Positions 1-44,641 of a stretch of 44,641 nt of DNA are shown one piece after another. Made by a program: the position numbers and the translations under genes. Each line of letters opens with the position of its first letter. The stretch's first letter is position 1. Origin of the DNA: Candidatus Agathobaculum merdavium (lineage in GTDB: Bacteria; Bacillota; Clostridia; Oscillospirales; Butyricicoccaceae); assembly GCA_019115615.1 (NCBI GenBank), contig DXDE01000053.1, positions 1 to 44,641 on the forward strand, written 5' to 3'. The notes below the pieces were generated by a model that saw only the letters and a list, made by a program, of their open reading frames with translations, was not told the origin of the DNA and did no database searches.

Positions 1-44
1 TTTTTCTTTGTCGGAGAAGAAATTTTTCTGTCGAGTGGCATGGT

Positions 45-60
45 TGGCACGGTTCATGCT
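45..60 (+). promoter_or_regulatory. sigma-54 (-24/-12) promoter
   Basis: TGGCACGGTTCATGCT versus consensus TGGCACGNNNNTTGCW: GG and GC are exactly 10 nt apart and only one specified base differs. It lies about 90 nt upstream of the first gene of an operon that contains rpoN. Confidence 0.75.
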
Positions 61-151
61 TTTTAACTGGGTGAGAGCGATGAACAAACGCTGGAATAAA
101 AATCGAGTAAGTGCGCCGCACAAGCGCATGATACAAAAAGGAGAAGTGATT

Positions 152-1117
152 ATGAAAAGAAAGGTCCTGATCCCTTCCGATATCTCGGAGGCGGGCAAGC
201 AGTATCTGCGCGACCGTGGCTATGAAGTAAAAATGGGCCGGGGCTTGGATGAAGATACCATTATCGCTGACGCACAGGATTGCGAGGCCATGCTGGTACG
301 AAACGAGCCGATCACCCGCCGCATTATGGAAAACATCCCGACGGTTAAGGTCATCAGCAAGCACGGCGTCGGTCTGGACAAGATCGATCTGGAAGCGGCA
401 GCTGAGCAGAACATCTGGGTCACCAACGGACCGCTCTCCAACGCGATCGCGGTTGCCGAGCACACGATGATGCTTCTGCTGGCCTGTGCGAAAAAGCTGG
501 TCCGCTTTGATCTGGCGATCCGCTCGGGTGATTACAACATCCGCAACACCATGAAGGGCATGGACGTTGAGGGCAAGACGGTCGGCATCATCGGCTGCGG
601 CAAGATCGGTTCGATGGTCGCCAAGAAGTGCGTGCACGGCTTCGATATGAAGGCTGTCGGCTACGACCCGTTCGTACCGGTTGAAGCGCGTCTGCCCGAG
701 ATCGAGTACGTTGACACAATGGAAGAGGTGTTCCGCCGTGCAGACTTTGTTTCGCTGCATGTGCCGGCCACCAAGGATAACGCGGGCTTTGTGAACAAGG
801 ACCTGCTCTCGCTGATGAAGCCGACGGCTTACCTGCTCAATGCGGCGCGCGGCACAATCGTCAATGAGGCTGACCTTTACGAAGCGCTTCGCAGCGGCCG
901 CATCGCCGGCGCGGGCCTTGACGTTTACGCACAGGAGCCGCCCGCAGCGGACAACCCGCTCTTCACCCTGCCGAACATCACGGTGACGCCGCACAACGCG
1001 TCCCTGACTTATGAGACCACCGATCGCATGGGCCTGCACGCGGCGCAGGGCATCGACGAGGTTCTCTCCGGAGGCACGCCGACATGGCCGTGCGTAACGC
1101 CTAAGAATCCAAGATAA
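152..1117 (+). CDS. D-isomer-specific 2-hydroxyacid dehydrogenase (phosphoglycerate/hydroxypyruvate dehydrogenase-like)
   Basis: MKRKVLIPSDISEAGKQYL...; Rossmann motif GKTVGIIGCGKIGSMVAKK and the LLNAARGTIVNEADLYEALRSGRIAGAGLDVYAQEPP signature. SD AAAGGAG before ATG 152; the ORF-track start at 8 is upstream of this. Confidence 0.9.
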   Translation: MKRKVLIPSDISEAGKQYLRDRGYEVKMGRGLDEDTIIADAQDCEAMLVRNEPITRRIMENIPTVKVISKHGVGLDKIDLEAAAEQNIWVTNGPLSNAIAVAEHTMMLLLACAKKLVRFDLAIRSGDYNIRNTMKGMDVEGKTVGIIGCGKIGSMVAKKCVHGFDMKAVGYDPFVPVEARLPEIEYVDTMEEVFRRADFVSLHVPATKDNAGFVNKDLLSLMKPTAYLLNAARGTIVNEADLYEALRSGRIAGAGLDVYAQEPPAADNPLFTLPNITVTPHNASLTYETTDRMGLHAAQGIDEVLSGGTPTWPCVTPKNPR

Positions 1118-1138
1118 CAGGAATTCCGAAAGGAGGAC

Positions 1139-2311
1139 ATGATGTATCAGCTTAGAAACAAAAAGTACGACATCGTTATCAAAAACGGTACTCTGATCGA
1201 TACGATCGGCGGGTTTGAACGCAAAGAGGACATCGGCGTAACCGCCGGTAAGATCACCGCGATCGGCACGCTGAGCGCGGACGACGCAAAGATGACGGTC
1301 GACGCGGAGGGCTGCTACGTATCCGCCGGTTTGATCGATTATCACTGCCACGTGTTCCACGGCGGCGACTGGGCAAGCTGTTCCGCGGAAGCGTATGCGC
1401 TGCCCAACGGCGTGACCACGCTGGTTGATGCGGGTTCGGCAGGCTGCGGCGGCTTCCCGCTGTTCTGGAACGGTGTGGCCAAGCGCAGTCTGGTCAATGT
1501 GAAGGCTTACATCTTCGTCGGCACGGGCGGTCAGGTTGGCCTTGGCTGTGTGGAAGATGAAAACCCTGCACATATTAACCGCGACGGCATCGTGGAGCTG
1601 TGCGAGCAGTATCCGCAGGATATCGTCGGTATCAAGCTCAAGATCGACAAAGACCATCTGGCGCAGTTCGGCATCGAGCCGCTGCGGGAAGCGGTCCGGC
1701 TGGGCGAAGAAACCGGTTTACGCGTATCCGCACATGCGACCGACCCGGTTGTACCGGTTGACGAGTTCATCGAAATTTTCCGTCCGGGCGATATCTTCTG
1801 CCACATGTACCATGAAACGGGCGAAGGCATCCTCGATGAAAACGGCAAGGTGCGTGAGAGCGTGCGGCGCGCGCGGGAGCGCGGCGTGCTGTTTGACGCG
1901 GCGCACGGCAAGACCAATAACTTCTCGCTCGAATGTGCCAGAAAAGCAATTGAGCAGGGCTTTACGCCGGACATCATCAGTTCGGACTACACCAAGATCT
2001 CGATGTCCGCACGTTATCCTTTCACCATGATGCTTTCCGAGTATCTCAATCTCGGCATGTCCTTTACAGAAGTCCTCCGGTGCTGCACTGAGAATCCGGC
2101 CAAGCTGATCTCGGGCAGAACCACTCCCTTCCTTGCCGTCGGCGAGGCGGCGGACCTGGCGATCCTGCAGATCGCGGAACGTCCGGTCACCTTCTGGGAT
2201 CACTACGGCAATCTGGTTCACGGCGAACGGCTGATTGAAAACAAGATGACCATCTGCAAGGGTGAGATCCTGTTCGATCAGCTCGATGATAGATATCACA
2301 AATTCGCATAA
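1139..2311 (+). CDS. amidohydrolase/deacetylase family metallohydrolase (EF_0837-like)
   Basis: Metal-binding LIDYHCHVF motif, SAHATDP, and a C-terminal GEAADLAIL typical of dihydroorotase/deacetylase-like amidohydrolases. SD AGGAGG. Confidence 0.8.
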   Translation: MMYQLRNKKYDIVIKNGTLIDTIGGFERKEDIGVTAGKITAIGTLSADDAKMTVDAEGCYVSAGLIDYHCHVFHGGDWASCSAEAYALPNGVTTLVDAGSAGCGGFPLFWNGVAKRSLVNVKAYIFVGTGGQVGLGCVEDENPAHINRDGIVELCEQYPQDIVGIKLKIDKDHLAQFGIEPLREAVRLGEETGLRVSAHATDPVVPVDEFIEIFRPGDIFCHMYHETGEGILDENGKVRESVRRARERGVLFDAAHGKTNNFSLECARKAIEQGFTPDIISSDYTKISMSARYPFTMMLSEYLNLGMSFTEVLRCCTENPAKLISGRTTPFLAVGEAADLAILQIAERPVTFWDHYGNLVHGERLIENKMTICKGEILFDQLDDRYHKFA

Positions 2312-2326
2312 CAGAAGAAAAGGAGA

Positions 2327-3400
2327 ATGAAAATGAAACTGAGAAAGATCTGTGCATTGTTCCTGGCTTCCAGCCTGCTGCTTTCGGTTGCAGCATGTGC
2401 GCCGAACACGACCGTTGAAAGCAAGGATGACGGCGGGGATGAAGCTTCCACCAATACGGAAGCGAAGGTTTTCTCCATCGGCCACTCCAACCCGGCTGAC
2501 CCGGACGACCAGTACCATTACTTCTGCGAAGAGCTCAACAGAAACCTGCAGGAGATCTGCGACGGTGCGATCCAGTTTGAGATCTTCTCGGATAGCCAGT
2601 ACGGCACCGAGACTGAGATGTTCCAGGCAGTAAGCGAAGGCTCGCTCGACGCGGTCTGCATTTCCAACAACATCGTATCCGGCAGTATCCCGCAGCTGCA
2701 GGTGCTCGACCTGCCCTACTTCTTCGACAGTGAAGATGAGTATCAGTTCCTGGTAGACAACGAGGACTTCCTTGAAGTCATTACCCCGATCTATGAGGAG
2801 ACCTGGAACATGCACCAGTTCGCGCCGGTACTCGACGCTTCCTGGCGTACCCTGTTCACCAAGGGCAAGGCTGTCAAGAGCTTTGAAGACATGAAGGACC
2901 TGAAGGTTCGCGTTACCACCAACCGTGTCCATGAGGCTGCTTACAAGGCACTGGGCACCATCCCCTCTGTTATCGCTTGGAACGAATGCTACACCGCATT
3001 CCAGCAGGGCGTTATCGACGGTCTGGACGTTGGTGTTCCGATCGCAGCGACCATGGGCTTCTATGAAGTAGCCGATTACTGCACCCGCGTTAACCCGTTC
3101 CCGATTCTGTGCTGGCCGATGATCAATATGGACGTCTGGAACTCCCTGACCGAAGAGGAGCAGGGCTGGATCACCCAGGCGGGCTATGATGCGGCAATGG
3201 CGCAGCGCAGCCACCAGCGCGAGATGGAAGTTGAGTTCACCGAGATGGAAGAAGAGGCTGGCATCGAGTTCTTTGAGCCCGACCTGACCCCGTTCAAGGA
3301 AGCGACCGCGGGCGTCCGCGATCAGTTCAAGCCCGAGATCGGCGAGGACTTCTACGATATGTGCGTTGAGCTGGTTGAAGGCTACCGCGCAGGTAACTAA
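2327..3400 (+). CDS. dctP: TRAP transporter solute-binding protein, DctP family
   Basis: Lipoprotein-like signal LLLSVAACAP; DctP-like sequence (LKVRVTTNRVHEAAYKALGTIPSVIAWNECYTAFQQGVIDGLDVG). Followed by DctQ and DctM. Confidence 0.92.
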   Translation: MKMKLRKICALFLASSLLLSVAACAPNTTVESKDDGGDEASTNTEAKVFSIGHSNPADPDDQYHYFCEELNRNLQEICDGAIQFEIFSDSQYGTETEMFQAVSEGSLDAVCISNNIVSGSIPQLQVLDLPYFFDSEDEYQFLVDNEDFLEVITPIYEETWNMHQFAPVLDASWRTLFTKGKAVKSFEDMKDLKVRVTTNRVHEAAYKALGTIPSVIAWNECYTAFQQGVIDGLDVGVPIAATMGFYEVADYCTRVNPFPILCWPMINMDVWNSLTEEEQGWITQAGYDAAMAQRSHQREMEVEFTEMEEEAGIEFFEPDLTPFKEATAGVRDQFKPEIGEDFYDMCVELVEGYRAGN

Positions 3401-3408
3401 ACTGCATG

Positions 3409-3444
3409 ACTGCCCGGCGCATGCTGACCGCAGTGCCGGGCAGT
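3409..3444 (+). other. intercistronic stem-loop between dctP and dctQ
   Basis: Perfect 10-bp inverted repeat ACTGCCCGGC (3409-3418) / GCCGGGCAGT (3435-3444) with no following U-tract. Confidence 0.75.
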
Positions 3445-3479
3445 CTCCCTCTTAAATCCATGAAAGGAGCTGAACATTT

Positions 3480-4049
3480 ATGCAGTGGGCAAAAAGTCTG
3501 GATCGCGGCGTGCAGAAAATCAATGCAGTGCTGATGTTTCTGGCCTGTGTGTTTCTCGGCATACTGGTCATCGCCTGTGTCCTGATGGTGCTGACACGTT
3601 TTATTCCGAACTTTACGCTGACCGGTCTGGAGGAGATCGCACGCTATGCCTTTATTTTCCTTACCTTTTTCGCAGCCGGTGCAGGAGCGGGTACCAACGC
3701 GCATCCGGGCCTGACGCTGCTGCGTGATGCGCTGCCGAAAAAGGGCCGGTTTGTTCTGGATATCACCGTTTATTTGATGATCCTGACCTTTGGTCTGATC
3801 TTTATCATCTGCGGCTATCAGGCTGCGATGGGCGTAAGCAAGCTGATCTCTACCTCGTGGCGCATTCCGATGCCGATTATTTATTTCTCGGCAGTTCTGG
3901 GCGGCATTTTCATCACCGGCAATACCATTAACAATTTGATCCAGCTGATCGTGTGCGGCGACGATAAGCGCAGCACCGAGATTGAAGAAGTGCAGATCGT
4001 TGCTGCACAGCAGGCCGAAGCGGAAGCAAAAGGAGGAGAAAACAAATGA
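3480..4049 (+). CDS. dctQ: TRAP transporter small permease, DctQ family
   Basis: Four hydrophobic segments, between DctP and DctM, stop overlaps dctM start. Confidence 0.88.
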   Translation: MQWAKSLDRGVQKINAVLMFLACVFLGILVIACVLMVLTRFIPNFTLTGLEEIARYAFIFLTFFAAGAGAGTNAHPGLTLLRDALPKKGRFVLDITVYLMILTFGLIFIICGYQAAMGVSKLISTSWRIPMPIIYFSAVLGGIFITGNTINNLIQLIVCGDDKRSTEIEEVQIVAAQQAEAEAKGGENK

Positions 4050-5329
4050 CATCTGCATTGATCTTGTTTGGTTTGCTGTTCCTGTTGCTTGCACTGTGCG
4101 TACCGGTTGGTTATGCGATCGGCCTGGCATGCTGTGGTCTGGCATTCTTCACAGGAACCTGCGACCTTTCCGTCATTCCCGCTAAAATGATTACCGGTAA
4201 TGACTCGTTCATTTTCCTGGCGGTTCCGATGTTCACCTTTGCGGGCTACCTAATGGAGGCCGGCAATATCACCGAACGTCTGGTTGACTGGGTTAACAAG
4301 GTATTCGGCCGTCTGCCCGGCAGCATGGGCGCGGTTGCAATCATCACCTGCGCGATCTTCGCGGCGCTGACCGGTTCCGGTGCGGCAACCACCGCGGCAG
4401 TCGGCGCGATCATGTATCCGCTGATGATCAAAGCGCAGTACAGCAAGGAAGCGTCGGCTGGTATCATCGCTTCCGGCGCGGTTCTCGGCCCGGTTATCCC
4501 GCCGAGTATCCCAATGATTATCTATGGCTCGGCGATGGGCGTGTCGATTTCCGACATGTTCCTCGGCGGCGTTATCCCGGGCGTGCTGATGGCTGGCACC
4601 TTCCTGGTTTACAACACCTGGTATGCCGTTCGTCATAAGCTGCCGCGCAGCACCACCAAGTATTCGCTGAGCGATATCCTCAAGGCAACCTGGCACAGCC
4701 TTGGCGTACTGATGCTGCCGGTTATCATCCTTGGCGGTATCTACTCCGGTCTGTTCACCCCGACCGAGGCGGCTGCCGTAGCAATTGCCTACACCACCGC
4801 GCTGATGATCGCGTATGGCCGTTTCACCTTCAAGCGCTATCTGGGCGTTATGAAGCGCACCGCGGGCACCACGGGCGTCATCATGCTGATCGTTGCGCTG
4901 TCCAACGCGTTCTCGTTCCTGCTGACCAAGGAGCGCATCCCGTCCAAGCTGACCGAGGCTGTCGTTCCGATGCTGGGCAACGCGTATATTTACCTCGCTG
5001 TTGTTATCATCATCTTCATCATTGCGGGCGCGCTGATGGATACCGCACCGGCGCTGCTGATCCTGGCTCCGATTCTGGTGCCGATCGGCGTCGAGTTCGG
5101 CCTGAGCGAACTGCATCTGGGCGTTTTGATGTGCATCGTCATGATCTGCGGTCTGATCACCCCGCCGTTCGGCCTGAACCTGTTCACCATCTCGTCTACA
5201 TCGGGCGTTACATTTGAACAGGCAACCAAGGGCGCGGCGCCTATGATCGCCTGCTGCTTCATTGTCTGTATCCTTTGCGCCTATATCCCGAGCCTGATCA
5301 CCTTCCTGCCGTCCCTTGTCGGCGGATAA
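4046..5329 (+). CDS. dctM: TRAP transporter large permease, DctM family
   Basis: Multi-TM; GAVLGPVIPPSIPMIIYGSAMGVSISDMFLGGVIPG is characteristic of DctM. Confidence 0.95.
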   Translation: MTSALILFGLLFLLLALCVPVGYAIGLACCGLAFFTGTCDLSVIPAKMITGNDSFIFLAVPMFTFAGYLMEAGNITERLVDWVNKVFGRLPGSMGAVAIITCAIFAALTGSGAATTAAVGAIMYPLMIKAQYSKEASAGIIASGAVLGPVIPPSIPMIIYGSAMGVSISDMFLGGVIPGVLMAGTFLVYNTWYAVRHKLPRSTTKYSLSDILKATWHSLGVLMLPVIILGGIYSGLFTPTEAAAVAIAYTTALMIAYGRFTFKRYLGVMKRTAGTTGVIMLIVALSNAFSFLLTKERIPSKLTEAVVPMLGNAYIYLAVVIIIFIIAGALMDTAPALLILAPILVPIGVEFGLSELHLGVLMCIVMICGLITPPFGLNLFTISSTSGVTFEQATKGAAPMIACCFIVCILCAYIPSLITFLPSLVGG

Positions 5330-5367
5330 AACCATTACGCAATATACTTTGGAAAGAGGTTTTTTGA

Positions 5368-6171
5368 ATGTTTAATCTGCAAAAAATTACGGATAAGATC
5401 GCTGCGGGCAAGATCCCGGTTGGCTCTCATGTTGGCTTTGACAGCCCGTTCCTGACCGAAGCGCTCGCAGGCTGCGGCTTCGACTTCATCTGGATCGACG
5501 CGGAGCACTCCGCGATCGACAAGAAGGACATCCAGAACCATCTGCTCGCCTGCCGCGCAGCGGGTGTGGCCGGTATCGTTCGTGTACCGTGGAACGACCA
5601 TGTGTTCATCAAGAGCGTGCTCGACATGGGCGCGGATGGCATCATCGTACCGATGGTGCGCTCGCTGGAAGAGGCCAAGACGGCTGCTGCGGCGACCCAC
5701 TATCCTCCGAACGGCGTACGTGGTATGGGTACGCGCCGTGCAGTCAACTACTCGATGTGGGACAAGGCGGAGTACACCGCAAACGAAGACAAGCACATCT
5801 GGACGATCGTACAGATCGAGCATGTCGATGTGGTCAAGGATCTCGAAGCGATCGCGGCGCTGCCCGGCATCTCCGGCTTCGTCATCGGCCCGAACGACTA
5901 TGCGATGAGCATGAACACGCAGGAGCACCGCTACACTGCGGCTTCCCCCGAGGCCAAGGCGGAGTTTGACAAGATCGGTGAGATCCTGCGCAAGACCGGC
6001 AAGCCCTTCGGCGTATCCGGTGCATACAGCGAGCAGTTCGTCAAGGATTGGCTCGGCCGCGGTGCGAACTGGCTGTGCATGAACTTCGATTTCAACTACA
6101 TCGTCAACGGCGGCAAGGCCGTCCTCAAGGGTACGCACGAGACGCTCGACGCACTCGGTCAGGCGTATTGA
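5368..6171 (+). CDS. HpcH/HpaI family aldolase
   Basis: FDFIWIDAEHSAID, GADGIIVPMVRSLEEAKTAAAATHYPPNGVRGMG signatures; SD GAAAGAGG. Confidence 0.93.
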   Translation: MFNLQKITDKIAAGKIPVGSHVGFDSPFLTEALAGCGFDFIWIDAEHSAIDKKDIQNHLLACRAAGVAGIVRVPWNDHVFIKSVLDMGADGIIVPMVRSLEEAKTAAAATHYPPNGVRGMGTRRAVNYSMWDKAEYTANEDKHIWTIVQIEHVDVVKDLEAIAALPGISGFVIGPNDYAMSMNTQEHRYTAASPEAKAEFDKIGEILRKTGKPFGVSGAYSEQFVKDWLGRGANWLCMNFDFNYIVNGGKAVLKGTHETLDALGQAY

Positions 6172-6211
6172 GTGTTCCACCCGCGATTTGCAAAGGAGGC
6201 ATTGCTGCAAT

Positions 6212-6937
6212 ATGGAATTGCTGACGGCGGCGCAGATTGAAGCGCTGCGTGAATTTGACACCCCGACCATCTGCAACGCCATCGAGGGTTTTGGCGTGCG
6301 CGCCAAAACCACCGGCTATACCGACCCCAGCCTGCGGCTGCGGGTCGGTATGGAGGACAAGCCCATGGTTGGCTATGCCCGCACCGGCATCATCTCTGCC
6401 CGTTTTCCGGCAAAGCCGGAGCATAACGAGGTAATGCGCGCGTATTACCGGCAGTATGAGGGCTTTGACCTGCCGCAGGTCGCGGTCATTCAGGATCTCG
6501 ACCCCCAGCCGATCGGTTCGTTCTGGGGCGACGTGCAGGCAACCGTGCACCGTGCGCTCGGCTGCATCGGTACGGTCACCTCGGGCGGCGTGCGTGACGT
6601 GGCTGAGGTCGAAAAGGTAGGATTTTATCTGTTTTCCAAGGAAGTACTGATTTCCCATGCGTACATCCACATGGTTGAGGCTGGCGGTACGGTCGAGGTG
6701 TGCGGTATGACCGTGCAGCCCGGCGACCTGATCCACGCCGACTGCCATGGCGCGATCGTGATCCCGCATGAGGTTGCGCCGCGTCTGGCCGCTGCCTGCC
6801 GGCAGGCGGTCGACGCCGAGGAGGCGCTGCTGCTGCCCTGCCGCAAGGCACTCGAGGAAGGCCGCCGCGTCACTGCCGATCAGGTCATGGAATGGCGTGC
6901 GGAGATGACCCGACGCCGCGCGGCGATCGGCAAGTAA
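6212..6937 (+). CDS. RraA-like protein (4-hydroxy-4-methyl-2-oxoglutarate aldolase / oxaloacetate decarboxylase-like)
   Basis: LREFDTPTICNAIEGFGVR, GTVTSGGVRDVAEVEK, PGDLIHADCHGAIVIPHEVA motifs; SD AAAGGAGG before ATG 6212. Confidence 0.85.
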   Translation: MELLTAAQIEALREFDTPTICNAIEGFGVRAKTTGYTDPSLRLRVGMEDKPMVGYARTGIISARFPAKPEHNEVMRAYYRQYEGFDLPQVAVIQDLDPQPIGSFWGDVQATVHRALGCIGTVTSGGVRDVAEVEKVGFYLFSKEVLISHAYIHMVEAGGTVEVCGMTVQPGDLIHADCHGAIVIPHEVAPRLAAACRQAVDAEEALLLPCRKALEEGRRVTADQVMEWRAEMTRRRAAIGK

Positions 6938-6947
6938 GGAGGGGGAC

Positions 6948-7772
6948 ATGATCGAGGAACGTAAGATTCAGGATATCGCCCGGCAGATCCGCCGGGATAT
7001 CGTGACCATGACACATGCGGCCGGCTCGGGACATCCGGGCGGCTCGCTCTCCGCAGCCGACCTGCTCGCGGCGCTGTATTTTACCGATCAGTTCCGCTGC
7101 GATCCGGCCAATCCGGACTGGGATGAACGCGACCGCTTCATCCTGTCCAAGGGGCATACCGCACCGGTTATGTACAGCGTGCTCGCGCGGCGTGGGTTCT
7201 TCCCGCCCGAGGAGCTGACAACGCTGCGTCAGCTCGGTTCGCGGCTGCAGGGTCACCCGAAGCGTGGCGCAACACCCGGTCTGGACTGCTCGTCCGGTTC
7301 GCTCGGACAGGGTCTGTCCGTGGCAAACGGCATCGCGTATGCGCTGCGCCGCCGCGGCTCGGATGCGCGCGTCTACTGCCTGATGGGCGACGGCGAGTTG
7401 CAGGAAGGTCAGGTCTGGGAGGCGGCGATGTTCGCACCTCAGCATGGTCTGGACAATGTATGTGCGATCGTTGACTACAACAACGTGCAGCTTGACGGCA
7501 AGGTCGACGAGATCAAGGACGTCTATCCGCTGCGCGAAAAATGGGAGGCGTTCCGCTGGAACGTCATCGAGGTAGACGGCCACGACGTTGGCGCAATCTA
7601 TGCGGCCTATGAGGCGGCACGTGCCTGCAAGGGCAAGCCTTCGGTGATTCTGGCGCGCTGTGTCAAGGGCAAGGGCGTTTCCTATATGGAAAACAGCGCC
7701 AAGTGGCACGGCACCGCGCCGAACGACGAGGAGTACGCACAGGCAATGGCAGAACTGGAGGTGCAGGCATGA
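6948..7772 (+). CDS. transketolase, N-terminal subunit (thiamine pyrophosphate-binding)
   Basis: MTHAAGSGHPGGSLSAADLLAALYF, GSLGQGLSVANGIAYALR, CLMGDGELQEGQVWEAAMFA. Confidence 0.95.
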   Translation: MIEERKIQDIARQIRRDIVTMTHAAGSGHPGGSLSAADLLAALYFTDQFRCDPANPDWDERDRFILSKGHTAPVMYSVLARRGFFPPEELTTLRQLGSRLQGHPKRGATPGLDCSSGSLGQGLSVANGIAYALRRRGSDARVYCLMGDGELQEGQVWEAAMFAPQHGLDNVCAIVDYNNVQLDGKVDEIKDVYPLREKWEAFRWNVIEVDGHDVGAIYAAYEAARACKGKPSVILARCVKGKGVSYMENSAKWHGTAPNDEEYAQAMAELEVQA

Positions 7773-8704
7773 AGGATACCCCAATGCGCGATGGCTACGG
7801 CAAGGCGATCGTCGAGCTGAGCCAGACGCATGAGGATGTGATGGTGCTCGACGCGGACGTGGCCAAGTCCACCCGCTCCGAGTGGGTCAAACAGCAAAAC
7901 CCGTCGCATTTTCTCGACTGCGGCATTTCCGAACAGGATATGGTCGGCACCGCGTCCGGCATGGCGCTGGCCGGTCTGACCCCGTTCGTTTCCACCTACG
8001 GCGTGTTCCTTGCGGGGCGCGCGTGGGATCAGGTGCGCAACACGGTTTGCTACAACCATTTGAACGTTAAGCTTGCGGGTGCGCACGGCGGCATTTCGGT
8101 CGGTCCGGACGGCGCGACCCATCAGGCGCTCGAGGACGTTGCCCTCATGCGCACGCTGCCCGGTATGACCGTGGTCGTGCCGTGCGACGCGATCGAAACC
8201 TACAAAGCAACCATGGCGTTGTATGATACGCCGGGCCCCTGCTATATCCGGTTTGGCCGTGAAGCCGTACCGGTTGTGACCGATGACGACACGCCTTTCG
8301 AACTTGGAAAAAATCGACTGGTAAGTGACGGGTCGGATGTGGTATACTTTGCAAACGGATATCTTGTACATCAGGCGATGCGCGCGGCGGAAAAGTTGGA
8401 AAAAGAAGGCATTTCGGCCCGCGTAGTGGATGTTCACACGGTCAAACCGCTTGATCGGGAGGACATTATCCGCCATGCGTCCGAGACCGGCGCGGTCGTC
8501 ACCTGCGAGGAACATCAGGTCGCGGGCGGCCTGGGCGGCGCGGTATGCGAAACGCTCGCCGAGAGCGTGTGCGTACCGGTTGAACGCATCGGTGTGCGGG
8601 ATAGCTTTGGTGAATCCGGCAAGCCGGAAGAGCTGATTGAAAAATATGGTCTTGGCGTGGACGCCCTTTGTGAGGCGGCGCGCCGGGCGATTGCAAGGAA
8701 ATAA
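7769..8704 (+). CDS. transketolase, C-terminal subunit
   Basis: VMVLDADVAKSTRSEWVKQQNPSHFLDCGISEQDMVGTASGMALAGLTPFVSTYGVFLAGRAWDQVRN; ATG 7769 overlaps the stop of the N subunit. Confidence 0.95.
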   Translation: MKDTPMRDGYGKAIVELSQTHEDVMVLDADVAKSTRSEWVKQQNPSHFLDCGISEQDMVGTASGMALAGLTPFVSTYGVFLAGRAWDQVRNTVCYNHLNVKLAGAHGGISVGPDGATHQALEDVALMRTLPGMTVVVPCDAIETYKATMALYDTPGPCYIRFGREAVPVVTDDDTPFELGKNRLVSDGSDVVYFANGYLVHQAMRAAEKLEKEGISARVVDVHTVKPLDREDIIRHASETGAVVTCEEHQVAGGLGGAVCETLAESVCVPVERIGVRDSFGESGKPEELIEKYGLGVDALCEAARRAIARK

Positions 8705-8734
8705 CACAATCTGACAGAACAGGGGGGACGGGCA

Positions 8735-10048
8735 TTGAAGCTGAACGCGAAACAGGAGCTTGCACAAAAGCAGACTCTGTCGCAGGCGCAGGTGCAGTCC
8801 CTTACTGTTCTGGCAATGACGGGTGACGAGCTGGAGCAGTTTGTCCAGCGCGAGGTCGAGGATAATCCGCTGCTCGAGCAGCCCGACCTGACGGCCGCGC
8901 CTGTATCGCAGACGGGCGGCTGCCGGGTTTCTTTGTCCCGTTCCTCTGGCGAGGATGAGGCGGCCTACCGCGATATCCCCGCGCCCGAGCGGACCAGCCT
9001 GCGCGACCATTTGCGCAGCCAGCTGGATGCGCGCACCATGGATGCGGATGAGGTGCGCTGCCTGCGCTTCCTGATCGACTCGCTCGACGGGCAGGGTTTT
9101 CTGGATACCAGTGCGCAGGAGGTTGCCAGCCTGCTGGGCGTTCCGATGGATGTGGCGACGCGCTGCGTGGAACGGCTTCGCACGCTTGACCCGCCCGGCG
9201 TGGGCGCGCGCGATCTGGGCGACTGCTTGGCGCTGCAGCTGCGGCATGCCGGGCAGAGCAACGCGGCATTTGATACGTTGCTGCATGACTATCTGGAAGA
9301 TTTGGCGGCAGGCCGGTTCCAGAAGGTCACCAAGGAGACCGGTATCCCGCGTCTGGTGCAGCAGGCCTGTCTGGAGGCCATCCGCACGCTCGACCCTCAT
9401 CCGGCTGCGGCGTTCAGCGAGGATACCGTGACGTATGTCGTACCCGACTTGGTGTGCGATTATGTGGATGGAGAATGGAGCGTGCAGATCAACGACCGCT
9501 GGATGGGCTCGGTCGGTATTTCGGCCATGTATGACCGCATATTGCGCGCGGACAAAAGCCCTGCGGTGCAGGCGTATTATATCGAGCGGCTGGCGCGGGC
9601 GCGCTTTGTGCTCACCTGCATTGAAAAACGCCGCAATACCCTGCTGGATATTGCGCAGCGTGTGGTCAGCTGTCAGGCGGATTACCTGCTGCGCGGCGGT
9701 TCGCTTCACCCGCTCACCTTCCGGCAGTTGGCCGAGGAGATGGGTGTGCATGAATCCACCGTCAGCCGCGGCGTAAAAGACAAATATCTTCAAACCCCGC
9801 GCGCGACCATGCCGCTGCGCGAGTTGTTCACCACTTCGCTGGATGGCGACGAACAGGTCAGTCAGGCGCAGGCGCAGGAGCTGCTGCGCGATCTGATTGC
9901 GCGTGAGGATAAGACCTGTCCGCTCAGCGATCAGGCACTGGCCGAGCGGCTGAGCCGACAGGGCATCAAGCTGGCGCGCCGCACGGTGGCCAAATACCGC
10001 GAATCGCTCGGTATTCCGGTCGCTGCCCAGCGGAAACGACAACGATAA
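8735..10048 (+). CDS. rpoN: RNA polymerase sigma-54 factor
   Basis: Region I Gln/Leu-rich N-terminus (LAQKQTLSQAQVQSLTVLAMTGDELEQFVQREVEDNPLLEQ), HESTVSRGVKDKYLQTPRATMPLRELF, and the RpoN box LARRTVAKYRESLGIP. TTG start. Confidence 0.96.
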   Translation: MKLNAKQELAQKQTLSQAQVQSLTVLAMTGDELEQFVQREVEDNPLLEQPDLTAAPVSQTGGCRVSLSRSSGEDEAAYRDIPAPERTSLRDHLRSQLDARTMDADEVRCLRFLIDSLDGQGFLDTSAQEVASLLGVPMDVATRCVERLRTLDPPGVGARDLGDCLALQLRHAGQSNAAFDTLLHDYLEDLAAGRFQKVTKETGIPRLVQQACLEAIRTLDPHPAAAFSEDTVTYVVPDLVCDYVDGEWSVQINDRWMGSVGISAMYDRILRADKSPAVQAYYIERLARARFVLTCIEKRRNTLLDIAQRVVSCQADYLLRGGSLHPLTFRQLAEEMGVHESTVSRGVKDKYLQTPRATMPLRELFTTSLDGDEQVSQAQAQELLRDLIAREDKTCPLSDQALAERLSRQGIKLARRTVAKYRESLGIPVAAQRKRQR

Positions 10049-10061
10049 GGAGAGCTTTCCT

Positions 10062-11102
10062 ATGAAATTCCCAGTTGAAACCATTCGCGCGTTCGGCGAG
10101 GCGGTATCGGTCAAGGCCGGTATGTCGCCCGAGAACGCGAAGATTTTTATTGATAACATGATCAACGCCGACCTGCGCAACGTGCGCTCGCACGGCATCA
10201 CCAAGTTCCGCGGCTACCTGTCCCGCGTCGAGCACGGCGTGTCCGACATCAAGGCAGAGCCGACCATCGTCAAGACGGCCCCGGCTACGCTGGCGGTCGA
10301 CGGCAACAACGGCATGGGTACGACGGTCGCTTGGAAGGCCATGGAGGCCTGCATCGAGACCGCGCGCGAAAACGGCGTTGCGTTTGCGACCATCAAGAAC
10401 GCGTCCCACCACGGCTTCGGCGGCTATTACGTCATGCACGCGGCTGAGCAGGGCATGATCGCCTTCGAGGCCTGCAACTCGCCCAAGCTGGTCGCGCCGT
10501 TCGGCGGCGCAAAGCCGCTGCTGGGCACCAACCCGATGTCCATTGCAGTACCTGCGGGCAAGCGCCCGATGCTGGTGTGCGACATGGCGACCAGTGTTGT
10601 CGCCAAGGGCAAGATTGCGCTGGCGATGAAGGAAGGCCGTCCGATCCCGGATACCTGGGCGCTCGATTCCGAGGGCCGCAAGACCACTGATCCGGTTGCG
10701 GCGAACACCGGCGTTCTGCTGCCGTTCGGCGGCCCGAAGGGTTATGCGCTTGCGCTGATTATCGACGTGCTGTGCCACAGCCTGGCCGGCGCGAACGATA
10801 GCCAGCATATCCCGCGCGTATTCGAGAACCTTGAAGAGCCGTCCAACATCGGCTATGTCATGTGTGTCATCGACATCCGCAAGTTCCTGCCGCTCGAGGA
10901 CTTTGAGCAGAGCGTAGACGCGCTGTTCGAGAGCATCAAGGCATGCCCGCCGGCGGAAGGCTCGAACGGTGTGCTGATCCCGGGCGAGATCGAATACGAG
11001 GCCACCCAGAAAAACCGCGAGGAAGGCATCGAGCTGTCCGAGCCTGTCCTCAAGGAGTTCCATGAGCTGTCCGAGAAGTACGGCGTGGACTTCCCCTTCT
11101 GA
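10062..11102 (+). CDS. Ldh_2 family NAD(P)-dependent oxidoreductase (malate/L-lactate/sulfolactate dehydrogenase-like)
   Basis: NVRSHGITKFRGYL, NASHHGFGGYYVMHAAEQGMIAFEACNSPKLVAPFGGAKPLLGTNPMSIAVP, GPKGYALALIIDVLC; SD AAGGAG. Confidence 0.9.
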   Translation: MKFPVETIRAFGEAVSVKAGMSPENAKIFIDNMINADLRNVRSHGITKFRGYLSRVEHGVSDIKAEPTIVKTAPATLAVDGNNGMGTTVAWKAMEACIETARENGVAFATIKNASHHGFGGYYVMHAAEQGMIAFEACNSPKLVAPFGGAKPLLGTNPMSIAVPAGKRPMLVCDMATSVVAKGKIALAMKEGRPIPDTWALDSEGRKTTDPVAANTGVLLPFGGPKGYALALIIDVLCHSLAGANDSQHIPRVFENLEEPSNIGYVMCVIDIRKFLPLEDFEQSVDALFESIKACPPAEGSNGVLIPGEIEYEATQKNREEGIELSEPVLKEFHELSEKYGVDFPF

Positions 11103-11165
11103 TTCAGAACCTATCTCTTCTTTTCTCTCTCTTATACATCTGCGTCGCTCCACGGGGCGCACGGC

Positions 11166-11195
11166 AGAGGGCGTCGCTGCGGCGGCGCCCTTTGT
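11166..11195 (+). terminator. probable rho-independent terminator after the catabolic operon
   Basis: GGGCGTCGC-TGCG-GCGGCGCCC stem followed by a short TTTGT. Confidence 0.55.
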
Positions 11196-11292
11196 CGTGT
11201 CCGGGGGTATTTTGCAATAGCGCGGACGATACCGTGTGCTCGCAGTATTTTGCGCTTTTTAGGATGATTTTATCTGGTATGGATTGGTCATG

Positions 11293-11320
11293 TTGACAGT
11301 ATCCTGCGCTGTGTTATAAT
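11293..11320 (+). promoter_or_regulatory. sigma-A promoter of the cobalamin operon
   Basis: TTGACA (11293-11298), 16-bp spacer, TATAAT (11315-11320). Confidence 0.9.
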
Positions 11321-11327
11321 GAAAGTG

Positions 11328-11651
11328 CTTCTTCCGGGTGAGATTCACCCGGAGACCAAAAGGTGCCTGCCATTTTCTCCGGCAGGAGAATAGGGAAAGG
11401 GGTGCAAATCCCCTGCGGTCCCGCCGCTGTAAAGGAAGAGCGCGCCGCCGAATACGTCACTGGGGCATGCCCCGGGAAGACCGGCTGCACGTGAGGACGC
11501 CTGAGCCAGAATACCTGCCTTTTGGGATGGAAGCGCATACGGCTACGAGCGATGGCCGGTTGTGCGTCAGCCCGGCTCTCCGGCAAGGGGAGAGGCGGGC
11601 GCTTCGCGCCGGCCTGATGCGTGGGAAGCATCAGTGCACGGCGTATTTTTG
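11328..11651 (+). promoter_or_regulatory. cobalamin riboswitch with transcription-terminator expression platform
   Basis: Core AATAGGGAAAGGGGTGCAAATCCCCTGCGGTCCCGCCGCTGTAA, GTCACTGGGGCATGCCCCGGGAAGACCGG, GCCTGAGCCAGAATACCTGCC; closing pairing AAAAGG/CCTTTT. Downstream terminator hairpin 11607-11643 then TATTTTT. Located upstream of cbiM. Confidence 0.95.
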
Positions 11652-11684
11652 TATCCGTAACAGTTTACGGGAAAGGAGAAAACT

Positions 11685-12434
11685 ATGACAATCAAACAAA
11701 AAAAGTGGGTCGCCCGCGTGGCGGCTGCCGCAATCCTCGTCGGAACGCTGCCGACGGCGGGTGCAATGCACATCATGGAGGGCTTTCTGCCGCCGGGAAT
11801 GTGTGTCGTATGGGGTGTGATCGCGCTGCCGTTTGTGCTGGCAGGGTATTTTTCACTGAAGCGCACGGCTGCGCGCGACCGGCATGCGGTCACGCTCATC
11901 GCGATGGCAGGGGCGTTCCTGTTTGTAATCTCTTCGCTTAAAATCCCGTCTGTCACCGGCTCATGCTCGCACATGACCGGTACCGGGCTGGGTGCGATCC
12001 TGTTTGGGCCTACGGTCGTGTCCGTCCTTGGCGTGATCGTACTGCTGTTTCAGGCGTTGCTGCTCGCGCACGGCGGGCTGACGACGCTTGGCGCGAATGT
12101 GTTCTCTATGGCGGTCGTGGGGCCGTTTGTATCGTTCGGCATTTATCATTTGTGCCTGCGGTGCCGGGTGCACCGGCGGCTGGCTGTGTTCCTTGCAGCG
12201 GCGCTGGGGGATCTTGCAACGTACTGCGTCACAAGTGTGCAGCTGGCGCTTGCCTATCCGTCCGAGACAGGCGGATTTGCAGGCTCGCTGCTGGAATTTG
12301 CCGGTGTGTTTGCACCGACCCAACTGCCGCTTGCCATTTTGGAGGGCGTCTTGACGGTGATGGTCATGGTCGCGCTCGAAGCTTATGCGCAGCCCGAGTT
12401 GCGCGCCGTTGGATTTGAGGAGGCAGACGCATGA
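11685..12434 (+). CDS. cbiM: cobalt ECF transporter substrate-specific component CbiM
   Basis: [86 protein letters not shown]. Confidence 0.97.
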
Positions 12435-12763
12435 AAAAACGGGATCGCGCGCTTTTGATCGCGCTGCTGGCGCTTTGCCTTGTGTTGGTCATTTCGCCTG
12501 TGATCGCGCTGCGCGGCGCAGAATTCGGCGGATCGGATGACGCGGGCAGCGAAAAGGTGTCCGAGATTACGGGCGAGGAATACGAGCCGTGGGCAACGCC
12601 GTTGTTTGAACAAATGCTCGGCGGTGAAATCCCCGGTGAACTGGAAAGCCTGCTGTTCTGTGTGCAGACTGGCGTGGGCGTAGGCGTAATCGCGTTTTTC
12701 CTCGGCCGCTTTGTCGAGCGGAAAAAATGGCAGGAAGCGCGGGACACGGAAAAACGGTCGTAA
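12431..12763 (+). CDS. cbiN: cobalt transport protein CbiN
   Basis: Two TM helices with GADAG-like extracellular loop ([29 protein letters not shown]), directly after cbiM. Confidence 0.9.
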
Positions 12764-12787
12764 AATAAAACGAAAAGGGGCGTGTGC

Positions 12788-13918
12788 ATGGACTATCTGA
12801 CCATACAGGGCGGTCAGGCGCTGCGCCGCGGCTGGACAACAGGCTCGTGCGCGGCAGCGGCTGCGCAGGCGGCGGCGGTATTGCTGCTGACCGGCGCGGC
12901 ACCTTCTGAGATTGCGCTGCACACGCCCGCTGGATTGACTTTCCATCTGCCGGTCGAGCAGCCGCGCTGGGAGGACGGCGCGGCTGCTTGCACGGTGCGC
13001 AAGGACGCGGGCGACGACCCGGACGTGACGAACGGCGTGCGTATCTCGGCGGCGGTGCGCCGCGCGGAAAGCGGCGTTTCGATCACGGGCGGCGCGGGCG
13101 TTGGGCGCGTGACTAAACCGGGTTTGTCGGTAGCGGTCGGAGAGGCGGCAATCAACCCCGGTCCGCGCGCGCAGATCACGGCGGCCTTGGAGCGCGCTGC
13201 ACGGCTGACAGGCTATACGGGCGGCTTTTCGGTCGTTGTTTCGGCAGAAAACGGGGCGGAGATTGCCAAACAGACCTATAACGAGCATCTGGGCGTGATG
13301 GGCGGCATCTCTATTCTCGGCACGAGCGGTGTGGTCGAACCGATGAGCGAAAAGGCGCTTGTGGATACCATCCGGCTGGAACTGGACAGCCTGTATGCTG
13401 CCGGGCAGCGCATCGCGTTTCTGTGTCCCGGCAACTACGGCGCGGATTTTGCGCGCGATACGCTGGGGCTGGACTTGGAACGTGCGGTCAAGTGCTCGAA
13501 CTACATCGGGGAGGCGCTCGATCACGCGGCGTTCCGCGGCTTTGTGGACATTCTGCTGATCGGCCACGCGGGCAAGCTGGTCAAGCTCGCCGCTGGCGTG
13601 ATGAACACCCATTCCTCGGTCGCGGACGGGCGGCAGGAGATTTTTACCGCGCACGCCGCGCTCGCGGGCGCTTCCCGTGCGACACTCGAAGGCTTGATGG
13701 ATGCGGTTTCGGTGGATGCGTGCATTGAATGGCTCGATCGCGAAGGTTTGCGGGACGCGGTGATGACGCGCATCGGCAAAGCGGTCGAACAGCGCCTTGC
13801 GCTGCGGCTGCATGGCAAGGCGCGCGTGGAATTTATGATGTTTACAGGGAAATATGGTATTCTGGCGCAGTCGTCCGGTGCACGGGCGCTGTGTGAGCGG
13901 TTAAAGGAGACAGTATGA
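12788..13918 (+). CDS. cbiD: cobalt-precorrin-5B C1-methyltransferase CbiD
   Basis: LRRGWTTGSCAAAAAQAAA, SVAVGEAAINPGPRAQI, GGISILGTSGVVEPMSEKAL, IGHAGKLVKLAAGVMNTHS. Confidence 0.96.
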   Translation: MDYLTIQGGQALRRGWTTGSCAAAAAQAAAVLLLTGAAPSEIALHTPAGLTFHLPVEQPRWEDGAAACTVRKDAGDDPDVTNGVRISAAVRRAESGVSITGGAGVGRVTKPGLSVAVGEAAINPGPRAQITAALERAARLTGYTGGFSVVVSAENGAEIAKQTYNEHLGVMGGISILGTSGVVEPMSEKALVDTIRLELDSLYAAGQRIAFLCPGNYGADFARDTLGLDLERAVKCSNYIGEALDHAAFRGFVDILLIGHAGKLVKLAAGVMNTHSSVADGRQEIFTAHAALAGASRATLEGLMDAVSVDACIEWLDREGLRDAVMTRIGKAVEQRLALRLHGKARVEFMMFTGKYGILAQSSGARALCERLKETV

Positions 13919-14607
13919 GCAAAGGAACATTGTACGGCGTAGGCGTGGGGCCGGGCGACCCGGAACTGCTGACGGCAAAGGCCATCCGCGTGATTTCGGA
14001 GAGTGATCTCATCGCCGTGCCGCAGTCGGGCGCGGGCGAGCAGACCGCGCTTGCGATTGCGGCGCAGTATATCGGGGACAAGCCGCTGCTGCACTGTGAC
14101 ATGCCAATGACGCGTGACAAGGCGTTGCGCGATGCGTGTCACGACCGCGCGGCGGACGAGATCTGCGCACAACTGGACGCGGGCAAATCGGTTGCGTTCC
14201 TGACGCTTGGCGACCCGACCGTGTATTCGACCTGCTGGTATGTGCTGCGGCGCGTGCAGGCGCGCGGCTACGAGACGCAGATTATTCCCGGCGTACCGTC
14301 TTTCTGCGCGGCAGCGGCGGCGCTCGGCCGCGCGCTGTGCGAGGACGGCGAAATGCTGCATATCATCCCCGCCTCGCACGGCGGGCTGGACGAAGCGCTC
14401 GACTTGCCCGGCAGCCGCGTGCTGATGAAGGCGGGCAAGTCCATCCTTGAGGTGCGCGACACGCTGGCGGCGCGCGGGGAGTTGGAACACGCTGCACTTG
14501 TCGAGCGCTGCGGTATGGAGGGCGAGCGTATCGTCACTGATTTGGCGGCGCTTGACGACCCGACCGGGTATTTTTCCATCATTCTGGTGAAGGAGGGGCA
14601 GGCATGA
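13915..14607 (+). CDS. cbiL: precorrin-2 C20-methyltransferase CbiL
   Basis: GTLYGVGVGPGDPELLTAKAIRVI; SAM tetrapyrrole methylase fold; FLTLGDPTVYSTCWYVL. Confidence 0.93.
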   Translation: MSKGTLYGVGVGPGDPELLTAKAIRVISESDLIAVPQSGAGEQTALAIAAQYIGDKPLLHCDMPMTRDKALRDACHDRAADEICAQLDAGKSVAFLTLGDPTVYSTCWYVLRRVQARGYETQIIPGVPSFCAAAAALGRALCEDGEMLHIIPASHGGLDEALDLPGSRVLMKAGKSILEVRDTLAARGELEHAALVERCGMEGERIVTDLAALDDPTGYFSIILVKEGQA

Positions 14608-15359
14608 TCTATTTTGTCGGCGCAGGCTCGGGCGCGCCCGACCTGATTACCGTGCGCGGTGCAAAACTGTTGGGCGAAGCTGACGTGATCGTGTACGCGG
14701 GTTCGCTGGTCAATCCCGCCCTGCTGGAATATAAGAAGGACGGCTGCGAAGTCTATGACAGCGCCAAGATGACGCTCGAAGAGGTCATTGCGGTCATGGC
14801 GCCCGCAGCACAGGCGGGCAAGACGGTTGTGCGCTTGCACACAGGCGACCCGTGCGTCTACGGCGCGCACCGCGAGCAGATGGATGCACTTGACCGGCTG
14901 GGACTGGCATACGAGGTTTGCCCGGGCGTTTCCTCGTTCTGCGGTGCGGCGGCGGCGCTCAAAGCCGAATACACGCTGCCGAACGTCAGCCAGACGGTCA
15001 TTTTGACCCGCATGGAGGGACGTACGCCCGTGCCGGAAAAGGAGCAGATTGAGGCTCTTGCCGCGCACGGCGCAACGATGGTGATTTTCCTGTCGGCGGG
15101 GCAGATGGAAAAGCTGTCCGCGCGGCTGATTGCGGGCGGCTATGCGCCCGAAACGCCTGCTGCCATCGTCTATAAGGCGACGTGGCCGGATGAAAAGGTC
15201 ATCCGCACGACGGTCAGCGGCCTTGCCGAAGCCGCGGCGCGCGAAGGCGTGACCAAAACCGCGCTGATTACGGTCGGCGGTTTTCTGGGCGACGAATATG
15301 AGCGGTCGAAGCTCTACGACCCGTCGTTTACCACAGGCTTCCGCGAGGCCAGCCGATGA
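14604..15359 (+). CDS. cbiF: precorrin-4 C11-methyltransferase CbiF
   Basis: IYFVGAGSGAPDLITVRGAKLLGEADVIVYAGSLVNPALLEY, VVRLHTGDPCVYGAHREQMDAL. Confidence 0.96.
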   Translation: MIYFVGAGSGAPDLITVRGAKLLGEADVIVYAGSLVNPALLEYKKDGCEVYDSAKMTLEEVIAVMAPAAQAGKTVVRLHTGDPCVYGAHREQMDALDRLGLAYEVCPGVSSFCGAAAALKAEYTLPNVSQTVILTRMEGRTPVPEKEQIEALAAHGATMVIFLSAGQMEKLSARLIAGGYAPETPAAIVYKATWPDEKVIRTTVSGLAEAAAREGVTKTALITVGGFLGDEYERSKLYDPSFTTGFREASR

Positions 15360-16405
15360 AGCACGCGAAATTCGTTTCCTTTACCGAAGTCGGCGCGCAG
15401 ACGGCAAAAAAAGCCGCAGCATTGCTGCCCGACTTCCTGATCGAGCGGTACGCCCGCACGGTGGACCCCTCGCTTGCGGGCACACAGCTTTCGCGTTTTG
15501 CGCAGCAGGCGATGGTGGACTGCGACCTCATTGTGTTTGTCGGTGCGGCGGGGATCGCGGTGCGCGCGGTCGCGCCGTACCTCGCGGGCAAGGCGTTCGA
15601 CCCGGCGGTTGTTGTGATCGACGAGGCGGGGCGGTTCGTGATTCCGATTTTGTCCGGACACATCGGCGGCGCGAACACGCTCGCTGAACGCTTGGCGGAC
15701 GGACTGGGCGCGCAAGCGGTCATCACGACCGCGACCGACGGCCGCGCGGCGTTCGCGGTCGATACATGGGCGGTAGCGCATGGATGCGTGGTAGCCGACC
15801 CGCAAAATATCAAACATGTTTCCGGAGCGCTGCTGCGCGGCGAGCAGGTTGGTTTGCGGTCGGATTTTCCGGTCGACGGCCGCCTGCCCGCACAAGTGAC
15901 GCTGGATGGCGTGCCGGACAGCGGTTTTGTGATCGGGTTTGACATCAAAGCTGCGCCGTTCGCGCACACGCTGCATCTGGTGCCGCGTGTGGTGCACCTC
16001 GGCATCGGCTGCCGCAAGGGAACGGATGCGCAGACGATCGAACAAGCCGCGCAGGCGGCGCTGGATGCTGCGGGCGTACCGTGGGAAGCGGTGCGCGGCA
16101 TTGCAAGCATTGACGTAAAACAAAACGAGCCGGGATTGCTGCATTTTTGCGAAAATTACGGTCTGCCGCTGACTGTGTTTTCGGCGGAGGCGCTGCAAGC
16201 GGTGCAAGGCGACTTTACGCCGTCCGACTTTGTTGCGCGCACGGTCGGCGTGGATAACGTGTGCGAGCGGGCGGCGGTGTGCGCGGCGTCGGGTGGTACA
16301 CTGCTCTGCCGCAAGACTGCGCGGGACGGTGTAACCGTCGCACTCGCGGCGGAGAAATGGCGCGCATGTATGGAAGAACAAAACAGGGAGGATCAAACGC
16401 TGTGA
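15356..16405 (+). CDS. cbiG: cobalt-precorrin-5A hydrolase CbiG
   Basis: IVFVGAAGIAVRAVAPYLAGKAFDPAVVVIDEAGRFVIPILSGHIGGANTLAERLA; C-terminal GIGCRKGT. Confidence 0.95.
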   Translation: MKHAKFVSFTEVGAQTAKKAAALLPDFLIERYARTVDPSLAGTQLSRFAQQAMVDCDLIVFVGAAGIAVRAVAPYLAGKAFDPAVVVIDEAGRFVIPILSGHIGGANTLAERLADGLGAQAVITTATDGRAAFAVDTWAVAHGCVVADPQNIKHVSGALLRGEQVGLRSDFPVDGRLPAQVTLDGVPDSGFVIGFDIKAAPFAHTLHLVPRVVHLGIGCRKGTDAQTIEQAAQAALDAAGVPWEAVRGIASIDVKQNEPGLLHFCENYGLPLTVFSAEALQAVQGDFTPSDFVARTVGVDNVCERAAVCAASGGTLLCRKTARDGVTVALAAEKWRACMEEQNREDQTL

Positions 16406-17607
16406 ATCTGACGATGACGGGCATTGACTTTGCCCATGCGCCGATGGCGCAGCGCGAACGCGTGTCGTTCGTGCGCGGGCAGGTGCAGGCGCTTTTGCCG
16501 CGTCTGGCTCAAATGCCGGGTGTTTCGGGCTGTGTGCTGCTCGCGACCTGCAACCGCACCGAGCTGTATGTGCACGGCGCGGAAGGCACGTCGCCCGACC
16601 CGCTTGCCATGCTCGCCCGTGCGGCAGGCTTTCCGGCAGACGAATTTCGCCCGCTCAGCGTTACCTGTGCAGATACAGAATGTGTGCAGCATTTGATGGC
16701 AGTCTCGGCGGGGTTAGAATCGCAGATTTTCGGAGATGATCAGATTTTGACGCAGGTACGCGAGGCAGCCGCGCTCGCGCGCGAAGCGCAGACGATCGAC
16801 AGTGTGCTGGATACGCTGTTCCGTCGCGCGGTGACGGCGGGCAAGCGTGTGCGCACCGAGGTCAGGCTGACCGGTGTGTCCGCGTCGGCGGCCGAGGTGG
16901 GGGTGCGTCGCGCGCAGGACTTTTTTGGGTTACTCGAGGGCAAGCGCGCGGTCGTGATCGGCAATGGCGCGATGGGGCGGCTTGCTGCTTCCACGCTGCG
17001 CAAAGCAGGCTGCGCAGTGACGGTTACGCTGCGCAGCTATCATCACGGTGAAACGATTGTGCCCGCCGGATGTGATACCTTCCCGTATGACCGGCGGTGT
17101 GAGGTACTGGAAGGCGCGGATCTCGCGGTCAGCGCGACGACCAGCCCGCATTTTACACTCACCGCGCAGCAGATTGCTGCATTACATCAGCCGCCGCGGC
17201 TGCTGCTCGACCTCGCGATGCCGCGCGACATCGAGCCGGCGGCGGGTGAGGATGCGCGCGTGACGCTGTATAATCTGGACGATCTGGGCGATTTGGACGA
17301 TTCACGCAGCGCAGCGGCAAAACAGACGGCAGGGCGTATCCTCGATGAGGAACATGCCGAGTTTGACAAGTGGTACCGTTACCGGCAGGCGCTGCCGGTG
17401 ATCGCGGAAGTGAAGGACACGGCGCTGGATCGGCTGCATTTTGACCATGCTTATGATGATTTGTACCGGGATGGCGATATGGACGGGCTGCTCGAACTGG
17501 CGGTCGGCAAAACAGTCGACCTGCTGCTGGGCGGCATGAAGGAATGGGTGGATGCAGACAGGCTGGCGGCTTGCCTCGCCCACATGAGAAAGGGGAGCGG
17601 CAGATGA
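16402..17607 (+). CDS. hemA: glutamyl-tRNA reductase
   Basis: CVLLATCNRTELYVHG, VSAGLESQIFGDDQILTQVREA, VVIGNGAMGRLAASTLRKAG. GTG 16402 overlaps the cbiG stop; the ORF-track start 16261 lies inside cbiG. Confidence 0.95.
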   Translation: MNLTMTGIDFAHAPMAQRERVSFVRGQVQALLPRLAQMPGVSGCVLLATCNRTELYVHGAEGTSPDPLAMLARAAGFPADEFRPLSVTCADTECVQHLMAVSAGLESQIFGDDQILTQVREAAALAREAQTIDSVLDTLFRRAVTAGKRVRTEVRLTGVSASAAEVGVRRAQDFFGLLEGKRAVVIGNGAMGRLAASTLRKAGCAVTVTLRSYHHGETIVPAGCDTFPYDRRCEVLEGADLAVSATTSPHFTLTAQQIAALHQPPRLLLDLAMPRDIEPAAGEDARVTLYNLDDLGDLDDSRSAAAKQTAGRILDEEHAEFDKWYRYRQALPVIAEVKDTALDRLHFDHAYDDLYRDGDMDGLLELAVGKTVDLLLGGMKEWVDADRLAACLAHMRKGSGR

Positions 17608-18332
17608 AGCTGTATTGTATCGGCATCGGGCCGGGCGGCGCGGAGCAGATGACGCTGCGCGCGGTGCGCGCGCTCGAGCAATGCGATTGCGTGGCCGGAT
17701 ATGGTCTGTATCTCGATTTGATTGAGGAGCTGATTGAGGGAAAAACGCGCATCCAGACCGGCATGACGCGCGAGGTCGACCGTTGCACGGCGGCGCGCGA
17801 TGCGGCGAAGGAAGGTCATACGGTCGCGGTTGTCTCGTCGGGCGATGCGGGCGTGTACGGTATGGCCGGACTGCTGCTGGAGGTTTGCGCGAATGACCCG
17901 GAACTCGAAATCGAGGTCATTCCGGGCGTGACGGCCGCATTGTCAGGCGGGGCGGTTTTGGGTGCGCCGCTGACGAACGACTTTGCCTGCGTCTCGCTCT
18001 CTGACCTGCTAACGCCGTGGGAGGTCATTGAACAGCGTCTGCGCGGCGCGGCGCAGGGCGATTTCTGCATCGCAATTTATAACCCTGCGAGCAAAAAACG
18101 CGTCGATCATTTGCAGCGTGCGTGCGATATCCTGTTGGAAACGCTGCCAGCTGACACTGTGTGCGGCACGGTACGCAACATCGGCCGCGACGGAGAAACA
18201 TATACTTTGACAACGCTCGGCGCGCTGCGGGATATGCAGGTCGATATGCTGACGACCGTCTTTGTCGGCAACAGCCGCACGCGCGTGATAAACGGCCGCA
18301 TGGTCACGCCGCGGGGGTATCGCGGCGTATGA
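17604..18332 (+). CDS. cbiH: precorrin-3B C17-methyltransferase CbiH
   Basis: LYCIGIGPGGAEQMTLRAVRALEQCDCVAGY, VVSSGDAGVYGMAGLLLEV, DFCIAIYNPASKKRVDHLQRACDILLE. ATG 17604. Confidence 0.95.
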   Translation: MKLYCIGIGPGGAEQMTLRAVRALEQCDCVAGYGLYLDLIEELIEGKTRIQTGMTREVDRCTAARDAAKEGHTVAVVSSGDAGVYGMAGLLLEVCANDPELEIEVIPGVTAALSGGAVLGAPLTNDFACVSLSDLLTPWEVIEQRLRGAAQGDFCIAIYNPASKKRVDHLQRACDILLETLPADTVCGTVRNIGRDGETYTLTTLGALRDMQVDMLTTVFVGNSRTRVINGRMVTPRGYRGV

Positions 18333-19534
18333 AGCTTGTGATTTTCTCGGGCACGAGCGAGGGACATGCGCTGTGCCGGTTTGTGTCGGCCTGCGGCGGA
18401 AACGCGAATGTGTATGTCGCTACCGATTACGGCGCAGCGGTGATGGAACCCATGCACGGCATCACGGTGCATGAGGGACGGCTGGACGCGGACGCGATGG
18501 CAGCGGTGCTGGACGCGGACACCCTGCTGGTGGACGCGACCCACCCGTATGCGGCGGTGGTGTCGGATAACCTGCGCGCGGCCTGCACACAGACCGGCGC
18601 GCAGTACGAACGCCTGCTGCGGCCCCAGCTGGACAGCAAGGGTGTGGTTACTGTACCCGATACCGCTGCTGCGGTGCGCTGGCTCAACGCACACCCCGGC
18701 CGCGCGCTGCTGACGGTCGGCAGCAAGGAGCTGCTGGTTTATACCGGTGTGCGTGGTTGGCGTGAACGACTGGTCGCACGGGTGCTGCCAAGCGTTTCCG
18801 TTTTGGAACAGTGTGCGTCGTTCGGCTTTGCCGGTGCGCAGATGATCGCGATGCAGGGGCCGTTTTCGCATGAGCTGAATACTGCGATGCTGCGCCAGAC
18901 GGGCGCGGACATTCTGGTTACGAAGGACACCGGCAAAGCGGGCGGCTTTGCGGAAAAGCTGTCTGCGGCGCGCGAAGTGGGCGCGACCGTTCTGGTGATC
19001 GCCCGTCCGCGTGAGGAGCAGGGCAAAACGCTTTCTGAAATGCAGGACTTTTTGGCGGCGCGTTTCGGCTGGGAGATACCCACGGCGAAACAGCCCGGAA
19101 CGATGCCGCGATTTCCGCTCTTTGTTTCGCTTGCGGGCAAAAAATGCGTTGTGTTCGGCGCGGGCAATATCGCTGCGCGGCGCGTTTCCGTTTTGCGGCA
19201 CTTCGGTGCGGCGGTGACGGTGGTTGCACTGGAAAGCCCGGCGGGTATTGCGGTCGATCAGGTTCGCGGCTATGAGAAAAGCGATCTTTCGGGGGCTTTT
19301 CTGGCAGTCGCGGCGACAAATGACCGCGCGGTTAATCACCGCATCGCATTGGACTGCGAAGAAATGCACATTCCGTGCAGCGTAGCCGACTGCGCGGCGG
19401 AATCCACCTTTTTCTTTCCCGCGATATGCGAGGGCGGGGGACTGATTGCTGGCGTGGTGTCGGATGGAACGGCGCACGGCAAAACGGCGGCGGCGGCAAA
19501 GCGCATCCGCGCGGTATTGGAGGAAATGACATGA
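18329..19534 (+). CDS. cbiJ: fusion: cobalt-precorrin-6A reductase (CbiJ) + precorrin-2 dehydrogenase-like SirC domain
   Basis: N-terminal CbiJ: KLVIFSGTSEGHALCRFVSACGG, TLLVDATHPYAAVVSDNLRAAC. C-terminal SirC-like: FPLFVSLAGKKCVVFGAGNIAARRVSVLRHFGAAVTVVAL...FLAVAATNDRAVNHRIALDCEEMHIPCSVADCAAESTFFFPAI. One continuous reading frame from ATG 18329. Confidence 0.9.
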   Translation: MKLVIFSGTSEGHALCRFVSACGGNANVYVATDYGAAVMEPMHGITVHEGRLDADAMAAVLDADTLLVDATHPYAAVVSDNLRAACTQTGAQYERLLRPQLDSKGVVTVPDTAAAVRWLNAHPGRALLTVGSKELLVYTGVRGWRERLVARVLPSVSVLEQCASFGFAGAQMIAMQGPFSHELNTAMLRQTGADILVTKDTGKAGGFAEKLSAAREVGATVLVIARPREEQGKTLSEMQDFLAARFGWEIPTAKQPGTMPRFPLFVSLAGKKCVVFGAGNIAARRVSVLRHFGAAVTVVALESPAGIAVDQVRGYEKSDLSGAFLAVAATNDRAVNHRIALDCEEMHIPCSVADCAAESTFFFPAICEGGGLIAGVVSDGTAHGKTAAAAKRIRAVLEEMT

Positions 19535-20394
19535 TTCGAGTGGGCAGCAGGGACAGCCGTCTCGCGGTTGTGCAGGCCGAGGAGGTCTGCCACGCGCTGG
19601 GCGACTGTGAACTCATCACGATGAAAACCACGGGCGACATGGTGCTGGATAAAACGCTTGACAAGGTCGGCGGCAAGGGCTTGTTCGTCAAGGAACTTGA
19701 CCGCGCGCTGGCCGATCATCGCGTTGACCTGACGGTGCACAGTTTAAAAGATGTGCCGATGGAGCAGCCGGACGGTCTGCCGCTTGTGGCGTTCACCAAG
19801 CGCGCGGATGCGCGCGACGCGCTGGTGCTGCCGGAGAGCGGCGCGTGGGACAAAACCAAGCCTATCGGCTGTGCATCCGCCAGACGGCGGGTGCAGCTCA
19901 AAGTGCTGTTCCCTGATATCGACGTGCAGCCCGTGCGCGGCAACGTGCAGACGCGGCTCGCAAAGCTTGAGAGCGGCGCATATGGTGCGCTGGTGCTGGC
20001 CGCGGCGGGATTGCACCGCTTAGGACTGCAAGACCGCATCAGCCGGTATTTTTCGCCGGATGAGATCATTCCCGCGGCGGGACAGGGTATTCTGGCGGTG
20101 CAGGGCCGCGCAGGCGAATTCGAGGACGCGGCGCGGCTGGTGGACGATACCGACGCGCGCGACTGCGCGGCGGCCGAGCGGTCGTTTATCAAAACGCTTG
20201 GCGGCGGGTGCTTCGCGCCGGTCGCGGCTTATGCCGAAACGCAGGGCGATACGCTGCATCTGCGCGGGCTGTATGTGACAGAAGATGAACGGCACATGGC
20301 GCGCGGTGCGGTGACCGGACGGCGGGCGGAAGCTGCGTCTCTGGGGCGCACGCTCGCACTGCAACTGAAGCATCAGGCGGAGGGAAACGTATGA
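19531..20394 (+). CDS. hemC: porphobilinogen deaminase (hydroxymethylbilane synthase)
   Basis: MIRVGSRDSRLAVVQAEEV, DLTVHSLKDVPMEQPDGLPLVAFTKRADARDALV, GGGCFAPVAAYA. Confidence 0.96.
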   Translation: MIRVGSRDSRLAVVQAEEVCHALGDCELITMKTTGDMVLDKTLDKVGGKGLFVKELDRALADHRVDLTVHSLKDVPMEQPDGLPLVAFTKRADARDALVLPESGAWDKTKPIGCASARRRVQLKVLFPDIDVQPVRGNVQTRLAKLESGAYGALVLAAAGLHRLGLQDRISRYFSPDEIIPAAGQGILAVQGRAGEFEDAARLVDDTDARDCAAAERSFIKTLGGGCFAPVAAYAETQGDTLHLRGLYVTEDERHMARGAVTGRRAEAASLGRTLALQLKHQAEGNV

Positions 20395-21878
20395 CAGGAA
20401 CGGTAACGCTGGTCGGTGCGGGGCCGGGAGACAAGGGCTTGCTGACGACAGCGGGCGCACAGGCGATCGCGCAGGCGGACGCGGTGGTATACGACCGGCT
20501 GGTGGGCGAGGATATCCTTGATCTGATTCCGCCGCGCGCGGAAAAAGTGCCGGTCGGCAAGGAAAACAACCACCATCCTGTGCCGCAGCATGAAATTAAC
20601 GACATTCTGGTGCGGCTTGCGCGAGAGGGCAAGAACGTCGTGCGGCTTAAGGGCGGGGACTGCTTCCTGTTCGGGCGCGGTGGCGAGGAATGCGAGCATC
20701 TGCTGCAAAACGGCGTGCCGTTTCGGGTCATTCCGGGTGTGACGAGCGCGCTGGCTGCACCCGCGTTTGCGGGCATCCCGGTGACGCATCGGGATTTTAC
20801 CTCGTCGGTGCACATCATCACGGCGCACGCGCGTGCGGGCAAGCCGCTGACCATCGACTTTGACGCACTCGTGCGCTTAAACGTCACGCTGGTGTTCCTG
20901 ATGGGACTGACCGCGCTGGAGCAGGTGACAGACGGCCTGCTGCGCGCGGGCATGCAGTCGGATATGCCTGCTGCAGTAATCGAAAACGGTGCGCGCGGTA
21001 CACAGCGCAAGGTGGTATGCGGCTTATCCGACCTTTCTGCCAATGTGCGTGCGGAGGGGCTGCAAAGTCCGGCGCTGATTATCGTCGGGCGGGTATGCGC
21101 TTTGAGCGACACGCTCGACTGGTTCACGCTGCTGCCGCTGCACGGTAAGACTATCGTCGTCACCCGTCCGAAAGCGCGGGCGGGTACGCTGGCAGAAAAG
21201 CTGCGGCGGCGGGGCGCGAATGTGATCGAAGCGCCGTGCATTGAAACAGCTCAGAGGGAGGATACGCGGTCGATTGCAGATGCTTTTCAGCAGCCGCATG
21301 ATTGGGCGGTGTTCACCAGTCCGGCGGGCATTCCCGCAGCGGTGCATACGCTGGGAAAACTCGGCCGCGACCTGCGCGCGCTGTATGGAATGAAAATCGC
21401 AGCGATTGGCAAGGGTACGGCGGCGGCGCTGGCCGCTTACGGTCTGACCGCCGACCTTGTTCCCACACAGTACGACGGGGAACACCTCGCAGATGCGCTC
21501 GTTGACGTGATGCCGCAGGGCGGTTCGGTTCTGTTGCTGCGCGCAGTACAGGGCGGGCAGATTTTACCCGAAAAACTCGCCCGAGCGGGCATCCGTGTGA
21601 CCGATGTGCCGCTTTACGACACCGTGCATCGCTGTGACAAGGCGGACGCGCTGCGCGGGATGCTGGCCGAGGGAAAAATCGACGCGGTGACGTTTACCAG
21701 CGTGTCCACGGTTGAGGGTTTTGTCGAGGCGGTCGGCGCGGTGGAATATAAGGGCGTTATGGCCTGCTGTATTGGAGAACAAACCGCGCAAGCCGCTCGG
21801 AAATACTTTGCGAATGTGAAAGTCGCGAAAAGCGCAACGATTGACGACTTGGTCGCCTGTATCGAGGAGGAGATATAA
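20391..21878 (+). CDS. bifunctional uroporphyrinogen-III C-methyltransferase / uroporphyrinogen-III synthase (CobA-HemD fusion)
   Basis: CobA half: TGTVTLVGAGPGDKGLLTTAGAQAIAQADAVVYDRLVGEDIL, VVRLKGGDCFLFGRGGEE. HemD half from GKTIVVTRPKARAGTLAEKLRRRGANVIEAPCIE. Confidence 0.95.
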   Translation: MTGTVTLVGAGPGDKGLLTTAGAQAIAQADAVVYDRLVGEDILDLIPPRAEKVPVGKENNHHPVPQHEINDILVRLAREGKNVVRLKGGDCFLFGRGGEECEHLLQNGVPFRVIPGVTSALAAPAFAGIPVTHRDFTSSVHIITAHARAGKPLTIDFDALVRLNVTLVFLMGLTALEQVTDGLLRAGMQSDMPAAVIENGARGTQRKVVCGLSDLSANVRAEGLQSPALIIVGRVCALSDTLDWFTLLPLHGKTIVVTRPKARAGTLAEKLRRRGANVIEAPCIETAQREDTRSIADAFQQPHDWAVFTSPAGIPAAVHTLGKLGRDLRALYGMKIAAIGKGTAAALAAYGLTADLVPTQYDGEHLADALVDVMPQGGSVLLLRAVQGGQILPEKLARAGIRVTDVPLYDTVHRCDKADALRGMLAEGKIDAVTFTSVSTVEGFVEAVGAVEYKGVMACCIGEQTAQAARKYFANVKVAKSATIDDLVACIEEEI

Positions 21879-21880
21879 AG

Positions 21881-22867
21881 ATGTTTAACGAAACCATCCG
21901 TCCGCGCCGCCTGCGTACGTCGGACAGCCTGCGCCGCATGGTGCGCGAGACGCGCATCTCGCCCGAAAGCCTGATCTGGCCGATTTTCGTCGAGGAGGGC
22001 GAGGGTATTTACGAAGAGATTCCCTCGCTGCCCGGACAATACCACTACTCGCCCGACCAGCTGTACCGCATGGTCGAGCGCGCCCGCGCGTATGGCGTGA
22101 GCCGCGTGATCCTGTTCGGTTTGCCGAAGGAAAAGGACGAGATCGGCTCAGGCGCGTGGGCGGAGGACGGCATCGTGCAGCAGGGCATCCGCAAGATCAA
22201 GGAACTCGCCCCCGAAATGTACATCATTACCGACGTATGTATGTGCGAATACACCAGCCACGGTCACTGCGGCATCCTGTGTGGCCACTATGTCGATAAC
22301 GACCAGACGATCGCGCGGCTCGCGCAGATCGCAGTCAGCCACGCACAGGCTGGCGCGGATATGGTTGCGCCAAGTGATATGATGGACGGCCGCGTGGCTG
22401 CCATCCGCGGCGCGCTCGACCAGAACGGCTTTACCAACGTGCCGATCATGTCCTACGCCGCAAAGTACGCGTCTACCTTCTATGGCCCGTTCCGCGATGC
22501 GGCGGGCTCTGCGCCGTCCTTTGGCGACCGCCGCTCTTATCAGATGGACCCGCACAACGGCCGTGAGGCGATGCGCGAGTGCGCGCTCGATGTGGCTGAG
22601 GGTGCGGATATCCTGATGATTAAGCCTGCGCTCGCGTACCTCGATCTGGTGTACCAGTGCAAGCAGCGCTTTGACCTGCCTGTCGCGGCGTATGCCGTTT
22701 CGGGCGAGTACGCGATGGTCAAGGCGGCGGCGAAAGCGGGCTTGATCGACGAATACGGCGTGATGTGCGAGAGCGCGGTGTCGATTTTCCGCGCGGGCGC
22801 AGATATTCTGATTACTTACTATGCCTGTGAGCTTGCGGACGCCATTCGGAAAGGGGATATCGGCTGA
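21881..22867 (+). CDS. hemB: delta-aminolevulinic acid dehydratase (porphobilinogen synthase)
   Basis: RPRRLRTSDSLRRMVRETRISPESLIWPIFVEEG, MVAPSDMMDGRVAAIR, DILMIKPALAYLD. Confidence 0.97.
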   Translation: MFNETIRPRRLRTSDSLRRMVRETRISPESLIWPIFVEEGEGIYEEIPSLPGQYHYSPDQLYRMVERARAYGVSRVILFGLPKEKDEIGSGAWAEDGIVQQGIRKIKELAPEMYIITDVCMCEYTSHGHCGILCGHYVDNDQTIARLAQIAVSHAQAGADMVAPSDMMDGRVAAIRGALDQNGFTNVPIMSYAAKYASTFYGPFRDAAGSAPSFGDRRSYQMDPHNGREAMRECALDVAEGADILMIKPALAYLDLVYQCKQRFDLPVAAYAVSGEYAMVKAAAKAGLIDEYGVMCESAVSIFRAGADILITYYACELADAIRKGDIG

Positions 22868-24147
22868 TGAGCAGATCGGAAGAACTGTTCGAGCGTGCCA
22901 AAAAGGTGCTGCCGGGCGGCGTCAATTCTCCGGTGCGCGCGTTCCGCGCGGTGGGCGGCAGTCCGCGCTTTGTGGTCAAGGGGCTGGGCAGCCACATCCT
23001 CGACGAGGACGGGCTGGAATACATCGACTACATCGGCTCGTGGGGGCCAATGGTGCTGGGACACAGCCATCCGGATATCTTAAAAGCCGTGTACGACCGC
23101 ATGGTGAACGGCTTGTCCTTCGGCGCACCGACTGCACTCGAGATCGAGATGGCGGAAAAAATGATCTCGATGGTGCCGAACATCGAGATGGTGCGCATGG
23201 TAAACTCTGGCACCGAGGCCGTGATGAGCGCGCTGCGGCTGGCGCGCGGCGCGACTGGACGCGATAAGATCATCAAATTTGAGGGCTGTTATCACGGCCA
23301 CTCGGATTCCATGCTGGTCGGCGCTGGGTCTGGCGCGCTGACGCAGGGCGAGCCGGACTCCAAGGGCGTGACGAAAGGCGCGGCGCAGGATACGCTGATG
23401 GCGCAGTACAACGACCTTGCCTCCGTTGAGCGCTTGTTGGACGCGAACTTGGGGCAGGTTGCGGCAGTGATTGTCGAGCCGGTTGCGGCGAATATGGGCG
23501 TTGTGCCGCCGAAGAATGGCTTTTTGCAGGGGCTGCGCGACCTGTGCGACAAGCACGGTGCGCTGCTGATTTTCGACGAGGTTATTACCGGTTTCCGTCT
23601 GGCGGCAGGCGGCGCGCAGGAATATTTCGGCGTGCGCGCCGACCTCGTGACCTTCGGCAAGATCATCGGCGGCGGTATGCCGGTCGGTGCGTATGCGGGC
23701 AGCCGCGCGCTTATGGAACAGGTCGCGCCGTGCGGCCCGGTCTATCAGGCGGGCACGCTGTCGGGCAACCCGGTGGCGATGGCGGCAGGGCTGGCGCAGC
23801 TGCAAATCCTGACCGATCACCCCGAGGTGTATACCGTAATGGAGACCTCGGCGCAGTATATCGCCAACCACCTGCGCGCAAGTGCGGAAAAGCACGGTGT
23901 TAAGATGCAGGTCAATCAGGTCGGCTCGCTGCTGTGCCCGTACTTTACGGACACGCCGGTGGATTGCTTCGCGGCAGCCAAGACCAGCGACACAAAGAAA
24001 TACGCAAAGTATTTTAATGAAATGTTATTACGAGGCGTATATCTTGCGCCCAGCCAGTTCGAGGCGATGTTTGTCTCGTCCGCGCACACGCAGAAGGACT
24101 TGGCGTTCACCGTACAGGCGGCGGACGAGAGCCTTGCGGCACTGTAA
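22867..24147 (+). CDS. hemL: glutamate-1-semialdehyde 2,1-aminomutase
   Basis: FERAKKVLPGGVNSPVRAFRAVGGSPRFV, VNSGTEAVMSALRLARGATGRDKIIKFEGCYHGHSD, TFGKIIGGGMPVGAYAG. Confidence 0.97.
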   Translation: MSRSEELFERAKKVLPGGVNSPVRAFRAVGGSPRFVVKGLGSHILDEDGLEYIDYIGSWGPMVLGHSHPDILKAVYDRMVNGLSFGAPTALEIEMAEKMISMVPNIEMVRMVNSGTEAVMSALRLARGATGRDKIIKFEGCYHGHSDSMLVGAGSGALTQGEPDSKGVTKGAAQDTLMAQYNDLASVERLLDANLGQVAAVIVEPVAANMGVVPPKNGFLQGLRDLCDKHGALLIFDEVITGFRLAAGGAQEYFGVRADLVTFGKIIGGGMPVGAYAGSRALMEQVAPCGPVYQAGTLSGNPVAMAAGLAQLQILTDHPEVYTVMETSAQYIANHLRASAEKHGVKMQVNQVGSLLCPYFTDTPVDCFAAAKTSDTKKYAKYFNEMLLRGVYLAPSQFEAMFVSSAHTQKDLAFTVQAADESLAAL

Positions 24148-24168
24148 ATACCAAAAGGAGGGACGGAC

Positions 24169-25362
24169 ATGGCTCGCACATTTTATATCATCGGCGCAGG
24201 CATGGGCGCGCCGGACACACTGACCGGTGAAGCACATCGCGCGCTGGATGAGGCCGACGCGGTGCTTGCCACCGCGCGGCTCGCCACACTGGACGCGAAA
24301 GCGATTGTCTGTCCCTTCGGGGAACTGGCCGCGCGTGCGATGCAGGCCGACGGCGACACAGTTGCGGTGTTGGTTTCAGGCGATGTGGGCTTTTTCAGCG
24401 CCGCCGCGCGGCTGCGGGAGCAGTTCGCCCCGCACGGCGAGGCACGGCTGGTGTGCGGCCTGTCCAGTTTGCAATATTTCTGCGCGAAGCTGGGTGTTTC
24501 TTATGATGATGCCTGCGTGCGCAGCCTGCATGGGCGCGCGGGCAGCATTCTCGGCGCGGTCAGCTATCACAAAAAGGTGTTTGTGCTGACCGGCGGCGCG
24601 CAGAACGCGCAAATCGTGTGCCGCGCGCTTGCGGATGCGGGGCTTGGCAGTCTGACTGTTCATCTGGGCGAAAACCTCGGGATGGAAACCGAGCGCATCG
24701 CGCACGGCACGGCGGCGGAGTTGGCGGAGCAGGCTTGCGGTGATCTGGCGGTGCTGCTGGTCGAGCATCCGGACGCGGCAAACGCCGCAGAACCCTTGCG
24801 CGACAGCATGTTCACACGTGCGAAGATGCCCATGACCAAGGAGGAAGTGCGCTGGACGGCGTGCGGACGGCTGGCTGTGCAGCCGCGCGACACGGTTTGG
24901 GACGTAGGCGCGGGGACAGGCGCAATGACGCTGGAACTCGCGCGCCGCGCGTGCGACGGCCTTGTCTATGCGGTCGAGCGGAGCGAGGAAGCGCTTTCGC
25001 TGCTGGAAGAAAACTGCCGCAAGCTGGGCGGGTACAACGTGCAGATCATTGCGGGGCGCGCACCCGAAGCGCTGGAGATACTGCCCGCACCGGACTGCGT
25101 GTTCGTCGGCGGCAGCGGCGGTGGGATGCGTCGCATTTTGGCGCTGGCAAAGGAGAAAAATCCTGCCGTGCGCGTGGTGGTCACCGCGATTGCGTTGGAA
25201 ACGTTGGAGGAAGCACGGCATGCGCTCATTGACCTTGGTTTTGCAAATGTCGAGGTGTCGCAGCTGGCTGCGTCGCGCGGCAAAGCCGTTGGGCCGTACA
25301 CCATGATGACTGCGCTCAATCCGGTTTTTATCCTGTCGGGGGGCGGACAAGATGCAGAATAA
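24169..25362 (+). CDS. cobalt-precorrin-7 C5-methyltransferase / precorrin-6B C15-methyltransferase (decarboxylating), CbiE-CbiT fusion
   Basis: N-terminal tetrapyrrole methylase (CbiE), then TKEEVRWTACGRLAVQPRDTVWDVGAGTGAMTLELAR (CbiT). Confidence 0.93.
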   Translation: MARTFYIIGAGMGAPDTLTGEAHRALDEADAVLATARLATLDAKAIVCPFGELAARAMQADGDTVAVLVSGDVGFFSAAARLREQFAPHGEARLVCGLSSLQYFCAKLGVSYDDACVRSLHGRAGSILGAVSYHKKVFVLTGGAQNAQIVCRALADAGLGSLTVHLGENLGMETERIAHGTAAELAEQACGDLAVLLVEHPDAANAAEPLRDSMFTRAKMPMTKEEVRWTACGRLAVQPRDTVWDVGAGTGAMTLELARRACDGLVYAVERSEEALSLLEENCRKLGGYNVQIIAGRAPEALEILPAPDCVFVGGSGGGMRRILALAKEKNPAVRVVVTAIALETLEEARHALIDLGFANVEVSQLAASRGKAVGPYTMMTALNPVFILSGGGQDAE

Positions 25363-26692
25363 CGCACCCCGTTTGCTGCTCGCAGGCACCGGCTCAGGCT
25401 GTGGCAAAACTACGGTTACGACCGCGCTGCTGCGCGCGTTGCAGCGCCGCGGCGTGCCGCTCGCGGCCTTCAAGTGCGGGCCGGACTACATCGACCCGAT
25501 GTTTCATACCGAAGTACTCGGTGTACCCAGCCGCAACCTCGACCTGTTCTTTGTGGACGAAACCGAGGTGCGCGGGCAGCTTGCCCGCCACGTTCCGACG
25601 GACGGCGTGGGCATCATCGAGGGCGTGATGGGCTTTTACGATGGCGTGTCCGGCACGACCGATACGGCTTCGGCAGCGCATGTCGCGCGCGCGACCAATA
25701 CCCCTGCGGTGCTCATCGTACGGCCGCGTGGGCAGTCGCTGTCGCTCGCGGCGGAGATCAAGGGCTTTCGAGATTTTGCGCCCAACACGCTTGCGGGCGT
25801 GATTTTGAACGGCGTTTCAGAAGGCATGTACCCTTATTACCGCGCGATCGCAGAAAAAGCGGGGCTGCGGGTCTATGGCTTCCTGCCGCCTGTGCCGGAA
25901 GCCGAAATCCCCGATCGGCATTTGGGTCTGGTGACCGCAGCGGAAATCGGGAATTTATCGGACAAGCTTGACCGACTGGCCGACGCAGCGGAAGCCGGGC
26001 TTGATCTGGACGGCCTGCTGGCGCTTGCGCGCACCGCGCCGCCCATCGCAGACGAAACCGCGCCGCTTGCGTTGGTGGCAGACAAGCCGGTGCGCATCGC
26101 GGTCGCGCAGGACAAGGCGTTTTGTTTCTACTATGCGGATAATTTTGATGTGCTGCGCGCGCTCGGCGCGGAACTTGTGCCGTTTTCACCGCTGACCGAT
26201 GCGACGTTACCAAAAGATATTGATGGACTGTACCTCGGCGGCGGATATCCCGAGGTGCACAAAGAGCAGCTTGCCGCCAATCACATCATGCGGGACAGCA
26301 TCCGTGCGGCGGTACAGGGCGGCCTGCCGACGATCGCGGAGTGCGGTGGCTTTCTCTATCTGCACCGTACGCTGGACGGCGCAGAGATGGCGGGGGTGCT
26401 CGATGCGGACGCGACGCTCACAAAGAAGCTCCAGCCTTTTGGCTATGTGACGCTGACTGCGCGGCGGGATAACCTGCTGTGTCGCGCAGGGGAACAGGTT
26501 CGCGCGCACGCGTTCCATTATGCGGTCTCAACCGACGAGGGCGCGGATTTCGATGCGGCCAAGCCCAATGGCCGCGCGTGGGCGTGTATTCATGCGAATG
26601 ACACCTTGTACGCAGGCTTTCCGCACCTGTATTTCCGGGCGAATCCGGCATTTGCCGAGAATTTTGTGCGCCGTTCGGCGCAGAAGGGATAG
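25352..26692 (+). CDS. cbiA: cobyrinate a,c-diamide synthase
   Basis: LLLAGTGSGCGKTTVTTALLRALQRRGVPLAAFKCGPDYIDPMFHTEVLG; glutaminase GLYLGGGYPEVH, IAECGGFLYL. Confidence 0.96.
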   Translation: MQNNAPRLLLAGTGSGCGKTTVTTALLRALQRRGVPLAAFKCGPDYIDPMFHTEVLGVPSRNLDLFFVDETEVRGQLARHVPTDGVGIIEGVMGFYDGVSGTTDTASAAHVARATNTPAVLIVRPRGQSLSLAAEIKGFRDFAPNTLAGVILNGVSEGMYPYYRAIAEKAGLRVYGFLPPVPEAEIPDRHLGLVTAAEIGNLSDKLDRLADAAEAGLDLDGLLALARTAPPIADETAPLALVADKPVRIAVAQDKAFCFYYADNFDVLRALGAELVPFSPLTDATLPKDIDGLYLGGGYPEVHKEQLAANHIMRDSIRAAVQGGLPTIAECGGFLYLHRTLDGAEMAGVLDADATLTKKLQPFGYVTLTARRDNLLCRAGEQVRAHAFHYAVSTDEGADFDAAKPNGRAWACIHANDTLYAGFPHLYFRANPAFAENFVRRSAQKG

Positions 26693-27757
26693 ATGGTCAT
26701 GGATTTGCAGCAGACGATCGCGGCGGTGCGTCCGCCGTGCGAACAAAGCCGCGCGGCGGCGGCCGAACGGTTTTCCGATATTGCCATCCCGCTGGGCAGC
26801 TTGGGGCTGCTGCAGGATGCGGTGGCTCAGATTGCCGCCATCCGGCGCACACCGCGCCCGTCGATCAAAAAGCGCGCGGTCGTGATGTTCTGCGCGGATA
26901 ACGGCGTGGTGGCGCAAGGCGTGACCCAGTGCGGGCAGGAGGTCACGGCGACTGTGACCGAAAATATGGGGCGCGGTAAATCGACCGTCTGCCTGATGGC
27001 GCAGCACATCGGCATGGACAGCTTTCCGGTTGATATCGGCGTGGCGCGCGACGTGCAGGGGGAGCGGATTTTACGCCGTAAAATCCGGTACGGCACGGCG
27101 AATATGACCAAAGAACCCGCTATGGCGCGTCAGGAAGCTGTGCGCGCCATTGAGGTTGGTATTTCACTTGCCGAATGGTGCGCGTCTGAGGGGTATGACC
27201 TGATCTGCGGCGGTGAAATGGGCATCGGCAACACGACGACGAGCGCCGCTGTCACTGCCGCACTGACCGGTGCGGCAGTTGAAACCGTGACCGGGCGCGG
27301 CGCAGGGTTGTCGACCGAGGGCTTGCAGCGCAAGGTGCGCGCGATCGAAACCGCGCTCGCGCTCCATCAGCCCGACCCGAACGACCCGATCGACGTGCTG
27401 CACAAGGTCGGCGGGCTGGATATTGCGGGGATGGCCGGACTGTATCTCGGCGCGGCGGCCTGCGGCCTGCCTGTGGTGCTGGACGGCGTGATTTCCTGCG
27501 CAGCGGCGCTCATCGCCGTGCGGCTGTGTCCCGAGGTGCGAGGCTATCTGCTGGCGGGGCACCGCTCGGAGGAGCCTGCGGGCAAATTGCTGCTGGACGA
27601 ACTCGGCCTGCATCCGTTCATTTCGGCGGGCATGCGGCTGGGCGAGGGCACAGGTGCGGTTGCGGCGGTCAGCCTGCTTGATCTGGTGATGGCGGCCTAT
27701 AACGGTATGCCCAGCTTTGCCGAAGCCGGGGTCGAGGCCTACCAGCCGCTGACGTAA
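26693..27757 (+). CDS. cobT: nicotinate-nucleotide--dimethylbenzimidazole phosphoribosyltransferase
   Basis: PLGSLGLLQDAVAQIAAIRRTPRPSIKKRAVVMFCADNGVVAQGVTQCGQEVTATV, EMGIGNTTTSAAV, AGHRSEEPAGKLLLDELGL. Confidence 0.97.
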   Translation: MVMDLQQTIAAVRPPCEQSRAAAAERFSDIAIPLGSLGLLQDAVAQIAAIRRTPRPSIKKRAVVMFCADNGVVAQGVTQCGQEVTATVTENMGRGKSTVCLMAQHIGMDSFPVDIGVARDVQGERILRRKIRYGTANMTKEPAMARQEAVRAIEVGISLAEWCASEGYDLICGGEMGIGNTTTSAAVTAALTGAAVETVTGRGAGLSTEGLQRKVRAIETALALHQPDPNDPIDVLHKVGGLDIAGMAGLYLGAAACGLPVVLDGVISCAAALIAVRLCPEVRGYLLAGHRSEEPAGKLLLDELGLHPFISAGMRLGEGTGAVAAVSLLDLVMAAYNGMPSFAEAGVEAYQPLT

Positions 27758-27780
27758 ACAAAGAGAAGGGGGGACGGAAC

Positions 27781-28311
27781 ATGCTGGTTTTGGTGACAGG
27801 CGGCGCGGCAAGCGGCAAATCCGCGCACGCGGAGCGGCTGCTGTGCGATCGTGCGCCGTCCTCCCGGCTGTATCTGGCGACCATGCAGCCCTTCGGTGCG
27901 GCGGCACAGGCGCGCATTGCGCGGCACCGTGCGCTACGGCAGGGCAAGGGCTTCGAGACGGTCGAGCGGCCGACCAACCTCGCGGGGCTGGCACTCGCGC
28001 AGCATTATGACGGTATTCTGCTCGAGGACTTGGGCAATTTGCTGGCAAATGAGATATTCGCGCCCGAGGGCGCGGGCGACGCGGCGTTCGGCAGCGTTCT
28101 TGCAGGCATCGCGCATCTGCAAGACTGCTGCGAAACGCTGGTCGTGGTGACGGATGAGATCTTTTCCGATGGGTTAGATTACCCGCCCGAAACCGCAAGG
28201 TATATTGCGCATCTTGCGGCACTCAACCGCGCGCTTGCCGCGCGGGCAGAGGCGGTTTATGAGTCGGTCTGCGGTATTTTGCTGCCGCTGAAAGGGGAGG
28301 GAAACGCATGA
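27781..28311 (+). CDS. cobU: adenosylcobinamide kinase/adenosylcobinamide-phosphate guanylyltransferase
   Basis: MLVLVTGGAASGKSAHAERLL (P-loop), YLATMQPFGAAAQARIARHR, GILLEDLGNLLANEIF. Confidence 0.93.
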   Translation: MLVLVTGGAASGKSAHAERLLCDRAPSSRLYLATMQPFGAAAQARIARHRALRQGKGFETVERPTNLAGLALAQHYDGILLEDLGNLLANEIFAPEGAGDAAFGSVLAGIAHLQDCCETLVVVTDEIFSDGLDYPPETARYIAHLAALNRALAARAEAVYESVCGILLPLKGEGNA

Positions 28312-29096
28312 AAAGCGCGTGGAGCGGCCTGCTGGTCGCGTTTTCGCTGTATTCGGCGGTGCCTGTGCCGCAGGTGCAGTGGGAAAAGCGCACGATGCGC
28401 TGGGCGCTCGGCTTTCTGCCGCTCGTTGGCGTGCTGGTCGGCGCGCTCGAATGGCTGTGGTTTGCGTTCTGCACGCATTTTGCTGCGGACGGCTTGTTTT
28501 ACGCAGTCGGCGCGGCGCTCCTTCCGCTTTTTGTGTCGGGCGGCATCCATCTGGACGGCCTGTGCGACACCTGCGACGCGCTCTGTTCCTACGGTGATCG
28601 CGAAAAGCGGCTCGCAATTTTGAAAGACCCGCATGTCGGCGCCTTCGGCCCGATGTGGCTGATCGCCTTTCTGCTGGCGGAAATCGGCTGTTTTGCTGAG
28701 GTTTATGCGCACCCCGCGCTGCTGCCGCTGGCGGTCTGCGGGTTTGCGGCTGCGCGCTGCATGGGTGGCTGCAAGATTGTGCTGACGCCATGCGCCAAGG
28801 ACAGCGGCCTTGCCCGTATCTTTGCGGATAACAGCGATAAAAAAGCGGTTGCCATTATGCTGCTGATGGAACTGGCGATCTATCTGGCTGTCGCCGGGCT
28901 GCTGGTATATGCTGTGCCGCATGGGTTGACAGCGGCCATGATTTGGGCGGTCGCGCTGCTGCTGTGGTACGGCGTGCACGAAAAGCTGACCCGCCGCGTG
29001 TTCGGCGGGGTCACGGGCGACCTTGCGGGCTTTTGCATTTCGGTTTCCGAGGTGTTGTCGCTTGCCTGCGCGGCATTTGGAGGGCTGGTGCTATGA
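28308..29096 (+). CDS. cobS: adenosylcobinamide-GDP ribazoletransferase
   Basis: AFSLYSAVPVPQVQWEKRTMRWALGFLPLVGVLVGALEW, GGIHLDGLCDTCDALCSYGDREKRLAILKDPHVGAFG. Confidence 0.96.
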   Translation: MKSAWSGLLVAFSLYSAVPVPQVQWEKRTMRWALGFLPLVGVLVGALEWLWFAFCTHFAADGLFYAVGAALLPLFVSGGIHLDGLCDTCDALCSYGDREKRLAILKDPHVGAFGPMWLIAFLLAEIGCFAEVYAHPALLPLAVCGFAAARCMGGCKIVLTPCAKDSGLARIFADNSDKKAVAIMLLMELAIYLAVAGLLVYAVPHGLTAAMIWAVALLLWYGVHEKLTRRVFGGVTGDLAGFCISVSEVLSLACAAFGGLVL

Positions 29097-29428
29097 CGGT
29101 ATTATTCATCGGCGGGACACATCAGGGCAAGGCGGCGCTGGCGCGCGCGTTGTATCCCGCGCTGCCGCTTGCCGAAAACCTGCATGCGCGCGTGCGGGAG
29201 GAACTCGCCGCCGGACGCGATCCGATGGCGCTGCTGGATACCATGCGCGGCTGCGCTATCACCTGCGACGAGGTCGGCTGCGGGGTCATCCCGATCGACC
29301 GCGCGGACGAAGCCTATCGAGAAGCGGTTGGACGGCTGTGCTGCGCGATTGCCGCCGAAGCGGATGCGGTCATCCGTGTAACGGCGGGTATCCCGCAATT
29401 CATCAAAGGAGAAAACCCATGTACCTGA
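29093..29428 (+). CDS. short CobU-like protein (111 aa, truncated/degenerate P-loop)
   Basis: N-terminal MTVLFIGGTHQGKAALA; C-terminal ITCDEVGCGVIPIDRADEAYREAVGRLCCAIAAEADAVIRVTAGIP resembles the CobU C-terminal EVGxGIVP...GR...LAAxAD region. ATG 29093 overlaps the cobS stop. Confidence 0.8.
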   Translation: MTVLFIGGTHQGKAALARALYPALPLAENLHARVREELAAGRDPMALLDTMRGCAITCDEVGCGVIPIDRADEAYREAVGRLCCAIAAEADAVIRVTAGIPQFIKGENPCT

Positions 29429-30387
29429 CATGTGCCGTACTGCTCGGTTTTGTGCTTGATGCACTGTTTGGCGATCCCAATACCGGTTTGCATCCGGCGT
29501 GCCTGATCGGGCGGCTCGTGTCGCTCGCCGAAAAAATCCTGCGGCGCGTATTTCCCAAAACCAAGGGCGGCGAGACCGTTGCGGGTGTGCTGCTGTGGCT
29601 TATTGTGTGCGATGCCAGCTTTGCCGTACCGTTTTTTGCGCTGCGCTGGCTGCACGGACGCAATTTCTGGCTGGGTTTTGCGGCGGAAACGCTGCTGTGC
29701 TGGCTGGTGCTGGCCTGCCGCAGCCTTGCCGACGCAGGCAAGGCTGTGCATGCGGCGATTGGAAAATCGCTTGCGGATGGGCGCAAGGCAGTGGCCATGT
29801 ACGTCGGGCGCGACACGGCGGAGCTGGACGAGCCGGGCGTGATCAAAGCGGCGGTCGAGACAGTCGCAGAAAACACGACCGACGGTGTGGTTGCGCCGCT
29901 CATCTTTCTGCTGATTGGCGGCGCACCGCTGGGGCTTTTATATAAGGCGGTCAATACGCTGGATTCGATGGTCGGCTACCACAACGACAAATATGAGTAT
30001 TTCGGCAAGTTTTCCGCGCGGATGGACGATGTGTTCAACTTTGTTCCCGCACGGCTGTCTGCTGTCTGCCTGATCGTGGCGGCGGGCATGCTGGGACTGG
30101 ATAACCGCAATGCGCTGCGTGTATTCCGGCGCGACCGGAACGGACACAAAAGTCCGAACGCCGGTCAGACCGAGTCCGTGTGCGCGGGTGCGCTGCATAT
30201 CCGGCTCGGCGGGGATGCAAGCTATTTTGGAAAAACCATGAAAAAGGCGTCGTTTGGCGACCCAGACCGTGTGGTGCGGCGTACAGATATTTTACAGACC
30301 TGCGATCTGATGCGCATGGCGAGCATGCTCGCGTTTGTGCTGTGCGCTATGCTGCGGCTGATCCTCACTTGGCCGCCGCTCGGCTGA
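29419..30387 (+). CDS. cbiB: adenosylcobinamide-phosphate synthase CbiB
   Basis: LLGFVLDALFGDPNTGLHPACLIGRLVSLAEKILRR, VETVAENTTDGVVAPLIFLLIGGAPLGLLYKAVNTLDSMVGYHNDKYEYFGKFSARMDDVFNFVPARL. ATG 29419. Confidence 0.96.
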   Translation: MYLTCAVLLGFVLDALFGDPNTGLHPACLIGRLVSLAEKILRRVFPKTKGGETVAGVLLWLIVCDASFAVPFFALRWLHGRNFWLGFAAETLLCWLVLACRSLADAGKAVHAAIGKSLADGRKAVAMYVGRDTAELDEPGVIKAAVETVAENTTDGVVAPLIFLLIGGAPLGLLYKAVNTLDSMVGYHNDKYEYFGKFSARMDDVFNFVPARLSAVCLIVAAGMLGLDNRNALRVFRRDRNGHKSPNAGQTESVCAGALHIRLGGDASYFGKTMKKASFGDPDRVVRRTDILQTCDLMRMASMLAFVLCAMLRLILTWPPLG

Positions 30388-30404
30388 CGGAAAGGAGAAC
30401 CCCC

Positions 30405-31460
30405 ATGCCCGAATATGTACACGGCGGCGATGTGTATTCTTATCAAACGCGCTTTGGCGCGCCGCCGGTCGATCTGTCGGCCAATATCAACCCTTATGGT
30501 ATCCCGGCGCGCGTCAAACAGGCGATACACGCGGCGGTTGAGGACTGCACGCAGTACCCTGACCCGTTCTGCCGCGCGGCGCGTGCGGCGATTGCACAGG
30601 CGGAGGGCGTCGATCCTGACCGCATCTACTGCGGCAGCGGCGCGGCCGATGTGCTCGACAGGCTAGTGGCCGTGCTGCACTCCAAAACCGCTCTGCTGCT
30701 TGCGCCGACCTTCGCGGAGTACGAGCGCACGCTTGCGGGAGCGGACTTGCGCTTTCACATGCTACGCGCGGACGAGGGCTTTGCCGTCACCGAACGGTTT
30801 TTAGATGATATCACACCCGGTTTGGACGTGGTTTACCTGTGCAGTCCCAACAACCCGACCGGACGCATGATCGACCATGCGCTGCTGCGGCAGATTGCCG
30901 TGCGGTGCGCAGGGGTCGGCGCGCGGCTGGTGCTCGACGAGTGCTTTCTCGACTTTGTGCAGGGTGGCGAGACGATGGCGGCGCAGCTGGACGAATTTCC
31001 GTCGCTTGTGCTGCTGCGGGCGTATACCAAAATGTATGCCGTGCCGGGGGTGCGCTTTGGCTGGTGCATGACCGCGGACACGGCACTGATCGAGGAATTG
31101 TACCGCGCAGGGCAGCCGTGGAACGTGTCGGTCATTGCGCAGGCGTGCGCGATCGCGTGCGCAGGCGAGCGGGAGTACGCCGCGCAGAGCGCACAGCGTA
31201 TTGCAGCCGAGCGGGCGTATCTGCAGGAACAGCTCACCGCGCGTGGGCTGTGGGTCTGTCCGGGCGAAGCGAATTTCCTGCTGTTCCGCACGGACGATGG
31301 GGATTTGGCTGAAAAACTCGCGCGACGCGGTATTCTGGTGCGTGACTGCGCGAATTATCGCGGTCTTGCGCGCGGGTATTACCGCACGGCAGTCAAGACG
31401 AGAAAAGAAAGCGATGCGCTGCTCGCAGCGCTCGATGAAATCCAAAAGGAGGAAAGCTGA
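30405..31460 (+). CDS. cobD: threonine-phosphate decarboxylase (CobD-type PLP aminotransferase fold)
   Basis: MPEYVHGGDVYSYQTRFGAPPVDLSANINPYGIPARV, LCSPNNPTGRMID, LVLDECFLDFV, RAYTKMYAVPGVRFGW. ATG 30405 with SD AAAGGAG. Confidence 0.93.
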   Translation: MPEYVHGGDVYSYQTRFGAPPVDLSANINPYGIPARVKQAIHAAVEDCTQYPDPFCRAARAAIAQAEGVDPDRIYCGSGAADVLDRLVAVLHSKTALLLAPTFAEYERTLAGADLRFHMLRADEGFAVTERFLDDITPGLDVVYLCSPNNPTGRMIDHALLRQIAVRCAGVGARLVLDECFLDFVQGGETMAAQLDEFPSLVLLRAYTKMYAVPGVRFGWCMTADTALIEELYRAGQPWNVSVIAQACAIACAGEREYAAQSAQRIAAERAYLQEQLTARGLWVCPGEANFLLFRTDDGDLAEKLARRGILVRDCANYRGLARGYYRTAVKTRKESDALLAALDEIQKEES

Positions 31461-32962
31461 TGGCGCGGTGCATTATGGTGCAGGGCACCTGCTCGAACGC
31501 GGGCAAAAGTTTGATTTGCGCGGCGCTGTGCCGCATTTTCCGGCAGGACGGTTGGCGTGTGGCGCCGTTTAAGGCGCAGAACATGGCACTGAACTCTTAT
31601 ATCACAGCGGACGGCGGCGAGATGGGGCGCGCGCAGGTCGTGCAGGCCGAGGCGGCGGGTATTGCGCCTGATGTGCGGATGAACCCGATTTTGCTCAAGC
31701 CGACGAGCGACATCGGTTCGCAGGTGATCGTCATGGGGCAGGCGCGCGGCAACCGCACTGCCCGCGATTATTGGGGCGATAAAAAGGCGCTCATCCCGGT
31801 TGTAAAAGACGCGTACGACAGCCTTGCCGCCGAGTATGATATCATCGTGATCGAAGGCGCGGGCAGTCCGGCGGAGATCAACCTCAAACAGGACGATATC
31901 GTCAATATGGGGCTGGCAAAGCTGGTGGATGCACCCGTGCTGCTGGTCGGTGATATCGATCGGGGCGGCGTATTTGCGTCGCTGTACGGCACGGTCAAAC
32001 TGCTCGACGAGGACGAGCAGACGCGTATCCGGGCGCTTATTATCAACAAGTTCCGCGGCGACGTGGAGATTCTGCGTCCCGGTTTGGCGCAGCTCGAGGA
32101 ACTGACCGGCAAGCCGGTTGCGGGCGTCGTACCATACGGGCATTTCGACATCGACGACGAGGACAGCCTGTCCGAGCGGCTGGATGCAGACGCGCACGGT
32201 GCGGTGGTGCGTATCGCAGTCGTGCGGCTGCCGCGGCTGAGTAACTTCACGGATTTCGCGGCGCTCGAAAGAATGCCCGGCGTCGGCGTTGCTTACGCGG
32301 ACAAGCCTGACCAGCTGGAAGGGGCGGATATGATTATCGTGCCCGGTACGAAGGCGACGCTTGCCGATCTCAAATGGCTGCGCGAGAGCGGCATGGAGGC
32401 AAAAATTCTCAAACAGCACGCGGCGGGTACGCCCGTGTTTGGCATCTGCGGTGGATTTCAGATGCTGGGGCGCACGGTGTCCGACCCGGAGAACACCGAG
32501 GGCGGCGGCAGCCTGCGCGGCCTTGGACTGCTGCCTGTGGATACAGTATTCCACCCGAAGAAGATGACCACGCAGGCACGCGGCACGGTGGGAAGTCTGG
32601 CCGGCGTGTTTGCGAAGCTGTCCGGCACGGCGGTGGAAGGATACGAGATTCACATGGGCGATACCGCACGCGCCGCAGACGCGCAGCCATTTTGCACGCT
32701 CATCCGCGCGGACGGCACAGAGGTTTTGGACGGCTGTCAGGCGGAAAACACCTATGGTACCTATCTGCACGGCGTGTTCGATGCGCCGGGCATCGCGCTG
32801 GGGCTTGAGCAGGCGCTTGCCGCGCGCAAAGGCATGACGTTGGACGATGCGGTACTGGACACCGCGCAGATCAAAGAACGGGAATATGACCGCCTCGCGG
32901 ACACCGTTCGGCAGTCACTCGATATGGAACTGATTTATCGGATTTTGGAGGGAAAGGCATGA
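31460..32962 (+). CDS. cbiP: cobyric acid synthase CbiP
   Basis: MVQGTCSNAGKSLICAALCRIFRQDGWRVAPFKAQNMALNSYITADGGEMGRAQVVQAEAA, GICGGFQMLGRTVSDPE. Confidence 0.97.
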   Translation: MARCIMVQGTCSNAGKSLICAALCRIFRQDGWRVAPFKAQNMALNSYITADGGEMGRAQVVQAEAAGIAPDVRMNPILLKPTSDIGSQVIVMGQARGNRTARDYWGDKKALIPVVKDAYDSLAAEYDIIVIEGAGSPAEINLKQDDIVNMGLAKLVDAPVLLVGDIDRGGVFASLYGTVKLLDEDEQTRIRALIINKFRGDVEILRPGLAQLEELTGKPVAGVVPYGHFDIDDEDSLSERLDADAHGAVVRIAVVRLPRLSNFTDFAALERMPGVGVAYADKPDQLEGADMIIVPGTKATLADLKWLRESGMEAKILKQHAAGTPVFGICGGFQMLGRTVSDPENTEGGGSLRGLGLLPVDTVFHPKKMTTQARGTVGSLAGVFAKLSGTAVEGYEIHMGDTARAADAQPFCTLIRADGTEVLDGCQAENTYGTYLHGVFDAPGIALGLEQALAARKGMTLDDAVLDTAQIKEREYDRLADTVRQSLDMELIYRILEGKA

Positions 32963-33489
32963 AAAACAAGGCTTGTGTACACCTGTATTGCGGAGACGGC
33001 AAGGGCAAAACGACCGCAGCGGTTGGCTTGGCGGTGCGCTTTGCCGGGCATGGCGGACAGGTCGTGTTCGCGCAGTTTTTGAAGGACGGCACCTCGGGCG
33101 AGTGCTGGTCGCTGAGCAAACTGGATAACGTCACGCTGCTCGCAGCCAATCCGGTGCGCAAATTTTCCTTCCAGATGAACGAGGAAGAGAAAACGCAAAC
33201 AGCGGACGCAATACAGCGCACCTTTGCTGCCGCGACAGACTTTGCCGTGCGTGAGGGTGCGGGGCTGCTGATTCTGGATGAAGCATGCGGCGCGATCTCC
33301 TGCGGTTTTCTGGATGAACAGGCTTTGCTGGACTTTTTGGACAGCCGCCCGGACACGCTCGAGGTCGTGCTGACTGGCCGCGACCCGTCCGAGGCCCTTC
33401 AGTCGCGCGCGGATTATATCACGGAGCTGGTCAAGCGCCGCCATCCTTATGAAAAAGGCGTGGCCGCGCGGGAGGGAATCGAATGGTAA
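32959..33489 (+). CDS. cob(I)yrinic acid a,c-diamide adenosyltransferase (CobA/CobO/BtuR type)
   Basis: VHLYCGDGKGKTTAAVGLAVRFAGHGGQVVFAQFLKDGTSGE, LLILDEACGAISCGFLDEQALLDFLDSRPDTLEVVLTGRDPSEAL. Confidence 0.94.
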   Translation: MKNKACVHLYCGDGKGKTTAAVGLAVRFAGHGGQVVFAQFLKDGTSGECWSLSKLDNVTLLAANPVRKFSFQMNEEEKTQTADAIQRTFAAATDFAVREGAGLLILDEACGAISCGFLDEQALLDFLDSRPDTLEVVLTGRDPSEALQSRADYITELVKRRHPYEKGVAAREGIEW

Positions 33490-34121
33490 ATGGAAAAATG
33501 CCGCCGGCTGAGATTGAAAAGCGCAGCTTTGAGATTATCACCGCCGAACTTGGAGATCGCACGTTCCCGGCCGGCGTGGCTGAGGTAGTCAAGCGCGTCA
33601 TCCATACGACGGCGGATTTTGACTACGCGGAAAACCTGTGCTTTTCGGAAAACGCTGTCGAGCGGGCAAAGGCTGCGCTCGAAGCGGGCGCGACCATTGT
33701 CACCGACACCAATATGGCGCTGTCCGGCATCAGCAAGGGAACGCTTGCACAGCTTGGCGGGCGGGCGGTCTGTCTGATGGCGGATGCGGATGTTGCGCGC
33801 GAGGCCAAGGCGCGCGGCGTGACACGCGCGACGGTGTCGATGGAGCACGCAGCGAAGCTTGAAGGGCCGCTGATTTTCGCGATCGGCAACGCACCGACCG
33901 CGCTCATCCGTCTGCATGAACTGATCGGGGAGGGCGAAGTGCAGCCCGCACTCGTCATTGGTGTGCCGGTCGGGTTTGTCAATGTGGTCGAGGCGAAAGA
34001 ATTGTTTATCGGCGGGGATACGCCGTATATCATCGCGCGTGGACGCAAGGGCGGCTCGAATGTCGCTGCTGCGATCGTCAACGCGCTGCTGTATCAACTG
34101 GTCAAACGGGAGGGGTTCTGA
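33483..34121 (+). CDS. cbiC: cobalt-precorrin-8 methylmutase CbiC
   Basis: IEKRSFEIITAEL, VKRVIHTTADFDYAENLCFS, GATIVTDTNMALSGISKG, VIGVPVGFVNVVEAKE. Confidence 0.96.
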   Translation: MVNGKMPPAEIEKRSFEIITAELGDRTFPAGVAEVVKRVIHTTADFDYAENLCFSENAVERAKAALEAGATIVTDTNMALSGISKGTLAQLGGRAVCLMADADVAREAKARGVTRATVSMEHAAKLEGPLIFAIGNAPTALIRLHELIGEGEVQPALVIGVPVGFVNVVEAKELFIGGDTPYIIARGRKGGSNVAAAIVNALLYQLVKREGF

Positions 34122-34123
34122 TA

Positions 34124-34902
34124 TGGGTAAAAAAGCGCTGATGGTGGTCAGCTTCGGCACTTCTGTTCCGCAGGCGCGGCGCGCGATCGAGCAGGTCGAA
34201 GCGCAGCTGCGCGCGGCGTTCCCCGACCACGATTTCTACCGCGCGTTTACCTCCGGCATGGTCGCGCGCAAGATCGAGCGCGAGGAGGGCGTGCGCATCC
34301 CTGCACCGGCGGAACTGCTGGAGCAGCTTGCGGCCGACGACTATGACGAGGTACGCTGCCAGAGCCTGCATATCATCTTCGGGCAGGAATACGAAAAGCT
34401 GCTCGCACAGCTCGCATCTTTCCGCGACCGGTTCGCGCGCCTGCTGGTCGGCCAGCCACTTTTGTGGGACACGGCGGACTACCTGCGTCTGACGCGCGCG
34501 CTGCTGGCCGAGATGCCGCGGCTGGCCGAGGACGAGGCCTTCCTGTTCATGGGGCACGGCACCGAGCATCCGGCGAATGCCGCCTATGCGCTGGTCGAGA
34601 ACTGCTTCCGCTATCACCGCGCCGAGCGGGTGTATGTCGGCACGGTCGAAGGCTTTCCGCATCTGGACTACGCGCTCGCGCGGCTGGACGCACACGAGGT
34701 CACGCGCGTGCACCTCGCCCCGCTTATGCTGGTGGCGGGTGACCACGCGATCAACGACCTTGCGGGCGATCAGGACGACAGCTGGAAGAGCCGTCTGGAA
34801 AGCGAGGGCTACACGGTCGAAACCCATCTGCGCGGACTGGGCGAGTTTGCTGCGGTGGGCGATATCTTTGTCGATCACTGTCGTGCCGCGCAGGCGGTGT
34901 GA
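34124..34902 (+). CDS. cbiK: sirohydrochlorin cobaltochelatase CbiK
   Basis: KKALMVVSFGTSVPQARRAIEQVEAQLRAAFPDHDFYRAFTSGMVARKI, EAFLFMGHGTEHPANAAYAL, HLAPLMLVAGDHAINDLAGDQDDSWKSRLE. Confidence 0.96.
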
Positions 34903-34921
34903 CCGAAAAACAATAATCATG

Positions 34922-34952
34922 CGCCGGGCTCTGCGGAGGGTCCGGCGTTTTT
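34922..34952 (+). terminator. rho-independent terminator of the cobalamin operon
   Basis: CGCCGGGCTCT-GCGG-AGGGTCCGGCG, 11 pairs including G-U, followed by TTTTTC. Confidence 0.9.
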
Positions 34953-35052
34953 CATGCGAAAAAATGCAAAAAGGCTATTCCCGCTCTTATTTTCCGGCAA
35001 AGCCCGCAAATTCTTTGGGATATACTGGGAAAACAAGGGAGGCCGGACAAAT

Positions 35053-37398
35053 ATGGACAAGCAAAAGACAAGGCGGGCTGCGCCGCTTTTCGTCGGCCGC
35101 GCTGCAGCCCTGCTGGCGCGGCTATGGAAGGAAGAAAATCTGCGCACGCTGACGACCGGCGTGCAGCGGTTTTTACTCTGCGCTGTGCTCGCGCGTGGTA
35201 CGGTACTGGGCGGTTATACGCCATTCGGGCTGGCGATGGCAGCGGCGCTCATGGCGCGCGGCGCAGGGTTGAGTGCGGTCGGCGGCGTGGTCTGCGGGCT
35301 GATGCTGCTGGACGACGGACTGAAAAGCGGCGTGTACATGGCGGCGGTGCTGCTCGTGCTGTGTGTGATGAGCGTGTGCGCGGGGCTGCGTATCGTGAGC
35401 AAGGCATGGTTTGCGCCTGTGGTTGCGGCGCTGGCGGGCACGGCCTGCACCTTTGTCTTTCTGCCGGTAGGTGCGGCGCTGGACATGGGGGCACTGGTGC
35501 CGTTTATTGGCGTGCAGCTGCTGACGCTCGGCGCCTGCCGGGTGTACGGCGCGGCGCTTGCCCCACCGCGCGATGAAAACGACTGGCGGCGTCCGGTGAC
35601 GCTGCTGTTCCTGATCGCGACCGTGCTGTTGTCGCTGAGCGACCTGTGCCCGCTCGGGCTGCTCTCGCCTGCGCGGGCGATCGCGCTGCTGCTGACGCTC
35701 GCGGCCGCCTACCTTGGCGGTGCGGCGCCCGGTGCGGCAGCGGGCGTTGCGCTGGGCGCGGCGATGGATATAGCAGCCGGGCAGGGGGCGCTGTTTACCT
35801 GCTGCTACGGCCTGTGCGCGCTCGTTGCCGGCCTGTTCCGCGACAGCGGGCGGATATGGTTTGCGGTGTGCGCGCTGGGGGCAGGACTATGTGCCGCGAT
35901 GCTGGGCGTTGACCACCCGCTGTTCGTGCCGATGGTGCTCGAGCTGGTGTGCGCGGCAGCGGCGTTTCTGGCGCTGCCAACGGTCGTGTGGGATGCGGTG
36001 CGGCACAGTCTGTTGCCTGATACGCTGTTGGGCGAGGCCGCGCACCGGACGGTGCGGCAGGCCGCAGGCAAATGTGCCACCGAGGCCGCGCAGGCGTTTT
36101 ATGAGCTGTATCTCGCGATGCTGAACGGCATCAGCGAGGGCAAGGCCGCGGGCGACGATAATGTGCGTGTTGTGTTCGACCGCGCGAGCGACCGCGTGTG
36201 CAAAAACTGCGTGCTGTGCTCGCAGTGCTGGCAGCGCGATTACATCACGACGCTCGCCGCGCTCAACGACGTGACGCAGCCGATGCTCCAGCGCGGGCGC
36301 GCCGAACTTTCGGATTTCCCCTACCACTTCGCCTCGCGCTGCGTACATCTGCCCGAGCTGATGCGCGCGATCAACAGCGCGTTGTTTGCGCTGCGCGAGC
36401 GCCAAAGCCTTCGGCGGCAGCAGGCAGAAAACCAGAGCCTGCTTGCGCGCCAATATGCGGGCATTACGGATATTCTTCGTCAATTGGGCGCGGAGGCGAC
36501 GCAGGATGTGACCGCACAGCCCATGATGGAGCGCCAGATCAAGCGGTACGCGGCGGCGTTCGGCTGGATCGACCGCGTTTGTGCGGTGCGCGACGCGCAG
36601 GGACGGCTGGCGGTCGAGCTGTGGGGCGAGGGCATTGCGGATGTGCTGCGGCAGGGCGAGGGCTTTTCTGCGGGTCTCAGTGCGCTGCTGGGCGTGACGC
36701 TGACCGTGCCCAAACGGGTGGAGGATGATACCGGCGCGCATCTGGAGATGCGTGAGCGCGCGCCATTCCGGGCGATCGTCGGTATTGGACGGCAGCAGAA
36801 GGAGGGCACTTCGGTTTCGGGCGACAGCGGCTGTTACTTCCTGACCGACGCGGGGGTGGCCTGTCTGCTGCTCGCTGACGGTATGGGTACAGGCGCGGCT
36901 GCCGCGCAGGACAGCCGTACGCTGGTCACCTCGCTCGAGCGGTTTTTGCGCGCGGGTATCCCGATCGCGGATGCACTCAAAGCGGTTTCGCCTGCGCTGC
37001 GGCTGCGGGCGGACGGCACGCGGTTTACCACGCTCGACGCGCTGACGCTCGACCTGTTTACCGGTCGGGCGGAGAGCCTGAAATGCGGTGCGGCGCCGTC
37101 CTACCTGCGCATGGGCGGGCAGTGGAGCGTGCTGACCGGCAAGGCGCTGCCCATCGGGCTGGCGGACGAGGACGCGCTCGGCGAGCCGGTGCCGCTGCGG
37201 CTGGGACATGGCGATCTGTGCATTTTGCTGTCCGACGGTATCTCGGATGGCATGGATGACGGCTGGGTGCGCGAACTTCTGGTCGCCCACGCGAACGAAA
37301 GCCCCAAGGAGCTCGCTATGCTGCTGGTCAATGGCGCGGCTGGACGCGGCCACGATGATGACCGCACTGCGCTTGTGCTGCGGCTGGAAAAACGATGA
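35053..37398 (+). CDS. spoIIE: stage II sporulation protein E (PP2C-type phosphatase)
   Basis: Long hydrophobic N-terminus, central region with VCKNCVLCSQCWQRDY, C-terminal PP2C motifs LLLADGMGTGAAAAQDSRTLVTSLERFLRAGI and LLSDGISDGMDD. Likely ATG 35053 with SD AGGGAGG. Confidence 0.92.
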   Translation: MDKQKTRRAAPLFVGRAAALLARLWKEENLRTLTTGVQRFLLCAVLARGTVLGGYTPFGLAMAAALMARGAGLSAVGGVVCGLMLLDDGLKSGVYMAAVLLVLCVMSVCAGLRIVSKAWFAPVVAALAGTACTFVFLPVGAALDMGALVPFIGVQLLTLGACRVYGAALAPPRDENDWRRPVTLLFLIATVLLSLSDLCPLGLLSPARAIALLLTLAAAYLGGAAPGAAAGVALGAAMDIAAGQGALFTCCYGLCALVAGLFRDSGRIWFAVCALGAGLCAAMLGVDHPLFVPMVLELVCAAAAFLALPTVVWDAVRHSLLPDTLLGEAAHRTVRQAAGKCATEAAQAFYELYLAMLNGISEGKAAGDDNVRVVFDRASDRVCKNCVLCSQCWQRDYITTLAALNDVTQPMLQRGRAELSDFPYHFASRCVHLPELMRAINSALFALRERQSLRRQQAENQSLLARQYAGITDILRQLGAEATQDVTAQPMMERQIKRYAAAFGWIDRVCAVRDAQGRLAVELWGEGIADVLRQGEGFSAGLSALLGVTLTVPKRVEDDTGAHLEMRERAPFRAIVGIGRQQKEGTSVSGDSGCYFLTDAGVACLLLADGMGTGAAAAQDSRTLVTSLERFLRAGIPIADALKAVSPALRLRADGTRFTTLDALTLDLFTGRAESLKCGAAPSYLRMGGQWSVLTGKALPIGLADEDALGEPVPLRLGHGDLCILLSDGISDGMDDGWVRELLVAHANESPKELAMLLVNGAAGRGHDDDRTALVLRLEKR

Positions 37399-37413
37399 AC
37401 ACGCGGAAGGGTT

Positions 37414-37459
37414 AAATCCCTCCCTTTTGGGCAATACTTGCTGCAAAGGGAGGGATTTT
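37414..37459 (+). terminator. terminator-like perfect 14-bp hairpin overlapping the SD of the next gene
   Basis: AAATCCCTCCCTTT (37414-37427) / AAAGGGAGGGATTT (37445-37458), followed by TTCC. Confidence 0.75.
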
Positions 37460-37461
37460 CC

Positions 37462-37719
37462 ATGGTCAAGGGTATTTCGAAGCGGGTGATCGTCGTGCGG
37501 CCGGATGGGCATGCCCCGTTTGAACAGGCAATTTTTCTCGTGCGGGACTGCGCCGTGCCGCGCAGCGACGCGGTGCGCGAGGCCTGCCGTATCGCGAGCG
37601 GCTACCTGGACGGCAAAGCAGCACGCCGTCGTGCCAGACGGCTGCATCTTGCGGCGGCATTTGCATCGGGCGCATTGCTGGCAAGCGGTGTTTGGACGAT
37701 GCTTTGGCTGCTTTTATGA
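37462..37719 (+). CDS. small protein with C-terminal transmembrane helix, unknown function
   Basis: MVKGISKRVIVVRPDGHAPFEQAIFLVRDCAVPRSDAVREACRIASGYLDG...LHLAAAFASGALLASGVWTMLWLLL; SD AAAGGGAGGG. Confidence 0.75.
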   Translation: MVKGISKRVIVVRPDGHAPFEQAIFLVRDCAVPRSDAVREACRIASGYLDGKAARRRARRLHLAAAFASGALLASGVWTMLWLLL

Positions 37720-37758
37720 AAAACAGCGGAAAAGCCGATGCATTATTGTATAGTATTT

Positions 37759-37787
37759 CAGTAGACATTTATTGAAAATTATTTTAT
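37759..37787 (+). promoter_or_regulatory. probable sigma-A promoter of the rubredoxin gene (approximate coordinates)
   Basis: TAGACA, approximately 17-bp spacer, TATATT in a locally AT-rich region. Confidence 0.5.
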
Positions 37788-37788
37788 A

Positions 37789-37805
37789 TTAATATCAGAT
37801 ATTAA
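37789..37805 (+). promoter_or_regulatory. 17-bp perfect palindrome, candidate operator
   Basis: TTAATATC-A-GATATTAA, just downstream of the putative -10 and upstream of the rubredoxin SD. Confidence 0.55.
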
Positions 37806-37824
37806 CAAGAAAGGATGATACCAA

Positions 37825-37983
37825 ATGAGCAAGTATGTTTGCAAGGTATGTGGCTATATTTACGATCCGGCTGAGGGTGATCCGGATAACGGCGTAGCAC
37901 CGGGCACGGCGTTTGAGAACCTACCGGAGGATTGGGTCTGCCCGCTGTGTGCAGTAGGCAAGGACGAATTCGAGCCGGCGTAA
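37825..37983 (+). CDS. rubredoxin (52 aa; absent from the ORF track)
   Basis: Translated here: [52 protein letters not shown]; two CxxC(G/A) iron-binding motifs; SD AGAAAGGATG. Confidence 0.97.
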
Positions 37984-37994
37984 GAGCAAAAAGG

Positions 37995-38022
37995 AAAAGG
38001 CTGCCTGCGGGCAGCCTTTTTT
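37995..38022 (+). terminator. rho-independent terminator after rubredoxin
   Basis: AAAAGGCTGCC-TGCG-GGCAGCC followed by TTTTTT. Confidence 0.93.
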
Positions 38023-38135
38023 GTGAACAGATTGCAAAATGAGAAGCCGCGCCCTTGTTTTGACGGTATGCGGTTGGTATACTATAAATACAGTCAGCCG
38101 CAGATAACCGCGGCACATGGCAGGGGTGAGATCAT

Positions 38136-38642
38136 TTGACCGCAGAGATGTTTTTCGACCTGTTTCACCAGTACGGGCTGATTTTGGTCTGTGCGGTGAT
38201 CTTTTTTGAATATATGAATCTGCCGGGCTTCCCGGCGGGCGTCATTATGCCGTCAATCGGTGTCCTGATCGCGCAGAGCCAGCTGTCGCTCGGATTGACG
38301 ATCGTGTTGAGCGTTGTATTCGGCGTGCTGGGCAGTCTGGTGATTTACGGGCTGTGTTACTGGGGCGGCGAGCCGATCATGGAGAAGCTGTTCGGCAAAA
38401 GCGAAAAGTTCCGCTCGTTCGTGCGGCGCGCGCATGAGTATATCAACGCCCAGCATGGGCGCGGGCTGGCAATCTGCCGCCTGATCCCGGTGCTGCGCAC
38501 GATCGTGTCCATTCCGGCCGGCCTGATCCGCATGCCGGTCAAGTGGTTTGTCAGCTGGTCGGCACTCGGTATCGCGGGTTGGAATGCGGCGCTGATCTCG
38601 GTCGGCTATTTTTTCAGTGAAAAGTTATTGGCTATGTGGTGA
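38136..38642 (+). CDS. DedA family membrane protein (SNARE-associated/VTT domain)
   Basis: FFEYMNLPGFPAGVIMPSIGVLIAQ, CRLIPVLRTIVSIPAGLIRMPVKWFVSWSALGIAGWNAALISVGYFF; TTG start. Confidence 0.87.
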   Translation: MTAEMFFDLFHQYGLILVCAVIFFEYMNLPGFPAGVIMPSIGVLIAQSQLSLGLTIVLSVVFGVLGSLVIYGLCYWGGEPIMEKLFGKSEKFRSFVRRAHEYINAQHGRGLAICRLIPVLRTIVSIPAGLIRMPVKWFVSWSALGIAGWNAALISVGYFFSEKLLAMW

Positions 38643-38643
38643 A

Positions 38644-38668
38644 AGCTCCCTTTGGGGAGCTTTTTTGT
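38644..38668 (+). terminator. rho-independent terminator after dedA-like gene (approximate coordinates)
   Basis: AAAGCTCCC-TTTG-GGGAGCTTTTTT. Confidence 0.9.
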
Positions 38669-38710
38669 TGGCAGAAGGCTGGTGCTTCCGTTCTGTTACC
38701 ACTTTGCAAG

Positions 38711-38739
38711 TTGCAATCAGTGGGGCCTTATGGTACAAT
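38711..38739 (+). promoter_or_regulatory. sigma-A promoter of dusB
   Basis: TTGCAA, 17-bp spacer, TACAAT. Confidence 0.75.
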
Positions 38740-38774
38740 ATACTGCATGAAATTGAGCGCAGTGGGGGAGAAGT

Positions 38775-39749
38775 ATGCAAATCGGGAACGTAACGCTTGC
38801 CGGACGTATGGTGCTCGCGCCGATGGCCGGCGTGACCGACCGTGCTTTCCGGCAGATCTGCCGCGAACACGGCGCAGCGCTGACCGTGACCGAAATGGTC
38901 TCCGCCAAGGCGCTGACGTATGGCGACAAGAAAACGCCGAAGCTGTTGTCACTGGCCGAAAACGAGCATCCGGCCGCGGCGCAGATATTCGGACACGAGC
39001 CGGAAACCATGGCCGAAGGTGCGAAGATTGCGCGCGAGGTATCCGGCTGCGATATTATCGACATCAATATGGGCTGCCCTGCGCCCAAAATCGCGGGCAA
39101 CGGCGACGGCTCCGCGCTCATGCGCGATCCTGCGCTTGCCGCACGCGTGATTGAGGCGGTCGCCCGCGCGGTCGATGTGCCGGTAACCGTCAAGTTCCGC
39201 AAGGGCTGGGACGAAAAAAGCGTTAACTGTGTCGACTTTGCCCGCATGGCCGAGCAGGCCGGCGCGGCGGCGATCGCGGTGCATGGACGCACACGCGCGC
39301 AGCAGTACAGCGGCAACGCGGACTGGGATGCGATCGCCGCGGTCAAGCAGGCGGTGTCTATTCCGGTGATCGCCAACGGCGACGTTGCCGTCCCGGAGGA
39401 CGCAGTGCGCATTTTGGAGCATACCGGTGCGGATGCGGTCATGGTGGGGCGTGGTGCACTGGGTGACCCGTGGATTTTCGAGCGCGCAAACACCCTGCTG
39501 GAGACCGGTGTGTGCCCGCCGCTGCCGCCTTTTGCGCAGCGCATTGATACGGCGGTGCGCCAGATCGAACTGGCGGCAGAGCAAAAGGGCGAGCGCGTGG
39601 CGATGCTGGAAGCGCGCCGCCACGTGAACTGGTACCTCAAAGGACAAAGCGGCCTGAAGGCCTTTAAAATGCGTATCTGCGCGCTCGAGCGGTTGGAGGA
39701 GCTGTATCCGCTGGCCGAGGAACTCAAGCGTGCAGCGAAAAACGGATAA
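38775..39749 (+). CDS. dusB: tRNA dihydrouridine synthase DusB
   Basis: RMVLAPMAGVTDRAFRQICREHGAALTVTEMVSAKAL, DIIDINMGCPAPKIAGNGDGSALMRDP, VHGRTRAQQYSG, VMVGRGALGDPWIFE. Confidence 0.96.
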   Translation: MQIGNVTLAGRMVLAPMAGVTDRAFRQICREHGAALTVTEMVSAKALTYGDKKTPKLLSLAENEHPAAAQIFGHEPETMAEGAKIAREVSGCDIIDINMGCPAPKIAGNGDGSALMRDPALAARVIEAVARAVDVPVTVKFRKGWDEKSVNCVDFARMAEQAGAAAIAVHGRTRAQQYSGNADWDAIAAVKQAVSIPVIANGDVAVPEDAVRILEHTGADAVMVGRGALGDPWIFERANTLLETGVCPPLPPFAQRIDTAVRQIELAAEQKGERVAMLEARRHVNWYLKGQSGLKAFKMRICALERLEELYPLAEELKRAAKNG

Positions 39750-39774
39750 CGACAGCGAAAGGGGGGAACAGACG

Positions 39775-40380
39775 GTGGACGAAAAGCATATCCTGACACG
39801 GGCGCGCCGCGGCGACGTGGATGCGTTCGAGGAACTGGTGCGGTTGTACGAAAAGCGCGTCTATGCGGTCGCGCTGCGATCTTCCGGCTGCCCCGAGGAC
39901 GCAGCCGATATCGTGCAGGAGGTCTTTCTGCGCGCATGGCGGTCGATCGAGTCCTTCCGCGGGGACAGCGGCTTTTCCACTTGGCTGTTCCGCATTACTA
40001 TGAACCTGTGCGTGGATCACGCACGGCATAAGCATGCCCAGCCGCAGACCCAGCCCATTGTCGTGGGTGAGGAGGAGACTGAGCGCCCGATACGGGATAC
40101 CGCGCCCACGCCGGAGGAGCATCTGGATAATCGCGAACTGGGGCGTGAGCTGGCGGCAGCTTTGGAAGAAATCAGCGAGGAACACCGCCGCATCGTGCTG
40201 CTGCGCGACGTGTCCGGCCTGAGCTATACCGAAATCGCGGAGATTCTGGAGATCAGCGAGGGGACGGTCAAGTCCCGCCTGTCACGCGCACGCATCGCGC
40301 TGCGCAAGGTTTTGCTGCGCAGAGGGAACCTTTTGCTGTCCGCCGCGTCTAACCAATTGAAAGGAGGCGGGGACGCATGA
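39775..40380 (+). CDS. RNA polymerase sigma-70 family, ECF-type sigma factor
   Basis: Sigma2: AFEELVRLYEKRVYAVALRSSGCPEDAADIVQEVFLRAWRSIESFRGDSGFSTWLFRITMNLCVDHAR. Sigma4: EEHRRIVLLRDVSGLSYTEIAEILEISEGTVKSRLSRARIALRK. GTG 39775 with SD AGGGGGG; alternative ATG 39730. Confidence 0.93.
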   Translation: MDEKHILTRARRGDVDAFEELVRLYEKRVYAVALRSSGCPEDAADIVQEVFLRAWRSIESFRGDSGFSTWLFRITMNLCVDHARHKHAQPQTQPIVVGEEETERPIRDTAPTPEEHLDNRELGRELAAALEEISEEHRRIVLLRDVSGLSYTEIAEILEISEGTVKSRLSRARIALRKVLLRRGNLLLSAASNQLKGGGDA

Positions 40381-41378
40381 GTGATGAAGAATATTTTGAG
40401 CAGCTGGTCTCGAGCAGTCTGGATGGTACGCTGACCGAGTCTGAGCGCGAAAAGCTGGACGCCCATCTGGCAGAGTGCCCCTCGTGCGCCGCGCTGAAAC
40501 AGGATCTCGAGCAGATGCGGGCATTATTTGCCGCTGAGGCTGAACTGCCCGCTGGATTGCATGATAGTATCATGCAGCGCGTCCGGCAGGAGGAACGGCT
40601 GCGCGTGGTGCAGCCGGAAAAACCGGTGCGCCGGCTGCCGGTGCTGACGATGGTGGCTGCGGCCGCGGTCGTGGTGTTGGTTGTGCTCGGCGGCGGGCTG
40701 ATGCCTGCGTTCAGCACGGTCAGCAGCACAAACGCTGCGGATACGGCTACCGCGGATGCTGGCGCTGGTTCGGACGGCGCCGGACAAATGATTCGCAGCG
40801 CGGCAGAGGACGCAGGATTGGCTGGCGGCGGCGAAGAAGCTGCTGCCGCAGAAGAGTCTGGTCAGCCGGAGAATGGGGCGGTTCAGCCCCGGGTGACCGC
40901 ACCGGAAGAGTCGGACGGCAGCACGGCCGGGCAGTCCGGCGGCACGCAAGCCTCTGGCGGAGAGACAACGGATGCGGCGGCCGATGGATCGGCTGCTGAC
41001 GGTCAAAGCAAGGTGTGGGCGGGCTTGCAGCCCGGCACGCAGGCGGAAACCGGGGACAGCGGACAGAATGCGCACCCGGAAGCTACGCTGGCAGACGCAT
41101 TGCCGTCCATTACGATTCCGGATGCGCTGCGCGGCAGCCACGTTGCGCACAGCTATCTGGCGACCGGCGGCGCGGAAATGCCTGACATCAACGGCGATCT
41201 GTTGTATACGGGCGACGGCGTGTCGTGGTTTTCGCTGGAAAACAGCATGACCACCCTGCAGGAAACCTTGCAGACGCTCGAAAACGCGGGCTTTACCGTG
41301 ACGACTTTGGATGAGGTTGGCCTGATTCTGGACAGCAAGGCGACAACATGGCTGCTGGCTGTGGCGACCGGCGTCTGA
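40377..41378 (+). CDS. anti-sigma factor with N-terminal zinc finger (zf-HC2-like), one TM helix and extracytoplasmic domain
   Basis: LDAHLAECPSCAAL (HxxxCxxC), VLTMVAAAAVVVLVVLGGGLMPAF TM helix; start overlaps ECF sigma stop. Confidence 0.87.
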   Translation: MSDEEYFEQLVSSSLDGTLTESEREKLDAHLAECPSCAALKQDLEQMRALFAAEAELPAGLHDSIMQRVRQEERLRVVQPEKPVRRLPVLTMVAAAAVVVLVVLGGGLMPAFSTVSSTNAADTATADAGAGSDGAGQMIRSAAEDAGLAGGGEEAAAAEESGQPENGAVQPRVTAPEESDGSTAGQSGGTQASGGETTDAAADGSAADGQSKVWAGLQPGTQAETGDSGQNAHPEATLADALPSITIPDALRGSHVAHSYLATGGAEMPDINGDLLYTGDGVSWFSLENSMTTLQETLQTLENAGFTVTTLDEVGLILDSKATTWLLAVATGV

Positions 41379-41393
41379 TAAAAGCGAGCAGAG

Positions 41394-41429
41394 CGGCCCG
41401 GGGACCGTGGGTTTCCGGGCTGTCGTTTT
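41394..41429 (+). terminator. probable terminator after anti-sigma gene
   Basis: GCCCGG...CCGGGC stem followed by TGTCGTTTTG. Confidence 0.6.
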
Positions 41430-41486
41430 GCCCAAAGAAAGTTTGGAAGAACACACAAAATTTTTGCAGAAAATTTGTGTAAACGC

Positions 41487-41515
41487 TTGACTTTGGGGGA
41501 TGCTTGTAGTAATCT
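41487..41515 (+). promoter_or_regulatory. sigma-A promoter upstream of structured RNA and rpsJ
   Basis: TTGACT (41487-41492), 17-bp spacer, TAATCT (41510-41515). Confidence 0.82.
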
Positions 41516-41519
41516 ATAA

Positions 41520-41779
41520 AGGCACCTGCGAAAAGCAGGAAAACGCGATGATGCCGGAGATTGCTGCCCCGTGCAGGTAACTTCGGCGGAGTAGGTCCGA
41601 CAATCGGGCGGTTGAGATAACTGCTATCAGCCGGGAAGCTGCGCTTTCTGGCAAAAACGCAATGTTCGTGCGTAAATTCGGGACTCGCGGCGCGTGCGCC
41701 GCCAAGCCGATAGCCTGAACCACTTGTGTTTCTTATTGTGACCGGATCGTTACACTATCAGTGTGCCCGGTTATTTTCA
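41520..41779 (+). ncRNA. structured RNA of unassigned class (standalone ncRNA or S10-operon leader)
   Basis: Begins right after a sigma-A promoter. Hairpins: CCTGC/GCAGG; CCGGAG/CTTCGG with inner TTGC-TGC/GCA-GTAA; CGGTT-GATA/TATC-AGCCG; ACGCA/TGCGT; GCGGCG/CGCCGC. Closed by a terminator-like ACCGG...CACTATCAGTG...CCGGT-TATTTT. No credible ORF on either strand with an identifiable product. Confidence 0.7.
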
Positions 41780-41879
41780 TGCCCGCATGTGATACACACG
41801 GCGGGGTTGCAGTTTCTCTCCGTAGCGAGTCAAAACATTATTTAATGTATGGCACACATACGAGGAGGAAAAAACCACC

Positions 41880-42191
41880 ATGGCAAACGCACAGAAGATT
41901 CGCATTCGCCTCAAGGCGTACGACCACGAGCTGATCGACCAGTCCGCGGAGAAGATCATCGAGACCGCTAAGCGCAACGGCGCGAAGGTTTCCGGCCCGA
42001 TCCCGCTGCCGACCGAGAAGCAGATCGTTACCATCCTGCGCGCGGTACACAAGTACAAGGATTCCCGCGAGCAGTTCGAGCGCCGTACCCACAAGCGCCT
42101 GATCGATATCATCAACCCGAATCAGGCCACCATCGAGGCGCTGACCACCCTCGACCTGCCGGCAGGCGTCGAGTTCGAGGTCAAGCTCTAA
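41880..42191 (+). CDS. rpsJ: 30S ribosomal protein S10
   Basis: [58 protein letters not shown]. Confidence 0.98.
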
Positions 42192-42315
42192 TTTCTGTCA
42201 ACAGGCAGACGGCTTAACCCGACCGGCTGCTTGAAGCCCTGCCGCGACACGCGCGGCGAGGTCATGTTGGCGGCCAAATGCCGTCAACCAATAACCTTTA
42301 AGGAGGAAAAACACT

Positions 42316-43014
42316 ATGCTGCAGAAAGCAATCATCGGCAAGAAGGTCGGCATGACCCAGATCTTCAATGCTGACGGCAAGGTTATCCCCTGCACCGTTA
42401 TCGAGGCAGGTCCTTGCGTTGTCACCCAGCTCAAGACCGAAGAGAAGGACGGCTACAATGCGGTTCAGTTCGGTTTCGAGGACATCAAGGAGCGCAAGCT
42501 CAACAAGCCGGAGAAGGGCCACCTGAAGAAGGCTGGCGACTCCCTTAAGAAGTACCTCAAGGAGTTCCGCTTTGCGGACTGCTCCACCTTCCAGCTTGGC
42601 GATGTGATCAAGGCCGACATGTTCGTCGCTGGCGACTATGTCGACGTAACCGGCACCTCCAAGGGTAAGGGCTACGCGGGCGTTATCAAGCGCTTCAACG
42701 CGGGCCGCTCCCCGATGAGCCACGGCGCCGGCCCGATGCACCGTCATCAGGGTTCCATGGGCGCTTGCTCTGACCCGTCCAAGATCATGAAGGGCAAAAT
42801 GATGCCGGGCCACATGGGCGCCGAGCAGGTCACTGTACAGAACCTCGACGTTGTCAAGGTTGACGCAGAGCTGAACCTGATCGCCGTTTGCGGCGCGGTA
42901 CCGGGCCCGAAGGGCGGCATCGTGGTGCTCAAGAACACCGTCAAGAACAACAAGGTTGCCAAGGGCGAGGCTGGCGTCAGCAAGAACCCGCAGAAGGCTT
43001 CCGCGAGAAAGTAA
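42316..43014 (+). CDS. rplC: 50S ribosomal protein L3
   Basis: [53 protein letters not shown]. Confidence 0.98.
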
Positions 43015-43032
43015 GGGAAGGAGGAGCAACTC

Positions 43033-43656
43033 ATGCCTACAGTAGCAGTTTTTGATATGACCGGCAAGAAGACCGGCGAGATGGAGCTTAACGAGGCCGT
43101 TTTCGGCATCGAGCCCAACATGGCTGTGGTTCACGCCGCAGTGAAGAATTACCTGGCTAACCAGCGTCAGGGCACCCAGTCCACGCTGACCCGTGCTGAG
43201 GTCCGTGGCGGCGGCATCAAGCCGTGGCGCCAGAAGGGCACCGGCCGTGCCCGTCAGGGTTCGATCCGCTCCCCGCAGTGGACCCACGGCGGTATTGCCC
43301 TCGGCCCGAAGCCCCGTTCCTACAACTACTCCCTGACCAAGAAGACCCGTCGTCTGGCGATGCTCTCCGCGCTGAGCGCGAAGGCAGCTGCCGGCGAGAT
43401 CATCGTGATCGACGGTCTGGATATGGGCGAGATCAAGACCAAGACCTTCGCTGGCTTCCTCAAGTCTGTTGAGGCCACCGGCAAGAGCCTGGTTGTTACC
43501 CCCGAGGTTCGCACGAACGTTGTTAAGTCCGCGGCCAACATCCCGGGCGTGCGCACGACGATCGCGTCTACCCTCAACGTATACGACATCCTCAACGCTG
43601 ACAAGTTCATCATCGACAAGGCGGCTGTTGAGAAGCTGCAGGAGGTGTACGCATAA
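43033..43656 (+). CDS. rplD: 50S ribosomal protein L4
   Basis: VFDMTGKKTGEMELNEAVFGIEPN, GGGIKPWRQKGTGRARQGSIRSPQWTHGGIALGPKPRSY. Confidence 0.98.
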   Translation: MPTVAVFDMTGKKTGEMELNEAVFGIEPNMAVVHAAVKNYLANQRQGTQSTLTRAEVRGGGIKPWRQKGTGRARQGSIRSPQWTHGGIALGPKPRSYNYSLTKKTRRLAMLSALSAKAAAGEIIVIDGLDMGEIKTKTFAGFLKSVEATGKSLVVTPEVRTNVVKSAANIPGVRTTIASTLNVYDILNADKFIIDKAAVEKLQEVYA

Positions 43657-43949
43657 TGAAGTTCGCTTACGATATTATCAAGAAGCCGATCATCACCGAG
43701 CGTTCCATGATGGGCACCCAGAACAACAAGTACACTTTCGAAGTTGCCGCTGATGCTGGCAAGATCGAGATCAAGAAGGCTGTTGAGGAAATCTTCGGTG
43801 TGAAGGTTCAGAAGGTCAACACCATTAAGCTGCCGGGCAAGTGGAAGCGCATGGGCGTCCACGTCGGCAAGCGCCCCGACATCAAGAAGGCGGTCGTTAC
43901 CCTGACCCCGGACTCCAAGGGCATCGAGCTTTTTGAGAACATGATGTAA
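43656..43949 (+). CDS. rplW: 50S ribosomal protein L23
   Basis: YDIIKKPIITERSMMGTQNNKYTFEVAADAGKIEIKKAVEEIFGVKVQKVNTI. Confidence 0.97.
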   Translation: MKFAYDIIKKPIITERSMMGTQNNKYTFEVAADAGKIEIKKAVEEIFGVKVQKVNTIKLPGKWKRMGVHVGKRPDIKKAVVTLTPDSKGIELFENMM

Positions 43950-44018
43950 TCAGCCGCAAGGCTATGTATGGGGATGACACCCCGATAAGAAACAGATTTT
44001 AAGGAGTTGAAATTCCAA

Positions 44019-44641
44019 ATGGCTATCAAGACTTTCAACCCGACGACGCCCTCGCGCAGAAATATGACTGTGCTGTCCTACAAGGGTCTGTCTAAGGTGA
44101 AGCCCGAGAAGAGCCTTCTCGAAAAGGTCAAGAAGACCGCCGGCCGTAACAGCTATGGCCGCATCACCGTCCGTCACATCGGCGGCGGCAACAAGAAGAA
44201 GTACCGTATCATCGACTTCAAGCGTCAGAAGCTGGATATGCCGGCAACCGTTATGACGCTCGAGTACGATCCGAACCGCTCCGCGAACATCGCGCTGGTT
44301 CAGTATGAGGACGGCGTTAAGGCTTATATCCTCGCGCCGGAAGGCCTGGGGATCGGCGATAAGGTCGTTTCTTCCGCCAACGCGGATATCAAGCCCGGCA
44401 ACTGCCTGCCGGTTGCCAATATCCCGGTTGGTACCATGATCCACAACATCGAGCTGTACCCCGGCAAGGGCGCGCAGCTGGTTCGCTCCGCTGGCGTTGG
44501 CGCGCAGCTGATGGCGAAGGAGAACGGCAAGGCGATGGTTCGTCTGCCCTCCGGCGAGCTGCGTTACGTCCGCCTCGAGTGCAAGGCGACGATCGGCGTT
44601 GTCGGCAACTCCGACCACGCTAACGTCCAGATCGGTAAGGC
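44019..44641 (+). CDS. rplB: 50S ribosomal protein L2 (truncated by window end; not in ORF track)
   Basis: Translated here: [94 protein letters not shown]...; SD AAGGAG. Confidence 0.98.

Follow-up and report, generated by a model that had tools for sequence, protein, structure and literature searches.

Between a promoter and rpsJ, the window (the whole 44,641-nt stretch of DNA analysed here) holds a non-coding region rich in hairpins. A preliminary description had presented it as a highly structured RNA of about 240 nt and of unrecognised class, either an abundant standalone RNA or a leader of the S10 operon. Which of the two is it, how far does the conserved RNA extend, and how might it act on the genes that follow? 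The largest cluster of ribosomal-protein genes is the one headed by the S10 leader.

Identity and extent of the RNA

All features described below lie on the forward (+) strand, and coordinates are positions in the window. rpsJ (ribosomal protein S10, 103 aa; 41880–42191) is the first gene of the S10 cluster; it was assigned from the ORFs and from the recognition of rpsJ by sequence in relatives, and the ORFs of the window read as rplC, rplD, rplW, and rplB after it. The 500 nt 5' of rpsJ are non-coding. The previously described promoter, TTGACT-N17-TAATCT, is present at 41487–41515 and is kept in same-genus leaders; transcription presumably starts near 41522. An invariant Shine-Dalgarno sequence, AGGAGG, is located at 41863–41868. 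Directly 5' of the S10 operon, the sequence of 39730–41378 appears to encode a sigma-factor-like protein and, adjacently, an anti-sigma-like membrane protein.

A cmscan search against Rfam 15 gave a single match in the region, to the S10-Clostridia leader RF03136 (41540–41603; 36.9 bits, gathering cut-off 35.1), and no other Rfam match up to E = 5 in 41300–42300. RF03136 matches were found in 77/87 genomes of the window's family, 247/297 of its order, and 89/219 of a phylum sample, and also in the Bacillus subtilis and Lactococcus lactis controls. Because the match exceeds the gathering cut-off and the same leader stands 5' of rpsJ in most relatives, the RNA is a cis-acting S10 leader of a known class rather than a standalone RNA, and the designation as an unrecognised class is not tenable. 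The leader occurs in one copy per genome, except in one MAG with two. In this same-genus MAG (G017), the two rpsJ leaders lie on contigs C141 and C215, which reflects either a mixed bin or a true second copy. Elsewhere in the window, a cobalamin riboswitch (120.8 bits) is located at 11344–11536 on the + strand.

In 21 same-genus leaders, the sequence is near-invariant from the promoter through the start codon, and the conserved leader spans about 41523–41879. The extent of about 240 nt was thus too small, as conservation reaches the rpsJ start at 41880, and the catalogued motif covers no more than the first fifth of the conserved leader. The preliminary description had also stated that a strong match to a known family whose role is assigned would make the RNA non-novel; such a match covers the 5' 64 nt and does not cover the remaining ~280 nt.

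An RNA that is abundant and standalone, about 240 nt long and processed or terminated at the terminator-like hairpin P9 (described below), would account for the strong promoter and the terminator-like end that bracket about 250 nt. However, conservation and the pairing of the long-range helix P4 continue past P9 to the start codon, and the leader is always linked to rpsJ. Because it always stands 5' of rpsJ and its conservation reaches the Shine-Dalgarno sequence, we regard a standalone RNA as very improbable; of the two original readings, the S10-operon leader is the better one.

Conserved structure and the core

The folding energy of 41519–41779 is −100.5 kcal/mol compared with −88.6 kcal/mol in dinucleotide shuffles (z = −2.26). 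Covariation was counted in 47 leaders from six genera for a structure of 66 pairs, including crossing ones. In this alignment, 90.3% of cells are paired, and two-sided changes occur in 22 pairs compared with 15.4 in shuffles (0/500 shuffles as high). The covariation score is 0.149, against 0.090 for shuffled and at most 0.059 for slid controls. Support is strongest for P2, P8, the inner part of P9, and a single pair of P10; P3 and P7 show no variation in this set. The fold and the conserved, covarying structure bear out the description of a highly structured non-coding RNA, and the comparison of relatives that it had proposed is positive. All of the hairpins that it had listed are in the sequence, and CCTGC/GCAGG, CCGGAG/CTTCGG with its inner stem, ACGCA/TGCGT, and GCGGCG/CGCCGC are present with compensatory changes in relatives. 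The terminator-like ACCGG..CCGGT-TATTTT is likewise conserved, with covariation in its inner stem. The remaining hairpin, CGGTT..GATA/TATC..AGCCG near 41609–41633, is not a conserved element; GGTTGAGA.AACTGC pairs instead with GCAGTTTCTCTCC, 190 nt downstream.

The 5' hairpin P1 (CCTGC/GCAGG, 41523–41539) shows compensatory changes between genera and is absent in some; in the counted set, its segment 41525–41539 aligns poorly and has a low score, with 44% paired. It is followed by GCGATGA (41545–41551), which is near-universal in the leader alignments, and by the core stem P2 (41553–41587), which has a conserved asymmetric interior and a variable apical loop. P2 is paired in 100% of cells, with two-sided changes in 5 pairs. 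The core is therefore a covarying stem with conserved GCGATGA and GGAG..TTGC, as expected of RF03136. A first RNAalifold run paired GCGATGA with TCATGC 3' of the U-tract, but both sides are near-invariant, and a cleaner alignment drops this pairing and shows P4.

P3, a GTCCGA/TCGGGC hairpin (41595–41609), is invariant in near relatives and covaries phylum-wide, where variants such as GTCTA/TAGGC, GCCTG/CAGGC, and GTCTT/AAGGC keep complementarity. In the window, the terminal GUC/GAC stem of the RF03136 model could form only around a 1-nt loop; the adjoining register, GTCCGA/TCGGGC of P3, is supported instead.

A long-range helix encloses most of the leader

RNAalifold analysis of the 47 leaders paired 41610–41624 (GGTTGAGATAACTGC) with 41809–41821 (the 3' strand identified above), and we designated this helix P4. 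It is invariant in those 47 leaders, but in other genera and clostridial families its strands change together, with many compensatory changes: GAGAGATC/GATCTCTC in L047, GGACTT/AAGTCC in L066, GCGACTTTAAGAC/GTCTTAAGTCGC in L210, GACACGGGGAA/TTCCCCTGTC in L218, GGAAAAT/ATTTTCC in L124, and ATTCTGCC/GGCAGAAT in L026. When partner strands were exchanged between non-redundant leaders, native pairs were more stable than swapped ones both in 53 other Clostridia (−13.5 versus −10.5 kcal/mol; 0/20000 permutations, p < 5e-5) and in 16 leaders of the window's family (−18.7 versus −15.5 kcal/mol; p = 5e-5). A crude rule was used to locate the strands, and part of the tested leaders lack a good P4; therefore, the helix is common, but not proven universal.

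Because P4 begins directly 3' of P3 and ends directly 3' of a conserved segment, element iv (GATACACACGGCGGGGTT, 41789–41808), it closes a domain that holds everything between. The enclosed parts are a family-specific insert, the P9 hairpin with its U-rich tract, and element iv, a short ACRC-NCGG motif that was traced by an 8-mer search and includes the small hairpin P10 (GTG-ATA-CAC, 41789–41797), whose middle pair is U-A, C-G, or U-G. The P4 3' strand is slightly better than shuffles in complementarity to the Shine-Dalgarno sequence (63% versus 38%), and an anti-Shine-Dalgarno role, being only weakly above shuffles, was not retained.

The insert specific to the window's family

Following the optional hairpin P5 (41630–41652), which is present in the window's genus and missing from several sister genera, the insert contains P6, P7, and P8. 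P6 (ACGCA/TGCGT, 41657–41673) is paired in 73% of cells, with two-sided changes in 2 pairs, and encloses the P7 5' strand in its loop. P7 pairs GTTC (41664–41667) with GAAC (41717–41720); it is invariant in the near clade, and its complementarity is kept across 14 genera, where native strands gave −6.4 kcal/mol compared with −5.3 kcal/mol for swapped partners (permutation p = 0.005). Because the P7 5' strand lies within the P6 loop, P6 and P7 either form a pseudoknot or are mutually exclusive pairings; a pseudoknot is likely. P8 (41687–41702, within 41678–41710) shows two-sided changes in 5/6 pairs and is confined to the window's family. It is flanked by GGGACT (41680–41685) and AAGCC (41704–41708), and these flanks (GGRACU and AAGCC) are invariant in the family.

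A covariance model of this middle domain (R1), trained on 32 leaders from six genera, recovered 26/27 leaders of the remaining genera at full length. Outside the window's family, neither pattern search nor R1 found the domain, apart from P3-sized pieces. In 60 relatives, R1 gave one match per genome (two in one MAG), at the rpsJ leader only.

A covarying hairpin surrounded by conserved unpaired nucleotides, together with a likely pseudoknot, in one family only, is what might be expected if P6, P7, P8, and the invariant GGRACU/AAGCC formed a small-molecule riboswitch domain that was inserted into this family's S10 leader. We consider this highly unlikely, as the domain is found only before rpsJ, no Rfam riboswitch matched at E up to 5, and ribosomal-protein leaders do not need a metabolite. 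In eight Oscillospiraceae-like leaders (L032, L033, L036, L039, L047, L066, L082, and L097), another conserved insert, approximately GCGTAKATCGCC, replaces P6–P8. It is located between P3 and the terminator-like hairpin and thus represents a second lineage-specific insert within P4.

The terminator-like hairpin and the region before rpsJ

P9, the terminator-like hairpin with its U-rich tail TTATTTTC, is located at 41739–41779 and is supported by enrichment against shuffles and by its covarying inner stem. A hairpin followed by a U-tract occurs in 82% of leaders of the window's family compared with 22% of shuffles, and in 74% of other clostridial leaders compared with 14% of shuffles. This is a 4–5 fold enrichment, at a constant place of about −105. 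The tract in the window is weak and interrupted, and a simple terminator scan gives no call. Inspection of the leader alignment revealed no conserved segment complementary to the arms of P9 that could serve as a competing antiterminator. Two small hairpins, P11 (41836–41847) and P12 (41848–41860), are located directly 5' of the Shine-Dalgarno sequence; P12 shows U-A to C-G changes, and P11 is mostly invariant.

In most leaders, the U-tract is followed by an ATG, which raised the question of an upstream reading frame that controls rpsJ through translation coupling. Among 67 leaders, however, its frame relative to rpsJ and its stop positions vary, and no Shine-Dalgarno sequence precedes the ATG. 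The mixed frames refute such an ORF, and we give this explanation virtually no weight.

Possible mode of action

Protein binding, termination, and switching are inferred for this leader. The leader is probably autoregulatory, with a ribosomal protein encoded in the operon binding the core and the P4 domain and acting on both transcription (at P9) and translation. In such a scheme, excess S10-operon protein would bind the core and the P4 domain and lower expression. The core-bound protein would first favour termination at P9. In any transcript that extends past P9, it would act on the ribosome binding site directly 3' of P4. RNA polymerase must pass P9 before it transcribes the 3' strand of P4, so P4 and element iv could act only on read-through transcripts, in which they may set translation.

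A leader that acts on translation alone, in which P9 is structural and does not function as a terminator, and the protein does no more than block ribosome binding, is unlikely, but several features agree with it. P3 ends a few nucleotides 5' of AGGAGG in short leaders (84–103 nt) and in Bacilli, and the interrupted U-tract of the window escapes the simple terminator scan. The position of P3 directly against the Shine-Dalgarno sequence in short leaders suggests that a block of translation is the ancestral mode. In the window, however, P3 lies 250 nt from the Shine-Dalgarno sequence, and 74–82% of clostridial leaders carry the hairpin with its U-tract at a constant position, an enrichment over shuffles. 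In Clostridia, the interval separating P3 from rpsJ has grown and contains a terminator-like hairpin.

Some leaders mimic rRNA only in structure. A comparison of the core, P3, P8, and element iv against the 16S and 23S rRNA of a same-genus genome revealed no sequence mimicry better than in shuffles.

Relation to known S10 leaders

RF03136 is an established S10 leader of Firmicutes, to which members in Clostridia were added with no further discussion (Eckert and Weinberg 2020, PMC7247131). The leader of the window resembles it in the core stem P2, the GCGATGA motif, the place before rpsJ, and a score over the gathering cut-off. The model, however, comprises 81 positions and ends at P3, without P4, P6–P8, P9, and element iv. 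The full architecture with these parts was not found in Rfam or in the literature examined, which likewise yielded no stated ligand or mechanism for the Firmicutes S10 leader. What is new here is therefore the full architecture of a leader larger than described, and not the class, which is already known. The catalogued family ends at the first 64–81 nt; together with P4, the hairpin with its U-tract, and element iv, it becomes a full structural model with testable switches.

The rpsJ motif RLC-47-1 is also a candidate ribosomal leader upstream of rpsJ, reported only from three Peptostreptococcaceae genera (PMC11109978). RLC-47-1 may correspond to a portion of the architecture seen here, in another family. 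In Escherichia coli, the S10 leader is controlled by L4 at the levels of both transcription (an attenuator, with NusA) and translation (reviewed in PMC10931766). The leader of the window resembles it, by description alone, in being long and structured and in its proposed two-level control, and a role of L4 in Firmicutes is not implied. Control of the E. coli leader at both levels makes a two-level scheme plausible, but it is no evidence of membership in the same class.

Element iv across the phylum

The 8-mer AC[AG]C[ACG]CGG of element iv was scored in 211 distinct leaders, with chance rates of 0.4% for an apical and 1.9% for a downstream position. In Bacilli, it is located inside the apical loop of the core, 24 nt past the core start, in 30/31 leaders and downstream in none. 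In Clostridia, it is never apical and occurs only downstream, 3' of the terminator-like hairpin, in 59/74 leaders of the window's family and in 39/48 and 24/29 of other clostridial leaders. In the phylum sample, 23/29 leaders, all short (84–103 nt), have neither an apical nor a downstream 8-mer, and the remaining 6, which are long, carry it downstream. An apparent second, upstream copy in L188 and L189 proved to be the promoter −35 box TTGACACGCCCGG.

In other Clostridia, element iv forms a hairpin, ACRC..GYGU, with a CGG-containing loop, and full pairing is found in 39/62 leaders compared with 5% of shuffles. In the window's family, it pairs instead with an upstream segment (P10). The structural register also differs slightly between Bacilli and Clostridia. 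The Bacilli leaders (for example, L102 from Bacillus inaquosorum and L048 from Paenibacillus) share the core, P3, and the ACACCCGG element with the leader of the window, but the element is placed in the P2 apical loop, the P4 domain is lacking, and the leaders are 107–128 nt long, with P3 adjoining the Shine-Dalgarno sequence. The Bacilli and clostridial copies of element iv may be related by descent, may have converged on one and the same protein, or may be a chance recurrence of a short word.

These arrangements can be read as three topologies of one leader, in which the relocation (a permutation) of a recognition module went along with a switch to another expression platform. RF03136 would then describe only the first part, which all three share. 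The short form would consist of the core with P3 against the Shine-Dalgarno sequence; in Bacilli, the ACACCCGG element would have been grafted onto the apical loop of the core; and in Clostridia, the same element would be brought by P4 from behind the terminator. Because the registers of the two copies differ slightly, we propose this relocation tentatively, with somewhat less than even confidence. With the full model, three natural topologies of one sensor can be compared, and should the Bacilli and clostridial versions of element iv be one and the same, the pair would provide a natural experiment on an RNA module that moves within a leader and stays functional.

Three leaders with an aberrant core (L067, L078, and L081) have a GACACRCCCGG..GTTGCCAT-like element 5' of the rpsJ promoter, about 370 nt before rpsJ. 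In two short leaders (L209 and L230), the apical loop of the core contains ACCCGG or GACACGCCAG-like words, and these are perhaps intermediates of the Bacilli arrangement.
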